Below, in pieces: positions 1 through 64,000 of a stretch of DNA of 64,000 bases. The DNA lies in NCBI GenBank assembly GCA_938023075.1, contig CALHDG010000130.1, positions 19,851 to 83,850 of the forward strand, read 5' to 3'. The DNA comes from an uncultured Chitinophagales bacterium. Its GTDB lineage: Bacteria; Bacteroidota; Bacteroidia; Chitinophagales; JAHDHT01. Numbering within the stretch: the first letter of the stretch is position 1; each line of letters starts with the position of its first letter. Under the pieces are notes generated by a model. That model saw nothing but the letters and a program-made list of their open reading frames with translations, ran no database searches and had not been told where the DNA came from. The position numbers were made by a program, and so were the translations under genes.

Positions 1-149
1 GAGCCAGATACTAAGGCAGACAAGCAAAGTAAAATTAGGATAGCCAATAAAGCAATCAGCAAGCCTCCGTTTAAGGCAGGCAGCCAAGTCGCTTCTGTTA
101 AAAATGATAGTACTAACGGGTAATATTCTCCTTCAGGATTATTTTCCAA
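1..149 (-). CDS. gldE: GldE-like (CNNM/CBS hemolysin-type) gliding motility protein, N-terminal part only, runs off the window
   Basis: Reverse complement reads LENNPEGEYYPLVLSFLTEATWLPALNGGLLIALLAILILLCLSALVSGS; the ending LSALVSGS matches the CNNM/DUF21 N-terminus. Located next to ssb and mutY. In-frame stop upstream implies a TTG/CTG start. Confidence 0.65.
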   Translation of the reverse strand, partial: MENNPEGEYYPLVLSFLTEATWLPALNGGLLIALLAILILLCLSALVSG

Positions 150-375
150 ATTGTTCAGGTTTTTGTTAAACCAATTGGTTTATACCAATTGGATTATTTA
201 AATATAGCATAAGTTTTAATATTAAAACAGAAAAGATTGCCGTAAAAAAAACGGGGATTGGTTAAGTGGCATAGCAATTTTGTAGTTAAAAATTTTTTAG
301 CTAAAAGTCGTGTATAACAAAGCATCTTAATATTAAAACTGAAATTATAAAACATTTTATGATTAAATTGATATT

Positions 376-903
376 TTAAAAAGGCAAATCATCTTCAATG
401 TCTTGCACGGTTTCTGTTGGTGATGTTTCAATAAATTGTGGTTTTGGTGGCACTTCAGTTGGTGTATTGGCGGAAACTGTAGCTGCCGCTGCTGTAGTTG
501 CTGCCGGAGTATTAGCTGTTGGTGCAGTAGCCGGTTGAACGTAAGAGCCTGAAGATGCGCCACTTTCAGCACTTCTTCTATTTAGCATAACCATATTACT
601 TACTTCTATTTCGGTAATGTATTTTTTATTGCCATCGGCATCATCCCAACTGCGGTTTTTTATTTTACCCTCTACATAAATTGAATCTCCTTTTTTTAAA
701 TATTTTTCTGCTACTTCAGCCAAACCCCGCCACATTACAATATTGTGCCATTCGGTTGTATCAACGCGTTCTCCACTTTTTGAAGTATACGAATCTGAAG
801 TAGCCAACGAAAAACTGGCTTTGGGCACCCCGCTTTCAAAGTATTTCATTTCAGGGTCTCTACCCAAGTTGCCAACTAAAATTACTTTATTTACTCCTCT
901 CAT
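376..903 (-). CDS. ssb: single-stranded DNA-binding protein
   Basis: MRGVNKVILVGNLGRDPEMKYFESGVPKASFSLATSDSY OB fold; acidic C-terminal tip DIEDDLPF. Confidence 0.97.
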   Translation of the reverse strand: MRGVNKVILVGNLGRDPEMKYFESGVPKASFSLATSDSYTSKSGERVDTTEWHNIVMWRGLAEVAEKYLKKGDSIYVEGKIKNRSWDDADGNKKYITEIEVSNMVMLNRRSAESGASSGSYVQPATAPTANTPAATTAAAATVSANTPTEVPPKPQFIETSPTETVQDIEDDLPF

Positions 904-918
904 ATTTTATTATCAATG

Positions 919-1986
919 CTATTTCAAATTTAAAAATAACAACTTATCATTTAAAAAACAATCAATTATTTTCGGAAATGCAAAATTGTGGATTTCTTTT
1001 TCGTTAACAGCCATCCAATTTTTATGTTTTTTAAGTGCTTTTGTGAGCTTAACTTCAATGAAACGCGCATTAATTTTTTGATGAGTTAGTGTTTGTTTAT
1101 AAATAGTAGAGACATTTTTTATGCCATAAGTTGCGTTCTTTAATAATAAATTAACTTGGTCTGAATATACAGACTCATCTACAAATGTGGTTTTATTCAC
1201 TTCAATTAAAGGAAACTGGTATAAATGCAACCATATATCTTTTTCCATTCTTTTATGAAGGTACACTTTATTTTTATTTTTTATCTTACAATAAAGAAAA
1301 TAGCGATCTTTTTTAATTATTTTATTAGTTTTTACTGGTAAAGTATCTACTTTTTTGTTTTGGTAAGCCCAACATTTTTTATTCAGTGGACAATTACTAC
1401 AACTAGCTTTTTTGGGGCTACATACAGTCGCTCCAAAATCCATAATTGCTTGGTTATAAGTTGCAGAATCTTTGGTATATAAATTGGTTTTAGCTAATAC
1501 GTTAAAATGTTTTTTTCCTAAGGTTGAGTTTATCGCAATATCCACCCCAAAATACCTGGAAAGCACTCTGTAAACGTTACCATCTACCACCGCACATTGT
1601 TCATTAAAGGCAAAAGATGCGATGGCAGCAGCCGTATATTCGCCAACACCTTTCAATTTCAACAAATCCTTATAATTGTCAGGAAACTGACTATTTAAAT
1701 TTTCCACAATAAAGCGGGCGGTTTCATGCATATTTCTAGCTCTTGAATAATAGCCTAAACCTTGCCATAATTTCATCACTTCATCAAGCGGGGCAGCCGC
1801 TAAATCCTCTATTTCCGGGTATTTTTGCTTAAATTTCAAAAAGTAGGGAGTAGCCTGTTGAACACGGGTTTGTTGTAGTAAAACTTCTGATAACCAGATA
1901 CTATACACATCAAAATATTGTTTCCAAGGTAATTTTCGGCTCGTTTTTTGATACCACTTTAGTAGATTATGTTGAAAGCTATTCAT
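919..1986 (-). CDS. mutY: A/G-specific adenine glycosylase
   Basis: HhH-GPD region LKGVGEYTAAAIASFAFNEQCAVVDGNVYRVLSR and Fe-S cysteines CSPKKASCSNCPLNKKC. Confidence 0.96.
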   Translation of the reverse strand: MNSFQHNLLKWYQKTSRKLPWKQYFDVYSIWLSEVLLQQTRVQQATPYFLKFKQKYPEIEDLAAAPLDEVMKLWQGLGYYSRARNMHETARFIVENLNSQFPDNYKDLLKLKGVGEYTAAAIASFAFNEQCAVVDGNVYRVLSRYFGVDIAINSTLGKKHFNVLAKTNLYTKDSATYNQAIMDFGATVCSPKKASCSNCPLNKKCWAYQNKKVDTLPVKTNKIIKKDRYFLYCKIKNKNKVYLHKRMEKDIWLHLYQFPLIEVNKTTFVDESVYSDQVNLLLKNATYGIKNVSTIYKQTLTHQKINARFIEVKLTKALKKHKNWMAVNEKEIHNFAFPKIIDCFLNDKLLFLNLK

Positions 1987-2099
1987 TTATATAAGTAAAA
2001 AAAGAAAAATTTATTTTATTTTGCGAATAAATTTAGCAGATTTGCGTTAATGAATGCTAAAAACATTAGAGAACAGATTAATTTTACCAATATAAATTT

Positions 2100-2393
2100 A
2101 TGAGGAAAGCAGATTTAATAACTAGTATTGCCGAGAAGACCGGCGTACCAAAAGTGGATGTTTTAGTTTCACTTGAAGCTTTTTTTAAAGAAGTAAAAGT
2201 TTCATTGGAAAAGGGTGAAAATGTTTACATTAGGGGATTTGGCAGTTTTATAACCAAAAAACGAGCTAAAAAGATTGGCAGAAATATTAAAAAGAATATC
2301 GCCATCGAAATTCCTGAACATCACATTCCTTCGTTTAAACCGGCAAAGGTTTTTACGGAAATGGTGAAAAAAAGTAAGCAAATAAAATCCTAA
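2100..2393 (+). CDS. HU/IHF family DNA-binding protein
   Basis: MRKADLITSIAEKTGVPKVDVLVSLEAFFKEVKVSLEKGENVYIRGFGSF. Confidence 0.95.
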   Translation: MRKADLITSIAEKTGVPKVDVLVSLEAFFKEVKVSLEKGENVYIRGFGSFITKKRAKKIGRNIKKNIAIEIPEHHIPSFKPAKVFTEMVKKSKQIKS

Positions 2394-2415
2394 GTTAAAA
2401 CCCGTACACGTAGCG

Positions 2416-3237
2416 TTGAAATATCAAGTAGTTTTAATAATTAGTTCTATTACATTAGTCATTTTGCTATTCTTTTTCGGAAGAAACAAGCCCTTGAAAA
2501 AAAATAAAACGACAAATTTTATTACAGAAGGAAGCTTTAACATAAATGAATATTTAAGTATTAATAAAGATAAGCTCTTGATTATTCCCAAAGATTCGAT
2601 CAATTTATTAGAATCTTTGGTGAGCAAACGAAAACCAGACTCTTTAAATATCAGCTATTTGAATCAAATAGCTGATATTTGGAAAAATAATCGTAAGTTT
2701 GCAGCCGCTTCGGAATATTATCGCCGTGTAGCCGTAATTGATTCTACCGCAACACGATGGGAAAATGCCGGAGACAGATTGTATGAAGCATTTGCTTTGG
2801 AACAAGATTCTGTTGTTACAGATTATTTATTGCAACAATCTATTGAGGCTTATCAAACTTCAATTGATATAGATACCACAAGATTTAGCCCTTCGGTTAA
2901 ATTAGCTGAAGTTTTAGTGGATGGAACTAAAAATACAATGGCGGGTGTTACTATTTTATTAGATGTAATAAAAAAAGATCCTGACAATGTTCGAGCTGGG
3001 TTAACGCTTGGTAGACTTTCATTAGTATCCGGTCAATTTGAAAAAGCGATTCTAAGATTAGATCATATATTAAAGTTAGAACCCGATAACACCGAAGCCT
3101 TATTGTATTTGGCTGGCGTTTATGAGCAAACCAATCAAAAGCAAAAAGCGATACAATATTATGAACGTTGCAGAGATTTAAGTAAAAATCCTGAAACACG
3201 TCAGAAAATTGACATATATTTGCAAAAATTAAAATAA
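2416..3237 (+). CDS. tetratricopeptide repeat protein with N-terminal TM segment
   Basis: TPR-like repeats (DNVRAGLTLGRLSLVSGQFEKAILRLDHILKLEPDNTEALLYLAGVYEQTNQKQKAIQYYERC); TTG start. Confidence 0.85.
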   Translation: MKYQVVLIISSITLVILLFFFGRNKPLKKNKTTNFITEGSFNINEYLSINKDKLLIIPKDSINLLESLVSKRKPDSLNISYLNQIADIWKNNRKFAAASEYYRRVAVIDSTATRWENAGDRLYEAFALEQDSVVTDYLLQQSIEAYQTSIDIDTTRFSPSVKLAEVLVDGTKNTMAGVTILLDVIKKDPDNVRAGLTLGRLSLVSGQFEKAILRLDHILKLEPDNTEALLYLAGVYEQTNQKQKAIQYYERCRDLSKNPETRQKIDIYLQKLK

Positions 3238-3252
3238 TAGATCGATTTACAT

Positions 3253-3348
3253 ATGCCTTGCGGAAAAAAGAGAAAAAGACATAAAATTGCTACACACAAA
3301 CGGAAAAAGCGATTAAGAAAAAACAGACACAAAAAGAAAACTAAATAG
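3253..3348 (+). CDS. 31-aa very basic AURKAIP1/COX24-domain-like (bS22/mS38-type) small protein
   Basis: ATG...TAG translates to MPCGKKRKRHKIATHKRKKRLRKNRHKKKTK; shorter than the ORF-track cutoff; lies between HU/TPR and rng. Confidence 0.8.
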   Translation: MPCGKKRKRHKIATHKRKKRLRKNRHKKKTK

Positions 3349-3474
3349 GTTTAATACATTTGCTTATCTATTTAAGCCTTCGTTTTTATTTTATTAAATT
3401 GTTTAGCCCACAATGAAACACCCGTTTATCCTTAATCTTGGTTTATTTATTAATCTTCCTTAAATAGATTAAGA

Positions 3475-5031
3475 TTGACTAAAGATTTAATTATTAATGC
3501 TTCTAAAAAAGTAACAGAAATTGCTTTATTAGAAGATAAGAACTTAACGGAACTTCACCAGGAAACAGGAGGGAACAACTATCAGGTTGGTGATTTATAT
3601 TTGGGCAAAATAAAAAAAATTATGCCCGGTTTGAATGCTGCATTTGTAGATGTTGGGCATAAAAAAGATGCTTTTTTACATTATACTGATCTTGGACCAA
3701 ATATTCGTTCACTCAATAAATACGTTTGGGAAAGTCATGAGGGTAAAAAACCCAATCCATCATTAGATAATTTTGCTTATGAGCCGGAAATTATCAAAAC
3801 CGGCAAAATTAATCAGGCACTGATTAAAAAGAAGCCTATTTTAGTGCAAATTTTAAAAGAGCCAATCTCAACCAAAGGTCCTCGCTTATCTTGCGAAATT
3901 AACCTTGCCGGTAGATATTTGGTTATCTCTCCATTCACTAAGCATATTAGTATTTCCAAAAAAATTAACTCAAGTGATGAACGCAAACGCCTTCAAAAAT
4001 TAATTGAAAGTATTAAGCCCAAAAATTTTGGTGTAATTGTACGAACCATTGCTCAAGGAAAAAGAGTATCAGAATTGCATCATGATATGCAACAATTGCT
4101 CGAAAAATGGAATAAGGTACAATTGGAGTTAAGCTCTTCAATGCCACCTGAAAAAGTATTTTCAGAGGTAAGCAAAACCAGTTCGTTATTAAGAGATTTA
4201 CTCAATAATTCATTCACAAAAATTTATGTAAACGATAAATTTTATGCCAACGATTTAAAAGCCTACGTTTCAAAGTTAGAACCCGGTAAAGAGAAAATTG
4301 TAAACTACGTTAATAGTAAACGAACTATTTTCGATCAATTTGGTGTAACCAAGCAAATTAAATCTTCTTTTGGCAAAACGGTTACTATGGCTAGCGGTGC
4401 CTATTTGGTAATTGAGCATACCGAAGCCATGCACGTTATTGATGTAAACAGTGGACATAAAGTAGGCGAACGTACCGACCAGGAAAGCCAAGCTTTAGTT
4501 GTTAATCTTGAATCTGCTGCCGAAATAGCCCGGCAACTGCGCTTAAGAGATATTGGTGGAATTATTATTATTGATTTTATTGATATGAAACAACCCGAAA
4601 ACAAAAAAACTTTGTTGAAGCGGGTAAAAGAATGTATGCTGCATGATAGAGCAAAACATACTATTTTACCCTTAAGTCGCTTTGGCTTAATGCAAATTAC
4701 CCGGCAACGTGATAAACCCGAAATAAAAATTAAAACACAGGAAGTATGTGCAACTTGTAATGGTACTGGAAATGTAAAACCCTCCATTTTATTGTTAGAT
4801 GACATTGAAGATAACATCAGCTATCTCTTTAACGAAATGAATATGACGGGATTGAAACTTTATGTACATCCCTATATAGAAGGGTTTATAAAGCGCGGTT
4901 TATTTAACAAACAATGGCAGTGGTATAGAAAATACAAAAAATGGCTTAAAGTACACGCTAATAATGATTATGCCTTAACAGAATATCATTTCTTTGATAA
5001 GTTAGATGAGAAAATACAACTTAAATCGTAG
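3475..5031 (+). CDS. rng: ribonuclease E/G family
   Basis: S1 region YLGKIKKIMPGLNAAFVDVGHKKDAFLHYTDL; DVNSGHKVG; IGGIIIIDFIDM; CxxC zinc link. Confidence 0.95.
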   Translation: MTKDLIINASKKVTEIALLEDKNLTELHQETGGNNYQVGDLYLGKIKKIMPGLNAAFVDVGHKKDAFLHYTDLGPNIRSLNKYVWESHEGKKPNPSLDNFAYEPEIIKTGKINQALIKKKPILVQILKEPISTKGPRLSCEINLAGRYLVISPFTKHISISKKINSSDERKRLQKLIESIKPKNFGVIVRTIAQGKRVSELHHDMQQLLEKWNKVQLELSSSMPPEKVFSEVSKTSSLLRDLLNNSFTKIYVNDKFYANDLKAYVSKLEPGKEKIVNYVNSKRTIFDQFGVTKQIKSSFGKTVTMASGAYLVIEHTEAMHVIDVNSGHKVGERTDQESQALVVNLESAAEIARQLRLRDIGGIIIIDFIDMKQPENKKTLLKRVKECMLHDRAKHTILPLSRFGLMQITRQRDKPEIKIKTQEVCATCNGTGNVKPSILLLDDIEDNISYLFNEMNMTGLKLYVHPYIEGFIKRGLFNKQWQWYRKYKKWLKVHANNDYALTEYHFFDKLDEKIQLKS

Positions 5032-5085
5032 CCTGATTAAAGATGTATTTTAGAAGAAAACAATAATTATCCGTTAACTACGAAG

Positions 5086-5838
5086 GTGTCTAGGTACTTT
5101 TTTAAAATACAATACAATGGTACCAATTATCACGGATGGCAATATCAACCCAATGCCATCAGTGTTCAAGAAACCATACAAAATCAACTATACAAACTAT
5201 TCAAAAATCAGCAATCTATAGTTGGCTGTGGCAGAACAGATACTGGTGTACATGCCAGCCAATATTATTTTCATTTTGATATAGAAGAAGTTATCGACAT
5301 CAATACGATTCAACACAAACTGAATGGTATGTTGCCTAAAGATATTTATGTGGAAAACATCATTCCTGTCAATGAAAAAGCCCATGCCCGTTTCGATGCT
5401 ACTAAAAGGGCTTATACCTATATCATCTCAACCATAAAAAATCCTTTTTTGATCAACCGGGCGTGGATATATCCATACTATCCACTTGACCTATTACTCA
5501 TGCAACAAGCCGCAACCGATTTTTTACAATACAACGACTTTCCTATGCTTTGCAAAACCGGCAGTGATGTTACCCATTTTCGGTGCACTATTTTTAAAAG
5601 CAAGTTGATCCATCAAACAGACAAACATCAAATTATTTATCAAATAGAAGCTAACCGCTTTTTACGAAATATGATTAGACGCTTAACAGGCTTATTAGTT
5701 CAAATTGGCAGAGGCAAACTTAGCATTGAAACCTTTAATGAAACGCTACAAAACAAAAGCCAATTTAAATATATTACCCTTGCCCCGCCAGAAGGTTTGT
5801 ATTTGAGTGGAGTGGAGTACGATTTTATAGAAAAATAA
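5086..5838 (+). CDS. truA: tRNA pseudouridine(38-40) synthase
   Basis: FKIQYNGTNYHGWQYQPN...GCGRTDTGVHASQYYFHFD; FLRNMIRRLTG. Confidence 0.96.
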   Translation: MSRYFFKIQYNGTNYHGWQYQPNAISVQETIQNQLYKLFKNQQSIVGCGRTDTGVHASQYYFHFDIEEVIDINTIQHKLNGMLPKDIYVENIIPVNEKAHARFDATKRAYTYIISTIKNPFLINRAWIYPYYPLDLLLMQQAATDFLQYNDFPMLCKTGSDVTHFRCTIFKSKLIHQTDKHQIIYQIEANRFLRNMIRRLTGLLVQIGRGKLSIETFNETLQNKSQFKYITLAPPEGLYLSGVEYDFIEK

Positions 5839-5845
5839 AATCAAC

Positions 5846-6835
5846 TCACCCCCCAATAGTAGACATCGATTCAAAGCTGTTGGAAACTAAGGTTCGTTTA
5901 GCTTCGGCTTCAAAGCCATTTGCCGGACGATTGTTAAAGGCTTTTAATAAGAGTTGTTTTATCTCCTCGTCATCAGTACCGCTGCGTATTATTTTTTTAA
6001 GATTTATAACGCCTTCATCGTACAAACAGGTTTTTAACATGCCTTGTGCTGTTAATCTGATGCGGTTGCAGGTGCCACAAAAAGTACGGCTAAAAGCAGG
6101 GATCACTCCAAAAGAACCTTTAAAACCTTTTACTCGATAATTTAAAGCGGTACTGTTTGCACCATCTTTCAATTTAAGTAGGCTATGATATTTAGTTTGA
6201 ATACGTTCGATAATTTGTCGATAATTTAAAGCAAGCATTGGTTTTTGGCTATTGGAGCCATTAAAAGGCATTTCTTCAATAAAGCGCACCGCAACCGGAT
6301 GATCTTTAGAAAGCTCCATCATCGGAATAATATCTTCTTCATTTTTATTAGCCATCACCACCATATTTATTTTTAAGGGCATGCCCATTTCCAACAGAGC
6401 ATTGAAAGTTTCCATCACTTTATCAAACTCATTGCGGCGGGTAATTTCATAAAAACGTTTAGGGTTAATACTATCTAAACTTAAATTAATGGATTGGATG
6501 CCCATACGTTTTAAATTGGTTAAGTGAGGACCCACTAAAACCCCATTGGTAGTCATATGAATTTGCTCAATATGTTCCAATTGGTTAATTTGTTGAATGA
6601 ACGTACTAATGTCTTTTCTTAAAAAGGGTTCACCACCGGTAATACGAATTTTTGAAATACCCATAGTAGAAAGCAATTGAACTATGCGATACATTTCTTC
6701 AAAACTGAGGAGTTCTTTTTTCTTTACATATTGAACATTTTCAGGCATACAATAAGTACACCGTAAGTTACATCTATCGGTAACAGCTAAGCGCAAATAA
6801 TTTAGCGGACGGTTATGGTTATCGTATAATTTCAA
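5846..6835 (-). CDS. moaA: GTP 3',8-cyclase (molybdopterin biosynthesis)
   Basis: Radical SAM CNLRCTYC; RITGGEPFLRKD; C-terminal FCGTCNRIRLTAQGMLKTCLY. Confidence 0.96.
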   Translation of the reverse strand: MKLYDNHNRPLNYLRLAVTDRCNLRCTYCMPENVQYVKKKELLSFEEMYRIVQLLSTMGISKIRITGGEPFLRKDISTFIQQINQLEHIEQIHMTTNGVLVGPHLTNLKRMGIQSINLSLDSINPKRFYEITRRNEFDKVMETFNALLEMGMPLKINMVVMANKNEEDIIPMMELSKDHPVAVRFIEEMPFNGSNSQKPMLALNYRQIIERIQTKYHSLLKLKDGANSTALNYRVKGFKGSFGVIPAFSRTFCGTCNRIRLTAQGMLKTCLYDEGVINLKKIIRSGTDDEEIKQLLLKAFNNRPANGFEAEAKRTLVSNSFESMSTIGG

Positions 6836-7033
6836 ATGAATCTTCTTGCTCTAATAGGCTCAATATAGTAAATATAATTAGAATGCGTGACAAATTTAGG
6901 TGCAACGTACTCCAAAACTCTCTAAAACCTACCGACGTCATAGCGGCTACCTGCATATGCCCGTACACAAGTAAAATTTAATGAGTTTATAACACGGAAG
7001 ATACTGCGCCTACATAGCACATTTTTTTGTTTT

Positions 7034-7061
7034 GTTTTACTATCGAAACTTAAGTTAATTA
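7034..7061. repeat. solo terminal end of the MITE-like element (one TIR only)
   Basis: gttttactatcgaaacttaagttaatta matches the right terminus of the copies at 10356-10588 and 34189-34419. Confidence 0.6.
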
Positions 7062-7095
7062 TACTTGAACCCCATTACTTGAAAGGGCTGATTAT

Positions 7096-8205
7096 CTATT
7101 TTTTATGGGTATCTAACTGCTTAGAAGAAGCTTTTGAAGCAGGCTTGTACGTTTTATCAAACAACCATTTGCGCTGATACTTTTCTTCGCCCAAAAAAAG
7201 TTGAACTTCTAATTGTTTAATTTTTTGAAACATTTGTTCTTTGTAAGCGGCGTGAGGGTCTTTTTGCTGATGCTTATCCAACCAATTGAATTTGTTACTA
7301 TAATATTGGTCTAACTTTCTAAAAATAAAAACCTCTGTATCGCTTAGGTTTAAAGGTTGTTGCAATTGATGATGGTAGGTGTTTTTTAACGGTGCGGGCG
7401 GCAATACAATATCTAAATCAACATAAAATTGACTGAGTTGATTTTTGGTTTGCTGCAAGTCCTCTTCACTTATTTCATCTGTATAAAAATAATTGATATA
7501 GGGCGTATGACTTAATATTTTATGTACCCAATCATAATTATGAATGGCGTATTTCAAATCATTATCCACTATTTTAATAAATTTAGAGGGCATAACAGCT
7601 TGCGTTTTCAACCCTAAAAATTGAAAAAGATCAGTTAATGTTTCTTGCTTATGATGAAGCAAATCTTCATAATAAACGGTTTTTATTTGGTCAAAGTCAG
7701 CATGTAATTTTTGTTGGAAGCGTTGGTTTTGCCGTTCCCGGAGTTCCATATAATTTATCGCATGCAAAGTGCCTAATCCTTGCAATTCTACATCCACCTT
7801 TTCTTTTATATTACTTACACCGGTTTGCTGTCTAATAGTCCGGTGATATTGATGAGAAACCGCTGCCTTCAACAGGTTTTTTCGCAACAAAAAAATGCAT
7901 TTAAATTGGTTTTCTATAAGATAAGTATACACATCTAAATAATGGTCAAGCTGATTGGGATATTTAAACTTAAAGCCTTTTGATTTGATTTTGCTAAACA
8001 AACGTTTCTTTTCAAAATAAGATAAGGTAGTAGCAACTTGATTTTTATCGAGTTGACGAATTTGTTGCGTACGATTATTTACCTTAATATCTTTCGTATC
8101 AAAAATTTCCATTCTGCATTCAACTTGTGGATGCTGATTTAACAAATCAACCAACATGGTAGAGCCACTCCGTTCAAAAAAAGCAATGAAAAAATTGTTT
8201 CGCAT
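7096..8205 (-). CDS. sulfotransferase-family protein
   Basis: N-terminal PAPS-binding-like FFERSGSTMLVDLLNQHPQVECRMEIF and CIFLLRKNLLKAAVSHQYHR. Confidence 0.75.
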   Translation of the reverse strand: MRNNFFIAFFERSGSTMLVDLLNQHPQVECRMEIFDTKDIKVNNRTQQIRQLDKNQVATTLSYFEKKRLFSKIKSKGFKFKYPNQLDHYLDVYTYLIENQFKCIFLLRKNLLKAAVSHQYHRTIRQQTGVSNIKEKVDVELQGLGTLHAINYMELRERQNQRFQQKLHADFDQIKTVYYEDLLHHKQETLTDLFQFLGLKTQAVMPSKFIKIVDNDLKYAIHNYDWVHKILSHTPYINYFYTDEISEEDLQQTKNQLSQFYVDLDIVLPPAPLKNTYHHQLQQPLNLSDTEVFIFRKLDQYYSNKFNWLDKHQQKDPHAAYKEQMFQKIKQLEVQLFLGEEKYQRKWLFDKTYKPASKASSKQLDTHKK

Positions 8206-8308
8206 ATTTTCTTATAAAAATAAGACCACAAAATTGAGAAAAGCAACAGTCATATTATATATTCTACCAGAAAAATTCTTTTAAAATTATTTGTACCTTT
8301 AAAAACAA

Positions 8309-8590
8309 ATGACATTAAGACCATCATTATTTTGGGATGTGGATGTAAAAACCATTGACTTACAAAAGCATCGAATTTCAGTTATTGAACGAATTACGCT
8401 TAGAGGGCGTTGGGAGGAATTTAAAACTATGCTTAATTTTTATGGAAAGGAAACCGTTAAAGAAACCTTATTGGAAGTTCGTTATTTAGATAAAGTAACG
8501 CTTGCTTTTTGTAGTACCATTTTTGAAATACCTAAAAGTGAATTTAGATGTTACAAACTCGCACAGTTGAACCCCGAACACTTGGATTAA
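8309..8590 (+). CDS. DUF6922-like small protein
   Basis: LFWDVDVKTIDLQKHRISVIERITLRGRWEEFKTMLNFYGKETVKETLLEVRYLDK pattern. Confidence 0.65.
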   Translation: MTLRPSLFWDVDVKTIDLQKHRISVIERITLRGRWEEFKTMLNFYGKETVKETLLEVRYLDKVTLAFCSTIFEIPKSEFRCYKLAQLNPEHLD

Positions 8591-10323
8591 AAGAAAAAAT
8601 CCTTAGCCGCAATATTCATTCTAAAATGTATACCGGCATAATGCGTAAGTAAAGTTTTTTCGGGCAATAAATAATATTTTTCAGAGCGAAATTGATAAGT
8701 AAAATCTACAAAAATATTGTGCCATGGCATATAGCTTAAAATAAATTGATTATGTAAGATGGCTTTTTTGCTGCCTTGCAAAAGCTCATTTCCAAACTCT
8801 TGAAAATAGGTAGTTTGGTCTGCAAAAATATCGCCGCCAAAGTTGAGGCTATCGGTATTTTCCCCTTTTTCGGCATACATTAATTGATTGGTTAAGGCTA
8901 TTTTAGGATGCGGTCTATAGCGTACAATACCCAAAAATTCCTGAAAATTACTGCCAAGTGGATGGGCTAAAGGTTGGTTGTAATGCGTATAATTGATGGT
9001 GGTATCAAAATGAGAATAAGTATAAGGGCGCGCCATATTATACTCTAACTGAATATCCAATTGAGTAATGTTAAACGCATCTATATATTTTATACCACTT
9101 TGAAAAGCATACTTATTGGCAAACCAACCGCGCCGTTCTATAAACAATTCAGAAGCTCTAAAATCATCTAATAAAAATTGACCGTATACCGAAAAGTGTT
9201 TTAAAAAAACGGCTTTCCAATCTATGCCTATCACCGAATTATCGGGGCTGCCTTGATGCCATTCAATCGCCTTATAAAATATAACCGGGTTTAAATAATT
9301 CAAATCAAAACCACCTTCTCTAAAAAAAATAACTGATTCAAACAAACCAATGTTTAACCAAGGTGTAGCATTAATGCTTAAATGATGGGTAGCAGCAAAT
9401 TTTTTATTACGCAGTTGCGCACCATCTAAAATACTGTATTGCTGCACCAATTCCGACCAAATGGTTTGATAACTCAAGCGCCAAAATTGCGTTTGTACTT
9501 TGGCAAATAAATACGGTGCACCAAAGTTAGACAACAACATAGAGCGATAACCATTACCCAAAAAATGATGGTCGTGCCCAAACTGCACCTTAATTTTTTT
9601 AAACACCGGAAAAGACAGATAGCCTCTGTAGGTAAAAAAGTCTAAGGCTTCATTTTCGCCGAAAGCCGTCCAAGCTCCTTCGCCGGGTACGGCTTCGTCG
9701 CCACCGTATTTTTTAAATACCCGGTTTTGAACATAAGTAGGTGTAACGATTTGATTTTCGGTCAGTATAGAGTAAAAACCTACCTTATCAAACAAGCGAC
9801 CTCGTACTTCAAAACCTCTGGTATTTTGATAATTTGTTTTTGCCGAGTTTGCTTCTATACCCAAACCAACATTCAATACCGGATTGATTTTTAACACAAA
9901 ATCATCGCCTTCTTTTAAAAAAAAATCTGACCTATATTGATAAAAATATTTGAGCAAAGGCTTTTTGGTAGGGATGTGTCCTTTATCCGTCCATTCATTA
10001 TTATCTATATAAACATAGCGATGGTTGTAGCGGTCTTTAGCACGAAATTTTAACGATAAGGTATCTAAATTACTATGTAAATTCGCTACTTGTTTTCTGC
10101 TGTAGGGCTTTTGGTTGGTAAATAGGGTATGATGCAACGTGTTGGACTGTATTTCAATTCTATCGGTAAAATGGTAAGCCGGGTTGTTGAAGGGCAGGTA
10201 AGTGCTTTGGGCAAATAACATATGGGGTACATTCAAAAAACAAAGCAAGCCTATTAGATTACAAAGATTGATATTGCTTTGATTATTCAAAAATAGAATT
10301 AAAGTATGGATAGGATTCATCAT
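8587..10323 (-). CDS. Wzi-like capsule assembly / outer-membrane beta-barrel protein
   Basis: Signal region, aromatic-rich barrel strands, FGHDHHFLGNGYRSMLLSNFGAPYLF. Confidence 0.6.
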   Translation of the reverse strand: MMNPIHTLILFLNNQSNINLCNLIGLLCFLNVPHMLFAQSTYLPFNNPAYHFTDRIEIQSNTLHHTLFTNQKPYSRKQVANLHSNLDTLSLKFRAKDRYNHRYVYIDNNEWTDKGHIPTKKPLLKYFYQYRSDFFLKEGDDFVLKINPVLNVGLGIEANSAKTNYQNTRGFEVRGRLFDKVGFYSILTENQIVTPTYVQNRVFKKYGGDEAVPGEGAWTAFGENEALDFFTYRGYLSFPVFKKIKVQFGHDHHFLGNGYRSMLLSNFGAPYLFAKVQTQFWRLSYQTIWSELVQQYSILDGAQLRNKKFAATHHLSINATPWLNIGLFESVIFFREGGFDLNYLNPVIFYKAIEWHQGSPDNSVIGIDWKAVFLKHFSVYGQFLLDDFRASELFIERRGWFANKYAFQSGIKYIDAFNITQLDIQLEYNMARPYTYSHFDTTINYTHYNQPLAHPLGSNFQEFLGIVRYRPHPKIALTNQLMYAEKGENTDSLNFGGDIFADQTTYFQEFGNELLQGSKKAILHNQFILSYMPWHNIFVDFTYQFRSEKYYLLPEKTLLTHYAGIHFRMNIAAKDFFF

Positions 10324-10355
10324 TTTATCTCAATTAATAAAAACGTCTTTAATAA

Positions 10356-10588
10356 TAATTACTTAAGTTTCGGTAGTAGTATTTATTTCATAATAACTTG
10401 AATATATATTATTTATGGAAATTGAAGTACTCCATAAGTTTAAGTTAACTTAATTCAACATATAAATCATAAAATCATCCAAGTGAACCTGTTCACTTGT
10501 TTTAGTAAAGTGGCAGTGCTTTTGTTGACGCAATAGAACAGGTTCCATTGGAACAACAATTATTTTACTACCGAAACTTAAGTAATTA
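10356..10588. mobile_element. MITE-like element, copy A (about 233 bp)
   Basis: 23-bp TIRs TAATTACTTAAGTTTCGGTAGTA / TACTACCGAAACTTAAGTAATTA; internal hairpin CAAGTGAA..TTCACTTG and GTTCCATTGGAAC; inverted copy at 34189-34419. Confidence 0.85.
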
Positions 10589-10676
10589 TTTGAAAACTGA
10601 ACTTAATTTGGTAATATTATGTATTAAATTTGTATTTTTTAAACTAAAGTTCACTTACTAAATCAATATCATTATC

Positions 10677-11789
10677 ATGAAAAAAATTATTATCCTTTGC
10701 CTTTTGCTTCCTTTTTTGGCACAGAGCCAAAATACACCAATTAAAAAAACGGTTAAGCAAATTAAAATTGATGAAAAAGACCCGGTTCAATCGGTATTTA
10801 AATGGGTGGCGACCAATGTAAAATACGACGTAAAAAAGTTGAAAAAAATTACTAAAACCGGCAACCGGAGCACTACACAAACGGTTGATGAGCGCATAAA
10901 TGATGTGTTGAGAACCAGAAGAGGGGTTTGCCAACATTATTCAGAGTTGTTTGCGGCTTTAATGACCGAGTTGGGTTATGAAGCCAAGGTGGTTACCGGC
11001 TTTACCAATAAAACCAATATTGCTGGAGAAAATACGAGTTTAGGGCATGCATGGAACGCAGTAAAAGTTGACGGTACATGGAAACTGTATGATGCTACTT
11101 GGGCTGCCGGCGGTGTTAGAGATGGTGAAAAATTCATTAAAAATTATAATCCACAATGGTATGATGTACACCCAAAAGAGATGATTAGAACCCACATTCC
11201 TTTCGACCCGATGTGGCAATTGTTAGAAAAGCCGGTTTCTTATCAACGTTTTTTAGAATTTCAATTTGTCTCCGATTATCCGGCAACGCTCAATTATAAA
11301 GAATTGATTGAAGCGCATCTTACAAAAAAAGAAGTAGACCAATATGAAGATGCGCTTAACCGGTCGAAAACTTTAGGTAAGGGTAATGCTTTGTTAGAAC
11401 AATGGGCACAAATGATACATGCCAATGTAGTAATTATGAAGAAAAACGAGGTGATTTATGCCCAAAATGAGAAAGTAACTGCCCGGAATGAACAAATTAA
11501 TGTATTGAACAAAGGAGTTACACTTATGAAATCGGTTACAGATTTATTCAATCAATATATTAAGGTTAAAAATAAGCAATTTAAAGATAAACGTTGGACA
11601 GAAAGTCGCTTAAAAAATACGATGGAGAAATTACAAAATCAATCGAAAGAAGCGCTGACCATTTATAACTCAATACAAACCGACGATGTTCAATTAAGAG
11701 CCATGATTAATGAAAGGATTAAACATGCTTCACAAACGATGAAACGAATAAATACCGAAGCACAATTCATTAATCAAAAATTTAGGTAA
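10677..11789 (+). CDS. secreted transglutaminase-like domain protein
   Basis: RRGVCQHYSELFAALMTELGYEAKVVTGFT...LGHAWNAVKVDGTWKLYDATWAAGG (Cys-His-Asp). Confidence 0.88.
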   Translation: MKKIIILCLLLPFLAQSQNTPIKKTVKQIKIDEKDPVQSVFKWVATNVKYDVKKLKKITKTGNRSTTQTVDERINDVLRTRRGVCQHYSELFAALMTELGYEAKVVTGFTNKTNIAGENTSLGHAWNAVKVDGTWKLYDATWAAGGVRDGEKFIKNYNPQWYDVHPKEMIRTHIPFDPMWQLLEKPVSYQRFLEFQFVSDYPATLNYKELIEAHLTKKEVDQYEDALNRSKTLGKGNALLEQWAQMIHANVVIMKKNEVIYAQNEKVTARNEQINVLNKGVTLMKSVTDLFNQYIKVKNKQFKDKRWTESRLKNTMEKLQNQSKEALTIYNSIQTDDVQLRAMINERIKHASQTMKRINTEAQFINQKFR

Positions 11790-11816
11790 CCAATAATCGA
11801 AGATTTTATACAACAG

Positions 11817-12428
11817 TTGTCCGCAGCTTTAAAACTGCCCTTACCGGGTTTATCCGCGCAACTAAAAATGGCGCCGCAGAGTAGGGGAGCGATTAACGAA
11901 AATGATGTGAAGGCAAATTTGCAGTTTGCTAAAAAAGCGGCGGTGATGTGTTTGTTCTATCCAAAAAATAATGAACCGCATTTTGTATTGATGAAACGGG
12001 TTAGTTATCCGGGCGTACATAGTGGGCAAATTAGTTTTCCGGGTGGGCGAATTGAAATGGATGAAAGCCCTTTAGAAGCGGCAATTAGAGAAACACAAGA
12101 AGAAATTGGGATTGAAGTTACCGAACAAGAAATTCTATCGGCTATCAGCGAAATTTATATTCCGCCAAGTAATTTTTATGTGTACCCTTTTATGGCTTGC
12201 TTAAAAAAAAATCCAATATTTAACGCCGATAAAACCGAAGTTGATTATGTAGTTGAAGTGCCGGTGAAGGAATTTACCAATCCTGCGAACATCAAACATA
12301 AACAACTACAATACAGTTATGGAAGTTTTGAAGCCCCCTATTTTCATTTACAAGATGAAACCGTTTGGGGTGCAACGGCGATGATGTTGGGCGAGGTTTT
12401 TGAGCTATTGAAATTTAATCGATTTTAG
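11817..12428 (+). CDS. NUDIX hydrolase, CoA pyrophosphatase-like
   Basis: Nudix box GGRIEMDESPLEAAIRETQEEIGI. Confidence 0.92.
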   Translation: MSAALKLPLPGLSAQLKMAPQSRGAINENDVKANLQFAKKAAVMCLFYPKNNEPHFVLMKRVSYPGVHSGQISFPGGRIEMDESPLEAAIRETQEEIGIEVTEQEILSAISEIYIPPSNFYVYPFMACLKKNPIFNADKTEVDYVVEVPVKEFTNPANIKHKQLQYSYGSFEAPYFHLQDETVWGATAMMLGEVFELLKFNRF

Positions 12429-12436
12429 TTAAAAAG

Positions 12437-13103
12437 CTACTTGTTTTGTAATATTTCATAATCAAACAACTTTATCAAATCTAATTGAAAGTCTGGAAAT
12501 ATAATAGAATTTATAAAGCCATCTGCTGTTGTATAATGTTTGCTGCCAACATACTTTTCTTGATCATTTAACTCGTAAATTACCAACCATTTTTCATTAG
12601 GATATACAATCCAATATTCTTTTACGCCTTCTCGCTCATACAACCTAAATTTGGTTGTTAAATCACGATTGTTATTAGGTGATTTGATTTCAATAACCAG
12701 ATCGGTTGCGCCTTTTATGCCTCTATCCTCAATTGTTGAAGTGTCACAAACAATGCATAAATCTGGCTGAACAATGGTATTGATTTTTGCTCCGTTTGGG
12801 TTTGGAAAATATACATCTATTGGGGCAGCGAAAAACTTCGCAACTTTTACCGTCTAAAAAATTACCCCACAACCCTGAAAAACGCATACTAACCCTTTGA
12901 TGATTGGTTCTTGGAGCAGACATCAGTTGATAAGGCACCCCATCAATCAACTCAATGCGCTCAGGAAATTGCCAAGTGTAATATTCTTCATAAGTATACA
13001 ATTTACTGAGATCTAACTGACTAATATCCGTTAGGTTTGTTCGTAAGGTTGAAGGAGTTGCTGTCGTATCTTCAAATATCATCATTTTAGTGTTTAATCG
13101 CAA
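12437..13103 (-). pseudogene. Uma2 family restriction-endonuclease-like protein, single frameshift
   Basis: Two ORFs in different frames; removing one T from the T5 run at 12831-12835 (plus-strand A5) restores CEVFAAPIDVYFPNPNGAKINTIVQPDLCIVCDTSTIEDRGIKGATDLVIEIKSPNNNRDLTTKFRLYEREGVKEYWIVYP. Confidence 0.85.
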
Positions 13104-13432
13104 ATTAACTTTCCTACATAACCATTTCCGCTCTCAATTCTTAACTTGCCAACTTGTTTATATTTAGAACCATACATCTGTTTAATCTTTAAACATAGAC
13201 CAAACCGATTGTTCCTAAATTCAGTAGTAAACCCTTCGCTTTTTCAGGCAATTTTGCCAGATACTATAAATCATAAAAAGCACTATAAAATATTGTTTCT
13301 TAAATTGTAACCAAAACCAATAAATTCTAATTATTTTCGCAGCATTGCTAAAATGATTGTTGTATCTCTATCTATAATTCAGATAAGAAGTTTCATTATA
13401 TTATATAAATTATTGTTGATAAATTAATTTTT

Positions 13433-14452
13433 TTGGGATTATTCAATTTTTTCAAAAGCCGTTATTTTTGGTTATCTTTATTATGGATGTTGCTCATATC
13501 CGTATTACTATTTGCAGGTGTTGTTTACTATTTGCAGGTCTTTACTAAGCAAAATCAATCTATTGAAGTGCCTGATTTAACAAATATGAGTATAGCCGAA
13601 GTAGATCGTACCTTAACGGCAGAACAACTTCGCTATCGAATAATTGACTCAACTTATGTAGCCAACAAACAAGCCGGTGTGGTTATTATGCAATATCCTG
13701 CACCAAAGCATCAAGTTAAAGAAGACCGTCGCGTATTTTTAACCGTAAATGCCAAAAGTGCGCCTAAGGTAAAAATGCCTGATTTAATTGATAAATCAAT
13801 ACGAGTAGCTACCAGCCAATTAGAAAATATCGGTTTAAAAAGAGGAGAAGTAAAGCGAAAACCTGATTTAGCCAAAGATGCCGTTTTAGAACAACAACTA
13901 GAGGGTAAAAAAATTGAACCCGGCAAATTAATTGATAAAGGTACGGCTATAGATTTGGTAGTAGGCAGCGGCTTTGGATCGAGTAGATATAAATTACCTA
14001 ACGTAAAAGGCTTAACCTTAGAGTCTGCGGTAAGTTCCTTAAAATCGAGCACCCTTAAAATGGGGGCTTTAGTAGCTGATAAAACCGTTATCGATACAGC
14101 TTCCTCTATTGTATACAAACAGTCTCCGGATTATGCCTCAGGCATATATATGAATACTGGACAATCGGTTGACTTGTTTGTAACTCATTTAGATAATTAT
14201 GGTAAGATATTGGATAAAGAACGCGAATTAGAAATAGAAGCGCAAGAGGAGATAAGAGCAAAAGAGCAAAGGCGGTTGGATAGAATAAGCGGAAAAAATA
14301 AATCATCGGTACCAGGCTTCAACAAGCTGCCAGATTCAAATCCCTACGACCCCAATGAATGGGAAGGAGGAAGTTCTACAAGCCCTAATAATGATTCGCA
14401 GTCTAATCCATATGGAAATAAGCCGAATTCTACTATAGATCCTGATCAATAA
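13433..14452 (+). CDS. PASTA domain protein, single N-terminal TM
   Basis: Three PASTA repeats (VPDLTNMSIAEVDRTL; MPDLIDKSIRVATSQL; LPNVKGLTLESAVSSL). Confidence 0.9.
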   Translation: MGLFNFFKSRYFWLSLLWMLLISVLLFAGVVYYLQVFTKQNQSIEVPDLTNMSIAEVDRTLTAEQLRYRIIDSTYVANKQAGVVIMQYPAPKHQVKEDRRVFLTVNAKSAPKVKMPDLIDKSIRVATSQLENIGLKRGEVKRKPDLAKDAVLEQQLEGKKIEPGKLIDKGTAIDLVVGSGFGSSRYKLPNVKGLTLESAVSSLKSSTLKMGALVADKTVIDTASSIVYKQSPDYASGIYMNTGQSVDLFVTHLDNYGKILDKERELEIEAQEEIRAKEQRRLDRISGKNKSSVPGFNKLPDSNPYDPNEWEGGSSTSPNNDSQSNPYGNKPNSTIDPDQ

Positions 14453-14576
14453 AATTCAACTGCTTTGTTGATAATAGTAATATTTTAACGTTAAAAAATT
14501 TAGAATAATAATATGCTGGATATTTACCCGTTGTTAACCTCAATTAAAGTTTTTTAAATAAAACCCTAACAATAAT

Positions 14577-16976
14577 ATGAATATGAAAATTTGTTGTAAT
14601 ATTTCGGTCATCATAGCTACCTTTATTTTTTGTAGCATCGCAGCTTTTTCGCAAGAAAAATTAGTGCCTCTACAAAGCAACCCTGCTTACTCAACGGTAG
14701 AACAACCAACTTATACCGCAGCAAAAAAAGCCTTATCTTTACCATTTATTGATGACTTTTCAACCACCAATGTCCATCCTGATGAAAAACTTTGGTTAGA
14801 TAATTATGTATATATTAACAACACCTTAGCAAATAATCCGCCAACCATGGGGGTAGCTACTTTTGATGGTTTAAACCAAGAAGGCAAACCCTGGAGCCCC
14901 GCAAACATAGGTGATCAAGATACCAGAGCCAGCCAACCTTGTGATACCTTAACCTCGCAAGCTATTGATTTATTGAGTGCGAATAATCCAGAAAATTTGT
15001 ACTTGAGTTTTTATTATCAACCAGGTGGTAATGCCACAAGACCTGAAATGAAAGATTCTCTGTTTATACAAGCCAAAACCGAAAACGATGAGTGGGAAGT
15101 TATTTGGAGTATAGAAGGTTTGCCTAATCGAGATTTTAAAAGTGTTGTTATTCATTTAGGAGACTCTGCTCAATACATACACGATAATTTTCAATTTCGT
15201 TTTATTGCTAATGCTACGCCAACAGGGTATAACGATTTTTGGCATATTGATTATGTAGAACTAAGAGAGCGCAGTAATGTAACTAATCAAATTGTTCTTT
15301 TACCAGATAGTGTACCAAATAGTGCCTATACCATTTTGGTAGATGCAAAAAAACCAGACTGTAGGTCAATTAAAAAAATTGATTTAGATTTGAGTTTAAG
15401 TGGTTTTCAAAATTGTGATATCGATTCCATTGCTTTAGTAAATGAACGGGGCAATTTAATTGCTTACACCAAATTTAGTGTAGCAACAACAATTCCAGAT
15501 GAAGGTCTTTATCTATCCACCCAAATAACTAATGAAAAAAATGATGATCCGCGAACCGGTAATTTAAGCGACGATTGTTATTTTATATACATTAACAATA
15601 CCGATTCAACTAATGTTAATATTTTTAATTATAGCATATCAAATGATTGTTTAACCATTACAGCCCCTACTTTACCTACCAGAGATTTAGCTTTTGTTGA
15701 AAAGCCTACTTCAATTTTAAAAGACTATTCTCAGATGACTATAGGACAGTTTTTTAATTATCAAGATCAGGTGTTAAATGAACAACATAGCTTTACAATC
15801 AGTAATTTAGATAAAGATGTTTTTCCTACAGATTATTACTTTCAGATAGAAGTGCTCAATTCAAACGATATCATTTACGAATTAGAACCAGGTTCAATTT
15901 CAGTACCTGCCTATTCCAGATTTAAAAATGCACTAAAAACATTAAAATTTACCAATAATCCTAATGAGGTAGACGATAATACCATAGCAATTAGCGGTAG
16001 AGATCTTGCAGAAGAAACCCTTCAAATTGAAATGAAATATTTCATCACGCCAAATAATGACAATAGAAATGAAAACAACACCATTTCGAGAATATATACA
16101 TTTGATAACCAATTGGCTTACGATGATGGCATATTAGATGTTGGCTACGGCGTTTCCGGCGAGTCGGCACAAATTGCCCAGAAGTATGAAATTTTTGAAC
16201 GCGATTTTGTTTACGGTATTTTAATACATTTTGCTCAAATAACCCTCAATCAAACTGATCGCTTATTTACCTTAAAACTATGGGACAGTATTAAAGGCAT
16301 AGATGGTGCAGAATCGACCGTTATAGCAGCTATGCGATCGGATTTAGAAGTAGTATACCCCAATGAAGATAATTACACCGGTTTTGTATTATACTGTTTT
16401 GAAGATGGTATACCCGTACAAGATCAATTTTATATTGGCATTCAACAAGAAGGCTCAGTAGAAATTCATTTGGGTTTTGACAATAATAATGATTCGAAAG
16501 ATAAATTATATTTTAATACTTTCAATGAATGGATACCCTCTTCAGAAACCGGTAGTTTAATGATGCGACCAATTATTGGAAGAGCTTTAAGTTTAGAAGA
16601 AGATTGTGGAGTAGAAACGGTTTGTCCTGTATTAGGTCAAGAATGTACCGATGCCAACGGTAATGTTTCTATGTACGATGAAGATTGTACATGTATTTTA
16701 GTTGTAGTCGGTATTTTCGATCAACCAAGTCCGGTTTTAGATTTTACCATCTTACCAAATCCGGCAACTGATTTTATTGCTTTAGAAAACATAACACAAA
16801 ACCAAGTGACCAATGCATCAATTCACATTATAAACGCTACCGGAAAGTTAATGAAATCATTTACGGGCATACAAGAATCTTATTATATTGGTGATATTTC
16901 ACCAGGTATTTATTTTATTCGAGTTATAAATGAACAGCAACAATCTGGTATTAAAAAATTCATAAAAACGAAATAA
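14577..16976 (+). CDS. secreted protein with T9SS type A sorting domain
   Basis: Signal peptide; C-terminal ILPNPATDFIALENI...GDISPGIYFIRVINEQQQSGIKKFIKTK. Confidence 0.88.
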   Translation: MNMKICCNISVIIATFIFCSIAAFSQEKLVPLQSNPAYSTVEQPTYTAAKKALSLPFIDDFSTTNVHPDEKLWLDNYVYINNTLANNPPTMGVATFDGLNQEGKPWSPANIGDQDTRASQPCDTLTSQAIDLLSANNPENLYLSFYYQPGGNATRPEMKDSLFIQAKTENDEWEVIWSIEGLPNRDFKSVVIHLGDSAQYIHDNFQFRFIANATPTGYNDFWHIDYVELRERSNVTNQIVLLPDSVPNSAYTILVDAKKPDCRSIKKIDLDLSLSGFQNCDIDSIALVNERGNLIAYTKFSVATTIPDEGLYLSTQITNEKNDDPRTGNLSDDCYFIYINNTDSTNVNIFNYSISNDCLTITAPTLPTRDLAFVEKPTSILKDYSQMTIGQFFNYQDQVLNEQHSFTISNLDKDVFPTDYYFQIEVLNSNDIIYELEPGSISVPAYSRFKNALKTLKFTNNPNEVDDNTIAISGRDLAEETLQIEMKYFITPNNDNRNENNTISRIYTFDNQLAYDDGILDVGYGVSGESAQIAQKYEIFERDFVYGILIHFAQITLNQTDRLFTLKLWDSIKGIDGAESTVIAAMRSDLEVVYPNEDNYTGFVLYCFEDGIPVQDQFYIGIQQEGSVEIHLGFDNNNDSKDKLYFNTFNEWIPSSETGSLMMRPIIGRALSLEEDCGVETVCPVLGQECTDANGNVSMYDEDCTCILVVVGIFDQPSPVLDFTILPNPATDFIALENITQNQVTNASIHIINATGKLMKSFTGIQESYYIGDISPGIYFIRVINEQQQSGIKKFIKTK

Positions 16977-16982
16977 TACAGT

Positions 16983-17294
16983 ATGGAAGATATAACGGTT
17001 AAAGAAGTAAAGGAACGTTTAGCGAATAATGAAAGTTTACATATAATTGATGTAAGAGAACAACACGAGTACGATGAATTTAATATTGGCGCTACTTTAA
17101 TTCCATTAGGTGAAATACCCAACCGTTTGGAGGAGTTAACTCAGTATGTAAACGAAGAACTCATTATACATTGTCGTTCGGGTGGGCGAAGTGGAAAAGC
17201 AAAATTGTATTTACAAGATAAAGGGTTTACCAAAGTGCGAAATTTATTGGGTGGCATGTTGGAGTGGCAAGAGGAAGATTCAAATAATATCTAA
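16983..17294 (+). CDS. rhodanese-like domain protein
   Basis: LHIIDVREQHEYDEFNI...ELIIHCRSGGRSGKAKLYL. Confidence 0.95.
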   Translation: MEDITVKEVKERLANNESLHIIDVREQHEYDEFNIGATLIPLGEIPNRLEELTQYVNEELIIHCRSGGRSGKAKLYLQDKGFTKVRNLLGGMLEWQEEDSNNI

Positions 17295-17307
17295 TATCAT
17301 CGTAATA

Positions 17308-17347
17308 AATCGAAATTCATTATTCAATAATCGATATTCGTTATTCA
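17308..17347. repeat. short direct repeat aatcga(a/t)attc(a/g)ttattca x2
   Basis: 17308-17326 and 17329-17347, 19 nt each, 2 mismatches. Confidence 0.6.
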
Positions 17348-17470
17348 GTGCTGTCGGCTTAAAACTTGGTGTTGCATTAATTCTAACCCTACAATCGTCT
17401 GTAAAATCTTTATAATATTAGGTAAATTTATATAAACAATAAAATAGTTTACACTAATGCATTAGTTTTT

Positions 17471-17609
17471 TTGAAGCGAATCTTTTTAACTTTCTAATAA
17501 CGAGGGTCCCGCTTTCCGCTCAAATGCTATGGCTAAGCTCCAAAGCCAGCGCGACAATATAGCATAACCACTGCAATCGGGGCTAACAAGCAAACTTCGA
17601 TCGGCTTCA
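17471..17609. repeat. structured repeat family 1, copy 1 (core 17505-17585)
   Basis: Core GGTCCCGCTTTCCGCTCAA-ATGCTAT...ATAGCAT-AACCACTGCAATCGGGGCTA, 81 nt; outer TGAAGC/GCTTCA. Confidence 0.8.
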
Positions 17610-17640
17610 GTAACGTTTCAAAAAGAAGAAGATAAAAAAG

Positions 17641-17715
17641 TGGGTGATACTGGATTCGAACCAGTGACCTCTGCCCTGTCAAGACAGCGCTCTAAACCAA
17701 CTGAGCTAATCACCC
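17641..17715 (-). tRNA. tRNA-Val (anticodon GAC)
   Basis: Reverse complement GGGTGATTAGCTCAGTTGGTTTAGAGCGCTGTCTTGACAGGGCAGAGGTCACTGGTTCGAATCCAGTATCACCCA folds as a cloverleaf; anticodon loop TTGACAG. Confidence 0.9.
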
Positions 17716-17765
17716 CTTCAATATTTTTGTTATACAAAATGCTTATTTCAATCAAATATCTATAA

Positions 17766-18638
17766 TTATAGCAACTTATCAGCAATAACTTGCAAAGTTT
17801 TTTCAATTAAATGTTCAATAGTTTGAGGAGCTTGTTGACTAAACTCGCCGGTTGCTCGGTTAGCAATCATTGCATTTAACGAAATGGCACGATGTCCCAA
17901 AAGTTTTGCTAAGCTGTACATACCGGCAGTTTCCATTTCGAGGTTGGTTATTTTTTTGCCTTGCCATTCAAACTGTTGCAGGGCTTTCATTAAATGCGGG
18001 TACTTTGGGCTTAATCTAATTGTACGGCTTTGTGGTCCGTAAAAACCGGGGTTAGTAATGGTTACACCCAACTCACCAATGGTGGCAAAGGTATCTAATA
18101 AAGTTTTATCGCCCTCTGCAACATATAATGATAGATTAATTCTATAGTCGATTAGCTCATCTTTTAAGTACGCACGTAAATCTTTCGCTTCTGTATAATC
18201 ATAAAATTGCATTAAGGTATCAAAGCCAATGGCAAGCTCACTAATAATGGTGCCATCTAAAGGGAAGTAAGGTTGAATAGCCCCGCTCGTACCTATCCGT
18301 ATAAAAGTCAACTCAGTTAATTGCTTTTTTATCATTCGAGTTTCAAAATCAATATTAAACAGTGCATCTACTTCGTTCATAAAAATATCAATATTATCAG
18401 TACCCATACCAGTTGAGCAAACTGAAACTTTTTTATTGCCCATTAATCCGGTATGGCTTACAAACTCTCGTTTCTGTTTTTCTAAAAGAATAACATCAAA
18501 ATGTTTGCTGACTGATGCTACTCTTTCAGGATCGCCCACCGTAATAATGGTTGTTGAAAGATCGCCCGGTTTTAAATTTAAATGGTAAATGCTTCCTTCA
18601 TCCGTAATAATTAATTCTGAATTTTTTATTGCTTGCAT
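17766..18638 (-). CDS. nucleoside phosphorylase (uridine phosphorylase-like)
   Basis: VGDPERVASVSKHFD; VCSTGMGTDNIDIFMNE; IRIGTSGAIQP; NLEMETAGMYSLAKLLGH. Confidence 0.9.
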   Translation of the reverse strand: MQAIKNSELIITDEGSIYHLNLKPGDLSTTIITVGDPERVASVSKHFDVILLEKQKREFVSHTGLMGNKKVSVCSTGMGTDNIDIFMNEVDALFNIDFETRMIKKQLTELTFIRIGTSGAIQPYFPLDGTIISELAIGFDTLMQFYDYTEAKDLRAYLKDELIDYRINLSLYVAEGDKTLLDTFATIGELGVTITNPGFYGPQSRTIRLSPKYPHLMKALQQFEWQGKKITNLEMETAGMYSLAKLLGHRAISLNAMIANRATGEFSQQAPQTIEHLIEKTLQVIADKLL

Positions 18639-18671
18639 ATAGGTTTGATCGTGAAAAAATTGCTGATTAGT

Positions 18672-19550
18672 TTATACTCTTCTTAAAGTAGGATAAGCCA
18701 ATTCAATATCTTTATGTTGTTCAAATTGTAACAAAATTTCTTCCCAAATTTTTTGTTGCGAACCACGCCTCTTGTAAGGATCGCACAAATATCGTATGGT
18801 TAATAAAACGCCGCTATCTTTTACATCGGTGTACACAATGGGCGTTAAGTTTTTATAGTAAATCATATAGTTTTTAGAGGCTTTGTTTAATTTTTTACGG
18901 GCTTCGATGCTATGATCTTTGTAGTAAGTATCAGCAATTTCGGTTAATAGTTGTTTTGTTTTTTGCCAATCGCTTTCAAATGTAATTAGTACGGGTATTT
19001 CATTCCAAATATATTGAAAACCTTTGTTATACATGGCTTGCGATTCCGTAAATATTTTAGAATTCGGAACCTGAATAATTCTTCCGGTACTTTGGTCCGA
19101 TTCAATCCAATTACCAATTTCATTAAGCGTAAAATAAAACAATCCCATATGAATAACATCGCCTTTTATATTCCCAATTTCAACACGATCACCCACATCA
19201 ATAGGTCGCCAAAAGGTAAGAAAAACCCAACCGGCTATATCTACAATAGGATCTTTTAAAGCAATAGCAATACCAGCCGATAACAAACCAAAATAGGTTG
19301 CCATCGATTCGAAACCATTAAACCAAACTCTAAAAATACATAGTAAAGCTATTGCAACACTAAAATAGCTGGCAAAAGTACGTAAGCGATAACTGGTTTT
19401 TACATTAGATTTTAACCGGTTGATAACATAAAACAACAAACGGCGAAATAACCAGAAAAAAAGAATGATGAGTAAAGTCCATACTAAATTTTTTTGCAGG
19501 GCAATGCTTATACCCGTCCAGCTTTCAATATTAGTCAACAAGTTTTTCAT
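18672..19550 (-). CDS. MscS family mechanosensitive ion channel
   Basis: YFGLLSAGIAIALKDPIVDIAGWVFLTFWRPIDVGDRVEIGNIKGDV. Confidence 0.92.
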   Translation of the reverse strand: MKNLLTNIESWTGISIALQKNLVWTLLIILFFWLFRRLLFYVINRLKSNVKTSYRLRTFASYFSVAIALLCIFRVWFNGFESMATYFGLLSAGIAIALKDPIVDIAGWVFLTFWRPIDVGDRVEIGNIKGDVIHMGLFYFTLNEIGNWIESDQSTGRIIQVPNSKIFTESQAMYNKGFQYIWNEIPVLITFESDWQKTKQLLTEIADTYYKDHSIEARKKLNKASKNYMIYYKNLTPIVYTDVKDSGVLLTIRYLCDPYKRRGSQQKIWEEILLQFEQHKDIELAYPTLRRV

Positions 19551-19671
19551 AAACTAATTCTACAATATCTTCTCCAATAATTTTTCCAATCAACGCTTTG
19601 GCAATAGCCAAATCTTCTAACAAATATTTGAAAGCTACATCATCTATAGGATTAATTATTCGCATTTGCAT
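19531..19671 (-). pseudogene. N-terminal remnant of Rpn/PD-(D/E)XK nuclease family protein
   Basis: 46-aa ORF MQMRIINPIDDVAFKYLLEDLAIAKALIGKIIGEDIVELVYEKLVD; no downstream domain; runs into the mscS start. Confidence 0.6.
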
Positions 19672-19783
19672 CTTAAAAATATTATTATACATTGTAATAG
19701 GATCAAATATGCAAAGTACACCAAAACTGAATGATTAGCGAATACTTCTTGTTTAATATCTTTTAAAAAAAAGATATTCAAAC

Positions 19784-20854
19784 TCAATGCATTACTTCTA
19801 CCATCCAATTAAACCGGTCTTCTTCCCGCCCATATTTAATATTATCCAAACGGGTTTTAATTTTTTCGGAGATCGATTTATTTTCATTAATTGTTAAGGC
19901 TTTGCCGTTATAATTGATTTCGGCAATTGGAGAAACAGACGCTGCCGTGCCCGTTCCAAAAGCATCGTCTAATTTGCCTGCATCAAAAGCCTTTTCTATT
20001 TCTTGTATGGTAATGGCTTGTTCTTTTACGGTATAGCCTTCATCTTTTAGTAAAGTAATTACACTGGCACGTGTTACGCCTTCTAAAATTTGACCATCGG
20101 TGGGTGGCGTATAGGCAACACCATCTATAATACAAAAGAAATTCATGGTACCAATTTCTTGTACATATTTGTGCTCATATCCATCTGTCCATAATACTTG
20201 ATCGAAACCTTCTTTACCTACTAAAAGTGCCGGGTAAAGGGTTGCTGCATAATTACCAGCAGCTTTGGCAAAACCTGTTCCTCCGCTAAAAGCTCTTACA
20301 TATTTATCAGCTACTTTTACTTTAATACGCTTGGAATAATACTTTCCAACCGGACATGTAAATACAATAAATTTATAGTTGTTAGAAGTGCGAACACCAA
20401 TATAGGGGTCATTGGCGAACATATAAGGTCTTAAATATAGTGAGTAGCCATCTTTAGCAGGTACCCATTTTTTATCTAACCCAACAATGGCATGTAAGGC
20501 TTGTAAAAAAAGTTCTTCTGGTACATCTGGCATCGACATTCTGTTCGCAGAAATATTAAAACGTTTGGCATTTTTTTCCGGTCTGAACAACATTATTTTA
20601 TCATCAAATGTCCGGTAGGCTTTCATTCCTTCAAAAATAGCTTGCCCATAGTGCAAGGCAGAACAAGCGGGGCTTATCGTCATATTTTCATAAGGCTTAA
20701 TAAATGCATCACCCCATGCTCCATTTTTATAATTCATTTCAAACATATGATCAGAAAAAGTGCTACCAAAAGCCAAATTATCTAAATCTACTTCTTTTAA
20801 CCTGCTTTCGCTCACTTCTTTTACATTAATTGAAATATCTAATATAGTACTCAT
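19784..20854 (-). CDS. ilvE: branched-chain amino acid aminotransferase
   Basis: LHYGQAIFEGMKAYRTFDDKIMLFRPEKNAKR; EIGTMNFFCI; AFGTGTAASVSPI. Confidence 0.96.
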   Translation of the reverse strand: MSTILDISINVKEVSESRLKEVDLDNLAFGSTFSDHMFEMNYKNGAWGDAFIKPYENMTISPACSALHYGQAIFEGMKAYRTFDDKIMLFRPEKNAKRFNISANRMSMPDVPEELFLQALHAIVGLDKKWVPAKDGYSLYLRPYMFANDPYIGVRTSNNYKFIVFTCPVGKYYSKRIKVKVADKYVRAFSGGTGFAKAAGNYAATLYPALLVGKEGFDQVLWTDGYEHKYVQEIGTMNFFCIIDGVAYTPPTDGQILEGVTRASVITLLKDEGYTVKEQAITIQEIEKAFDAGKLDDAFGTGTAASVSPIAEINYNGKALTINENKSISEKIKTRLDNIKYGREEDRFNWMVEVMH

Positions 20855-20937
20855 AGGCTTAATATACTTAATATTTTACAAAATTAAAAATCTTATGGCA
20901 AAAATATGTGGTTTTTCTTTCAGCTAAAAAATATTAG

Positions 20938-20945
20938 TATTTTTG
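20938..20945 (+). promoter_or_regulatory. candidate Bacteroidota -7 element TAnnTTTG (TATTTTTG)
   Basis: Motif match 11 nt upstream of the ORF at 20956; no -33 element verified. Confidence 0.3.
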
Positions 20946-20955
20946 CTCAATAACT

Positions 20956-21441
20956 ATGCAAATAAATCAAGCCAATCTTATCCATTTATACAAAAATGAT
21001 GAAGTAGTATGTTTACCTTTTGAAAAAAATGAGTTATTAAATAATAAGCACTCCAATTATAAGATAAAAGCTATAGGCAACAACCAAAAAAAGATATTAA
21101 TTATGGTTAGCCATTCAATAAATGATTTAAATTCGGAAGAAAATGTATTATTGTTTAACATTTTAAAGGCTATTCATTTAACAATTGAAGATGTTAAATT
21201 AGTAGAATTTGCAGGACAACCGTTTAAGTTTATAAAAAACTCAATTGAATTTGAAAAGTGTATCCTTTTGGGCTTAGATGGCAGTCAAATTGGTTTGCAA
21301 ATGGCTTTAAATCCATATCATATATTTAATTTTATGAATACTTTTTTTTTAACAAGTCATAGTGCCAATTTGTTAAATAAACATAAAAAATATAAAGAGA
21401 ATTTGTGGAAAGCTTTACAAAAAATGTTTGCGGTAACTTAA
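20956..21441 (+). CDS. conserved hypothetical protein, possibly HolD (DNA pol III psi)-like
   Basis: CILLGLDGSQIGLQMALNPYHIFNFMNTFFLTSHSANLLNKHKKYKENLWKALQKM layout. Confidence 0.4.
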   Translation: MQINQANLIHLYKNDEVVCLPFEKNELLNNKHSNYKIKAIGNNQKKILIMVSHSINDLNSEENVLLFNILKAIHLTIEDVKLVEFAGQPFKFIKNSIEFEKCILLGLDGSQIGLQMALNPYHIFNFMNTFFLTSHSANLLNKHKKYKENLWKALQKMFAVT

Positions 21442-21454
21442 AATTATTAATGAG

Positions 21455-22042
21455 ATGAAGCGATTAGTTTTTGCAACAGGTAATCTAAATAAATTAAAAG
21501 AAATTCAATTGATTGTAGGCGATGAATATGAGCTGTTAAGTTTAAATGATATTGGACATACACAAGAAATAGAAGAACCTTATAATACTTTAGAAGAAAA
21601 CGCTACACATAAAGCAAAAACTATATTTAAAGTGCATCAAATCAATTGTTTTGCAGAAGATACTGGTTTAATGATAGATGCTTTAAATGGAGAACCTGGA
21701 GTTTTTTCAGCACGATATGCTGGTACGCATAGATCGGCTGAAGATAATATGAATAAAGTTTTGCAACAGCTAAGTAATGTTGAACAAAAAAAACGTACTG
21801 CCAAGTTTAAAACAGTCATCTCGCTCATATTAAATGAAAAAGAATATAAATTTATTGGGGAGGTAAACGGCTTTATCAACTCGAAACCAATGGGTAATAA
21901 CGGTTTTGGCTATGATCCTATTTTCTATTATCCAGAATTTGGCAAAACTTTTGCACAAATAACTGTAGACGAGAAAAACAAAATTAGCCACCGAAAAAAG
22001 GCTACCAAAAAATTAATAAATTTTCTTAAAAGCATCAATTAA
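21455..22042 (+). CDS. rdgB: dITP/XTP pyrophosphatase (RdgB/HAM1)
   Basis: VFATGNLNKLKEIQ; FAEDTGLMIDALNGEPGVFSARYAG; NGFGYDPIFYYPE. Confidence 0.96.
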   Translation: MKRLVFATGNLNKLKEIQLIVGDEYELLSLNDIGHTQEIEEPYNTLEENATHKAKTIFKVHQINCFAEDTGLMIDALNGEPGVFSARYAGTHRSAEDNMNKVLQQLSNVEQKKRTAKFKTVISLILNEKEYKFIGEVNGFINSKPMGNNGFGYDPIFYYPEFGKTFAQITVDEKNKISHRKKATKKLINFLKSIN

Positions 22043-22134
22043 TTGAAATTAATTACAAATAATGACTACTTTGGATGTAAAATTAATTATGAAGCAACCA
22101 AAGTGATTGATTAACCATCTTAATATCAACCAGC

Positions 22135-22707
22135 ATGAGAAAAAGTATTGACAAGTTACATGATTATGAATTAGTAAAGCAATGTATAAAGAAAGATAAA
22201 AAGGCTTACAAGAACTTGTACGATAAGTTTTCAGGCAAAATGTTTTCTATTTGTTTGCGGTATTCAAGTGATTATCATAGTGCAGAAGATATTTTGCAAG
22301 AAGGCTTTACTAAAGTATATAAAAACTTGGTGAAATTTAGGTTTGAAGGGTCTTTTGAGGGTTGGTTGCGCCGGATAATTGTTAATACGGCAATTGAACA
22401 TTATCGCAAAAATGTTCATATGTATCCAATTATGGACGTGGGTAATACCGAACAGGAAAAAATACATGACTATGTATTAGAACAATTAGAAGCAAAAGAC
22501 ATTTTAGAAATGATTAAAAACCTTTCCCCAGGCTATCAAACAGTGTTTAACCTTTATGTTATTGAGGGTTATCCACATAAAGAAATTTCTAAAATGTTAG
22601 ATATTAGCGAAGGAACATCAAAATCACAGTTAGCGCGCGCACGGTATCTGTTACAAAAAATGATATTAAACTTAGATCAAGGTTACCGGGAAGCTTATGC
22701 AAAATAA
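22135..22707 (+). CDS. ECF RNA polymerase sigma factor
   Basis: Sigma70 r2 SAEDILQEGFTKVYKNL; r4 EGYPHKEISKMLDISEGTSKSQLARAR. Confidence 0.93.
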   Translation: MRKSIDKLHDYELVKQCIKKDKKAYKNLYDKFSGKMFSICLRYSSDYHSAEDILQEGFTKVYKNLVKFRFEGSFEGWLRRIIVNTAIEHYRKNVHMYPIMDVGNTEQEKIHDYVLEQLEAKDILEMIKNLSPGYQTVFNLYVIEGYPHKEISKMLDISEGTSKSQLARARYLLQKMILNLDQGYREAYAK

Positions 22708-24055
22708 TTACTCCAATATGGACAGATTGTTTCGTGAAAAAATACAAAATCACGAAGCTCAAGTTGATTCGTTTGTTTGGGAATCTTTACAAGATCAACT
22801 AAAGGACACTTCTTTTTTCAATAACAAATGGTTGACCTATTTAAGTTATGCTGCCATATTCTTTTTAACCATAGGTTTTACTATTGCAGGTTCACATCAA
22901 TATTTTAATTACCTAAAAATCCAAAATCAAAATTTTGCTGATCAAGACGATCATCTAAATCAATATTATAAATACATTTCTAAAAATGCTACTGTTCAAC
23001 CTCAAATTATTACTCAAAAAGTTGAAGTACCCGTTGAGGTGACCAAAATTGTAGAGGTTCCTATTGAAATTACTAAGTTTATTCCTTCACCTGGCATTGA
23101 GGATATTTTATCTAAATATGAATATTTTAACTATACAGAAGAAGAATTAGCACACATCAATGAAAAAATTGAGTTGATCAGAGGTTTTAACTTATCTGAA
23201 TTACCTGAAAAATCAAAGGAAGAAATTGGCGCACTAAACAAAATTGAATTAGATAAGTTAGTTGTATACGGTTTAGAAAACTCGTTAACTGAAAAAGAGC
23301 GTGCAGAGGAAGAAATATTTTTATTTGAATCTTCCGGTTTGGGAATGGCTTTGGACGGAACTGGTATATATACTTATAAAAGCGAAACGTCTACTCAACA
23401 AATTGTAGACAATATCTTAAGAAAAAAAATGACTAACCTAAAAGGTTTTCAAATTGGTTTAGGTGGTACGTTTTTTAATTCCTGGATTTTAAATAAACGC
23501 CCTACCGAAATTTCAACCAATAGTCTCGAATATAAATTTACTACAGGTCAACAATATGGTTTTACACTAGGCTATAATTTTAATCCAAAATTGGGTTTAG
23601 AAATTGGATTGGCAAAAGCCAATCAGGGGCAACGTATTATTCAATATGCTAATGCTACACAAATTGAAAACGAAGTTCGTTTGGGTTATGTACATATTCC
23701 TTTGGCATTTAAATATAAATGGGAGCAGTATTCTAGCATAACCAAACATCCCATTGTTATGAATTACATGGTTGGTTTGCAATACAGCAAATTACTTTCT
23801 ATTGATGGTATTATGAACAGTGATATTATTATGTTAGAAGATTTGCAAAGAACGCACGATATTGGTTTTCTGGTTGGATTAGATTATGATATCTTTTTAG
23901 GCAATAATTATTTTGTTACTATTGGAGCACGATCTACTTTTGGAACTGATTTAAACGCCGTTATGAATGCTTTTAATAATTCTTCTAATACAAAAACAGA
24001 TAACTTTACGGTCGGTTTAAAAGCTTCTTTCAATTATTTGTTTAGAATGAACTAA
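22697..24055 (+). CDS. TM-anchored protein with C-terminal outer-membrane beta-barrel, coupled to the ECF sigma factor
   Basis: Cytoplasmic N-terminus, TM WLTYLSYAAIFFLTIGFTIAG, C-terminal barrel strands ending FNYLFRMN; 11-nt overlap with the sigma gene. Confidence 0.7.
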   Translation: MQNNYSNMDRLFREKIQNHEAQVDSFVWESLQDQLKDTSFFNNKWLTYLSYAAIFFLTIGFTIAGSHQYFNYLKIQNQNFADQDDHLNQYYKYISKNATVQPQIITQKVEVPVEVTKIVEVPIEITKFIPSPGIEDILSKYEYFNYTEEELAHINEKIELIRGFNLSELPEKSKEEIGALNKIELDKLVVYGLENSLTEKERAEEEIFLFESSGLGMALDGTGIYTYKSETSTQQIVDNILRKKMTNLKGFQIGLGGTFFNSWILNKRPTEISTNSLEYKFTTGQQYGFTLGYNFNPKLGLEIGLAKANQGQRIIQYANATQIENEVRLGYVHIPLAFKYKWEQYSSITKHPIVMNYMVGLQYSKLLSIDGIMNSDIIMLEDLQRTHDIGFLVGLDYDIFLGNNYFVTIGARSTFGTDLNAVMNAFNNSSNTKTDNFTVGLKASFNYLFRMN

Positions 24056-24189
24056 CCTTTTCGAAACGGATTTTATCCCTCATTTTTAATTCAATTATTT
24101 TTTCGATTTGATTTACGCAGTTGGAGCAGTATCGAAAAACTAATGAAGCTGCAAAACTGCAAAATTGTTATACCAATTAGCTGATATTA

Positions 24190-24369
24190 GCAGATGCTTA
24201 CCAATTAAAGAGTGTATATAATTATCCAAAAGTTGAAGAGGCTGTTATTGCTACCGTTTTGAAATTTATGGCTGAGCATATTAAAGCGGTATTTTTTGTT
24301 TGCTATGATGCTGTGAATTATCAATTGTATAAAGAAATGTTAGAAGGTAGATATGATCAGAACTCCTGA
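24190..24369 (+). pseudogene. macrodomain protein, C-terminal remnant
   Basis: ADAYQLKSVYNYPKVEEAVIATVLKFMAEHIKAVFFVCYDAVNYQLYKEMLEGRYDQNS*; lacks the start and the expected ..FP.ISTG.Y segment. Confidence 0.7.
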
Positions 24370-24737
24370 TCAAAACACGACACCTTTTCAAAACAGATGT
24401 CACCTCTACCTTGTCAGAGTCTCTTGAAGAGTAGGTTGATTAATCTGTTTTAAATAAAGCACGGTATTGAAGCCGGGTGAAGTTGGAAAGTTAACCCTGA
24501 TAGGAACGGTTATGCTATGATGCAGCGTTGCCTTTTGAAGTATAGCCATAGCATTTGAGTGGATAGCAGGGAGCGCGTTCTTAAATACTGCTCCGGGTTC
24601 GTTTCTAAAAAATAAACAGATTAGATAGGTTAGTTCAAAGTAAAAATTATGAAGCCATCGTTTCTTCTTGCTTAGGTTGTGCACGTTTGGAAGATGATTT
24701 GCGATAACCCTTCCCTTCAATCATCAGTTTAGCTATG

Positions 24738-25526
24738 TTATGTGTGCATTTCTAACTTAACCACCCCACTAAAAACAAAGCCAACAGAACCTTGCAACCA
24801 AACTCCATCTTGTTTAAAATGAACCTGCAAAGCCCCGCCTGTAGTTTGAATCTGAACAGTAGAAGCATCCTTCAACTCCTCAAAATAACTACGGGCAACC
24901 ATAGCTACCGCCACCGTACCCGTTCCGCAAGAAAGGGTTTCATTTTCAACACCACGTTCGTAGGTGCGCATATGTACGATACTATTGGAAAGGTGTTTGT
25001 TGACAAAATTGACATTGATGCCTTCGGCATTAAATGTTTCATTATAACGGATGGCATGGGCAGTTTCAATGATATTGATGTGCTCAATATCTTCTACAAA
25101 TTGTACAAAATGGGGTGAACCGGTTTCGGCAACGTAGCCGTTTTCGTGTTTATCAATGTGTTCGTAAACCAGCAATTTTAAAGCGACTGTTCCATCGGGA
25201 AAAATGTTGGCTTTGTGCTCACCGTCAATAGCATAAAAAGTGGTTTCGTTTTCGATGATGCCTAAACTTTGGGCAAAATGGGTAATACATCGCCCGCCAT
25301 TACCGCACATAGAGCTTTCTTTACCGTCAGCATTAAAATAGACCATTTCAAAAGCGTACTGATCGTGTTCTTGTAATAAAATTATGCCATCTGCGCCAAT
25401 ACCAAAATGCCGGTCGCATAAATATTGATACAATGCCGGATTGTCTTTCGGTAAAGTTTCTTGGCGGTTATCGATGATTACAAAGTCGTTACCCGTGCCT
25501 TGGTATTTGCTGAATTCGATTTTCAT
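24738..25526 (-). CDS. dapF: diaminopimelate epimerase
   Basis: KYQGTGNDFVIID; MCGNGGRC; ETLSCGTGTVAVAM. Confidence 0.97.
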   Translation of the reverse strand: MKIEFSKYQGTGNDFVIIDNRQETLPKDNPALYQYLCDRHFGIGADGIILLQEHDQYAFEMVYFNADGKESSMCGNGGRCITHFAQSLGIIENETTFYAIDGEHKANIFPDGTVALKLLVYEHIDKHENGYVAETGSPHFVQFVEDIEHINIIETAHAIRYNETFNAEGINVNFVNKHLSNSIVHMRTYERGVENETLSCGTGTVAVAMVARSYFEELKDASTVQIQTTGGALQVHFKQDGVWLQGSVGFVFSGVVKLEMHT

Positions 25527-25705
25527 ACATCGGTTGGTTTTACGGTTTCTATACTGTCCATAATGTCTTCAATTTCAGGTGGTTTGGCATCTTCTTTAAA
25601 CGAGCCACTGAAATATAATAAAATACCGGTGAGTAAAATCACCACTAAACCGATGGCTATAAAACGGTTGCTAAATAATTTAGGTGGCGTTTGAAATTCG
25701 ATCAT
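25523..25705 (-). CDS. 60-aa single-TM hypothetical protein
   Basis: 4-nt overlap with dapF; TM FIAIGLVVILLTGILLYFSG. Confidence 0.55.
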   Translation of the reverse strand: MIEFQTPPKLFSNRFIAIGLVVILLTGILLYFSGSFKEDAKPPEIEDIMDSIETVKPTDV

Positions 25706-25747
25706 TGTGCAAAGTTAGGGAATTCCGGTGGTATTGCACAAGAGCTA

Positions 25748-26599
25748 CTAGTGCTTAAATAATCTTCCAGTAAAGTGATACTTGTCTCCACGAATTTGAT
25801 ACAATAGGATATGTGCATCTAAAGTAGATATATTGATTTGTTGTTTATTATTAATTAGAGGTTCAATCAACAATAGTTTTCCAAATACATCGTACAAGCG
25901 TAAATTATGAGACAACAAATTAGCATCTTTCTGTTCGACAAAAAAATGGGTTTGTGCTAGGTTTGGATAAATGGAAATGCTTTGACCAATACCAAAAGTT
26001 TCTACATCTGAAAAAGTTGGGCAGGTTAGATGAAGCGTATCTAACGCATAAACTAAATCGTCTTGATAATATAATTTGCATAAAACTTGGGTGTATTGAT
26101 CAAAAAATCCAAATCCATAATTAGGTCCGATTCCTTCTATAAATTTTAATGGCGTATTTGTAAGATGATTTCTTGGGTTATCGAACTCAATAACTTTTCG
26201 ATTACCAATACTATCTAATTTTGTGACTATTGCGTAGGTAGTGTCTCTATAGTTTCTTCTATAAATAATGCTATCACCTAGCAATAAATTAAAATCCATA
26301 ATCAGAGTTTCAGTAGTGTCATTATTATGATCAATTTCCAAAAGCCACGTATTTCCATTTAAAAGATCTTCATGAATAAAATTTGAAAAATTATACGACG
26401 ATTCTAATTCATAATATATTTTTCCATTGATTGTCTTTTCTTGTCCATTATAAGTAAATCTTTCATTAAATGCACCGTCAATAACCTCAATAGTTTGAAC
26501 CCAAGTAATGGAATCAGTTGGAAAAATGGTTTTATATTGAGCAATGCTTTGAAGACAGCTAATTATAATAAGTGCCACAATAAAATATATCTTTCTCAC
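25748..26599 (-). CDS. secreted T9SS sorting-domain protein
   Basis: Signal peptide; C-terminal SIYPNLAQTHFFVEQ...RLYDVFGKLLLIEPL. Confidence 0.75.
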   Translation of the reverse strand: MRKIYFIVALIIISCLQSIAQYKTIFPTDSITWVQTIEVIDGAFNERFTYNGQEKTINGKIYYELESSYNFSNFIHEDLLNGNTWLLEIDHNNDTTETLIMDFNLLLGDSIIYRRNYRDTTYAIVTKLDSIGNRKVIEFDNPRNHLTNTPLKFIEGIGPNYGFGFFDQYTQVLCKLYYQDDLVYALDTLHLTCPTFSDVETFGIGQSISIYPNLAQTHFFVEQKDANLLSHNLRLYDVFGKLLLIEPLINNKQQINISTLDAHILLYQIRGDKYHFTGRLFKH

Positions 26600-26716
26600 G
26601 ATGATTTTTGATCCAATATAAATATTTTTAATTAAAATAAATTCGTTGCTAACGTTCTTTAAGTATATTTAGAAAATACTGACCAACACTTGACGTTAAT
26701 GAACTAAGTCTTTCAA

Positions 26717-29062
26717 TTGCAAACCCGAAGTAAATATATAGTTAGCATAACCGCTGTTGTTTTTATTGTAGTCATCATCCTATTTGTGGTGCTACATCAT
26801 GCTTGTCCTTTAAAACTTGATATACCGCATTCAACTATTATTACTGATCAGCAAGGAAAGATGCTTCATGCCTATCTCTCTGCCGATGAAAAGTGGCGGA
26901 TGAAAACCGACCTGCACGAAATTTCTCCAACCTTAAAAAAAGCGATTATTCATAAGGAGGACAAATATTTTTATTATCACTTTGGCATTAATCCATTTGC
27001 CATTGTAAGAGCTTTGGGTAACAATCTTATAAAAGGCAAACGAACTAGTGGTGCTTCTACCATTACTATGCAAGTCGCACGTTTATTGAATCCTAAAGAG
27101 CGAACTTATCGTAATAAAATTATTGAAATGTTTCGCGCCCTTCAATTGGAGTTAGGGTTTAGTAAAGATGAAATTTTACAATTGTACTTAAACTTAGTGC
27201 CTTATGGTGGCAATATTGAAGGGGTAAAAGCCGCTGCTCATATTTATTGCAACAAAGCACCTAATCATTTAAGTTTGGCTGAAATTACTATTTTATCCAT
27301 CATACCCAACAGACCAACAAGTTTACAGCCGGGCAAAAACGATGATTTTTTAATAAAAGAACGCGACAAATGGTTGAGGCGTTTTAAAGCCGATCATTTG
27401 TTTGATGAAGACTTTATTCAAGATGCCATAGATGAAGGATTTTTGGCGCAACGCTTTCCTATTCCTCGCCATGCCCCTCATTTTAGTCGTAAATTGAATG
27501 CAGAAAATAATAAAACATCTCAACAAAAACCATATATCACATCAAATAAAGCAGCCCATATAAAAAGCACATTAGATTTACAAGTACAACTACCTGTTGA
27601 AGACATCGTTCAAAATTATACACGCCGGTTAAATAGTTATCATATACATAACACAGCTGTTTTAGTTATTGACAATGCTACTGCTGAGGTAAGGGCTTAT
27701 GTAGGAAGTTCCAATTTTTATAATGATAACGACGGTGGTCAAGTAGATGGCGTTCAAGCAATCCGTTCGCCGGGCAGTACTTTAAAACCACTAATTTATG
27801 CACAAGGTTTTGATGCAGGGTTAATTAGCCCCAAACTAAAAATTGCCGATTTACCGGTTGACTTTTCAGGTTATAGTCCAACCAATTACAGTGATACTTA
27901 TAATGGTATGGTTACCGTTGAACAAGCCTTACAACAGTCGTTAAATATACCGGCAGTTAAAGTGCTTAACAACATTGGTATACCAACTTTAATGGAACAA
28001 TTTAAAGCGATGCATTTTCAACAACTATTAAAAGATGAAAAAAAGTTAGGTCTATCTTTAGCTCTCGGAGGTTGTGGTGTTAGTTTGTTTGAGTTGACCG
28101 CCATGTATACTGCTTTTGCTAATCAGGGCATTTACCGTCCGTTGCAATATATGCAGTCTGCCGATAAGGAATTGTTTGACTATGAAATGGTGAGTCCTTC
28201 TGCTGCTTTTTTGATCACAGAAATTTTGACCGATTTAAACCGACCAGATTTTAGCAACAACTTAGGCAACATTGCCAACTTGCCTAAAATTGCCTGGAAA
28301 ACCGGCACCTCATATGGTAGAAAAGATGCTTGGAGTATTGGCTATAACAAAGCCTATACCGTTGGTGTTTGGGTGGGTAACTTTTCTGCAAAAGGTGTAC
28401 CCGAATTGACTGGGGCAGATATGGCAACACCTTTATTATTTAGTGTATTTAAACAAATTGCCAAGCGTAATGACGAATGGAATTTTCCAACTGCTGAGTT
28501 AAAACACACCTGGGTTTGTAGCGAGACCGGTTTACTACCTGCCGCAACTTGTGACCATCAAATCTTAGATTTTCATTTGCCTTTAATTACCCAACATAGG
28601 GTTTGCAATCATTTAATTGATGTTGCGGTTAATCATCAAGAAGACCTTAGTTATTGTAAACATTGTTTACCCAAAGCAGCTCAATTTAAAACAAAAACTT
28701 ACCAAAATTATAGTCCTGAACAGTTGGCTTTTCATGAAAACTCTAGTCAGCCTTATGATAAAATACCCTTACACAACCCACAATGTGAACGCTTTTATGC
28801 GGATGAACAGCTTAAAATTGTATCACCTAAAGCCAATATCAATTATTACTTTTTAAAAGATGATAATGAAGAAATTTTGTTAGAAAGCCATCTTGCTGCC
28901 GATGTACAACAGGTGTATTGGTATATTAATGATGCCTATTACACTGCTGCAAAAAGAGATAAGCCTACCTTTTTTAAACCCATAGCCGGTAAAAATAAAA
29001 TTACCTGCGTAGATGATAAAGGCAGGAAAAGCAGTTTGTTTATTGAGGTTAGTTATTTGTGA
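26717..29062 (+). CDS. pbpC: penicillin-binding protein 1C
   Basis: Transglycosylase EDKYFYYHFGINPFAIVRALGNNLIKGKRTSGASTITMQVARLL; transpeptidase SPGSTLKPLIYAQGF; C-terminal BiPBP region. Confidence 0.94.
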   Translation: MQTRSKYIVSITAVVFIVVIILFVVLHHACPLKLDIPHSTIITDQQGKMLHAYLSADEKWRMKTDLHEISPTLKKAIIHKEDKYFYYHFGINPFAIVRALGNNLIKGKRTSGASTITMQVARLLNPKERTYRNKIIEMFRALQLELGFSKDEILQLYLNLVPYGGNIEGVKAAAHIYCNKAPNHLSLAEITILSIIPNRPTSLQPGKNDDFLIKERDKWLRRFKADHLFDEDFIQDAIDEGFLAQRFPIPRHAPHFSRKLNAENNKTSQQKPYITSNKAAHIKSTLDLQVQLPVEDIVQNYTRRLNSYHIHNTAVLVIDNATAEVRAYVGSSNFYNDNDGGQVDGVQAIRSPGSTLKPLIYAQGFDAGLISPKLKIADLPVDFSGYSPTNYSDTYNGMVTVEQALQQSLNIPAVKVLNNIGIPTLMEQFKAMHFQQLLKDEKKLGLSLALGGCGVSLFELTAMYTAFANQGIYRPLQYMQSADKELFDYEMVSPSAAFLITEILTDLNRPDFSNNLGNIANLPKIAWKTGTSYGRKDAWSIGYNKAYTVGVWVGNFSAKGVPELTGADMATPLLFSVFKQIAKRNDEWNFPTAELKHTWVCSETGLLPAATCDHQILDFHLPLITQHRVCNHLIDVAVNHQEDLSYCKHCLPKAAQFKTKTYQNYSPEQLAFHENSSQPYDKIPLHNPQCERFYADEQLKIVSPKANINYYFLKDDNEEILLESHLAADVQQVYWYINDAYYTAAKRDKPTFFKPIAGKNKITCVDDKGRKSSLFIEVSYL

Positions 29063-29177
29063 TCTTTTCATAAAAAGAACATAAATCATTAATGTTGAAC
29101 TTTTGAATAAAAATGATATATTTACCTTTAATTAAATGTATAAATTCAAATATTTATTAATGATTTAACTATAACAA

Positions 29178-29840
29178 ATGAAAAATATTAAAATTGAAGA
29201 TTCATTTAGGAAAGTCATTCCTACTGTGAGACTTGGTGTAATGCAAGGCAAAGTTATTTTCGAGAAAAAAAATGAAGACTTATGGTTAGAAATAAACAAC
29301 TACACAAACAGCCTTTTCCTAGAAATGACTAAAGAAGAAATTAAATTAATTCCAAGAATTAGTGACTCAAGATTGGCTTATAAAAAACTTGGTAAAAAGT
29401 CAAGTGATGGATATGACATTTCATCAGAGGCACTTTTAAAAAGAGTATTTTCAGGCAAAAATCTATTCAATATTAATAACATTGTTGATACATCTCAACT
29501 TCTTTCAATAATGAGCAGGCTATCAATAGGAATATACGATTTAGACAAAATTGAAGGCGATATAACATTTAAAATTGGTAGTAATGAAGACACCTATAAA
29601 TCATTAGGTAAAGGAATGCTAAAGTCAGAGAAATTGCCGATTCTCGTCGACCAAACCGGAGGATTCGGTAGTCCCACCTCAGATTCTGTAAGAACTTGTA
29701 TTAGTGAAAATACTAAAAGAGTAATTATGATTATGATGGTATTTTCTGTAATAAATTTGGATAATATACTTACTATTAGCAAAAATTACTATAAGCGATA
29801 CGCAAATTTATTGGAAGGACAAATAGACATAATCCAATGA
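29178..29840 (+). CDS. B3/B4 (PheRS beta editing-like) domain protein
   Basis: DSRLAYKKLGKK...SSEALLKRVFSGKNLFNINNIVDTSQLLSIMSRLSIGIYDLDKIEGDITFKIG matches the B3/4 layout. Confidence 0.75.
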   Translation: MKNIKIEDSFRKVIPTVRLGVMQGKVIFEKKNEDLWLEINNYTNSLFLEMTKEEIKLIPRISDSRLAYKKLGKKSSDGYDISSEALLKRVFSGKNLFNINNIVDTSQLLSIMSRLSIGIYDLDKIEGDITFKIGSNEDTYKSLGKGMLKSEKLPILVDQTGGFGSPTSDSVRTCISENTKRVIMIMMVFSVINLDNILTISKNYYKRYANLLEGQIDIIQ

Positions 29841-31495
29841 CGACATTTAATGAAAAGAATGATTTGAAAATCTTACTGTCCCAAAGCTTAACTGCAACAG
29901 TTATAAAACTTGGGTCTATTACAAACAACACTAATTTTTATAAAGAATATAAATTCCTTCAAAAAGAATTTGTAAATCTCGAGTTAGAACTAATAAAAGA
30001 AAAAATTGATAGAGAGTCTTATGAAAATTTTTTTGATAATTTAAGAATTAAAGTGTTAGATTTAATTGAAAAGCTTCCAATTGGAATTTTAAGATCAAAT
30101 TTATATTTGAATGAAGTTGGATTAGATGATATAAAAAGAAAGTTTGAAAACAATTTGGTAGAACTTGGGTTGCTAAGCAATATTAAATTATATGGAAAAG
30201 ACCTTGCATTAGAAAGCTATATAAATGGTATAAAAAAATGCAATAAAAGATTTCTCACTACAAGTTTTTTAGATTCCAATTTCTGGTATGACGAAAATTG
30301 GAATATAGTTCATGAGAATAATCAACTTCAGACAAGAATATCAAATTCAAAAGACCCAGAGAGCGGTCTGTATAGATTGTTTATAATTCCTGAAAGCATT
30401 TCATCATACATTAGTAAACGAGTTGATTTTGCCTTATCTCAAGAAAAAGTTGGTAATGAAAAACCTTTAAAGCGAATTATGGATAGTAAGGAAAATCTGT
30501 CAAATTTTGTTGATAAAATAGAAATGAAAATTATTGAGGAGAATGAAATTCCAAAAAGCTTTAGAGATTTACATGGTTTAATTGGAAAAAGAGAATTAGC
30601 ATTGTATGATGATTTTCGTTTTGACCAATTCAATCTAAATGAGAATAGACAAATTGAAGATATTGAAATATGTACGAAATTTGACGAAAAATTTTATACA
30701 AAAAAAGAACATTTTAATAAAAATTTCAAAAAAGTTTGGGAATCGGCATCAGCAGTATCTGTTAAGGAATATATAAAAATGATTAACGAAGAAATTGCAG
30801 AGCAAAAAACAGAAAAGATTGATTATGAATCAAATTGGTTGTTAAAATATGATGCTTATGTTGCCAATGACAATCATATACTAACTTCTGAAATAGGATC
30901 TGTAACTTCATATTTGGAAGTATATTTAAAAGCATATTGTAATGGGAAGCCATTTAAGAACTACTTAGACATAGGAGTCTGCACAGGAAGATACCCTATT
31001 GCATTAAGAAATGGAAAATTAGTGAAAAATATTTTAACTGTCGACTCCGATTCAGATGTTGAAATATTTATGAATACCTATCGAAAAGATATTCCTTTTA
31101 TTAGACACGACATTAGACATAGTGATATACGTAATATGATAAAAAAGAAGTTTGACCTGATTACATGTATGCTTGGAACAATCTGTCATTTTGGATTAAA
31201 TATAAAAAAAGATAAATATGCAAATAAAACAGGGCTTGAAAAAGCTTTAATAAATATCGATCATCTTTTAAATATAGATGGTCTTTTAATTATTTCGTCT
31301 TGGCAAGACTGGGATGTTTTAAAGAATGGCAAGTTAAAACTATATTCTGATAACCAAATTTCAATTTTAAAGGAAAACAATCCCAGTCAAGAAAAGCTTA
31401 AAAAAATTTTAGATAATGGAAATAGTATGTATAGTTTCATTGACAAACTATATGATCCATTTTTTGATATTTATGTAATAAAAAAAATTAAATAG
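29837..31495 (+). CDS. multidomain protein: effector-associated-domain-like N-terminus, middle sensor-like region, C-terminal class I SAM methyltransferase
   Basis: MTase motif I YLDIGVCTGRYPI, motif II VDSD, motif IV FDLITCMLGTICHFG; N-terminus LKILLSQSLTATVIKLGS...LELELIKEKIDRESYENFFDNLRIKVLDLIEKLP; ATGA overlap with the upstream gene. Confidence 0.65.
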   Translation: MTTFNEKNDLKILLSQSLTATVIKLGSITNNTNFYKEYKFLQKEFVNLELELIKEKIDRESYENFFDNLRIKVLDLIEKLPIGILRSNLYLNEVGLDDIKRKFENNLVELGLLSNIKLYGKDLALESYINGIKKCNKRFLTTSFLDSNFWYDENWNIVHENNQLQTRISNSKDPESGLYRLFIIPESISSYISKRVDFALSQEKVGNEKPLKRIMDSKENLSNFVDKIEMKIIEENEIPKSFRDLHGLIGKRELALYDDFRFDQFNLNENRQIEDIEICTKFDEKFYTKKEHFNKNFKKVWESASAVSVKEYIKMINEEIAEQKTEKIDYESNWLLKYDAYVANDNHILTSEIGSVTSYLEVYLKAYCNGKPFKNYLDIGVCTGRYPIALRNGKLVKNILTVDSDSDVEIFMNTYRKDIPFIRHDIRHSDIRNMIKKKFDLITCMLGTICHFGLNIKKDKYANKTGLEKALINIDHLLNIDGLLIISSWQDWDVLKNGKLKLYSDNQISILKENNPSQEKLKKILDNGNSMYSFIDKLYDPFFDIYVIKKIK

Positions 31496-31640
31496 GTTAA
31501 ACAAAATCGAACAATTTCTATTTAGCTTTTAATGAACTATTTACTTAAAGCAATTCACTTTGTATAGAACTTAGTTCAAAGTTACGTTGCTTATTATCTT
31601 TGTTATTTAAAACAATATCCGTATTTTTATTCCAATCAAG

Positions 31641-33377
31641 TTGCATATGAATTTTAGTCGATTATTTGATTTACCGGATTACCAAAGGCAGGTTAATGCC
31701 TTAGACGATATGCTGGCTTCAAAGCAAAACGGCAAATGGACAAAGTATGCTACTAAGCAGGTTATCAACACTGTCAATCAGTTGAGTATTGCCTTATTGG
31801 AAATCAATATTCAGCCAGGCGATATGATTGCCTTAGTTAGCGATGGCAGACCGGAGTGGAATATCATTGATTTTGCGATTCAACAAACCGGTGCGATTGT
31901 GGTGCCTATTTATCCGACAATTTCGGTTAGTGAGTATAGCTATATTTTTAAGGATGCCAATATTAAATATGCCTTTGTTGAAACTGCAGATTTATTTAAC
32001 AAAATAAAAACTGTAGGTGCAGATTGTAGTTCATTAGTAGATATTTTTACAATTGAACCGATAAAAGATGCCAAACATTGGAAGACCTTAATCAATACAC
32101 AGATAGACAAAAACGATTTAAGTTTATTAGAAGGTAGAAAAGGTACAATTAAAGCCAATGACTTGGCAACTATTTTATATACTTCTGGCACTACCGGCAA
32201 CCCTAAAGGGGTAATGCTGTCGCATCAAAATATTATTAGTAATATTAAAGCAACTATTTCTATAGTACCTTTTGAGTTAGGTCAGCGGGCGTTTAGTTTT
32301 TTACCACTTTCGCATATATTTGAACGAATGGTGACTTACTGTTACATGGCTGCGGGTTCACCTATTTATTATGCAACTAATTTAGATAGTATTGGAGAAG
32401 AATTGAAAGAAGTAAAACCGTTCTTTTTTTCCGCAGTACCCCGTTTGTTAGAAAAAGTATATGAATCGATTTTAACGAAGGGAGAAAGCCTGACCGGTTT
32501 TAAAAAAACCTTATTTGATTGGTCGATTAAACTAGCCAATAACTACACCGAGCAAGATGAAAACAGCTTACAGTTAAAAATAGCAAGATGGCTAGTTTTT
32601 AAAAAGTGGAAAGATGCATTAGGCGGCAATGTACTTGGTATTGTTACGGGGGCTGCCGCCCTTAATCCGGTATTGGGTAAAATATTTACGGCAGCCGGCA
32701 TTGTTATTAGAGAGGGTTATGGTTTAACAGAAACTGCACCGGTAATATCTAGTAACCGCTTTGAGCCCGGTGGTTTTAAATTTGGAACGGTTGGTTTACC
32801 AATTCCGGGTGTAGAAGTTAAGTTGGCAGATGATGGGGAAATTTGCATTAAAGGGCCTAATGTGATGTTGGGTTATTACAACTTACCGGAAGAAACGAGT
32901 AAAGCCATTGATGAGGAAGGTTGGTTTCATACCGGCGACATTGGTTGTTGGGAAGATAATCGTTTTTTAAAAATAACGGACCGGAAGAAAGCACTCTTTA
33001 AAACATCGGGTGGCAAATATGTGGCACCGCAAGTAATAGAAAACAAGTTAAAGGAGTCGCCTTTAATTGAACAAGTGATGGTGTTGGGCAACAACCGTAA
33101 ATTTGTATCAGCTTTAATTGTGCCTAATAAAAAATTGTTACACTCCAACTTTTCAAATGATGCGCGTGTAATTAAAAACATCGATGTCCGTGAAAAAATA
33201 GAGGCAGTTATTGAAGAAAAAAATGCATTTTTTGGTCAAACAGAAAAGGTTAAAAAATTTGTTATATTAAACAATGAATGGACGATTGACTCTGGTGAAT
33301 TGACACCTTCGATGAAAGTAAAACGAAAAATAGTTGCTGAAAACAATAAGTATATAATAGAGGGGATGTACGAATAA
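31641..33377 (+). CDS. long-chain fatty-acid--CoA ligase (AMP-forming)
   Basis: ILYTSGTTGNPKGVMLSHQN; GYGLTETAPVIS; WFHTGDIG. Confidence 0.94.
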   Translation: MHMNFSRLFDLPDYQRQVNALDDMLASKQNGKWTKYATKQVINTVNQLSIALLEINIQPGDMIALVSDGRPEWNIIDFAIQQTGAIVVPIYPTISVSEYSYIFKDANIKYAFVETADLFNKIKTVGADCSSLVDIFTIEPIKDAKHWKTLINTQIDKNDLSLLEGRKGTIKANDLATILYTSGTTGNPKGVMLSHQNIISNIKATISIVPFELGQRAFSFLPLSHIFERMVTYCYMAAGSPIYYATNLDSIGEELKEVKPFFFSAVPRLLEKVYESILTKGESLTGFKKTLFDWSIKLANNYTEQDENSLQLKIARWLVFKKWKDALGGNVLGIVTGAAALNPVLGKIFTAAGIVIREGYGLTETAPVISSNRFEPGGFKFGTVGLPIPGVEVKLADDGEICIKGPNVMLGYYNLPEETSKAIDEEGWFHTGDIGCWEDNRFLKITDRKKALFKTSGGKYVAPQVIENKLKESPLIEQVMVLGNNRKFVSALIVPNKKLLHSNFSNDARVIKNIDVREKIEAVIEEKNAFFGQTEKVKKFVILNNEWTIDSGELTPSMKVKRKIVAENNKYIIEGMYE

Positions 33378-33404
33378 TAATTATTAATTTTGGCATTTTG
33401 AATT

Positions 33405-33590
33405 ATGAGTGAGGAATTACAAGAATTACAAAAAGAACTCTGGAGAACCTATCAGATTGTGAAAAGTATTAATGCGGTAGCAGAAACCCGTGCTTTGGAA
33501 GAAGAAGAAAAGGATAAACTTCATTTTTTAATTAAGCAAATACGATCGATACAAGCTGAGATTAAAGAAGAGAAAGCGAAATTAAATTAA
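33405..33590 (+). CDS. 61-aa coiled-coil hypothetical protein
   Basis: Charged heptad-like sequence; ATG 28 nt after the ligase stop. Confidence 0.55.
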   Translation: MSEELQELQKELWRTYQIVKSINAVAETRALEEEEKDKLHFLIKQIRSIQAEIKEEKAKLN

Positions 33591-34118
33591 TACACGGGGT
33601 CTTACTTTAAATAATTCTTCTAAATCAGGCGGTACTCCACCTAAAAAGTCGGTAAAATCGTCAAAATTATCTCTTGTTTTTTTAGAGATGAGATCTTGCA
33701 TGTTTTCAATGATTTGCGTTGATACACAAACAGGCGGCATGCTTGAACTTATTTTATTACCCCTAAAATAGGCGATTATATTACAGCTTTCATAACTAAT
33801 ATAAGGTTGTTTTTGGCTTAATGCTTTTTTAATATTCTCAATATTTAAATCTAAGTATTTGTCAATTACCTGAAAACCTTTGTTCATTTCGCCTTGCTGA
33901 AAATTTTGCATTTTTTCCATTGATTCTTCGGAAATTTCTTTGTATAACTGCTCAATACAATATTGACAAATGGCAAATTCGTGCAGCACATCATTTGGTA
34001 TACAAACCTTTTCAACCAAGTATTCAATAGAACTATCTAACAAAAAACGGTCGCATTTTGAGCAATTGGAAAAAGGTAAATCTTTAACTGTATTATAAAA
34101 AACGGGGGGAATATCCAT
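33582..34118 (-). CDS. hypothetical protein with two CxxC (zinc-ribbon-like) pairs
   Basis: CSKC...CQYC spacing; start and stop clear of neighbours except for a 9-nt convergent overlap. Confidence 0.65.
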   Translation of the reverse strand: MDIPPVFYNTVKDLPFSNCSKCDRFLLDSSIEYLVEKVCIPNDVLHEFAICQYCIEQLYKEISEESMEKMQNFQQGEMNKGFQVIDKYLDLNIENIKKALSQKQPYISYESCNIIAYFRGNKISSSMPPVCVSTQIIENMQDLISKKTRDNFDDFTDFLGGVPPDLEELFKVRPRVLI

Positions 34119-34188
34119 TAAATTTCAATCTTATCTTTAATCAAAAATACTATTTTTATTGATAAAAGATAATTAGAGTAGCAAAAGT

Positions 34189-34419
34189 TAATTACTTAAG
34201 TTTCGGTAGTAAAATAATTGCTGTTCCAATGGAACCTGTTCCATTGTGTTAACAAAAGCATGGCAACTTTACTACAACAAGTGAACAGGTTCACTTGGAT
34301 GATTTTATGCTTTATATGTTGAATTATTCTTTAACCTTATTGTGTACTTCAATTTCCGTAAATAATTTATATTCAAGTTACTATTAAATAAATTCTACTA
34401 CCGAAACTTAAGTTAATTA
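34189..34419. mobile_element. MITE-like element, copy B (about 231 bp, inverted relative to copy A)
   Basis: Reverse complement aligns with 10356-10588 over nearly full length, including TIRs and both internal palindromes. Confidence 0.85.
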
Positions 34420-35705
34420 CAACTATTCTCTATTGGTTCAGTTACAATTTCTTCAATTACTTCATCTACAATTTCGGCAGAGAAATTGGCACTTTTTTTT
34501 ACATCAAAACCATTAGTTAAAGTGATGGCATTAACGGCTTTAAAAACCACCTTTGACGAGAAAAAGATAAAACTGTTCGATTCAATTTCGAAATTGGAAT
34601 TAAATGTTTTTGTACCGGTTATAGTTCGATTATTAATATATTGTACCTCAGGGTCGGGTGGTATTACTTCGGTATTACAGTCTTTGTAAATTTCATCAGC
34701 TGAATTGCAATTGGGTCCATTATTTACAATTTCGTGGTTTATTCTATCCTCAATAACATTGCAAACCATCGTGTTATTGCATATAGTTAATGCAGGATTA
34801 TCTATAATTATTAATTTCCACAAAGGAAAATGATTGACATTTTTAAAGCCCTTTATCGAGTTAAGTTGTTCATTCGATTCTAGCCTTAAAAACTTCCCAA
34901 TTTTTTTTAGATTGAACAAACCATCTACATTTTTAAGCCGTTTGTTTTCTATTATAGAAAAAGTTACGCTAACCAATTCTAAACTATTTAATCCACAAGC
35001 ATTAGAAAGTTTATTATTATAGTTGATACTTACACTGCCGTTAGATGTTTTTAGTTGATTTAATCCATCTAAATTTTCCATAGCATCATTATGGCTAACT
35101 TCTAAACTACCCACTTCTTTTAAGTTATCTAAGCCAATCAAATTTATCATATTGTTATTATAACGAATATTTACGGAGCCTTCTACAATTTGAAGATTGT
35201 CTAATCCTATACAATTTTGTAAACGCCTATTTTCATTAATGAACAATTTGCCGGTTAAGGAAGTTATTTTTTCTAATCCTTCAAAATTTCTAAATGAGGG
35301 GTTAATATCTACTTTTAAACCACCAATTTTTCGAAGACTTTTTAATGCTTTAAAGTTTTCAATTTTTTCATTTTTAAAAAGAAATAATTCTCCACCTATG
35401 GCTTCCAAATTTTCTAAACCTTTTAGTTCTACTAATTCGTTGCAATTTCTAATTTGTAAATTGCCACCCACCGATTTAATGTTTGAAAAAGGACTTAAAT
35501 TAGTTACGAAACTTTCAATAACCACATTACCTTCTATACGGGTACAATTAGGATTATCTGCTTTAAACTGATTTAATTCACCTTGAGACCTAAAAAAATG
35601 ATTGCCTTGTAAACAACTCTGAGCACCTACATTACTTATGCCAATAAATAATATAATAAAAGACAATATCAGTGTGTGTTTTAGCTTTCCACTTGACTTT
35701 TGCAA
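34413..35705 (-). CDS. secreted receptor-L-domain / LRR-like repeat protein
   Basis: Signal peptide; repeated LxGLxNLxxIGGxLxIxxN units. Confidence 0.75.
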   Translation of the reverse strand: MQKSSGKLKHTLILSFIILFIGISNVGAQSCLQGNHFFRSQGELNQFKADNPNCTRIEGNVVIESFVTNLSPFSNIKSVGGNLQIRNCNELVELKGLENLEAIGGELFLFKNEKIENFKALKSLRKIGGLKVDINPSFRNFEGLEKITSLTGKLFINENRRLQNCIGLDNLQIVEGSVNIRYNNNMINLIGLDNLKEVGSLEVSHNDAMENLDGLNQLKTSNGSVSINYNNKLSNACGLNSLELVSVTFSIIENKRLKNVDGLFNLKKIGKFLRLESNEQLNSIKGFKNVNHFPLWKLIIIDNPALTICNNTMVCNVIEDRINHEIVNNGPNCNSADEIYKDCNTEVIPPDPEVQYINNRTITGTKTFNSNFEIESNSFIFFSSKVVFKAVNAITLTNGFDVKKSANFSAEIVDEVIEEIVTEPIENSCN

Positions 35706-35996
35706 AATTGATTAATTAAAATGTTAAAAAATATGTGAATAGCCTGAGGTTGTAAAAATGGTTGGTTTATTCAACACAAGAATTAGATGAAATATAATTC
35801 CATCTCATCCATTATATTAATGAGCATTATTTGATATAAAATACAGTCTATAATTTTGTGAATAGATTATAGAGATACATTTTGATTACAAAGATACAAA
35901 AAAGATTGTAACAAATCTAAAATTAGTGATAATAAATGTATACACGTTAATAAAATCTGTTTTTAATCCTTTTTAAAACAGCTCATTTAACAAAGT

Positions 35997-37169
35997 CTAC
36001 TCTTCTAAAGCCTTTGAACTATACAGCATCAAGGTTGCTAACAAACCCATCATTAAAAGTATAGAACAAGCCGTAATCATCGCCCATTTAAAATTATATA
36101 TATCCAACATCCATCCAACAAAAGGACCAAATAGCGCAAACATTCCTCTTATCAAAAAGCTTTTTATAGAAAGTACTGTAGCTCTTATTTCAGATGCCGT
36201 ATAACGATTAATGTAATCTGTTAAAATGGGTTCTTTTACTCCTCTTATAAAATTAATCAAAAAGAAAAACACCATACCATACACTGCCATTACCCAACCT
36301 GCAATAACCATGCTGAGCATAATGAGCACAAGCATAACCGGCACTAATAACTTAATGTTGATGTTTTTATGAATTTTATCTGATAAAAATGCACCTAATG
36401 CAACGGTTAGATTTAGCGCAGTCCACCAAAACCCAAAATATTTTAAATCAATTCCTATGTCCAATAAATAGGGTTGAATAATCCAAGCTGTGGTTAAAGT
36501 TGCCGTGCCAATTATAGCGGTATACCACAACCACCATTTTACTTTGGTATGATGTTGAACAAATCGTAATACCTTTTTAAAGTTTTTAGTAGTTTCATTG
36601 GCTTTCATTTTAACCCGTTGCGGTTCTTTTAAACTTAATGCTAGTGCTAAACCAATTAATAAAATAACACTATGCAAAAACACCGGGCTGCGTATCCACC
36701 AAGCTGCTAATAAACCCCCAATAATGGCAGCAATGGCTTCTGATATACTTCCGAGTGAGCTTAACCTTCCTTGAAATTTGATAAATTGGTCTTCTTTTTT
36801 ATCGTTTAAAAGGCTATCGTACAATAAAGCACTATCTGCACCAGAAACAAAACTCGCACCAATACCCAAACATATTTCTGTAAAAGCAAAACCCCAAAAA
36901 CTGTTTACAAAACCCATATTCAGCATCCCTAAAAAACCGAAAAACACACCTAATACGATAGACCATTTTCTGCCAAACAAATCACTTAAATAACCCGAAG
37001 GGATTTCCATAACTACTATACTAACCGCCATAATGCTTTGCAACAACATAATCTCCTTCATGTTTAAGCCGCAGCTTTTAAAAAAGGGTACTATAACTGG
37101 CATAATCAACAAAAACCAACGGATGGCTTTTATTGCATAAAGTTTCCAGATGTTACTTTGGTAAGTCAT
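35997..37169 (-). CDS. MFS transporter
   Basis: 12-TM-like pattern; MEIPSGYLSDLFGRKWSIVLG. Confidence 0.9.
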   Translation of the reverse strand: MTYQSNIWKLYAIKAIRWFLLIMPVIVPFFKSCGLNMKEIMLLQSIMAVSIVVMEIPSGYLSDLFGRKWSIVLGVFFGFLGMLNMGFVNSFWGFAFTEICLGIGASFVSGADSALLYDSLLNDKKEDQFIKFQGRLSSLGSISEAIAAIIGGLLAAWWIRSPVFLHSVILLIGLALALSLKEPQRVKMKANETTKNFKKVLRFVQHHTKVKWWLWYTAIIGTATLTTAWIIQPYLLDIGIDLKYFGFWWTALNLTVALGAFLSDKIHKNINIKLLVPVMLVLIMLSMVIAGWVMAVYGMVFFFLINFIRGVKEPILTDYINRYTASEIRATVLSIKSFLIRGMFALFGPFVGWMLDIYNFKWAMITACSILLMMGLLATLMLYSSKALEE

Positions 37170-37186
37170 TGTTGAATTATTGATGA

Positions 37187-38188
37187 TTAATAATTAATTT
37201 CATTCTCATTAGAATTTTTATTATCAGAATTTGGAATTTGTATATTGGAATTTGGTTTTTGTTTTTTGGAATTTAAAAATAGAAGATTGCGTTTCAGTCC
37301 ACTGTACTTGGTTCTTTTTACAGCAGATTTTTTGAATAGCTCATTAAAAATTTCTTGAGTTAATTCTTCCCATTCGTTAGCTTTCATCTTTAACAATTCC
37401 GGGTGGGGTTCAAACAGAGGTTCCTGATGGTTTTCTGCAAATCGATTCCAGGGACATACGGCTTGGCAAACATCGCAACCAAACATCCAATTGTCCATGC
37501 TGTGTTTAAACTCCTTGGGGATGGCTTCTTTCAATTCTATGGTTAAATACGAAATACACTTGCTCCCATTAACCACATAGGGTTCAACGATGGCATCGGT
37601 TGGGCAGGCATCTATGCAGCGGGTACAAGTTCCACAATAATCTTTAATTGGTCCGTCAGTCTCCAAGTCTAAATCAACAATTAGTTCGGCAATAAAAAAG
37701 TACGACCCTTTTTTTTTATTGATCAAATTGCTGTGTTTGCCTATCCAACCTAAACCGGCGCGTTTTGCCCAATGCTTATCTAACACAGGTGCCGAATCAA
37801 CAAAAACTCGTCCATGCACCTCGCCAATTTGTTGTTGTATTTCATAAAAAAATAATTTCAATTTATCTTTTATAACGAAATGATAATCTTTACCATAAGC
37901 ATAAGTAGATATTTTAGGTGCATGTTCATCGGTTTGTTTTTTTGTGGTATGATAATTATACAATAAACTGATGACTGATTTGGCACCGGGTACCAATTTG
38001 GTAGGATCAACACGTTTGTCAAAATGGTTTTCCATATAAGTCATTTTCCCTTGGTAATCTTTGTTTAACCACTTTTCTAACTGCCGTGCTTCTGCTTGCA
38101 TTTGTTCTGCTTTGGCAATGCCACAAAAGTCAAAACCAAGTTGACTTGCAATTGTCTTTACAATTGTTGTATTTTTAACCGATAGCAA
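37187..38188 (-). CDS. queG: epoxyqueuosine reductase
   Basis: [29 protein letters not shown]. Confidence 0.95.
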
Positions 38189-38201
38189 AACTTATTTATT
38201 A

Positions 38202-39068
38202 ATGGAACAATGTAAACTATATTTACTAATTGCCTTAATGGTTAGCATAAATTATTTTAATCCATTAAAAGCCAACCATACACAAGCCAATAAACAATTA
38301 AAGGTATTAACGTGGAATATTTATTCGTTGCCCTTTATTATTAACACCACCAATAGAATGGATAGAGCCAAAGGCGTAGTAGATGTATTAAAACGAACAG
38401 ATTATGATGTGATTGTTTTTCAAGAAACCTTTCATAAAAAATCATTTCAAATTTTAGAAAAGGGTTTGGCTGAAACCTTTCCTTATGCCTTAAAGGTTGA
38501 GCGACATACTGGTTTTTTAAAGTATCATCATGGTATTTATATAGTCAGTAAATATCCATTAGAACTGTTGGGCACTATAGCATTTAAACGTTGTGAAGGT
38601 GGGGATTGTTTATCTAAAAAAGGCGCCATTTTAGTTGAATTGGAAAAAGAAGGACAAGTGTTTCAAGTATTGGGCACGCATTTACAATCTGGCAATAAAA
38701 ATACACGAGAAAAAATTAGAGCAACCCAAAGGTATCAGTTGAATGAATTTTTAGCAATTCACCGGCAACCCAATATTCCACAATTGTTGTGTGGCGATTT
38801 TAATACGGATTTTAACAATACTAAACGCCGTAAAGCGATGCTAAGCGATTTAGAAATTGAACCTTTGGAAATTCCTTATCATCACACGTGGCCTAATGTT
38901 TACGAGCAATCGAAAAATGAAAAAACCTATGTATTAGATTATATTTTCGTAAGAAAAAATGGTTTCCAATTGAAGTCAAAAATGTATCAGGCACTTAGTT
39001 TTTTTAATAAGAAAAAGAACATGGCATTATCTGACCATAAGGCGGTTGAGTTGATTTTGGATTGGTAA
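38202..39068 (+). CDS. endonuclease/exonuclease/phosphatase family (sphingomyelinase-like) secreted protein
   Basis: VLTWNIYSLP; VIVFQETF; LGTHLQSG; LLCGDFNTDF; LSDHKAVEL. Confidence 0.88.
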   Translation: MEQCKLYLLIALMVSINYFNPLKANHTQANKQLKVLTWNIYSLPFIINTTNRMDRAKGVVDVLKRTDYDVIVFQETFHKKSFQILEKGLAETFPYALKVERHTGFLKYHHGIYIVSKYPLELLGTIAFKRCEGGDCLSKKGAILVELEKEGQVFQVLGTHLQSGNKNTREKIRATQRYQLNEFLAIHRQPNIPQLLCGDFNTDFNNTKRRKAMLSDLEIEPLEIPYHHTWPNVYEQSKNEKTYVLDYIFVRKNGFQLKSKMYQALSFFNKKKNMALSDHKAVELILDW

Positions 39069-39450
39069 GTGCTAAAGCCTCGAAAAACAAAATTCCAATT
39101 ATCAATTTCCAATTGGTGAAATCATACAAGCAATGTAATAAATTTAACATAAAAACAAACATCATAAGAATATAATTAATATTTGACTTTATTAATGTGC
39201 TTATATCAATTAAGAAATTCTGAGTAAATTGAAAGTATGTCTAAAAGTTAAAGTATGTGCAATACTGCTTTTTATGGATATACATCAGTTTTCTAAAAAA
39301 ACCTTACAAAAAAATCAGTTTTTCGCCAACCTTTTTTATCAGTTGATCAGTCTACATTATTAAATGCATCAAATTATTAGCTGAAAATCGATTTTTATTA
39401 CAAATCATCTTAACAAAAAATAAATTATAAATAAAATAAATAATCAAAAA

Positions 39451-40815
39451 ATGACTTATAAATTTCAAAAAATATGCCTTTTAACCCTAATAGTGGGGAT
39501 GGTATTATCCTTACAATCTTGCTTAAAAGATTCTTGTGAAGCTAATCAAATTTATTTGAGGATGGCACCTGTTTTTCTATCGGTTGATGACATAAAAAAA
39601 GATATTAAAGCAACCGAGCCCAGAGCCCTCAAAAAGCCTGGCAGACTTTATTTTTACAACGATTTTATTTTAATTAATGAACAACGGGAAGGCATACACG
39701 TTATTGATAATACCGACAGTAGCAATCCTAAAAACATTAAGTTTATTGAAATTGAAGGAAATGTAGATATGGCAGTAAAAAACGGTATTTTATATGCTGA
39801 CAATGTAACGGACTTATTAGCTATTGACATTAGCAACCCTACTGCACCCATTTTAAGCAGCCGAACCGAAAATATTTTCGACGTAACTTTTGTAGAAGAA
39901 GAAGATGCCTACCTCGCTTATTATAAAGAGACCGAAGAAACCTTAGCTATAGATTGTACCGACCCACGTTTTGGTAGTCAGGCAATTAATGTTGGCAATG
40001 ATATTTTTGTGCCACAACCGGGTTTCCCTGTAGATCCTTGGTTTGGTGAAGCTGATGATATCGATTTTGGACCTGTTGGCGCGCCCGGTGCACCGGGTGC
40101 CGGTGGAGCACCCGGACCACCAAGCCAAACTACTACAGGTAATACAACCGGCATTGCGGGTTCTATGGCAAGTTTTGCATTGTATGATTGTTATTTATAC
40201 ATAATTGACGGTGCACAGGTAGATGTAATTGATGTTAAAGACAATATCAATCCTGTTTTTGCCAATACCTTTAGAGTAAGTTGGGATATTGAAACTCTTT
40301 TTCCATATAAAGATAAACTATTTATTGGGTCGGCAGCCGGTATGTTTATATACGATAATGCCAACCCGATTGAACCTGTTTTATTAAGTAATTTTCGCCA
40401 TGCCCGAGCTTGCGACCCTGTTGTAGTAAAAGACAATTATGCTTTTGTTACCTTAAGAGATGGCACTTGGTGTCAGGGTTTTAATAACCAATTAGATGTT
40501 GTTGATATAACCGACCTTGAAAACCCTCAATTGGTGGCAACTTACCCAATGGATAATCCGCATGGTTTATCTGTAAAAAACAATGAATTGTATTTATGTG
40601 ATGGAGCCAGCGGTTTAAAAGTGTTTGATATTGAAGATGTAAAAACAATTAGTGAAAATCAATTAGACCATATAATGGGTATAGATACTTATGATGCTAT
40701 TGCCTTACCCAACAAAGATGTAGTGTTGGTAATTGGTGCCGATGGTTTTTACCAGTATGATATTAGTAACCCAGCCGAATTAAAACAATTGAGCTTAATT
40801 GCTATTGCTAATTAA
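39451..40815 (+). CDS. LVIVD-repeat lipoprotein
   Basis: Lipobox LQSC; repeated VxDIxNPxxPxxxxxY units. Confidence 0.85.
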   Translation: MTYKFQKICLLTLIVGMVLSLQSCLKDSCEANQIYLRMAPVFLSVDDIKKDIKATEPRALKKPGRLYFYNDFILINEQREGIHVIDNTDSSNPKNIKFIEIEGNVDMAVKNGILYADNVTDLLAIDISNPTAPILSSRTENIFDVTFVEEEDAYLAYYKETEETLAIDCTDPRFGSQAINVGNDIFVPQPGFPVDPWFGEADDIDFGPVGAPGAPGAGGAPGPPSQTTTGNTTGIAGSMASFALYDCYLYIIDGAQVDVIDVKDNINPVFANTFRVSWDIETLFPYKDKLFIGSAAGMFIYDNANPIEPVLLSNFRHARACDPVVVKDNYAFVTLRDGTWCQGFNNQLDVVDITDLENPQLVATYPMDNPHGLSVKNNELYLCDGASGLKVFDIEDVKTISENQLDHIMGIDTYDAIALPNKDVVLVIGADGFYQYDISNPAELKQLSLIAIAN

Positions 40816-40851
40816 ACCTTGTTTATCAATTAACATTTTAAACTAAAAACT

Positions 40852-41691
40852 ATGTTTATCAAAAAATCAATTGTTTTATGCTTGCTCCAAGTGCTTTTTT
40901 TAGCCGTTATGGCGCAGCAACTAAAAAATGAACAAACCCACACCATTACTTTAAAAGATGGTTCAGTTTATCAAGGTGTAATTAAGCAATATGTTGAGGG
41001 AGAAAAATTAATCCTTCAATTAGGTCCTAATATCATCAAAACAATAAAAGATAAAGACATCAAAATGCTGATTCAAGATGGAGCGGTTGCGCAAACATCC
41101 GGATCAAATCAAGTAACCTTATCTACACCGCATAAGGCATATCAATTTCAAGAAAAAGGCTTGTATTTTGAATCAAATGCACAGCTCATGTTGGGCAGCA
41201 GTGCTTTTTTCAGTACCGCCGAAAATGGAACACGCATTAATAAAATTGATCCGGGTATTGGTGCACAATTAATTGGTGGGTATCAAGTCAACCGGTTTAT
41301 TGGCGTAGGTGCTGGTATTGGGTTAGATTATTATTATCTAAATAGTGGAGAAACCCTAATGCCTGTTTTTGCAGATGTACGCGGTTATTTATTGAAACGA
41401 AATGTGAGCCCTATGTACAAATTACAAGCCGGTTATGGTATTGCTTTTTTAGATGAAGACAGAGGTATGGAAAGTGCAACGGGCGGTATGATGTGGTATC
41501 CGGCTATTGGAGTTCGTTTAGGTGCTTCAAAATCAGCTAATTTTATGTTAGATTTTGGAGTGAAAATTCAAAAAGCCGATTATGTTTTTAAAGCTACCAA
41601 TGCTCAAACATGGTGGAATATTAGAGAACCAAGAGTAGTGAATGATATGGTTTATAGACGATTTGTTGTTAGAACTGCCATCTTATTCTAA
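40852..41691 (+). CDS. outer-membrane beta-barrel protein
   Basis: Signal peptide; barrel strands ending YRRFVVRTAILF. Confidence 0.7.
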   Translation: MFIKKSIVLCLLQVLFLAVMAQQLKNEQTHTITLKDGSVYQGVIKQYVEGEKLILQLGPNIIKTIKDKDIKMLIQDGAVAQTSGSNQVTLSTPHKAYQFQEKGLYFESNAQLMLGSSAFFSTAENGTRINKIDPGIGAQLIGGYQVNRFIGVGAGIGLDYYYLNSGETLMPVFADVRGYLLKRNVSPMYKLQAGYGIAFLDEDRGMESATGGMMWYPAIGVRLGASKSANFMLDFGVKIQKADYVFKATNAQTWWNIREPRVVNDMVYRRFVVRTAILF

Positions 41692-41699
41692 TTAAGACT

Positions 41700-42125
41700 A
41701 TGCTAGAAAAATTGAGATTAAGCGGTGTATCAATCATTTTGGCAGTTGGGCTGCTACTGTGCAGTTGTGAAAAATCTGTTGAAATGGTTGATTGTGTGAC
41801 AATTGAAAATGGTCTGTTAGCTTTTGATGAAACCCTTCAAAATAAAGTAGTATTGGACGAGCTTAATAAGCTTCGTATTGATTTAAAACCTGAAGTAACT
41901 GCTGATGATGCATTTGGTCATAAAGAAAATTTTAACAAACTTATTAGCCGGTTGAATAAAAGTTGTACTAATTTTAATGTTGAATTAGTTACTTATGCAA
42001 CCATCAAAACAAATCCTGTACAATCAGAAATACGAATGACTCTTTTGAAAAACAATGTACATTACATTATTGATATTCATACACCGGAAGATGATGTACT
42101 AAAAGCAGTTAACATTCATAAATAA
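41700..42125 (+). CDS. hypothetical lipoprotein
   Basis: Lipobox LLLCSC. Confidence 0.6.
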   Translation: MLEKLRLSGVSIILAVGLLLCSCEKSVEMVDCVTIENGLLAFDETLQNKVVLDELNKLRIDLKPEVTADDAFGHKENFNKLISRLNKSCTNFNVELVTYATIKTNPVQSEIRMTLLKNNVHYIIDIHTPEDDVLKAVNIHK

Positions 42126-42144
42126 ATTAGCCACAACATACAAA

Positions 42145-42957
42145 TTGAAAATTATGAGGTTTATAATTATTGTGTTGATTACTTTTTTGCTGAGCTTTAC
42201 CGCTTACGGTTGTAGTTGTGGGGGACCTGAAACATTTTGTGAGACATTAGATTTTCAACCTATAGAATATATTACAGTAAAGGCAGTAATGTTAGATGCT
42301 GTAGATCATGGGATGGATGTAAAAATAATCAGTTTGTATAATGGGGAATTGCCAATGGATACTATTAGAGTATGGGGAGATAATGGAATTTTGTGCAGAG
42401 TTTATACTGATCGATTTGAAATTAAAGATACCATCATTATGAAGCTCTATACCATAAATGAAATATTTGACGAATTTAATGGTATAGGAGAAAAGGTTGG
42501 CGATTATGAATTAAGTATTTGCGGACTACATTATTTATGGGTTAGAGATAATAAAGTATTGGGTAAGATTACCGCACAAACACAAGAAATGGAATTAGAC
42601 CAATTTGAAGAGTTAATGAGCAACGAAAAACTATCTGAAGTATGTATTGAAACAAATGAAGAGGAAGAAGAAACCGATACAGAAATAGAGCAAGAAACAG
42701 ACATAGTAGAAACAGATTCGTTTTATGATATATTGTTGTATCCAAATCCTGTCGGTGAAAAATTAAGCATACGTTCAAATGAAAAAATTAGTGACATTCA
42801 AATATATAATAGTTTAGGGCAAAATGTGTATAGTCAGAAAGACATCCGCAACAATGAGTTAGGTATAAATTTCAATGAGTTTAAGCAAGGCTTGTATTTT
42901 GTAGAGCTTGTAAATAGTAGTAAAAAATTAGTAACAAAAAAAATATATAAAAAATAA
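42145..42957 (+). CDS. secreted T9SS sorting-domain protein
   Basis: Signal peptide; LYPNPVGEKLSIRSNEKISDIQIYNSLGQNVYSQ...GLYFVELVNSSKKLVTKKIYKK. Confidence 0.88.
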   Translation: MKIMRFIIIVLITFLLSFTAYGCSCGGPETFCETLDFQPIEYITVKAVMLDAVDHGMDVKIISLYNGELPMDTIRVWGDNGILCRVYTDRFEIKDTIIMKLYTINEIFDEFNGIGEKVGDYELSICGLHYLWVRDNKVLGKITAQTQEMELDQFEELMSNEKLSEVCIETNEEEEETDTEIEQETDIVETDSFYDILLYPNPVGEKLSIRSNEKISDIQIYNSLGQNVYSQKDIRNNELGINFNEFKQGLYFVELVNSSKKLVTKKIYKK

Positions 42958-43062
42958 AAATCGTGTTTACAACATCCACATTTATAAATAATTATAATAT
43001 TATCCTATAGAACAATAAACGAAATAAAATCATTTAAAAAATAAGTAGCCTATAGGAATTTA

Positions 43063-43626
43063 ATGCAAAAAATAAAACAATATAGCGATGAGCAATTAGT
43101 TGCCGGCTGTTTACAAAACGACCGGTATTATCAAGAAAAATTGTATAAAAAATATTTTTCTAGCATGATGCGTATGTGTTTAAAATATACTAGCGATAAA
43201 GAGATAGCGATGGACATTGTTAACAATGGTATGCTGCGTGTATTTAAAAAGATAGATAAATATTCTTTTAAAGGCTCTTTAGAAGGTTGGATGCGCAAGT
43301 TGGTTTATCATAGTTTGTCAGACTATTTTAAAAAGCACAACAACTATGTAAACTTTATGGTGTTTCAAGAAAAAGAAGATATAACCCAAGCTGAGCCCTT
43401 AAACAATTTATATTGGGATGATTTGATTGCTATGGTTGAACGTTTGCCTGATAATACCAAGCGTGTTTTTCAACTGTATGCTATTGAAGGATATGCACAT
43501 CGTGAAATTGCCACTACCTTAGCAATTAGTGAAGGTACTTCAAAGTGGCATCTATCAAACGCTAGAAAACAATTAAGAGATATGATTTATTCAAGCAATA
43601 GAACAACAGTACAGTATGCCAAGTAG
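43063..43626 (+). CDS. ECF RNA polymerase sigma factor
   Basis: KEIAMDIVNNGMLRVFKKIDKYSFKGSLEGWMRKLV; EGYAHREIATTLAISEGTSKWHLSNARKQL. Confidence 0.92.
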   Translation: MQKIKQYSDEQLVAGCLQNDRYYQEKLYKKYFSSMMRMCLKYTSDKEIAMDIVNNGMLRVFKKIDKYSFKGSLEGWMRKLVYHSLSDYFKKHNNYVNFMVFQEKEDITQAEPLNNLYWDDLIAMVERLPDNTKRVFQLYAIEGYAHREIATTLAISEGTSKWHLSNARKQLRDMIYSSNRTTVQYAK

Positions 43627-45265
43627 TTTTAATAAATATGATATGGATGATCAGTTTACAGAAAAAGCATGGAAAGATATGCAAGGTAGGCTGGACAAGG
43701 CATTACCCGTAAAAAAACCATTTTTTTTAACCCGCTGGTTAAGTCTGGCTGCTTTATTTTGTGTGCTTGGTGTTGGAGCTTATTGGTTGGTCAATCAACA
43801 CAACATAAAAAACTTCACTAATAGCAAAACGATTACCAAAAATGAATTAGACTATACGCTAAATAGAGAAGCTAATGCTTCTAATATTGTTTCTAAAGTA
43901 AATGAGGAGATGAATCCTAAAGCTAAAAAAGATCAAATCTCAACTATCCTTAAAAATGACCAAGCCAATCTTTCAAACACTGCAGCATCTAAAAACTCAA
44001 CAAGCCCAACTGAATTCGTTCAACAAACATCTAACAATAAAGAAAAACAATTAGCTAAGGTATTGACCAAAAATATCGACAAGAAAAACTCAAATAGTAT
44101 TGTTAGGGCAAACATTAATACCTCTAAAAATCAGAAAACATCTAACAAAATACCATTAACAAACACTAGTAATAATTTATCTAATTTAACCTCAAGCACA
44201 AAAAAAACAGACAATACTTCTAATCTTACAAATATAGTTAAATACAAAAAACAAGTTGACCAAACGAACGAGCCAACACTTTACCCAAGCAATAAAATTA
44301 TTGTAACCAAACAATTAGAGACCAACGAAATTTTTACGGAAGCACCAACACCCAACTTTAAAACAGTTCAAAATTTAGCAACTATAAATAAATATTTAGA
44401 CAACACCCCAAACACCCCAAACACCCCAAACACCCCAAACACCCAAAAATGGATAGAAGATGCACTAACAATAAATCAATCAAGTACCGGTTTGTGGAAG
44501 AATCAAGAGTTAATTACACAAAAAAACGAAGATGAATGGTTGCATCCCAAAACTGTACATTATGGTATTAAACAAGGACTTTCATCTGATTTAACTTCTG
44601 AATCTAAAATTTTTGCCGGTGCTTTGGTTGATTTTAATTTGAGTAAACGTTGGTTTATTGAGCTGGTTCCAACCTATCAATTTGGTGCTATTAATAAAAA
44701 AGTTAAGGTGCAATACGATGTTGAAGTTCCAATTGAGGATTTTAGAGACAATACAGAAGACGCCGGTTTAGGTGGTGATTCTCCTTCAATGCCTCAAGGT
44801 TCTCCCGCCGAAAATCCTATTAATGTAGTATCTGTTTACGAGGAATCAAGGGATACTACTTCGGGTAGCCTAAAAGCCAATAATCACTATGCAGCAGCAG
44901 ACCTACTGCTCGGTTACCGGTTGTCTCCAAGAGTTGAAACATTATTTGGCTTCTCTGTATCACGTCGATTTAATAAACGTGATGAGCATACCGATATTAC
45001 CGATAAGATAAAGCAAAATGAATTTAATATTTTAACCGATTTAGATTCATTATCTTATAATAATTGGAACCTTACACCCAAAATTGCCTTCCGTTTCGCT
45101 TTAAAACCTAAATTAAGTATTGAAACTTTTTATGCCCATCATTTAATACCTATTGTAAAAAAAGAATTTCAAGTCGAAAACAATGCTTTCAGTTCTGCTG
45201 ACTCTAACTTTAATAACCATTTTTCTGGAAATTTTGGTTTAGCTTTCGTATACCGGTTTAAATAA
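43616..45265 (+). CDS. TM-anchored protein with low-complexity linker and C-terminal beta-barrel, coupled to the ECF sigma factor
   Basis: TM FFLTRWLSLAALFCVLGVGAYWL; Asn/Thr/Lys-rich linker; barrel ending FGLAFVYRFK; 11-nt overlap with the sigma gene. Confidence 0.7.
   Translation: MPSSFNKYDMDDQFTEKAWKDMQGRLDKALPVKKPFFLTRWLSLAALFCVLGVGAYWLVNQHNIKNFTNSKTITKNELDYTLNREANASNIVSKVNEEMNPKAKKDQISTILKNDQANLSNTAASKNSTSPTEFVQQTSNNKEKQLAKVLTKNIDKKNSNSIVRANINTSKNQKTSNKIPLTNTSNNLSNLTSSTKKTDNTSNLTNIVKYKKQVDQTNEPTLYPSNKIIVTKQLETNEIFTEAPTPNFKTVQNLATINKYLDNTPNTPNTPNTPNTQKWIEDALTINQSSTGLWKNQELITQKNEDEWLHPKTVHYGIKQGLSSDLTSESKIFAGALVDFNLSKRWFIELVPTYQFGAINKKVKVQYDVEVPIEDFRDNTEDAGLGGDSPSMPQGSPAENPINVVSVYEESRDTTSGSLKANNHYAAADLLLGYRLSPRVETLFGFSVSRRFNKRDEHTDITDKIKQNEFNILTDLDSLSYNNWNLTPKIAFRFALKPKLSIETFYAHHLIPIVKKEFQVENNAFSSADSNFNNHFSGNFGLAFVYRFK
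44402..44446 (+). repeat. 9-bp tandem repeat (aacacccca)x5, encodes (NTP)4NTQ
   Basis: Direct reading. Confidence 0.95.
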
Positions 45266-45378
45266 ATTGTCAAAACATAGAAGAGACAAAAGCTATTCTA
45301 AAAACCTATCCATACTTACAATTTTGAGCAGATACTTCAATTCAAAATTTTTGAATATATTGCATTGTAAATGAATAA

Positions 45379-46461
45379 ATGCAATTATCAGTCATAATAT
45401 ACCGGCTTCTTTTCCTAATTATATTTTTGCCTTCTTGCGAGGGGCAAAAAAAGTTAGATACACTTAAAGAAAATCAGCAGCAGTTAACTGTGGAGGAAGA
45501 CACGTCTCTTCCGATAGCGCAATATGTAGTGGACCTATTTGAAGATTCAAAAGGAAACTTATGGTTTGGTACCATGGAAAAAGGTGTCGCTAAATTTAAT
45601 GGACAAAAGCTGAACTATTTTTCCTTTGCCGATGGATTGTGCGGGAAAACAATATCGAGCATTGCCGAAGATAAAGAAGGGAATATATGGTTTGGTTCGC
45701 ATACCGGACTTTGTAAATTTGATGGACAAACGTTTTCTACTATATGGCTCTCAGAAGGGATACACAACAAAGGAACGGGTTGGATTAATGTACAAGCCGA
45801 TAAAAAGGGCAATATTTGGGCAAGCTCAAACAAAGGTATTTTTCGCTATGTTGATAGCGTTTTTGTAGCATTCAATCTTCCAATCAATACAGAAGAAATT
45901 GCTACTTATAGTATAACCGCAGGCAAAGCTAGTTTGCAGTTAGAAGACCGGAAAGGCAACCTTTGGTTTGGCACCGATGGTTATGGCGCTTTTAAATTTG
46001 ATGGACATTCATTTACCCGCTTTAGTAAAAAAGATGGACTTTGCTCCAATAATATTACTAGTATTATTGAAGATCAACAGCACAATATTTGGTTTGCTTG
46101 TATGCAATCGTATCAACCAGAAATGACTAATGATGGTGGTGTTTGTAAATACAATGGAGAAACGTTTACTCAATTTACCGCAATGAAAGGCTTAAGCGAA
46201 AATGACATTTATACGATATATGAAGATAATAAAGGGAGTATTTGGATTGGAGCAACCGGACTTGGTGTATATCGATATTATATGGGTACTTTTACTCTTT
46301 ATAACAAAACAGACCGAATGGACTTGACCTACAGTTTAGGGCTTCAAGATGCTTTAGAAGATAGCCAAGGCAGACTTTGGTTTGGTTTTTCTGGTGGATT
46401 ATTTCGAATGCATCGTAAGTTGATTGTTCACGTTTCTGAAAATGGGATCTATAAGTTATAG
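45379..46461 (+). CDS. two-component-regulator-type propeller protein (sensor only)
   Basis: Repeats FEDSKGNLWFGT, AEDKEGNIWFGS, LEDRKGNLWFGTDG, YEDNKGSIWIGA; lipobox LPSC. Confidence 0.88.
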   Translation: MQLSVIIYRLLFLIIFLPSCEGQKKLDTLKENQQQLTVEEDTSLPIAQYVVDLFEDSKGNLWFGTMEKGVAKFNGQKLNYFSFADGLCGKTISSIAEDKEGNIWFGSHTGLCKFDGQTFSTIWLSEGIHNKGTGWINVQADKKGNIWASSNKGIFRYVDSVFVAFNLPINTEEIATYSITAGKASLQLEDRKGNLWFGTDGYGAFKFDGHSFTRFSKKDGLCSNNITSIIEDQQHNIWFACMQSYQPEMTNDGGVCKYNGETFTQFTAMKGLSENDIYTIYEDNKGSIWIGATGLGVYRYYMGTFTLYNKTDRMDLTYSLGLQDALEDSQGRLWFGFSGGLFRMHRKLIVHVSENGIYKL

Positions 46462-46647
46462 AATAAATTGAAACAAATGAACTGTAAATCCCATCGTACA
46501 AAAGCTGGTGCACTTTACAATATGCAATTGGTCAATAAAAAGATTAATCACCAAATTTTAATGTAGTGACGGTTAAAGTAAAATCAATTGGATTGGCATT
46601 ATAACAGCGAACATCAGTTAAAGTTTTATTTTGTTCTTGTTTAAATT

Positions 46648-47634
46648 TTAGGTCAAATACATTACCCGTTTTACCGCTTGTATAGTTTTAGCTGCATCAG
46701 GCAAATAAGCAGCTACTAAATTAGGGGCATAGGGTAGTGGTGTATCAGCGGCAGTTACCCGTAATACCGGTGCATCTAAATGATCAAAAGCATCAGAAGA
46801 AATTTTAAAAGCAATTTCAGCACCAATACCACCGAGGGGCCAAGTCTCCTCAACAACAACCAACCGGTTCGTTTTTTTAACAGAGTTAATAATCGTTTCA
46901 TAATCTAATGGACGAATGGTCCGCAAATCGATTACTTCTGCTTGTATACTTTCTTTTTGTAATTCATCGGCGGCTGCCAAAGCTACTTTCATCATTTTGT
47001 TGAAAGATACAATGGTTACATCGGTACCGGGTTTTTTAATATCGGCTTTGCCAATGGGTATCAAATATTCTTCTTCCGGTACTTCGCTCATATCGCTGTA
47101 CATTACTTCCGACTCCATAAAAACGATCGGATCATCATCTCGAATGGCAGACTTTAACAAACCTTTTGCATCATATCCATTAGAAACAGAAATTACTTTT
47201 AAACCCGGAAAATTGGCATACAAACTTTCGAAAGACTGAGAGTGAGTAGCCGCCAACTGACCGGCAGAGCCATTTGGTCCTCTAAAAACAACCGGAGCCC
47301 CATACTGACCACCCGACATTTGAAGCATTTTTGCCGCACTGTTAATGATTTGATCGGTAGCCAACAGGGCAAAGTTCCAAGTCATAAATTCAACTATAGG
47401 ACGCAAACCATTCATAGCCGCACCAACGGCAATACCGGCAAAACCTAATTCGGCTATGGGCGTATCAATTATTCGATCTTCCCCAAACTCGGCTAACATA
47501 CCTTGACTAACTTTATAGGCTCCATTATATTCAGCCACTTCCTCGCCCATTAAAAATACGTTTTTATCTCTGCGCATTTCTTCGCTCATCGCCTCTCGTA
47601 CTGCCTCTCGAAATCTGATTTGTCTTACTGCCAT
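46648..47634 (-). CDS. pdhB: pyruvate dehydrogenase E1 component beta subunit
   Basis: RQIRFREAVREAMSEEMRRDKNVFLMGEEVAEYNGAYKVSQGM; DLRTIRPLD. Confidence 0.95.
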   Translation of the reverse strand: MAVRQIRFREAVREAMSEEMRRDKNVFLMGEEVAEYNGAYKVSQGMLAEFGEDRIIDTPIAELGFAGIAVGAAMNGLRPIVEFMTWNFALLATDQIINSAAKMLQMSGGQYGAPVVFRGPNGSAGQLAATHSQSFESLYANFPGLKVISVSNGYDAKGLLKSAIRDDDPIVFMESEVMYSDMSEVPEEEYLIPIGKADIKKPGTDVTIVSFNKMMKVALAAADELQKESIQAEVIDLRTIRPLDYETIINSVKKTNRLVVVEETWPLGGIGAEIAFKISSDAFDHLDAPVLRVTAADTPLPYAPNLVAAYLPDAAKTIQAVKRVMYLT

Positions 47635-47760
47635 TTTTGATTAACTATGTTTTGAATGATGTATTACTACAAATGATTAGCAAAAGTAACCTTTCTTGTT
47701 TAAATTTTGATGATTAATTCTGGAGAACGATATAAAAATATATTGATCAACTCTGATAAA

Positions 47761-47846
47761 GCCATTTTTTGATAGACGAGTTGAAAAACGCAGGCTTAGT
47801 GGGGAACCAAGTCGAGGCTTTTTAAGGAAGTATATCGGAAAATGGC
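47761..47846 (+). repeat. structured hairpin repeat family 2, copy A
   Basis: GCCATTTTttGATA ... TATCggAAAATGGC outer arms; inner AGGCTTAGTGGGGAACCAAGTCGAGGCT. Confidence 0.75.
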
Positions 47847-47900
47847 AAAGACAGAAATGTAGATTTATTTTTGTAACACTTAGATGGTCAATTTATTTTT

Positions 47901-48965
47901 TTATCGTTCTTGACTAAAGTATTGTCTTTTTATTTTGCCAGATTGGGTTCGTTCAAATTTAGGAAGTACCTTGATTTCCTTAGGCATATATTTATCTTCT
48001 AAAACCCTACTCATCTGTTTTTTTAAAACACCTAAATCAATTGAAGTTTCAGATTCAATTACCAGAATCATCCGTTGACCTAGCAATTCATCTTTACTTG
48101 AAGTAATGTAAAAAGGCTGGCTAATAAAATCCTGAATTTGTGTTTCTATTTTTTCTGGAATTATTTTAATACCACCAGAGTTAATCACATTATCATATCT
48201 GCCTAACCATTCAAATTGATGCTCATTTTTAAGTTTGATGAGATCATTTGTAATTAACGGATGGTCAGCAAATTCCGGTGCCTCTATAATTAAACAATCT
48301 CTGCTATCTTTTGAAATGTTAATATGTTCTAACACTTTAAAATACTTTGAAGAAGGATGGTTTAGTTTTTTTATGGCAATGTGCGAAAGCGTTTCAGTCA
48401 TTCCATAACTATGATAATATTGGTTTGGAAGGGTTTTAATGGTTTCTGCTAGAGCGGAATCTACCGGAGCACCGCCAAGTAAAACGTGTTTAATGTTTTT
48501 TAATTTTTTTGCAGAGGAAGAATTGTTTAAACTGACTTTTGCTTGCATTGGAGTAATAGGGCAAAAATAAAACCGTTCTTCATCACTTACATTTTTTAGA
48601 AAATCTGCTTTAGGTTCGTAATACACCAAATTTAATTGATGTTCAAAGGCTCGTACAATCATCATTTTTCCAGCAATATAGTCAACAGGTAACACCAATA
48701 ATACATCTTGCCCTTTTTTAAAATTAAAATACTTAGCTGTTTTAGCAGCAGATAATTGCATTTTCTTTTTAGCTACATTCCATTTTTTTGGCTTGCCGGT
48801 TGTACCGGAAGATTGAACTTCAATAGTTGGTTCATCTGATAAATAGTCAGCCATGAAACGGAAAATTTTTTCTTTCCAAACCGGCAAATTTAAAAAGGGG
48901 AGTACTTCAACATAATGTTGCAATTCGGCTTTAGTATAACTGTTATCGTTAATTAAATAATTCAT
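47901..48965 (-). CDS. menE: o-succinylbenzoate--CoA ligase-like AMP-binding enzyme
   Basis: EVQSSGTTGKPKKWNV; YHSYGMTETLSHIA; INSGGIKIIPEKIE; adjacent to menC. Confidence 0.85.
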   Translation of the reverse strand: MNYLINDNSYTKAELQHYVEVLPFLNLPVWKEKIFRFMADYLSDEPTIEVQSSGTTGKPKKWNVAKKKMQLSAAKTAKYFNFKKGQDVLLVLPVDYIAGKMMIVRAFEHQLNLVYYEPKADFLKNVSDEERFYFCPITPMQAKVSLNNSSSAKKLKNIKHVLLGGAPVDSALAETIKTLPNQYYHSYGMTETLSHIAIKKLNHPSSKYFKVLEHINISKDSRDCLIIEAPEFADHPLITNDLIKLKNEHQFEWLGRYDNVINSGGIKIIPEKIETQIQDFISQPFYITSSKDELLGQRMILVIESETSIDLGVLKKQMSRVLEDKYMPKEIKVLPKFERTQSGKIKRQYFSQER

Positions 48966-50015
48966 TTATAGTAAGTTAGCAAAATCCCATTCTTTTTCTT
49001 TTGAAAAATATAAATTACCATTTTCTATATATAATGGACTGTCAATATTATTATTAAATAATGTACCCGTACCTAAACCTTGAAATGTATTGGTGTTTAA
49101 GGTTGCTGTCCATTGTGCAATGCCATTTAAACCAATGTTGCTTTCTAATGCCGAAGTAACCCACCAACCAATGTTGCGCTTGTCCGCTATTTTAATCCAT
49201 TCTTCCGTTGCTTTAAAGCCACCCAATAAAGAAGGTTTCAAAATAATATATTGAGGTTTTATATCATCTAATAATTTTTCTTTTAGAGTTGTATTGAAGA
49301 TACCGATTAATTCTTCATCTAATGCTATGGGTAGGGGAGTGGCAGCACATAAAGAAGCCATTTCATTAATTTGTTTGGGTTTAATAGGTTGCTCAATAGA
49401 ATGAATGTTCAATTTAGATAAAATATCTAATTTAGTTAAAGCCTCATCACCTGGCTGAAAAGCTCCATTGGCATCTACTCTAATCATCATATCATCTGCT
49501 GTATATTGTTGCCTTATCTTTTTTAGTAAAGCTATTTCATCTTCAAAATTAATAGCACCAATTTTTAATTTAATGCATTGAAAACCTTGTTCAATTTTCT
49601 CTAAAATTTGTTGTTGCATATGCTCATAAGTGTCCATCCAAATTAAGCCATTTATCGGAATTGGTGCATTATTATCAATAAAGTCAGAAGGAAAAAGTAG
49701 ACAAGTTTGGTTTTGTTGCATATCTAAGTAAGCCATTTCCAAAGCAAAGCGTATTGCCGGATATTCAGTTAAATGTGTATCATCTAAGTTCTTTTGTTGA
49801 TTAATTTGTGCAATCACTTTATTGATCGCTGTTTCAAAATTGGAATTGGCATCATAACTTAATCCTTTAATTAAACTGGCTTCACCATAGCCGGTAATCT
49901 TTCCATTATTCAGTTTTATAATATAACTTAGTTTGTCATTTAATATTCCTCTGGAAGTACCCGCAGCCTTATTAAACTGCAGAATAATTTTTTTTATGGT
50001 AGAATTTATTAACAT
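48966..50015 (-). CDS. menC: o-succinylbenzoate synthase (enolase superfamily)
   Basis: CIKLKIGAINFEDEIALLKKIR; IRVDANGAF; SIEQPIKP; IALDEELIG; SALESNIGLNGIAQ. Confidence 0.9.
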   Translation of the reverse strand: MLINSTIKKIILQFNKAAGTSRGILNDKLSYIIKLNNGKITGYGEASLIKGLSYDANSNFETAINKVIAQINQQKNLDDTHLTEYPAIRFALEMAYLDMQQNQTCLLFPSDFIDNNAPIPINGLIWMDTYEHMQQQILEKIEQGFQCIKLKIGAINFEDEIALLKKIRQQYTADDMMIRVDANGAFQPGDEALTKLDILSKLNIHSIEQPIKPKQINEMASLCAATPLPIALDEELIGIFNTTLKEKLLDDIKPQYIILKPSLLGGFKATEEWIKIADKRNIGWWVTSALESNIGLNGIAQWTATLNTNTFQGLGTGTLFNNNIDSPLYIENGNLYFSKEKEWDFANLL

Positions 50016-50253
50016 TGTATAGTTGAAAGTGCTTAATCTAACACTTTGTTTAGAATTACGTATTTAATAGTAAGTATTTTATACCAAATTGATTATACAA
50101 TGTCACGAACCATAGCAGTGTAACATCTTATAATGAAATTGGTATTACTTGTTAAAAATAGAATACTTGATTAATTTTATAAGTATTGTGCAGAAAATTA
50201 GATGTACTTTTATGTTAAGGAATGAGAAAAAAATAACTTTACATTTTGACTTT

Positions 50254-50337
50254 GCAATTTTCTGATATACTTGGATGAAAAGCCTTGTCTTAGCCCAGCT
50301 AAGCCTGCGTTTTTCGCCTCGTTTATCAAAAAATTGC
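50254..50337 (-). repeat. structured hairpin repeat family 2, copy B
   Basis: Reverse complement GCAATTTTttGATAaacgaggcGAAAAacgcAGGCTTAGCtggGCTAAGacaAGGCTTTTC...TATCagAAAATTGC. Confidence 0.75.
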
Positions 50338-50503
50338 TTTATTATAGATAGTAAATTTATTTTTTCATTATTCTTAAAACCATTTTTGTTAGAAAAGGGG
50401 AAAATTATATTATAATATACATTTAAGTAAAATATATCGAAAAGTAGTAAAAACAGTTTGTAAATTTATTTTGTAGCAATACTAAAAACAAAACTTAAAA
50501 TAA

Positions 50504-50833
50504 ATGGGGAAAGAGTCAAACGTACGGCAGGATGATACTTCAAGTGTCGAGCAAATTAAGAATTTAATTTTTGGTGCTGAGATTAGAGTGTTTAATGAAC
50601 AATTTACAGCATTGGAAAAACAATTAAATGATCATAAACGTCTATTTGATAAAAAAATTCAATTGTTAAGTGAAGAAATAGCTGGAAATTTAGCTAATTT
50701 AGATGGAATAATACAAACTAAGTTAGATGCTAATCAAAAGCAACTTCAAAAAGAAATAGAAAAATTGAACGATGACAAAGTTGACCGGGAAAAATTGAAA
50801 GAAGTATTACTAAAAATAATAGAGGGGGTTTAA
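50504..50833 (+). CDS. 109-aa coiled-coil protein, first gene of the GTPase/two-component operon
   Basis: Heptad-rich IKNLIFGAEIRVFNEQFTALEKQLNDHKRLFDKKIQLLSEEIAGNL. Confidence 0.7.
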   Translation: MGKESNVRQDDTSSVEQIKNLIFGAEIRVFNEQFTALEKQLNDHKRLFDKKIQLLSEEIAGNLANLDGIIQTKLDANQKQLQKEIEKLNDDKVDREKLKEVLLKIIEGV

Positions 50834-51697
50834 ATGACATTTAATGAGTTAAAGGCAAATTCTATGAAAGACGATGAAATTATGTTTCAATTAAAAGAAA
50901 TTTTAGTTGGAGACGAAAAAAAAAGGCAAGAGGAGTTTCATTCTGAGCTAAAAAAAATTGAGAAAACGCTGTATGACAAAAAGGAGTTAAAGGCAGAAAT
51001 TGACCCCATTATAGATGAACGTATTGAAGATTTACGAAATCAGTTTGATCAGTTGTTTGGTGATAAAGTTCAACAGCAAATAAAAAACTCAGAAGAAGAA
51101 TTAATTGTTGCCCTTACTCCTGTAATGGGAAAATTGATTCAAAAATGGATTGCCTATGAATTTAATGAATTTAATAGCAGTATAAATGAATATATTAAAA
51201 ATTCAACCTCTATTCCAGAAATAATATATTGGAAACTGCGGTCATTTATTCTGCCGAGAGGTACTGCCGGAAAAATATTGATGGAAGCCATCGACACGGC
51301 TAAAATTATAGATATTTTTATTATTCAAAAAGAAACGGGTTTTATGATGGCTAAATATTCTGATAAAGAAACCATGAATCAAAATCAAATTGCCGGTATG
51401 ATGACAGCATTGATTAACTTTGGGCAAGATGCCTTAAAAGTTGGCGTCCGCGAAAAAATTGAACAAATTAAATATGAACTATATACCGTAAATATCTATA
51501 ATGATTTTAATTATTATGCCGCAATTTTGTTTGAACATGGTATTCAAGGTAACTTAAAATATGTTGAACCGGTAAAAAAATCGGTTGCTCGATTTATCCA
51601 ACAAGAAATTATTCCAAAAAATTATACCGATAGTGTAGATGTAGACACTTTATCAAAACAGCTTAAAGATTTTTTAAGAAAGGATGCAGTATGTTAA
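50834..51697 (+). CDS. sensor-like protein related to the N-terminal module of some OmpA-annotated proteins
   Basis: VALTPVMGKLIQKWIAYEF...LRSFILPRGTAGKILMEAIDTAKIIDIFIIQKETGFMMAKYS...MNQNQIAGMMTALINFGQDAL; starts directly after the upstream stop. Confidence 0.55.
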   Translation: MTFNELKANSMKDDEIMFQLKEILVGDEKKRQEEFHSELKKIEKTLYDKKELKAEIDPIIDERIEDLRNQFDQLFGDKVQQQIKNSEEELIVALTPVMGKLIQKWIAYEFNEFNSSINEYIKNSTSIPEIIYWKLRSFILPRGTAGKILMEAIDTAKIIDIFIIQKETGFMMAKYSDKETMNQNQIAGMMTALINFGQDALKVGVREKIEQIKYELYTVNIYNDFNYYAAILFEHGIQGNLKYVEPVKKSVARFIQQEIIPKNYTDSVDVDTLSKQLKDFLRKDAVC

Positions 51698-52179
51698 GAA
51701 AAAAGATAATTATTTTAGGTGGCTTTGCAGTAGGAAAAACATCATTACTTAAGCGATATGTTTCAAATGAGTTTAATAATGACTATTTGCCTACTATTGG
51801 AGTTAATATCAAAACTAAAATTATTACCTGTAAAAATATAGAAATTGAATTTGTTATATGGGACATTGCAGATGTGGTAACCCATAAAACTATTCCGGTT
51901 GCTTATTTACGAGGCACGCATGCGGCAGTTTTAGTATTTGATGTTGCTCGCGAAAGCAGTTATCAAAGGATATCGGAAGACTTACAGGGGATGAAAAAAA
52001 TTGATCCTTCTATCGAAATTGTAGTAGTGGGTAACAAAAGTGATTTAGTTGAAAAACAACAATTACAAAAAATAGAAGCCGATGTAGATTTTAAAATTAG
52101 CTTATTTACAAGTGCGTTAATAAATGAAAACGTAGAAGATATATTTTTACTATTAGCCGAAAAATTTATTTCAAAATGA
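51691..52179 (+). CDS. Ras/Rab-like small GTPase
   Basis: G1 GGFAVGKTS, G2 PTIGVN, G3 WDIAD, G4 VGNKSD, G5 TSA. Confidence 0.9.
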   Translation: MLRKKIIILGGFAVGKTSLLKRYVSNEFNNDYLPTIGVNIKTKIITCKNIEIEFVIWDIADVVTHKTIPVAYLRGTHAAVLVFDVARESSYQRISEDLQGMKKIDPSIEIVVVGNKSDLVEKQQLQKIEADVDFKISLFTSALINENVEDIFLLLAEKFISK

Positions 52180-52192
52180 AGAAAGGTTTGAT

Positions 52193-53362
52193 ATGGATAA
52201 AAATAATAGAAATAGCGACAAAAAAAAACAAATTAGTTTACAACAACAAAACCAAAGTTTATTAAATGCCCTTGAGTATAGAAATGTTCAACTACATTCT
52301 TTATTTAGATCTTTACCTGATCAATATTATCTGTTTTCGAGTGAAGGTATTTGTAAAGAATTTTTAACTAATGATCTATCTGAACTAATTATTAATCCGG
52401 AAAGGATGGGGGATAATGTTGTCGATTTATTTGATGATGTAACAACAGGAGAATTGATAGAAGAATATATAAAAAACGCTGCGTCAACAGGCTTGTTTTT
52501 AACCTGCAAAATCAATATGATCGATTTGCTTAATCAAAAAAGGTATTATGAGTGTCGTTTTTCGGCTACTAATAAAACTGAAGTTATGATGATTGTGCGT
52601 GATATTACTAATGAAGAATTGTATAAAGATAAACTAAAAGTTAAAGTTGATGAACTGAAAAAAACGAATGTAAAATTAAATAAATATATAAAATCGAATG
52701 AAGAACTTGAAAAATTCGCTTATATTGCCTCACATGATTTGAAAGAACCCATTAGAAATATTTCATTTTATGCTCAATATTTAAAGAAAGAATTACAAGA
52801 TTATTCAGCTAATAGTAAAGAATATACCGATGAAATTATAAAGCGAACTTTTCTTATGGAAAGTTTAATTGATAATCTTTTATTGTATTCAAGTGTTGAT
52901 AATCAAGACCTAATAATAGAAAAAATAGATTTGTCGAAACTACTGATAGATGTAAAAAGCAGTTTGAATGTATTAATTAAACAAAATAATGTATCTTTCA
53001 AGATAGAAAAAAATGTAACTATTGATGGAGATCTCTTTATGTTTCATCGTTTGTTTTATAATTTAATTCAAAATGCTATTAAGTATAGAAGCGAAAAAAC
53101 TCCTGAAATTACTATTAGCAGTAACGAAACTAAAAACTCCATATTAGTAAAGTTAATTGATAATGGCATAGGTATTTCTAAGCAATATGTTGAATATGTT
53201 TTCGGTTTGTTTAAGAAAATAAAAAATAACCAAACTGAAGGGGCAGGTTTAGGCTTATCAATTTGTAGAAGAATTGTAGAACGACATTTTGGTGAAATAT
53301 ATATAGAATCGGATTTAGGAAGCGGAACTACAATAAACATAAAATTACCTAAAAACGTATAA
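52193..53362 (+). CDS. PAS-like sensor histidine kinase
   Basis: H-box YIASHDLKEPIRNISFYAQYL; N-box NLIQNAIKYRS; G boxes LIDNGIGIS, GAGLGLSICRRIVERHFGEIYIESDLGSGT. Confidence 0.94.
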   Translation: MDKNNRNSDKKKQISLQQQNQSLLNALEYRNVQLHSLFRSLPDQYYLFSSEGICKEFLTNDLSELIINPERMGDNVVDLFDDVTTGELIEEYIKNAASTGLFLTCKINMIDLLNQKRYYECRFSATNKTEVMMIVRDITNEELYKDKLKVKVDELKKTNVKLNKYIKSNEELEKFAYIASHDLKEPIRNISFYAQYLKKELQDYSANSKEYTDEIIKRTFLMESLIDNLLLYSSVDNQDLIIEKIDLSKLLIDVKSSLNVLIKQNNVSFKIEKNVTIDGDLFMFHRLFYNLIQNAIKYRSEKTPEITISSNETKNSILVKLIDNGIGISKQYVEYVFGLFKKIKNNQTEGAGLGLSICRRIVERHFGEIYIESDLGSGTTINIKLPKNV

Positions 53363-53371
53363 TAATTTATT

Positions 53372-53833
53372 ATGAAAAAAATATTGCTAATAGAGGATAA
53401 TGAGTTAGATGTAAAAGTATTTACAAACATTGTAAAAAATTCAGAATTTAAACATTCGGAAATTAAAGTAATTAAAGATGGGGCTGAAGCCCTTGATTTT
53501 GTAATTAATACTATTGAAAAGAATCAAACATTTTGGCCCGATATTGTTTTTTTAGATCATCATTTACCTTTTAAAAATGGCGATATTGTCTTAAGATATA
53601 TAAAATCTAAACATTTGCTAAAAACTATACCGGTAATTATAATTTCTAATTCTGTACATCAAAAAGACATTTCAGAAGCGTATCATTTTCATGTAAATGC
53701 TTATATTAACAAAGCCATGGATTTGGATGTTTTTGAATATCGAATTATAAAATCTTTAGATTATTGGTTTCGGGTAGTTGAACCTGCCGATCAATATGTT
53801 ATTAAGCAAGCCAGCCAATTTGAAGATCATTGA
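53372..53833 (+). CDS. single-domain response regulator (Rcp1-like)
   Basis: ILLIEDNELDVKVF; DIVFLDHHLPFKNG; IPVIIISNS; YINKAMD. Confidence 0.93.
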   Translation: MKKILLIEDNELDVKVFTNIVKNSEFKHSEIKVIKDGAEALDFVINTIEKNQTFWPDIVFLDHHLPFKNGDIVLRYIKSKHLLKTIPVIIISNSVHQKDISEAYHFHVNAYINKAMDLDVFEYRIIKSLDYWFRVVEPADQYVIKQASQFEDH

Positions 53834-53863
53834 AACTAATTATCGTCAACTCAATATTTCTGT

Positions 53864-54871
53864 TTGAAGCCACTTTTACAATTATCGGACAAAGGTATTT
53901 ATTGCGCTTTAGGAGATTTTTTTATTGACCCATGGCAACCGGTAAAAAAAGCCTTAATTACCCATGCCCATAGCGATCATTTAAAGGCAGGTCATCAATT
54001 TTACTTGCTTCACAATAATGGAGTGAACATCGCTAAATACCGGTTAAACAATATTGGTAAAGTAGAAGGTATTGGTTTTAATCAGCCTATTGCTATTAAT
54101 GGTGTGGAGGTAACTTATTTTCCTGCCGGACATATTATTGGTTCTGCACAAATTAGGGTGGCGGCAAATAATCAAACATGGGTAGTTAGTGGCGATTACA
54201 AAACAGAACCAGATGGTTTAACAACACCTTTTGAGCCGGTTAAATGCACGCACTTTGTAACTGAGTCTACATTTGGTTTACCTATTTTTAGGTGGAAAGC
54301 TCAGCAACATATCTTTCAACAAATTAATAATTGGTGGTTAGAAAATAAAGCGCAAGGAAAGACCACTATTTTGGCAGGCTATGCCTTGGGAAAAGCTCAA
54401 CGGCTTTTAAGTGGCTTAAATACAAATATTGGTAAAATTTATACACACGGAGCTATTGAAAATGTAGTAGATATTTTTAGAAACAGTAACTTCCAATTTC
54501 CTGATACAATACGGGTGACCCCTGAAATTGCTAAAAAAGACTATGTTGGCAATTTGGTATTAACCACGCCATCGTCTTTAAACAGCAGTTGGATGAAAAA
54601 ATTTCAACCCTATAGCACCGGCATAGCTTCTGGTTGGATGAATTTAAGAGGAGCCAAGCGAAGGCGATCGGTAGATAGGGGCTTTGTATTGTCCGATCAT
54701 TGCGATTGGGCACAATTGAACGACTCTATAAAAGCAACCTGTGCCGAGTTTATTTATGTTACCCATGGATACACTCAAATTTTTACGAAATGGTTAAACG
54801 AACAAGGTTATAAAGCTAAGGTGTTGGAAACCGAGTTTGGAGAAGTTAATGAAACGGAAGATGTAGAATGA
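53864..54871 (+). CDS. ligase-associated DNA exonuclease-like MBL-fold protein
   Basis: ITHAHSDHLKAGH; YFPAGHIIGSAQIRV; VVSGDYKTEPDGLTTPFEPVKCTHFVTESTFG; LSDHCDW. Confidence 0.85.
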   Translation: MKPLLQLSDKGIYCALGDFFIDPWQPVKKALITHAHSDHLKAGHQFYLLHNNGVNIAKYRLNNIGKVEGIGFNQPIAINGVEVTYFPAGHIIGSAQIRVAANNQTWVVSGDYKTEPDGLTTPFEPVKCTHFVTESTFGLPIFRWKAQQHIFQQINNWWLENKAQGKTTILAGYALGKAQRLLSGLNTNIGKIYTHGAIENVVDIFRNSNFQFPDTIRVTPEIAKKDYVGNLVLTTPSSLNSSWMKKFQPYSTGIASGWMNLRGAKRRRSVDRGFVLSDHCDWAQLNDSIKATCAEFIYVTHGYTQIFTKWLNEQGYKAKVLETEFGEVNETEDVE

Positions 54872-54897
54872 TTTATGATAAGAAACACAGTGGAGAC

Positions 54898-55488
54898 TTA
54901 CAAACCCTCAATAAACTTCTGCTTGTTAAAGTTGTTTATAAATTCTTTTTTATCTAAAATAAATCCATTGCCAGGATGCCGCATGCTTAAGCTATCCATA
55001 TAATTGAGAGAAGCTACTCTGCCTTCAGTAAAAAACTTTAAAAAGGCAATATTCACTTTGTTTTTAAAAACATCTTGCTTTTGCTGTACACGTAATTTAC
55101 ACGCTTGAATGGCTTTTTGATAATATTGTTGAGCAGTGGCGGTGTTGCCTGCTTTTTCGTTGAGGTAACCTTCAAATGAATAGGCTTCTGAATTATTTGG
55201 TTTTAATTGATGCAATTTTTTTAAGAAAACCAAACAACTATCATACTGTTCACTCAAAAGTAATAGGTTAAATTTGGTCGCATAAAAATCGTAGTTTTTA
55301 GGTTGTAGCGCAATGGCTTTATCAATACAAGTCAAGGCTTTTTCAAATTGCTGATTCGCAGCTTCTTGCATGGCACAATCTGTAAACTCTGTCGACTTAT
55401 TTACAGAGTTATGGTTGTTTTGTTGGCAAGCTGCTAAAAAAATCAGCATAACCATCATACTAACCGAGTATTGTATTGAAGCGTGCAT
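54898..55488 (-). CDS. TPR lipoprotein
   Basis: Lipobox LAAC; TPR units. Confidence 0.75.
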   Translation of the reverse strand: MHASIQYSVSMMVMLIFLAACQQNNHNSVNKSTEFTDCAMQEAANQQFEKALTCIDKAIALQPKNYDFYATKFNLLLLSEQYDSCLVFLKKLHQLKPNNSEAYSFEGYLNEKAGNTATAQQYYQKAIQACKLRVQQKQDVFKNKVNIAFLKFFTEGRVASLNYMDSLSMRHPGNGFILDKKEFINNFNKQKFIEGL

Positions 55489-55811
55489 TAGCTTAAATTT
55501 AGTTTGAAATGTTGATAAGCTTCACTTAATTCTTTAAACAAATGTACATCTTTTTTTTGCTCTAAAACAGATAAACCTTTTTGATAAACTGAATCAGCGT
55601 CAGTAGTTTTATTCAATACTTGCAATAATTGTGCATAATGATAGTAAGTACCACCATATGCCGGATGCTCATCAATTAAAGTTTGATAATACTGCTCTGC
55701 TTTGTCAAAATGCTTGTTTTTTACATATTCCATCGCCAAAGCATACAAAATAAGTGGATCATTTGGATTTTCATTTTTAAAATCCAACAGTTGTTCAATT
55801 TTGGAATTCAC
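55488..55811 (-). CDS. TPR protein
   Basis: LIDEHPAYGGTYYHYAQLLQVLNKTTDADSVYQKGL. Confidence 0.75.
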   Translation of the reverse strand: MNSKIEQLLDFKNENPNDPLILYALAMEYVKNKHFDKAEQYYQTLIDEHPAYGGTYYHYAQLLQVLNKTTDADSVYQKGLSVLEQKKDVHLFKELSEAYQHFKLNLS

Positions 55812-56046
55812 TTTACTAAAATTATTGGCACGTGTTCAAAATTCATTCATCTAATATCAAGGTTAATTTAGTAAGAAAGCTGCGAATATAAACTTTATTC
55901 TTTACTTGAAGTTCATAGTGTGCAATTGCCTCGTTTTTTGCGTATTGAATATTAGCGATTTCTAGTTTACAAATTTTAGGAAATATATTTTACCATTCAT
56001 TTGGCTTTATATTTTGTATATTTGTTACCGTTAATTAGTAATTCAA

Positions 56047-58401
56047 ATGAAAAATATTACCATAGTCATTATAGCATTGCTTCTATTTGTAGGTGAAGTA
56101 GCGTTTGCTCAACAGGCAAAAAAAATAGTGTTATTAGAACAATTTACCAATACGCTATGCCCTTCTTGTGGTTATCGAAACCCTGAGTTATACGATATGA
56201 TTTTGACAAAATACGATACCGAAATTATTCATATAGCTTATCATAACAATCGTCCTTTACCACCCGATCCTTTTTACCAAGCAAATCCTGAACCGGCAAA
56301 CATTAGAACGGACTATTATGAAATTACCGCATCACCAAGTATAGTTGTAAATGGCGATAAGCAAGCAGCCGCTAAACCACTATTAACAGCCGAACAGTTG
56401 GAAAAACAGTTAAACCAAACAAACCCACTTCATCTAACAATTGAAGAGAAAATTCAACCTGATAAAGAAAGGCAACTGCAAATATCGGCAAAGACTTCAG
56501 CAGCACTTCCTAATGCCAATTATAAATTGTTTGTAGCTGTTATTGAAAAAGACATATTTTTCTGCACTTATTTCGAATATATTTTTGATAATGTATTTAG
56601 AACGTTTTTAAGTGATGATCTTGGTGATGATATTAGTCTTTCAAACAATGAAAAAAATTATACCTATCAATATAAACCGAATACAGATTGGAATGAAGAA
56701 CAACTTTTTGTTGTGGCTTTTGTTCAAAATATAGAAACTAAAGAAATTATAAATGCTTCGGCAACAAAGCCACTCAACACCAATAAAACAACCCGTTTTG
56801 CCAATGATGACTTTTCATTATTAAGCACTATTGCTGATGATGTTTGTGGAGAAAATGCCGGTGCTATTGAAATAGATATTTGTGTAGATACCGCACCAAT
56901 GGAAGACCCGGTTAACCTTTCATTTACTTGGAGCAATGGAGCAACAACCCAAAATATTTACAATTTACCCGCAGGAAACTATGCTGTAAATATTACCAAT
57001 AATATCCTTCAAACAAGTACAGAACAATTTTATGAAATAAAGGGAAATGAGCAAATTAAGGTTGCTGTAAATACCCAAGCAGATACGGGTACTAATAATG
57101 GCAGCATTCAAGTACAAGCAACTGGAGGAAGTGGAAATTTGCTAATTAACTGGAATAATGGAGAGGCTACTTTTAATGTAGAAAATTTACAATCAGGTGT
57201 TTATGCTTTTACAATTACGGACGAAAATGGCTGTGCAGTTCAGCAATCTGTTGAAGTAAAAAGCGAACTGGTTATCAATATTGGTGAAGCTGTTGTAGAA
57301 GTTCAATCTGTTTCTTGTGCAGGCAAAAGTGACGGTTCGGTCAATATCAATAGTTCTGGTGATGTGCCAATCCATAAAATTATATGGCTTTTAGCTGATA
57401 AAACCGGAGACGAACTGACCGGTTTAGCTGCAGGTGATTATACCTTTTTTACTTTAGATGAAGCCGGTAATCAAATGCACGAAGGTAGTTTTACTATAGA
57501 AGAGCCTGCACCAATAGAATTAGTAATTCAACGTGCCAACGGATTTGAAGAACCTTACATTAACATTGAAAGTGTGCTTGGTGGAACTCCACCCTATCAA
57601 TATAGTTGGAGTAATAGCGCGACAACTCCGTTAATTGACAATATTGAATTTGGCGAATACAGTGTTAAAGTAACTGATGTTAATAAATGCTTGCAAATGG
57701 AAACAATTACCATCAAACAAAATACTTATCATATTCAGCAAATTTCTTGCCACGGTGCAAACGATGGAGCAATTGAAATACGCATCCATGATGGATTAAC
57801 CTATAATTTTAACTGGACTAATGGTGAAAATGAATCTAATATAAAAAATTTATCAGCGGGTAGGCATGGACTGACGGTAAGTAACGATGTAAGTTCGCAT
57901 TTTTTAAGTTTTGATATTACCGAACCTTTTCCTTTAATGCTATCTTTACGATATGATAGCCTAACCACATCCATTCAACCGGCAATTAGTGGCGGTACCC
58001 CACCTTACCAATTTTTATGGAATACTGGACTAACTCAACCCGTATTAGAAAATCCTGAAAATGAACGCTATGTCTTATCTCTAAGAGATAACAATGGCTG
58101 TATCAATGAAGCTGCTATTGAGGTTAAGGTTTTGTCTTCTATTTACAATACTTCTACGCGTAATTTAACGGTTTATCCTAATCCAGTAAAATCGTTTGCT
58201 TATATTAATTTGCCAGTATCTTTTAGGCATGCCAATAATATAGAATTATATAATGCAAAAGGAGCCAAACAATATTTGCCTAAGTCAATTGCCAATAATC
58301 AATTGCAGATTAATGTTGCCCACCTTTCCAATGGAGTTTATTTTTTGCAAATAGAGCAAAATCGACTTACATATATTGCGAAAACTTTGGTTTGGCGGTA
58401 A
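56047..58401 (+). CDS. Omp28-like thioredoxin-fold protein with SprB-type repeats and T9SS sorting domain
   Basis: EQFTNTLCPSCGYRNPELYD; repeats GGTPPYQYSWSNSATTPLI, GGTPPYQFLWNTGLTQPVL; VYPNPVKSFAYINLP...GVYFLQIEQNRLTYIAKTLVWR. Confidence 0.88.
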   Translation: MKNITIVIIALLLFVGEVAFAQQAKKIVLLEQFTNTLCPSCGYRNPELYDMILTKYDTEIIHIAYHNNRPLPPDPFYQANPEPANIRTDYYEITASPSIVVNGDKQAAAKPLLTAEQLEKQLNQTNPLHLTIEEKIQPDKERQLQISAKTSAALPNANYKLFVAVIEKDIFFCTYFEYIFDNVFRTFLSDDLGDDISLSNNEKNYTYQYKPNTDWNEEQLFVVAFVQNIETKEIINASATKPLNTNKTTRFANDDFSLLSTIADDVCGENAGAIEIDICVDTAPMEDPVNLSFTWSNGATTQNIYNLPAGNYAVNITNNILQTSTEQFYEIKGNEQIKVAVNTQADTGTNNGSIQVQATGGSGNLLINWNNGEATFNVENLQSGVYAFTITDENGCAVQQSVEVKSELVINIGEAVVEVQSVSCAGKSDGSVNINSSGDVPIHKIIWLLADKTGDELTGLAAGDYTFFTLDEAGNQMHEGSFTIEEPAPIELVIQRANGFEEPYINIESVLGGTPPYQYSWSNSATTPLIDNIEFGEYSVKVTDVNKCLQMETITIKQNTYHIQQISCHGANDGAIEIRIHDGLTYNFNWTNGENESNIKNLSAGRHGLTVSNDVSSHFLSFDITEPFPLMLSLRYDSLTTSIQPAISGGTPPYQFLWNTGLTQPVLENPENERYVLSLRDNNGCINEAAIEVKVLSSIYNTSTRNLTVYPNPVKSFAYINLPVSFRHANNIELYNAKGAKQYLPKSIANNQLQINVAHLSNGVYFLQIEQNRLTYIAKTLVWR

Positions 58402-58491
58402 AAATTTTTCATTTGGCTAAATAGTTTGCATTTATGATCTCGGTTAAACTATCCAAACAATAAAATAGTTGACACTTTTGATTTATTTTTA

Positions 58492-58635
58492 TTTGAAGCG
58501 AAACCAGGAAACATTATAAAAACGTGGGTCCCGCTTTCCGCTCAAATGCCGTTTGCTAACGCACAAAAGCCAACGCTTCAACGGCATAACCGCTGCAATC
58601 GGGGCTAGTTTAAAAACGTCGGTTCTTCGTAGAAA
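58492..58635. repeat. structured repeat family 1, copy 2 (core 58527-58607)
   Basis: Core GGTCCCGCTTTCCGCTCAA-ATGCCGTT...AACGGCAT-AACCGCTGCAATCGGGGCTA, 81 nt. Confidence 0.85.
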
Positions 58636-58784
58636 AAAAACGCAGCACTCGAAAACAGAAAAGTATCAACCACATTGATAAACTTGTCAAAATTTGAAAC
58701 TAATATTACATTCAGAAGTCTTGACCCCACGTAAAATGAACAGCTCGGTAAATTGTAAGTTTGTAGTATGATTTGGCAAGACCT

Positions 58785-58833
58785 CTCCCTTCAGTCGACG
58801 TGACAGAAACTTTGTCATTTCGACCAAAGGGAG
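58785..58833. repeat. REP-like imperfect hairpin
   Basis: CTCCCTTCAGTCGACGTGACA - 7 nt - TGTCATTTCGACCAAAGGGAG. Confidence 0.75.
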
Positions 58834-59114
58834 CAATCTTCTAACAAATACGGCTAAAGCTGAATGCTGAATTAACAGGAATTGAATACCAAAACTGTAC
58901 GTTGTCATTTTACGAATCGACAAGCTGGAAGTACTAAATTTAGGAATTGGAGTCAGGAGTTCTGACATTGAAAATTTCAGCTATTTCTTACATAAAAACA
59001 TACTTACATATTACATATAATTTATGAGATGTTTTTTAAAAAATATATTTAACAATAGTTTTGAAAGCTAAATAAATGTCTAAAAAAAAGTTAAAATATT
59101 TTAACAAGTATGTT

Positions 59115-59122
59115 TACATTTG
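59115..59122 (+). promoter_or_regulatory. candidate Bacteroidota -7 element TAnnTTTG (TACATTTG)
   Basis: Motif match 33 nt upstream of the ORF at 59155; -33 element not convincingly seen. Confidence 0.35.
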
Positions 59123-59154
59123 CGGCGTTTTAGTTAGGAAAAGTTAACAGATTA

Positions 59155-60396
59155 ATGGATTTATTTGACAAATTGCTACAAGACAGAGGTCCACTTGGAA
59201 AGTATGCCAATATGGGACACGAGTATTACATCTTTCCCAAATTGGAAGGCGAACTTAGCAGCCGGATGACCTTTAGAGGTAAAGAAAAAATTATATGGAG
59301 TATTAATAACTACTTAGGTTTAGGTAATCACCCCGAAGTACGAAAAGTAGATGAACAAGCCGCGAAAGATTGGGGTTTAGCCTATCCGATGGGTTCACGT
59401 TTAATGTCTGGCAATACCGATTATCACGATTTATTAGAAGAAAAACTATCTGAATTTGTCAAAAAGGAAGATACCGTACTGCTTAATTTCGGATATCAAG
59501 GCATTATGTCGGCAATTGATGCATTGGTTGACCGAAGAGATGTAATTGTATATGATGCAGAATCTCATGCCTGCATTTTAGATGGTGTTCGCCTGCATAT
59601 GGGCAAACGCTACGTTTTTACCCATAACAATATTGAAAGTTTAGAAAAGCAATTGAAAAGAGCTACTAAATGGGTGGAAGATACTGGTGGAGCCATCTTG
59701 GTGATTTCAGAAGGAGTTTTCGGTATGGCTGGAGATCAGGGTAATTTAAAAGACATTGTTGCCTTGAAAGAGCAATTCGATTTTAGATTATTAGTAGATG
59801 ATGCACATGGCTTTGGTACACTTGGCAAAACTGGTGCCGGTACGGGAGAAGAACAAGGCGTACAAGATGAAATTGATTTGTACTTTAGTACGTTCGCTAA
59901 ATCCATGGGCAGCATTGGTGCTTTTATTTCTTCTGATAAACAAGTAGTAGAATATTTAAAATACAATACCCGGTCGCAGGTTTTTGCCAAATCATTACCT
60001 ATGCCCATTGTAATTGGTAACCTAAAACGTTTAGAACTTTTACAAACTAAACCAGAGTTAAAAGCCAAACTTTGGGAAAATGTAGATTTATTACAAAGTG
60101 GCTTAAAAGAAAGTGGCTTTAATATTGGCAATACCAACTCTTGTGTAACGCCGGTTTACTTAAAAGGTTCGGTAAAAGTTGCGACAGGCTTAACATACGA
60201 CCTGAGAGAAAATTATAATATATTTTGTTCAATCGTAGTGTATCCGGTAGTTCCGAAAGATGTTATATTAATCCGTTTAATACCAACTGCTTCACATACC
60301 AAAGAAGATGTTGAAATAACCATTGAGGCATTTAAACGTGTCCGCTCTAAAGTAGAGTCTGGCGAATATGAAGAACAAGATTTTTTGGTGGGCTAG
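59155..60396 (+). CDS. PLP-dependent alpha-oxoamine synthase family (serine palmitoyltransferase / KBL-like)
   Basis: SINNYLGLGNHPEVRKVD; YDAESHACILDGVRL; LLVDDAHGFGTLGKTGAGTGEEQGV; TFAKSMGSIGAFI. Confidence 0.92.
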   Translation: MDLFDKLLQDRGPLGKYANMGHEYYIFPKLEGELSSRMTFRGKEKIIWSINNYLGLGNHPEVRKVDEQAAKDWGLAYPMGSRLMSGNTDYHDLLEEKLSEFVKKEDTVLLNFGYQGIMSAIDALVDRRDVIVYDAESHACILDGVRLHMGKRYVFTHNNIESLEKQLKRATKWVEDTGGAILVISEGVFGMAGDQGNLKDIVALKEQFDFRLLVDDAHGFGTLGKTGAGTGEEQGVQDEIDLYFSTFAKSMGSIGAFISSDKQVVEYLKYNTRSQVFAKSLPMPIVIGNLKRLELLQTKPELKAKLWENVDLLQSGLKESGFNIGNTNSCVTPVYLKGSVKVATGLTYDLRENYNIFCSIVVYPVVPKDVILIRLIPTASHTKEDVEITIEAFKRVRSKVESGEYEEQDFLVG

Positions 60397-60430
60397 GGTA
60401 ATTTAAGGCTCTACTAGTTATAAATATAAT

Positions 60431-60486
60431 ACAGACTTAGTGGAGGCTAAGGCGAGGCTTTTCAAGGTAGTATACCAGAAAATGGT
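60431..60486 (+). repeat. structured hairpin repeat family 2, copy C (5'-truncated)
   Basis: acagaCTTAGtggaggCTAAGgcgaggcttttcaaggtagtataccagaaaatggt matches copies A and B; left outer arm not seen. Confidence 0.65.
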
Positions 60487-60521
60487 AAAGTAACATGGTA
60501 ATTTGATTTTTTTCTCGTTCC

Positions 60522-62069
60522 TTAATGAAAAAGCACATGCAGCATAACTAAAGAAGCCAACATCCCTAAACCAATTAGCGAAATATTTCTCGATTCAGAA
60601 TGAAAAAATTCATGCCACTTTTTATAACGGGTTTTATATAAACTGATACTTGAAATGGCTAAACCCAAAACGATTACCCAACCTGCACGGACAAAGTAGT
60701 TCATATCTGGAAAAAATTGCTTTAACAAAATATTAGTAGGTATAGTCAATAAGAAAGCCAATAATACCAACCGATAATTTGGAGCTAAAATAAAAGCCGC
60801 AGAACAAATTAATACCACTATACCACAGTTAATGTAATACCGAAATTCGTTTAAGGTATGAGTAAAGGCAACTTCAGGGTTTTTAAATTTTACGTACAAT
60901 AAAATCAAACCCATCAAAATACCGGTAAATAAGGTAACTAAAATAGTTTTTCTACCGGCATTAACTATTTGGGTGTCTGTTGCATTTTTATTGATGTATT
61001 CTTTATAAATATCAATAGACCATAAAGTAGCCAGTGAGTTAAAGGTAGAATCTACGGTGCTCATTAATGAAGCAAATAGTGCGCACAAAATAATGCCTTT
61101 TACACCTATGGGTAAATAATCAGATACTAAGCGCGGAAAGGTCATATCCGGGTCGCTCAAACTGCTATCAATACCAAACAAAGCGATACCAGGTATTACA
61201 ATAATTGCAGCCATTATATACTTAGTAGCACCACCAACCATTAAACCAATTTGTGCTTCTCTTAAATTTCGCGCTGCTAACGACCGTTGTATAACCGTTT
61301 GGTTGGCACACCAATAATTAATGTTTAAAAAAAACAAGCCGAACATATGTGTCCATGGTAATTTTTCGTGACTGGCATCCAAATGTAAATGCATCAATTG
61401 AGGTGTTTTTTCATACAACATACGCCAACCACCAAGATGATGAACGGCAACAAACATCACTACCAACCCACCAATTAATAAGATGCTGAATTGTATGATA
61501 TCCGTTTTTACCACTGCCCCGAGACCACCCAAATATGTATAAATAGCTGAAAATACGCCCAAACCAATAACTAAAACTGCCATACGTATTACGCGGTCTT
61601 CTTCGTGAATCCAAAGTAAATAGTCTGAAAAAACCATATCGGCTGCATAGGCTCCCCAAAACAATGCCGAACCTAAAGTTAAGGTAGAAAAAATTGTAAT
61701 ATTTGCCAGCGAATAAAACAGTGCGACGGTTTTACCCAATCGTTTTTTTATAAATTGGGTAATGGTGGTAATTTTTTCGCTGAGGTACATCGGTACAAAA
61801 ATGAATACCGCCAGCAAAATACCTTGTACCGCATTAATTTCTAAACTTGCCTGCGCTAAACCGTACAGGTAAGCCGAACCCATCATACCCAAAAACTGAT
61901 AGCCATGAATATTAGTAGCTATAGTTGACAATGCCACTGAGGGCCAGCGTAAATTGCGGTTGCTTAAAAAATATTGATCTGTGGTAACCTCTTTACCGCT
62001 CGTTCTGCCGCTAATAGCAACCAAAAAAATGGTAGAAAAATAAAGTAATACGATTATCAGATCAATCAT
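60522..62069 (-). CDS. sodium:solute symporter family transporter
   Basis: Multi-TM SSS; RTSGKEVTTDQYFLSNRNLRWPSVALSTIATNIHGYQFLGMMGSAY; ALFASLMSTVDSTFNSLATLWSIDIYKEY. Confidence 0.93.
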   Translation of the reverse strand: MIDLIIVLLYFSTIFLVAISGRTSGKEVTTDQYFLSNRNLRWPSVALSTIATNIHGYQFLGMMGSAYLYGLAQASLEINAVQGILLAVFIFVPMYLSEKITTITQFIKKRLGKTVALFYSLANITIFSTLTLGSALFWGAYAADMVFSDYLLWIHEEDRVIRMAVLVIGLGVFSAIYTYLGGLGAVVKTDIIQFSILLIGGLVVMFVAVHHLGGWRMLYEKTPQLMHLHLDASHEKLPWTHMFGLFFLNINYWCANQTVIQRSLAARNLREAQIGLMVGGATKYIMAAIIVIPGIALFGIDSSLSDPDMTFPRLVSDYLPIGVKGIILCALFASLMSTVDSTFNSLATLWSIDIYKEYINKNATDTQIVNAGRKTILVTLFTGILMGLILLYVKFKNPEVAFTHTLNEFRYYINCGIVVLICSAAFILAPNYRLVLLAFLLTIPTNILLKQFFPDMNYFVRAGWVIVLGLAISSISLYKTRYKKWHEFFHSESRNISLIGLGMLASLVMLHVLFH

Positions 62070-62160
62070 AGAAAAATTATTAATTGGTGATTTTTTTTAA
62101 TTTATAATTCGACAGGTTTATCTAAGCCATAAATGTAGTTAACACCTTTTTCAATTTTTT

Positions 62161-62300
62161 TTTGAAGCGAAACTTTGTAGCATTGTAATAACGTAGGTCC
62201 CGCTTTTCGCTCAAATGCAATTGCTATGCTTCAAAACCTGCGCTGCAAAATTGCATAACCGCTGCAATCGGGGCTAATTTAAAAACTTCGGCGCTTCGTA
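62161..62300. repeat. structured repeat family 1, copy 3 (core 62196-62276)
   Basis: Core GGTCCCGCTTTTCGCTCAA-ATGCAATT...AATTGCAT-AACCGCTGCAATCGGGGCTA, 81 nt; outer GAAGCG/CGCTTC. Confidence 0.85.
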
Positions 62301-62379
62301 CAACAAAAAAAAAGATGACAATCCAAAACAAGAACGTACGTATCAACCACTTCGCTAAACTTGACGATAATTTTAAAAT

Positions 62380-63366
62380 TTAAAAGGCAAACCGAACGCC
62401 AACGTTAATACCAATGGCACTATAAGCGCCGTCGCTGGCAAGAATTTTATGGGTTGTTTCTGGAGTTGAACCATAAGTTGTACCTAAAGGTAAGGTAAGT
62501 CCGTTTGGTAAATCAACCATAACATTATTGCTACTTTCATTAATGGCATTATCAATTTCAATTAGGTCAATTACATCTACAAATTCAGTATGCTTGTAAA
62601 CACTACCTAAAGAAAGTAAGGGCAAAATGTCATATATTTCTCCATCGCTCATGGTAGCAATTCCTATTTTTACCTCACTGGTTGCTCTTCGAATACGGAG
62701 GGCTGTAAAGGCTACTTCACCATATATAGATAGGTTGTCGTTAAGTGCATAATCAATACCTGCTACCGATTCAAAACCCACACTAAATTGTCCTTTAAAT
62801 TCGGCTTCCAGATCAAAGCGGTCAGCCGTTATCATGTCACCATTATCATTGATGTAATTTAAAATAGCAAATTGTTCATTCACCAAAAGCGGGTCATTTG
62901 CTTCTCTCCGTGCGGTTACCGAACCTGCTACCGGAATACATAAACCTACTTTGGCATAGGGTGTAATATCTCCGGTGCCTGCCTTAAAAAGCAAAGCTGG
63001 TGTTAAGCGCAAATGCCAGGCGTTCGTATAAGTTTTATAAAAACCATCTCCACTTATGGTGTCTTGAACTAAAATTTCTGGTGAAGCGAAGTAATACACA
63101 CCTAATTCAAAACCAAAATTTTCATTAAACATAAAACCGGGTTGTACAGAGGCTCTAAAACCTTGACCAGCGTTACTGTATTGATTAGTTATATTTTGTT
63201 GTGTAAAATTATTACCATCTTTTACAAAATCGTAGGTTAAACCAAAAGGTTCAGGAGTAATAGGAACGCCATAACCAACATTAGCACCCACATAAAATTG
63301 GGCAGATAGTTGAGTACTAATTAAAAAACCGGAGATTAATAGACTGATTAAAAAAGTTTTTTTCAT
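62380..63366 (-). CDS. outer-membrane beta-barrel protein
   Basis: Signal peptide; FYVGANVGYGVPITPEPFG; terminal YSAIGINVGVRFAF. Confidence 0.85.
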   Translation of the reverse strand: MKKTFLISLLISGFLISTQLSAQFYVGANVGYGVPITPEPFGLTYDFVKDGNNFTQQNITNQYSNAGQGFRASVQPGFMFNENFGFELGVYYFASPEILVQDTISGDGFYKTYTNAWHLRLTPALLFKAGTGDITPYAKVGLCIPVAGSVTARREANDPLLVNEQFAILNYINDNGDMITADRFDLEAEFKGQFSVGFESVAGIDYALNDNLSIYGEVAFTALRIRRATSEVKIGIATMSDGEIYDILPLLSLGSVYKHTEFVDVIDLIEIDNAINESSNNVMVDLPNGLTLPLGTTYGSTPETTHKILASDGAYSAIGINVGVRFAF

Positions 63367-63455
63367 AATTTTTGCTTAATGTTTTGATATAAAAATTGCA
63401 ATATACAAACTAATTAGAATTGATTAAATTTGGAAATTGATTTAACGGAGTTTTT

Positions 63456-64000
63456 ATGAAAAGTAACAACCGTATATTAGAACCAACGGCGCGAAAGAGC
63501 CAGAACTTTTTCGAGAGTGATTTGATTTTACATCATTTTTTAAAAAAGTATTATTCTGAGGATGGCTTTTCTTACATGGAGAAAAAACTTAGTCGATTAG
63601 GTTTAAAGGCAGCCACAATAATGGATAAACTCTCTCAATTAGCTGATAAAAATCCGCCCATCTTACACAAAAGAAATGCTTTAGGAGAAGATATTAATGA
63701 AATTGAATTTCACCCGGCTTACGAAAGTTTAAAAGCAATTGCTGTTGAATCGGAGATGTTTCGAGTAAAGTGGGAGCCGAAATTAAAAGAACAATTTAAA
63801 GCAGAACGACATGCGCTCGGCTTTGGAGCAGGCTATTTATTTGCGATGGCAGAATGTGGCTTGTTTTGCCCCTTGTGTATGACGGACGGTGTTGCCCGAA
63901 TTATCAGTCGGTTTGCTAATGAAGAAGACCAAAAACGCTTGTTACCAAAAATTGCCACTTTGTATGCCAACGATTTATTTACTGGTGCCATGTTTTTAAC
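63456..64000 (+). CDS. acyl-CoA dehydrogenase (AidB-like), 5' part, continues past the window
   Basis: MKSNNRILEPTARKSQNFFESDLILHHFL...LFCPLCMTDGVARIISRFANEEDQKRLLPKIATLYANDLFTGAMFL; no stop before the window end. Confidence 0.85.
   Translation, partial: MKSNNRILEPTARKSQNFFESDLILHHFLKKYYSEDGFSYMEKKLSRLGLKAATIMDKLSQLADKNPPILHKRNALGEDINEIEFHPAYESLKAIAVESEMFRVKWEPKLKEQFKAERHALGFGAGYLFAMAECGLFCPLCMTDGVARIISRFANEEDQKRLLPKIATLYANDLFTGAMFL

Follow-up and report, generated by a model that had tools for sequence, protein, structure and literature searches.

The Flavo-1 motif (RF01705) was first published by Weinberg et al. in 2010, where it was listed as a probable RNA (PMC2864571), and in F. psychrophilum its matches fall without distinction in sense or antisense orientation to transcribed regions, with many lying outside them (PMC9723704). 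Bacterial MITEs, such as those of Porphyromonas gingivalis (PMC4596501, PMC5771137), are short, non-autonomous elements with inverted ends that reach many copies, likewise in the Bacteroidota. REP/BIME elements with RAYT genes, including the GTAG and CGTC types (PMC3733652), are dispersed, imperfect DNA hairpins of intergenic space. The repeat described here shares with Flavo-1 its core sequence, its paired positions, a full-length model match and a Bacteroidota host, but it lies inside a MITE with terminal inverted repeats (TIRs) and target-site duplications (TSDs), is present in hundreds of copies, and yields evidence favouring DNA over RNA. Its likeness to the P. gingivalis MITEs is one of general features, as distinct from compared ends, and unlike them it carries a conserved, covarying hairpin. 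Moreover, while it resembles REP/BIME elements in being a dispersed intergenic hairpin, it is longer, bears TIRs and TSDs of 8 bp, which are marks of DDE transposition, and shows no linkage to a RAYT gene. A search of the literature returned no account of this MITE with its ends and duplications, of Flavo-1 nested in it, or of Flavo-1 behaving as mobile DNA. The MITE variant is new; the motif that it carries is known, and the element constitutes no new class.

The window analysed is a stretch of 64,000 nucleotides from the genome of an uncultured Chitinophagales bacterium, and it contains the following features:

17425..17609, + strand: copy 1, a decayed MITE with its left part recognisable and its right end lost
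17501..17588, - strand: Flavo-1 hairpin in copy 1 (34.6 bits)
24489..24577, + strand: fourth, diverged Flavo-1 hairpin without MITE ends (28.6 bits)
58442..58688, + strand: copy 2, a MITE whose right end (58671-58688) is good and whose left end has diverged, so that its start is approximate; profile matches at 58450-58521 (left) and 58611-58688 (right)
58523..58610, - strand: Flavo-1 hairpin in copy 2 (40.0 bits)
62111..62365, + strand: copy 3, a complete MITE with both TIRs (left 62111-62127, right 62348-62365)
62192..62279, - strand: Flavo-1 hairpin in copy 3 (39.0 bits)

A preliminary description of this DNA had placed three cores of exactly 81 nt on the + strand at 17505-17585, 58527-58607 and 62196-62276, and these coordinates and this length are confirmed, as is the intergenic location of all three. 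The two near-invariant strings that it reported occur in every core with at most one mismatch, and each has three matches in the window at up to three mismatches where shuffled sequence leads one to expect 0. Its count of three copies holds for these cores but overlooked a fourth, diverged copy; its core, on the - strand at 24492-24570, scores 39.6 bits against a local profile. The conserved 5' and 3' flanks that it noted are real in an alignment of copies and correspond to transposon ends together with the outer stem of the hairpin; the full unit reaches past them, to approximately 251 bp. The 5' side of the long-range GAAGC/GCTTC pairing that it proposed is about 98% conserved across the genome. 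Copy 3 is flanked by the 8-mers TATAATTC and GATAATTT, which are identical at 6 of 8 positions. A tRNA gene (17641-17715, - strand) ends some 30 bp from copy 1, on the side of the missing right transposon end. When the window copies were folded as single sequences, none did better than its shuffles (z-scores from -1.1 to +1.0), and the structural claim therefore rests on comparison and covariation.

All four window copies match the Rfam Flavo-1 model over its full length (model positions 1-76) in an E-value search, with scores of 28.6-40.0 bits that lie below the gathering score of 42; at the gathering threshold the window yields a tRNA only. Many other copies in the same genome exceed the gathering score, reaching 65.9 bits, and membership in Flavo-1 is for this reason sound despite the sub-threshold scores in the window. 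The motif runs on the strand opposite to that on which the three cores had been described. Flavo-1 had been named as a candidate for comparison, and the suspicion of a widespread RNA or mobile element was well placed: the core is a Flavo-1 homologue, and the unit around it is a mobile element with TIRs and 8-bp TSDs. Across the order, Flavo-1 matches are patchily distributed, occurring in 75 of 249 genomes. The repeat is one already catalogued, with no function known.

Within the 6.12-Mb draft genome, a 17-mer from the core occurs 402 times at up to two mismatches, almost evenly divided between forward (199) and reverse (203) orientations, and its reversed control gave no match in the same draft. 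The 17-mer is carried by 135 of the 156 core matches found in 1.39 Mb of sampled sequence, which extrapolates to about 465 copies, a rough figure since the sample was picked around matches. The genome total is some 400 to 500 copies, and at least 402. The prospect that only the three original copies would be found, with no further covariation, is contradicted by these numbers and by the covariation considered below. With genes called by a simple ORF-based procedure, 98 of 108 copies are intergenic; gaps between divergent genes are under-used (p 0.03), and the enrichment in convergent gaps is not significant (p 0.09). This gene context fits tolerated insertions that avoid promoters. A local cluster was seen in genome G000 (C102, L228), where four high-scoring Flavo-1 matches of mixed orientation lie within about 4.3 kb, at 44-48.4 kb.

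Alignment of well-preserved copies reveals abrupt boundaries at GACAAGTTTATCTAAAC... on the left and ...CACTTTGATAAACTTGTC on the right, a consensus length of 251 bp, and 12-bp TIRs (GACAAGTTTATC / GATAAACTTGTC). Among 29 two-ended copies, the 8 bp immediately outside both ends have a mean identity of 0.677, as against 0.387 (sd 0.035) with shuffled partners, and identity falls to 0.49 when 7 bp are taken and to 0.44 at 9 bp. This peak at 8 bp of AT-rich flank indicates a target-site duplication of constant length. At 251 bp, non-coding, and with 402 occurrences of its core 17-mer, the unit has the small size and high copy number of a MITE. Elsewhere in this genome, identical ends enclose interiors that are unrelated (181, 276, 292 and 294 bp), and perfect 8-bp TSDs accompany three of these; a genome from another family (G357) has 56 right-type ends, in MITEs that show no evident Flavo-1 core. 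Because the ends recur on unrelated interiors, one transposition system appears to have spread several MITEs, the Flavo-1 version among them. In G357 (L214:976-2280), same-ended MITEs are nested or clustered, with interiors unlike Flavo-1 and one perfect 8-bp TSD (GATTTAGG). A transposase with these ends was not found in the sampled regions: IS256 is absent, and IS1595 and ISL3 elements are without these ends. The missing autonomous partner may have been lost from the draft assembly or be extinct here. Carriage by phage or plasmid was likewise considered, and gave no matches.

The hairpin is not confined to this MITE. MITE flanks accompany 103 of the 156 sampled core matches, or about two thirds, and the 53 that are without them retain the hairpin in a different setting, in most cases along with the T-run, the outer-stem partner and the GAAGCGAAAC arm. 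Among these 53 is a second MITE-like subfamily, seen by alignment only, with its own imperfect inverted ends, near TTAACCTGG. Furthermore, in the two other genomes that gave readable alignments (G052 and G046), the short hairpin alone is shared, without these MITE ends. A scan around the Flavo-1 copies of four other genomes, in small samples with uncertain boundaries, gave no TSD above its noise. We infer that the hairpin predates this MITE, being a separate mobile or selected module that the MITE captured. Among complete MITEs, identity is 0.99 in the hairpin-arm blocks and 0.98 in the outer arm, compared with about 0.85-0.92 in the terminal repeats and 0.61-0.91 elsewhere; this contrast suggests that the hairpin is under selection beyond what transposition demands, although recent common ancestry may be partly responsible. 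At several loci (L087:4082-4559, L061:3371-3440, L086:226-296, L222:6849-6919 and L151), the 3' arm of the hairpin after CTGCAAT is replaced or interrupted by another repeat, starting TCTATCTAAGTGTCTTTC; at L087, MITE ends stand on both sides of that repeat. The apical loops of G000 copies consist of two variable modules of the GCYNNSGCTNCA type (e.g., GCCAACGCTTCA), the complement of which, TGAAGCG, resembles the outer stem arm.

Positional turnover could be followed at one site. In G123, one Flavo-1 copy closely follows a gene whose product, as we read its sequence, appears to end like pyruvate kinase; the 17 other genomes of the genus all contain this gene. Homology in the 17 congeners stops at about the end of the gene, before the Flavo-1 element, and no Flavo-1 was detected at the 13 congeneric loci that were scanned. 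The sequence downstream is unmatched as well, and no precise empty site was seen at this one site. The comparison shows an absence of positional conservation at the site tested, as distinct from a precise empty site.

What remains to be weighed is the nature of the hairpin. Its basal pairs are Watson-Crick in all 135 distinct copies compared from this genome, and one pair alternates between T-A (108), A-T (25) and G-C (2); among 62 copies from other genomes, the same pair is T-A, A-T, G-C or C-G in 57, against 20 expected. The consensus structure of Flavo-1 is therefore backed by covariation, in copies that are related to one another. Such conserved structure, together with the original listing as a probable RNA (PMC2864571), speaks for a trans- or cis-acting structured RNA, the "sRNA" of Rfam, whose many gene copies happen to have been spread by a MITE. 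RNA structure usually shows more G-U pairs, along with a strand bias. Here G-U accounts for 9 of 310 cells (3%), compared with 14% in the stems of local tRNAs, a small control of 7 genes. The cross-genome set does favour G-U over A-C on the Flavo-1 strand by 9 to 3, a difference that is not significant and that comes from copies found with a model tolerating G-U but not A-C; pooled, the counts are 20 and 18, with no clear asymmetry between strands. Low G-U and the want of strand bias favour pairing as DNA, on this comparative evidence and short of proof. The even split of copies between strands, their hundreds, their unconserved position at the site tested and inconsistent transcription in F. 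psychrophilum (PMC9723704) likewise argue against an RNA gene, and we consider that reading unlikely.

Dispersal by a RAYT (HUH, Y1) transposase, with the hairpin a REP-like element and capture by the MITE a later event, would accommodate an imperfect hairpin in hundreds of copies, bare hairpins without a detected TSD, and the nine Y1_Tnp matches in this genome; in G076 (L166), moreover, one RAYT-like gene adjoins a Flavo-1 copy (705-1277 and 1514-1574), a second copy lying some 2.2 kb off in inverted orientation. However, copies flank none of the RAYT-type genes in this genome, and the sole neighbour is an IS200-like element that was apparently inserted beside a copy. At that locus (L151:1459-2084), the element, with a Y1_Tnp ORF of 149 aa and hairpins on both sides, directly adjoins the Flavo-1 T-run. 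For lack of linkage we rejected a RAYT/REPtron origin, which seems to us improbable. A role as transcription terminators or as stabilisers of mRNA 3' ends could draw on the intergenic location and the scarcity of copies in divergent gaps, but the convergent enrichment falls short of significance, and the TSDs mark the unit as an insertion. Furthermore, on the + strand the T-run precedes the stem and an A-run follows it, leaving no U-tract 3' of the hairpin on either strand. Termination was rejected on account of this misplaced T-run, and we hold the terminator or stabiliser reading to be very improbable.

The best explanation, in which we place considerable confidence, is that of a non-autonomous MITE of about 251 bp with the Flavo-1 hairpin at its centre, mobilised in trans, the hairpin being captured and acting mainly as folded DNA. 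The MITE would have been copied through intergenic DNA by a DDE transposase of the cut-and-paste type that another element provided in trans, and the hairpin would have been taken up as a module of earlier and separate origin, itself mobile or under selection. The hairpin would act mainly as folded DNA, either as a single strand or as a cruciform, because Watson-Crick pairing is maintained, wobbles are few and neither strand is preferred.

These observations suggest that Flavo-1, instead of being a small RNA gene of the ordinary kind, is a DNA hairpin that moves. Only tentatively would we go further and propose that, rather than an RNA, Flavo-1 is a hairpin module of mobile DNA, selected for the fold that it takes as a single strand. 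On this view, two or more MITE families whose ends differ have captured it in this genome, and selection maintains it inside them, perhaps because a protein of the host or of the transposon recognises it. A very abundant MITE system is identified, the ends of which recur in the genome of another family. For the Bacteroidota, where Flavo-1 is annotated as a small RNA with no assigned function, carriage by a transposon and a DNA-like hairpin present a testable alternative, and they serve as a warning against taking Flavo-1 matches for RNA genes.
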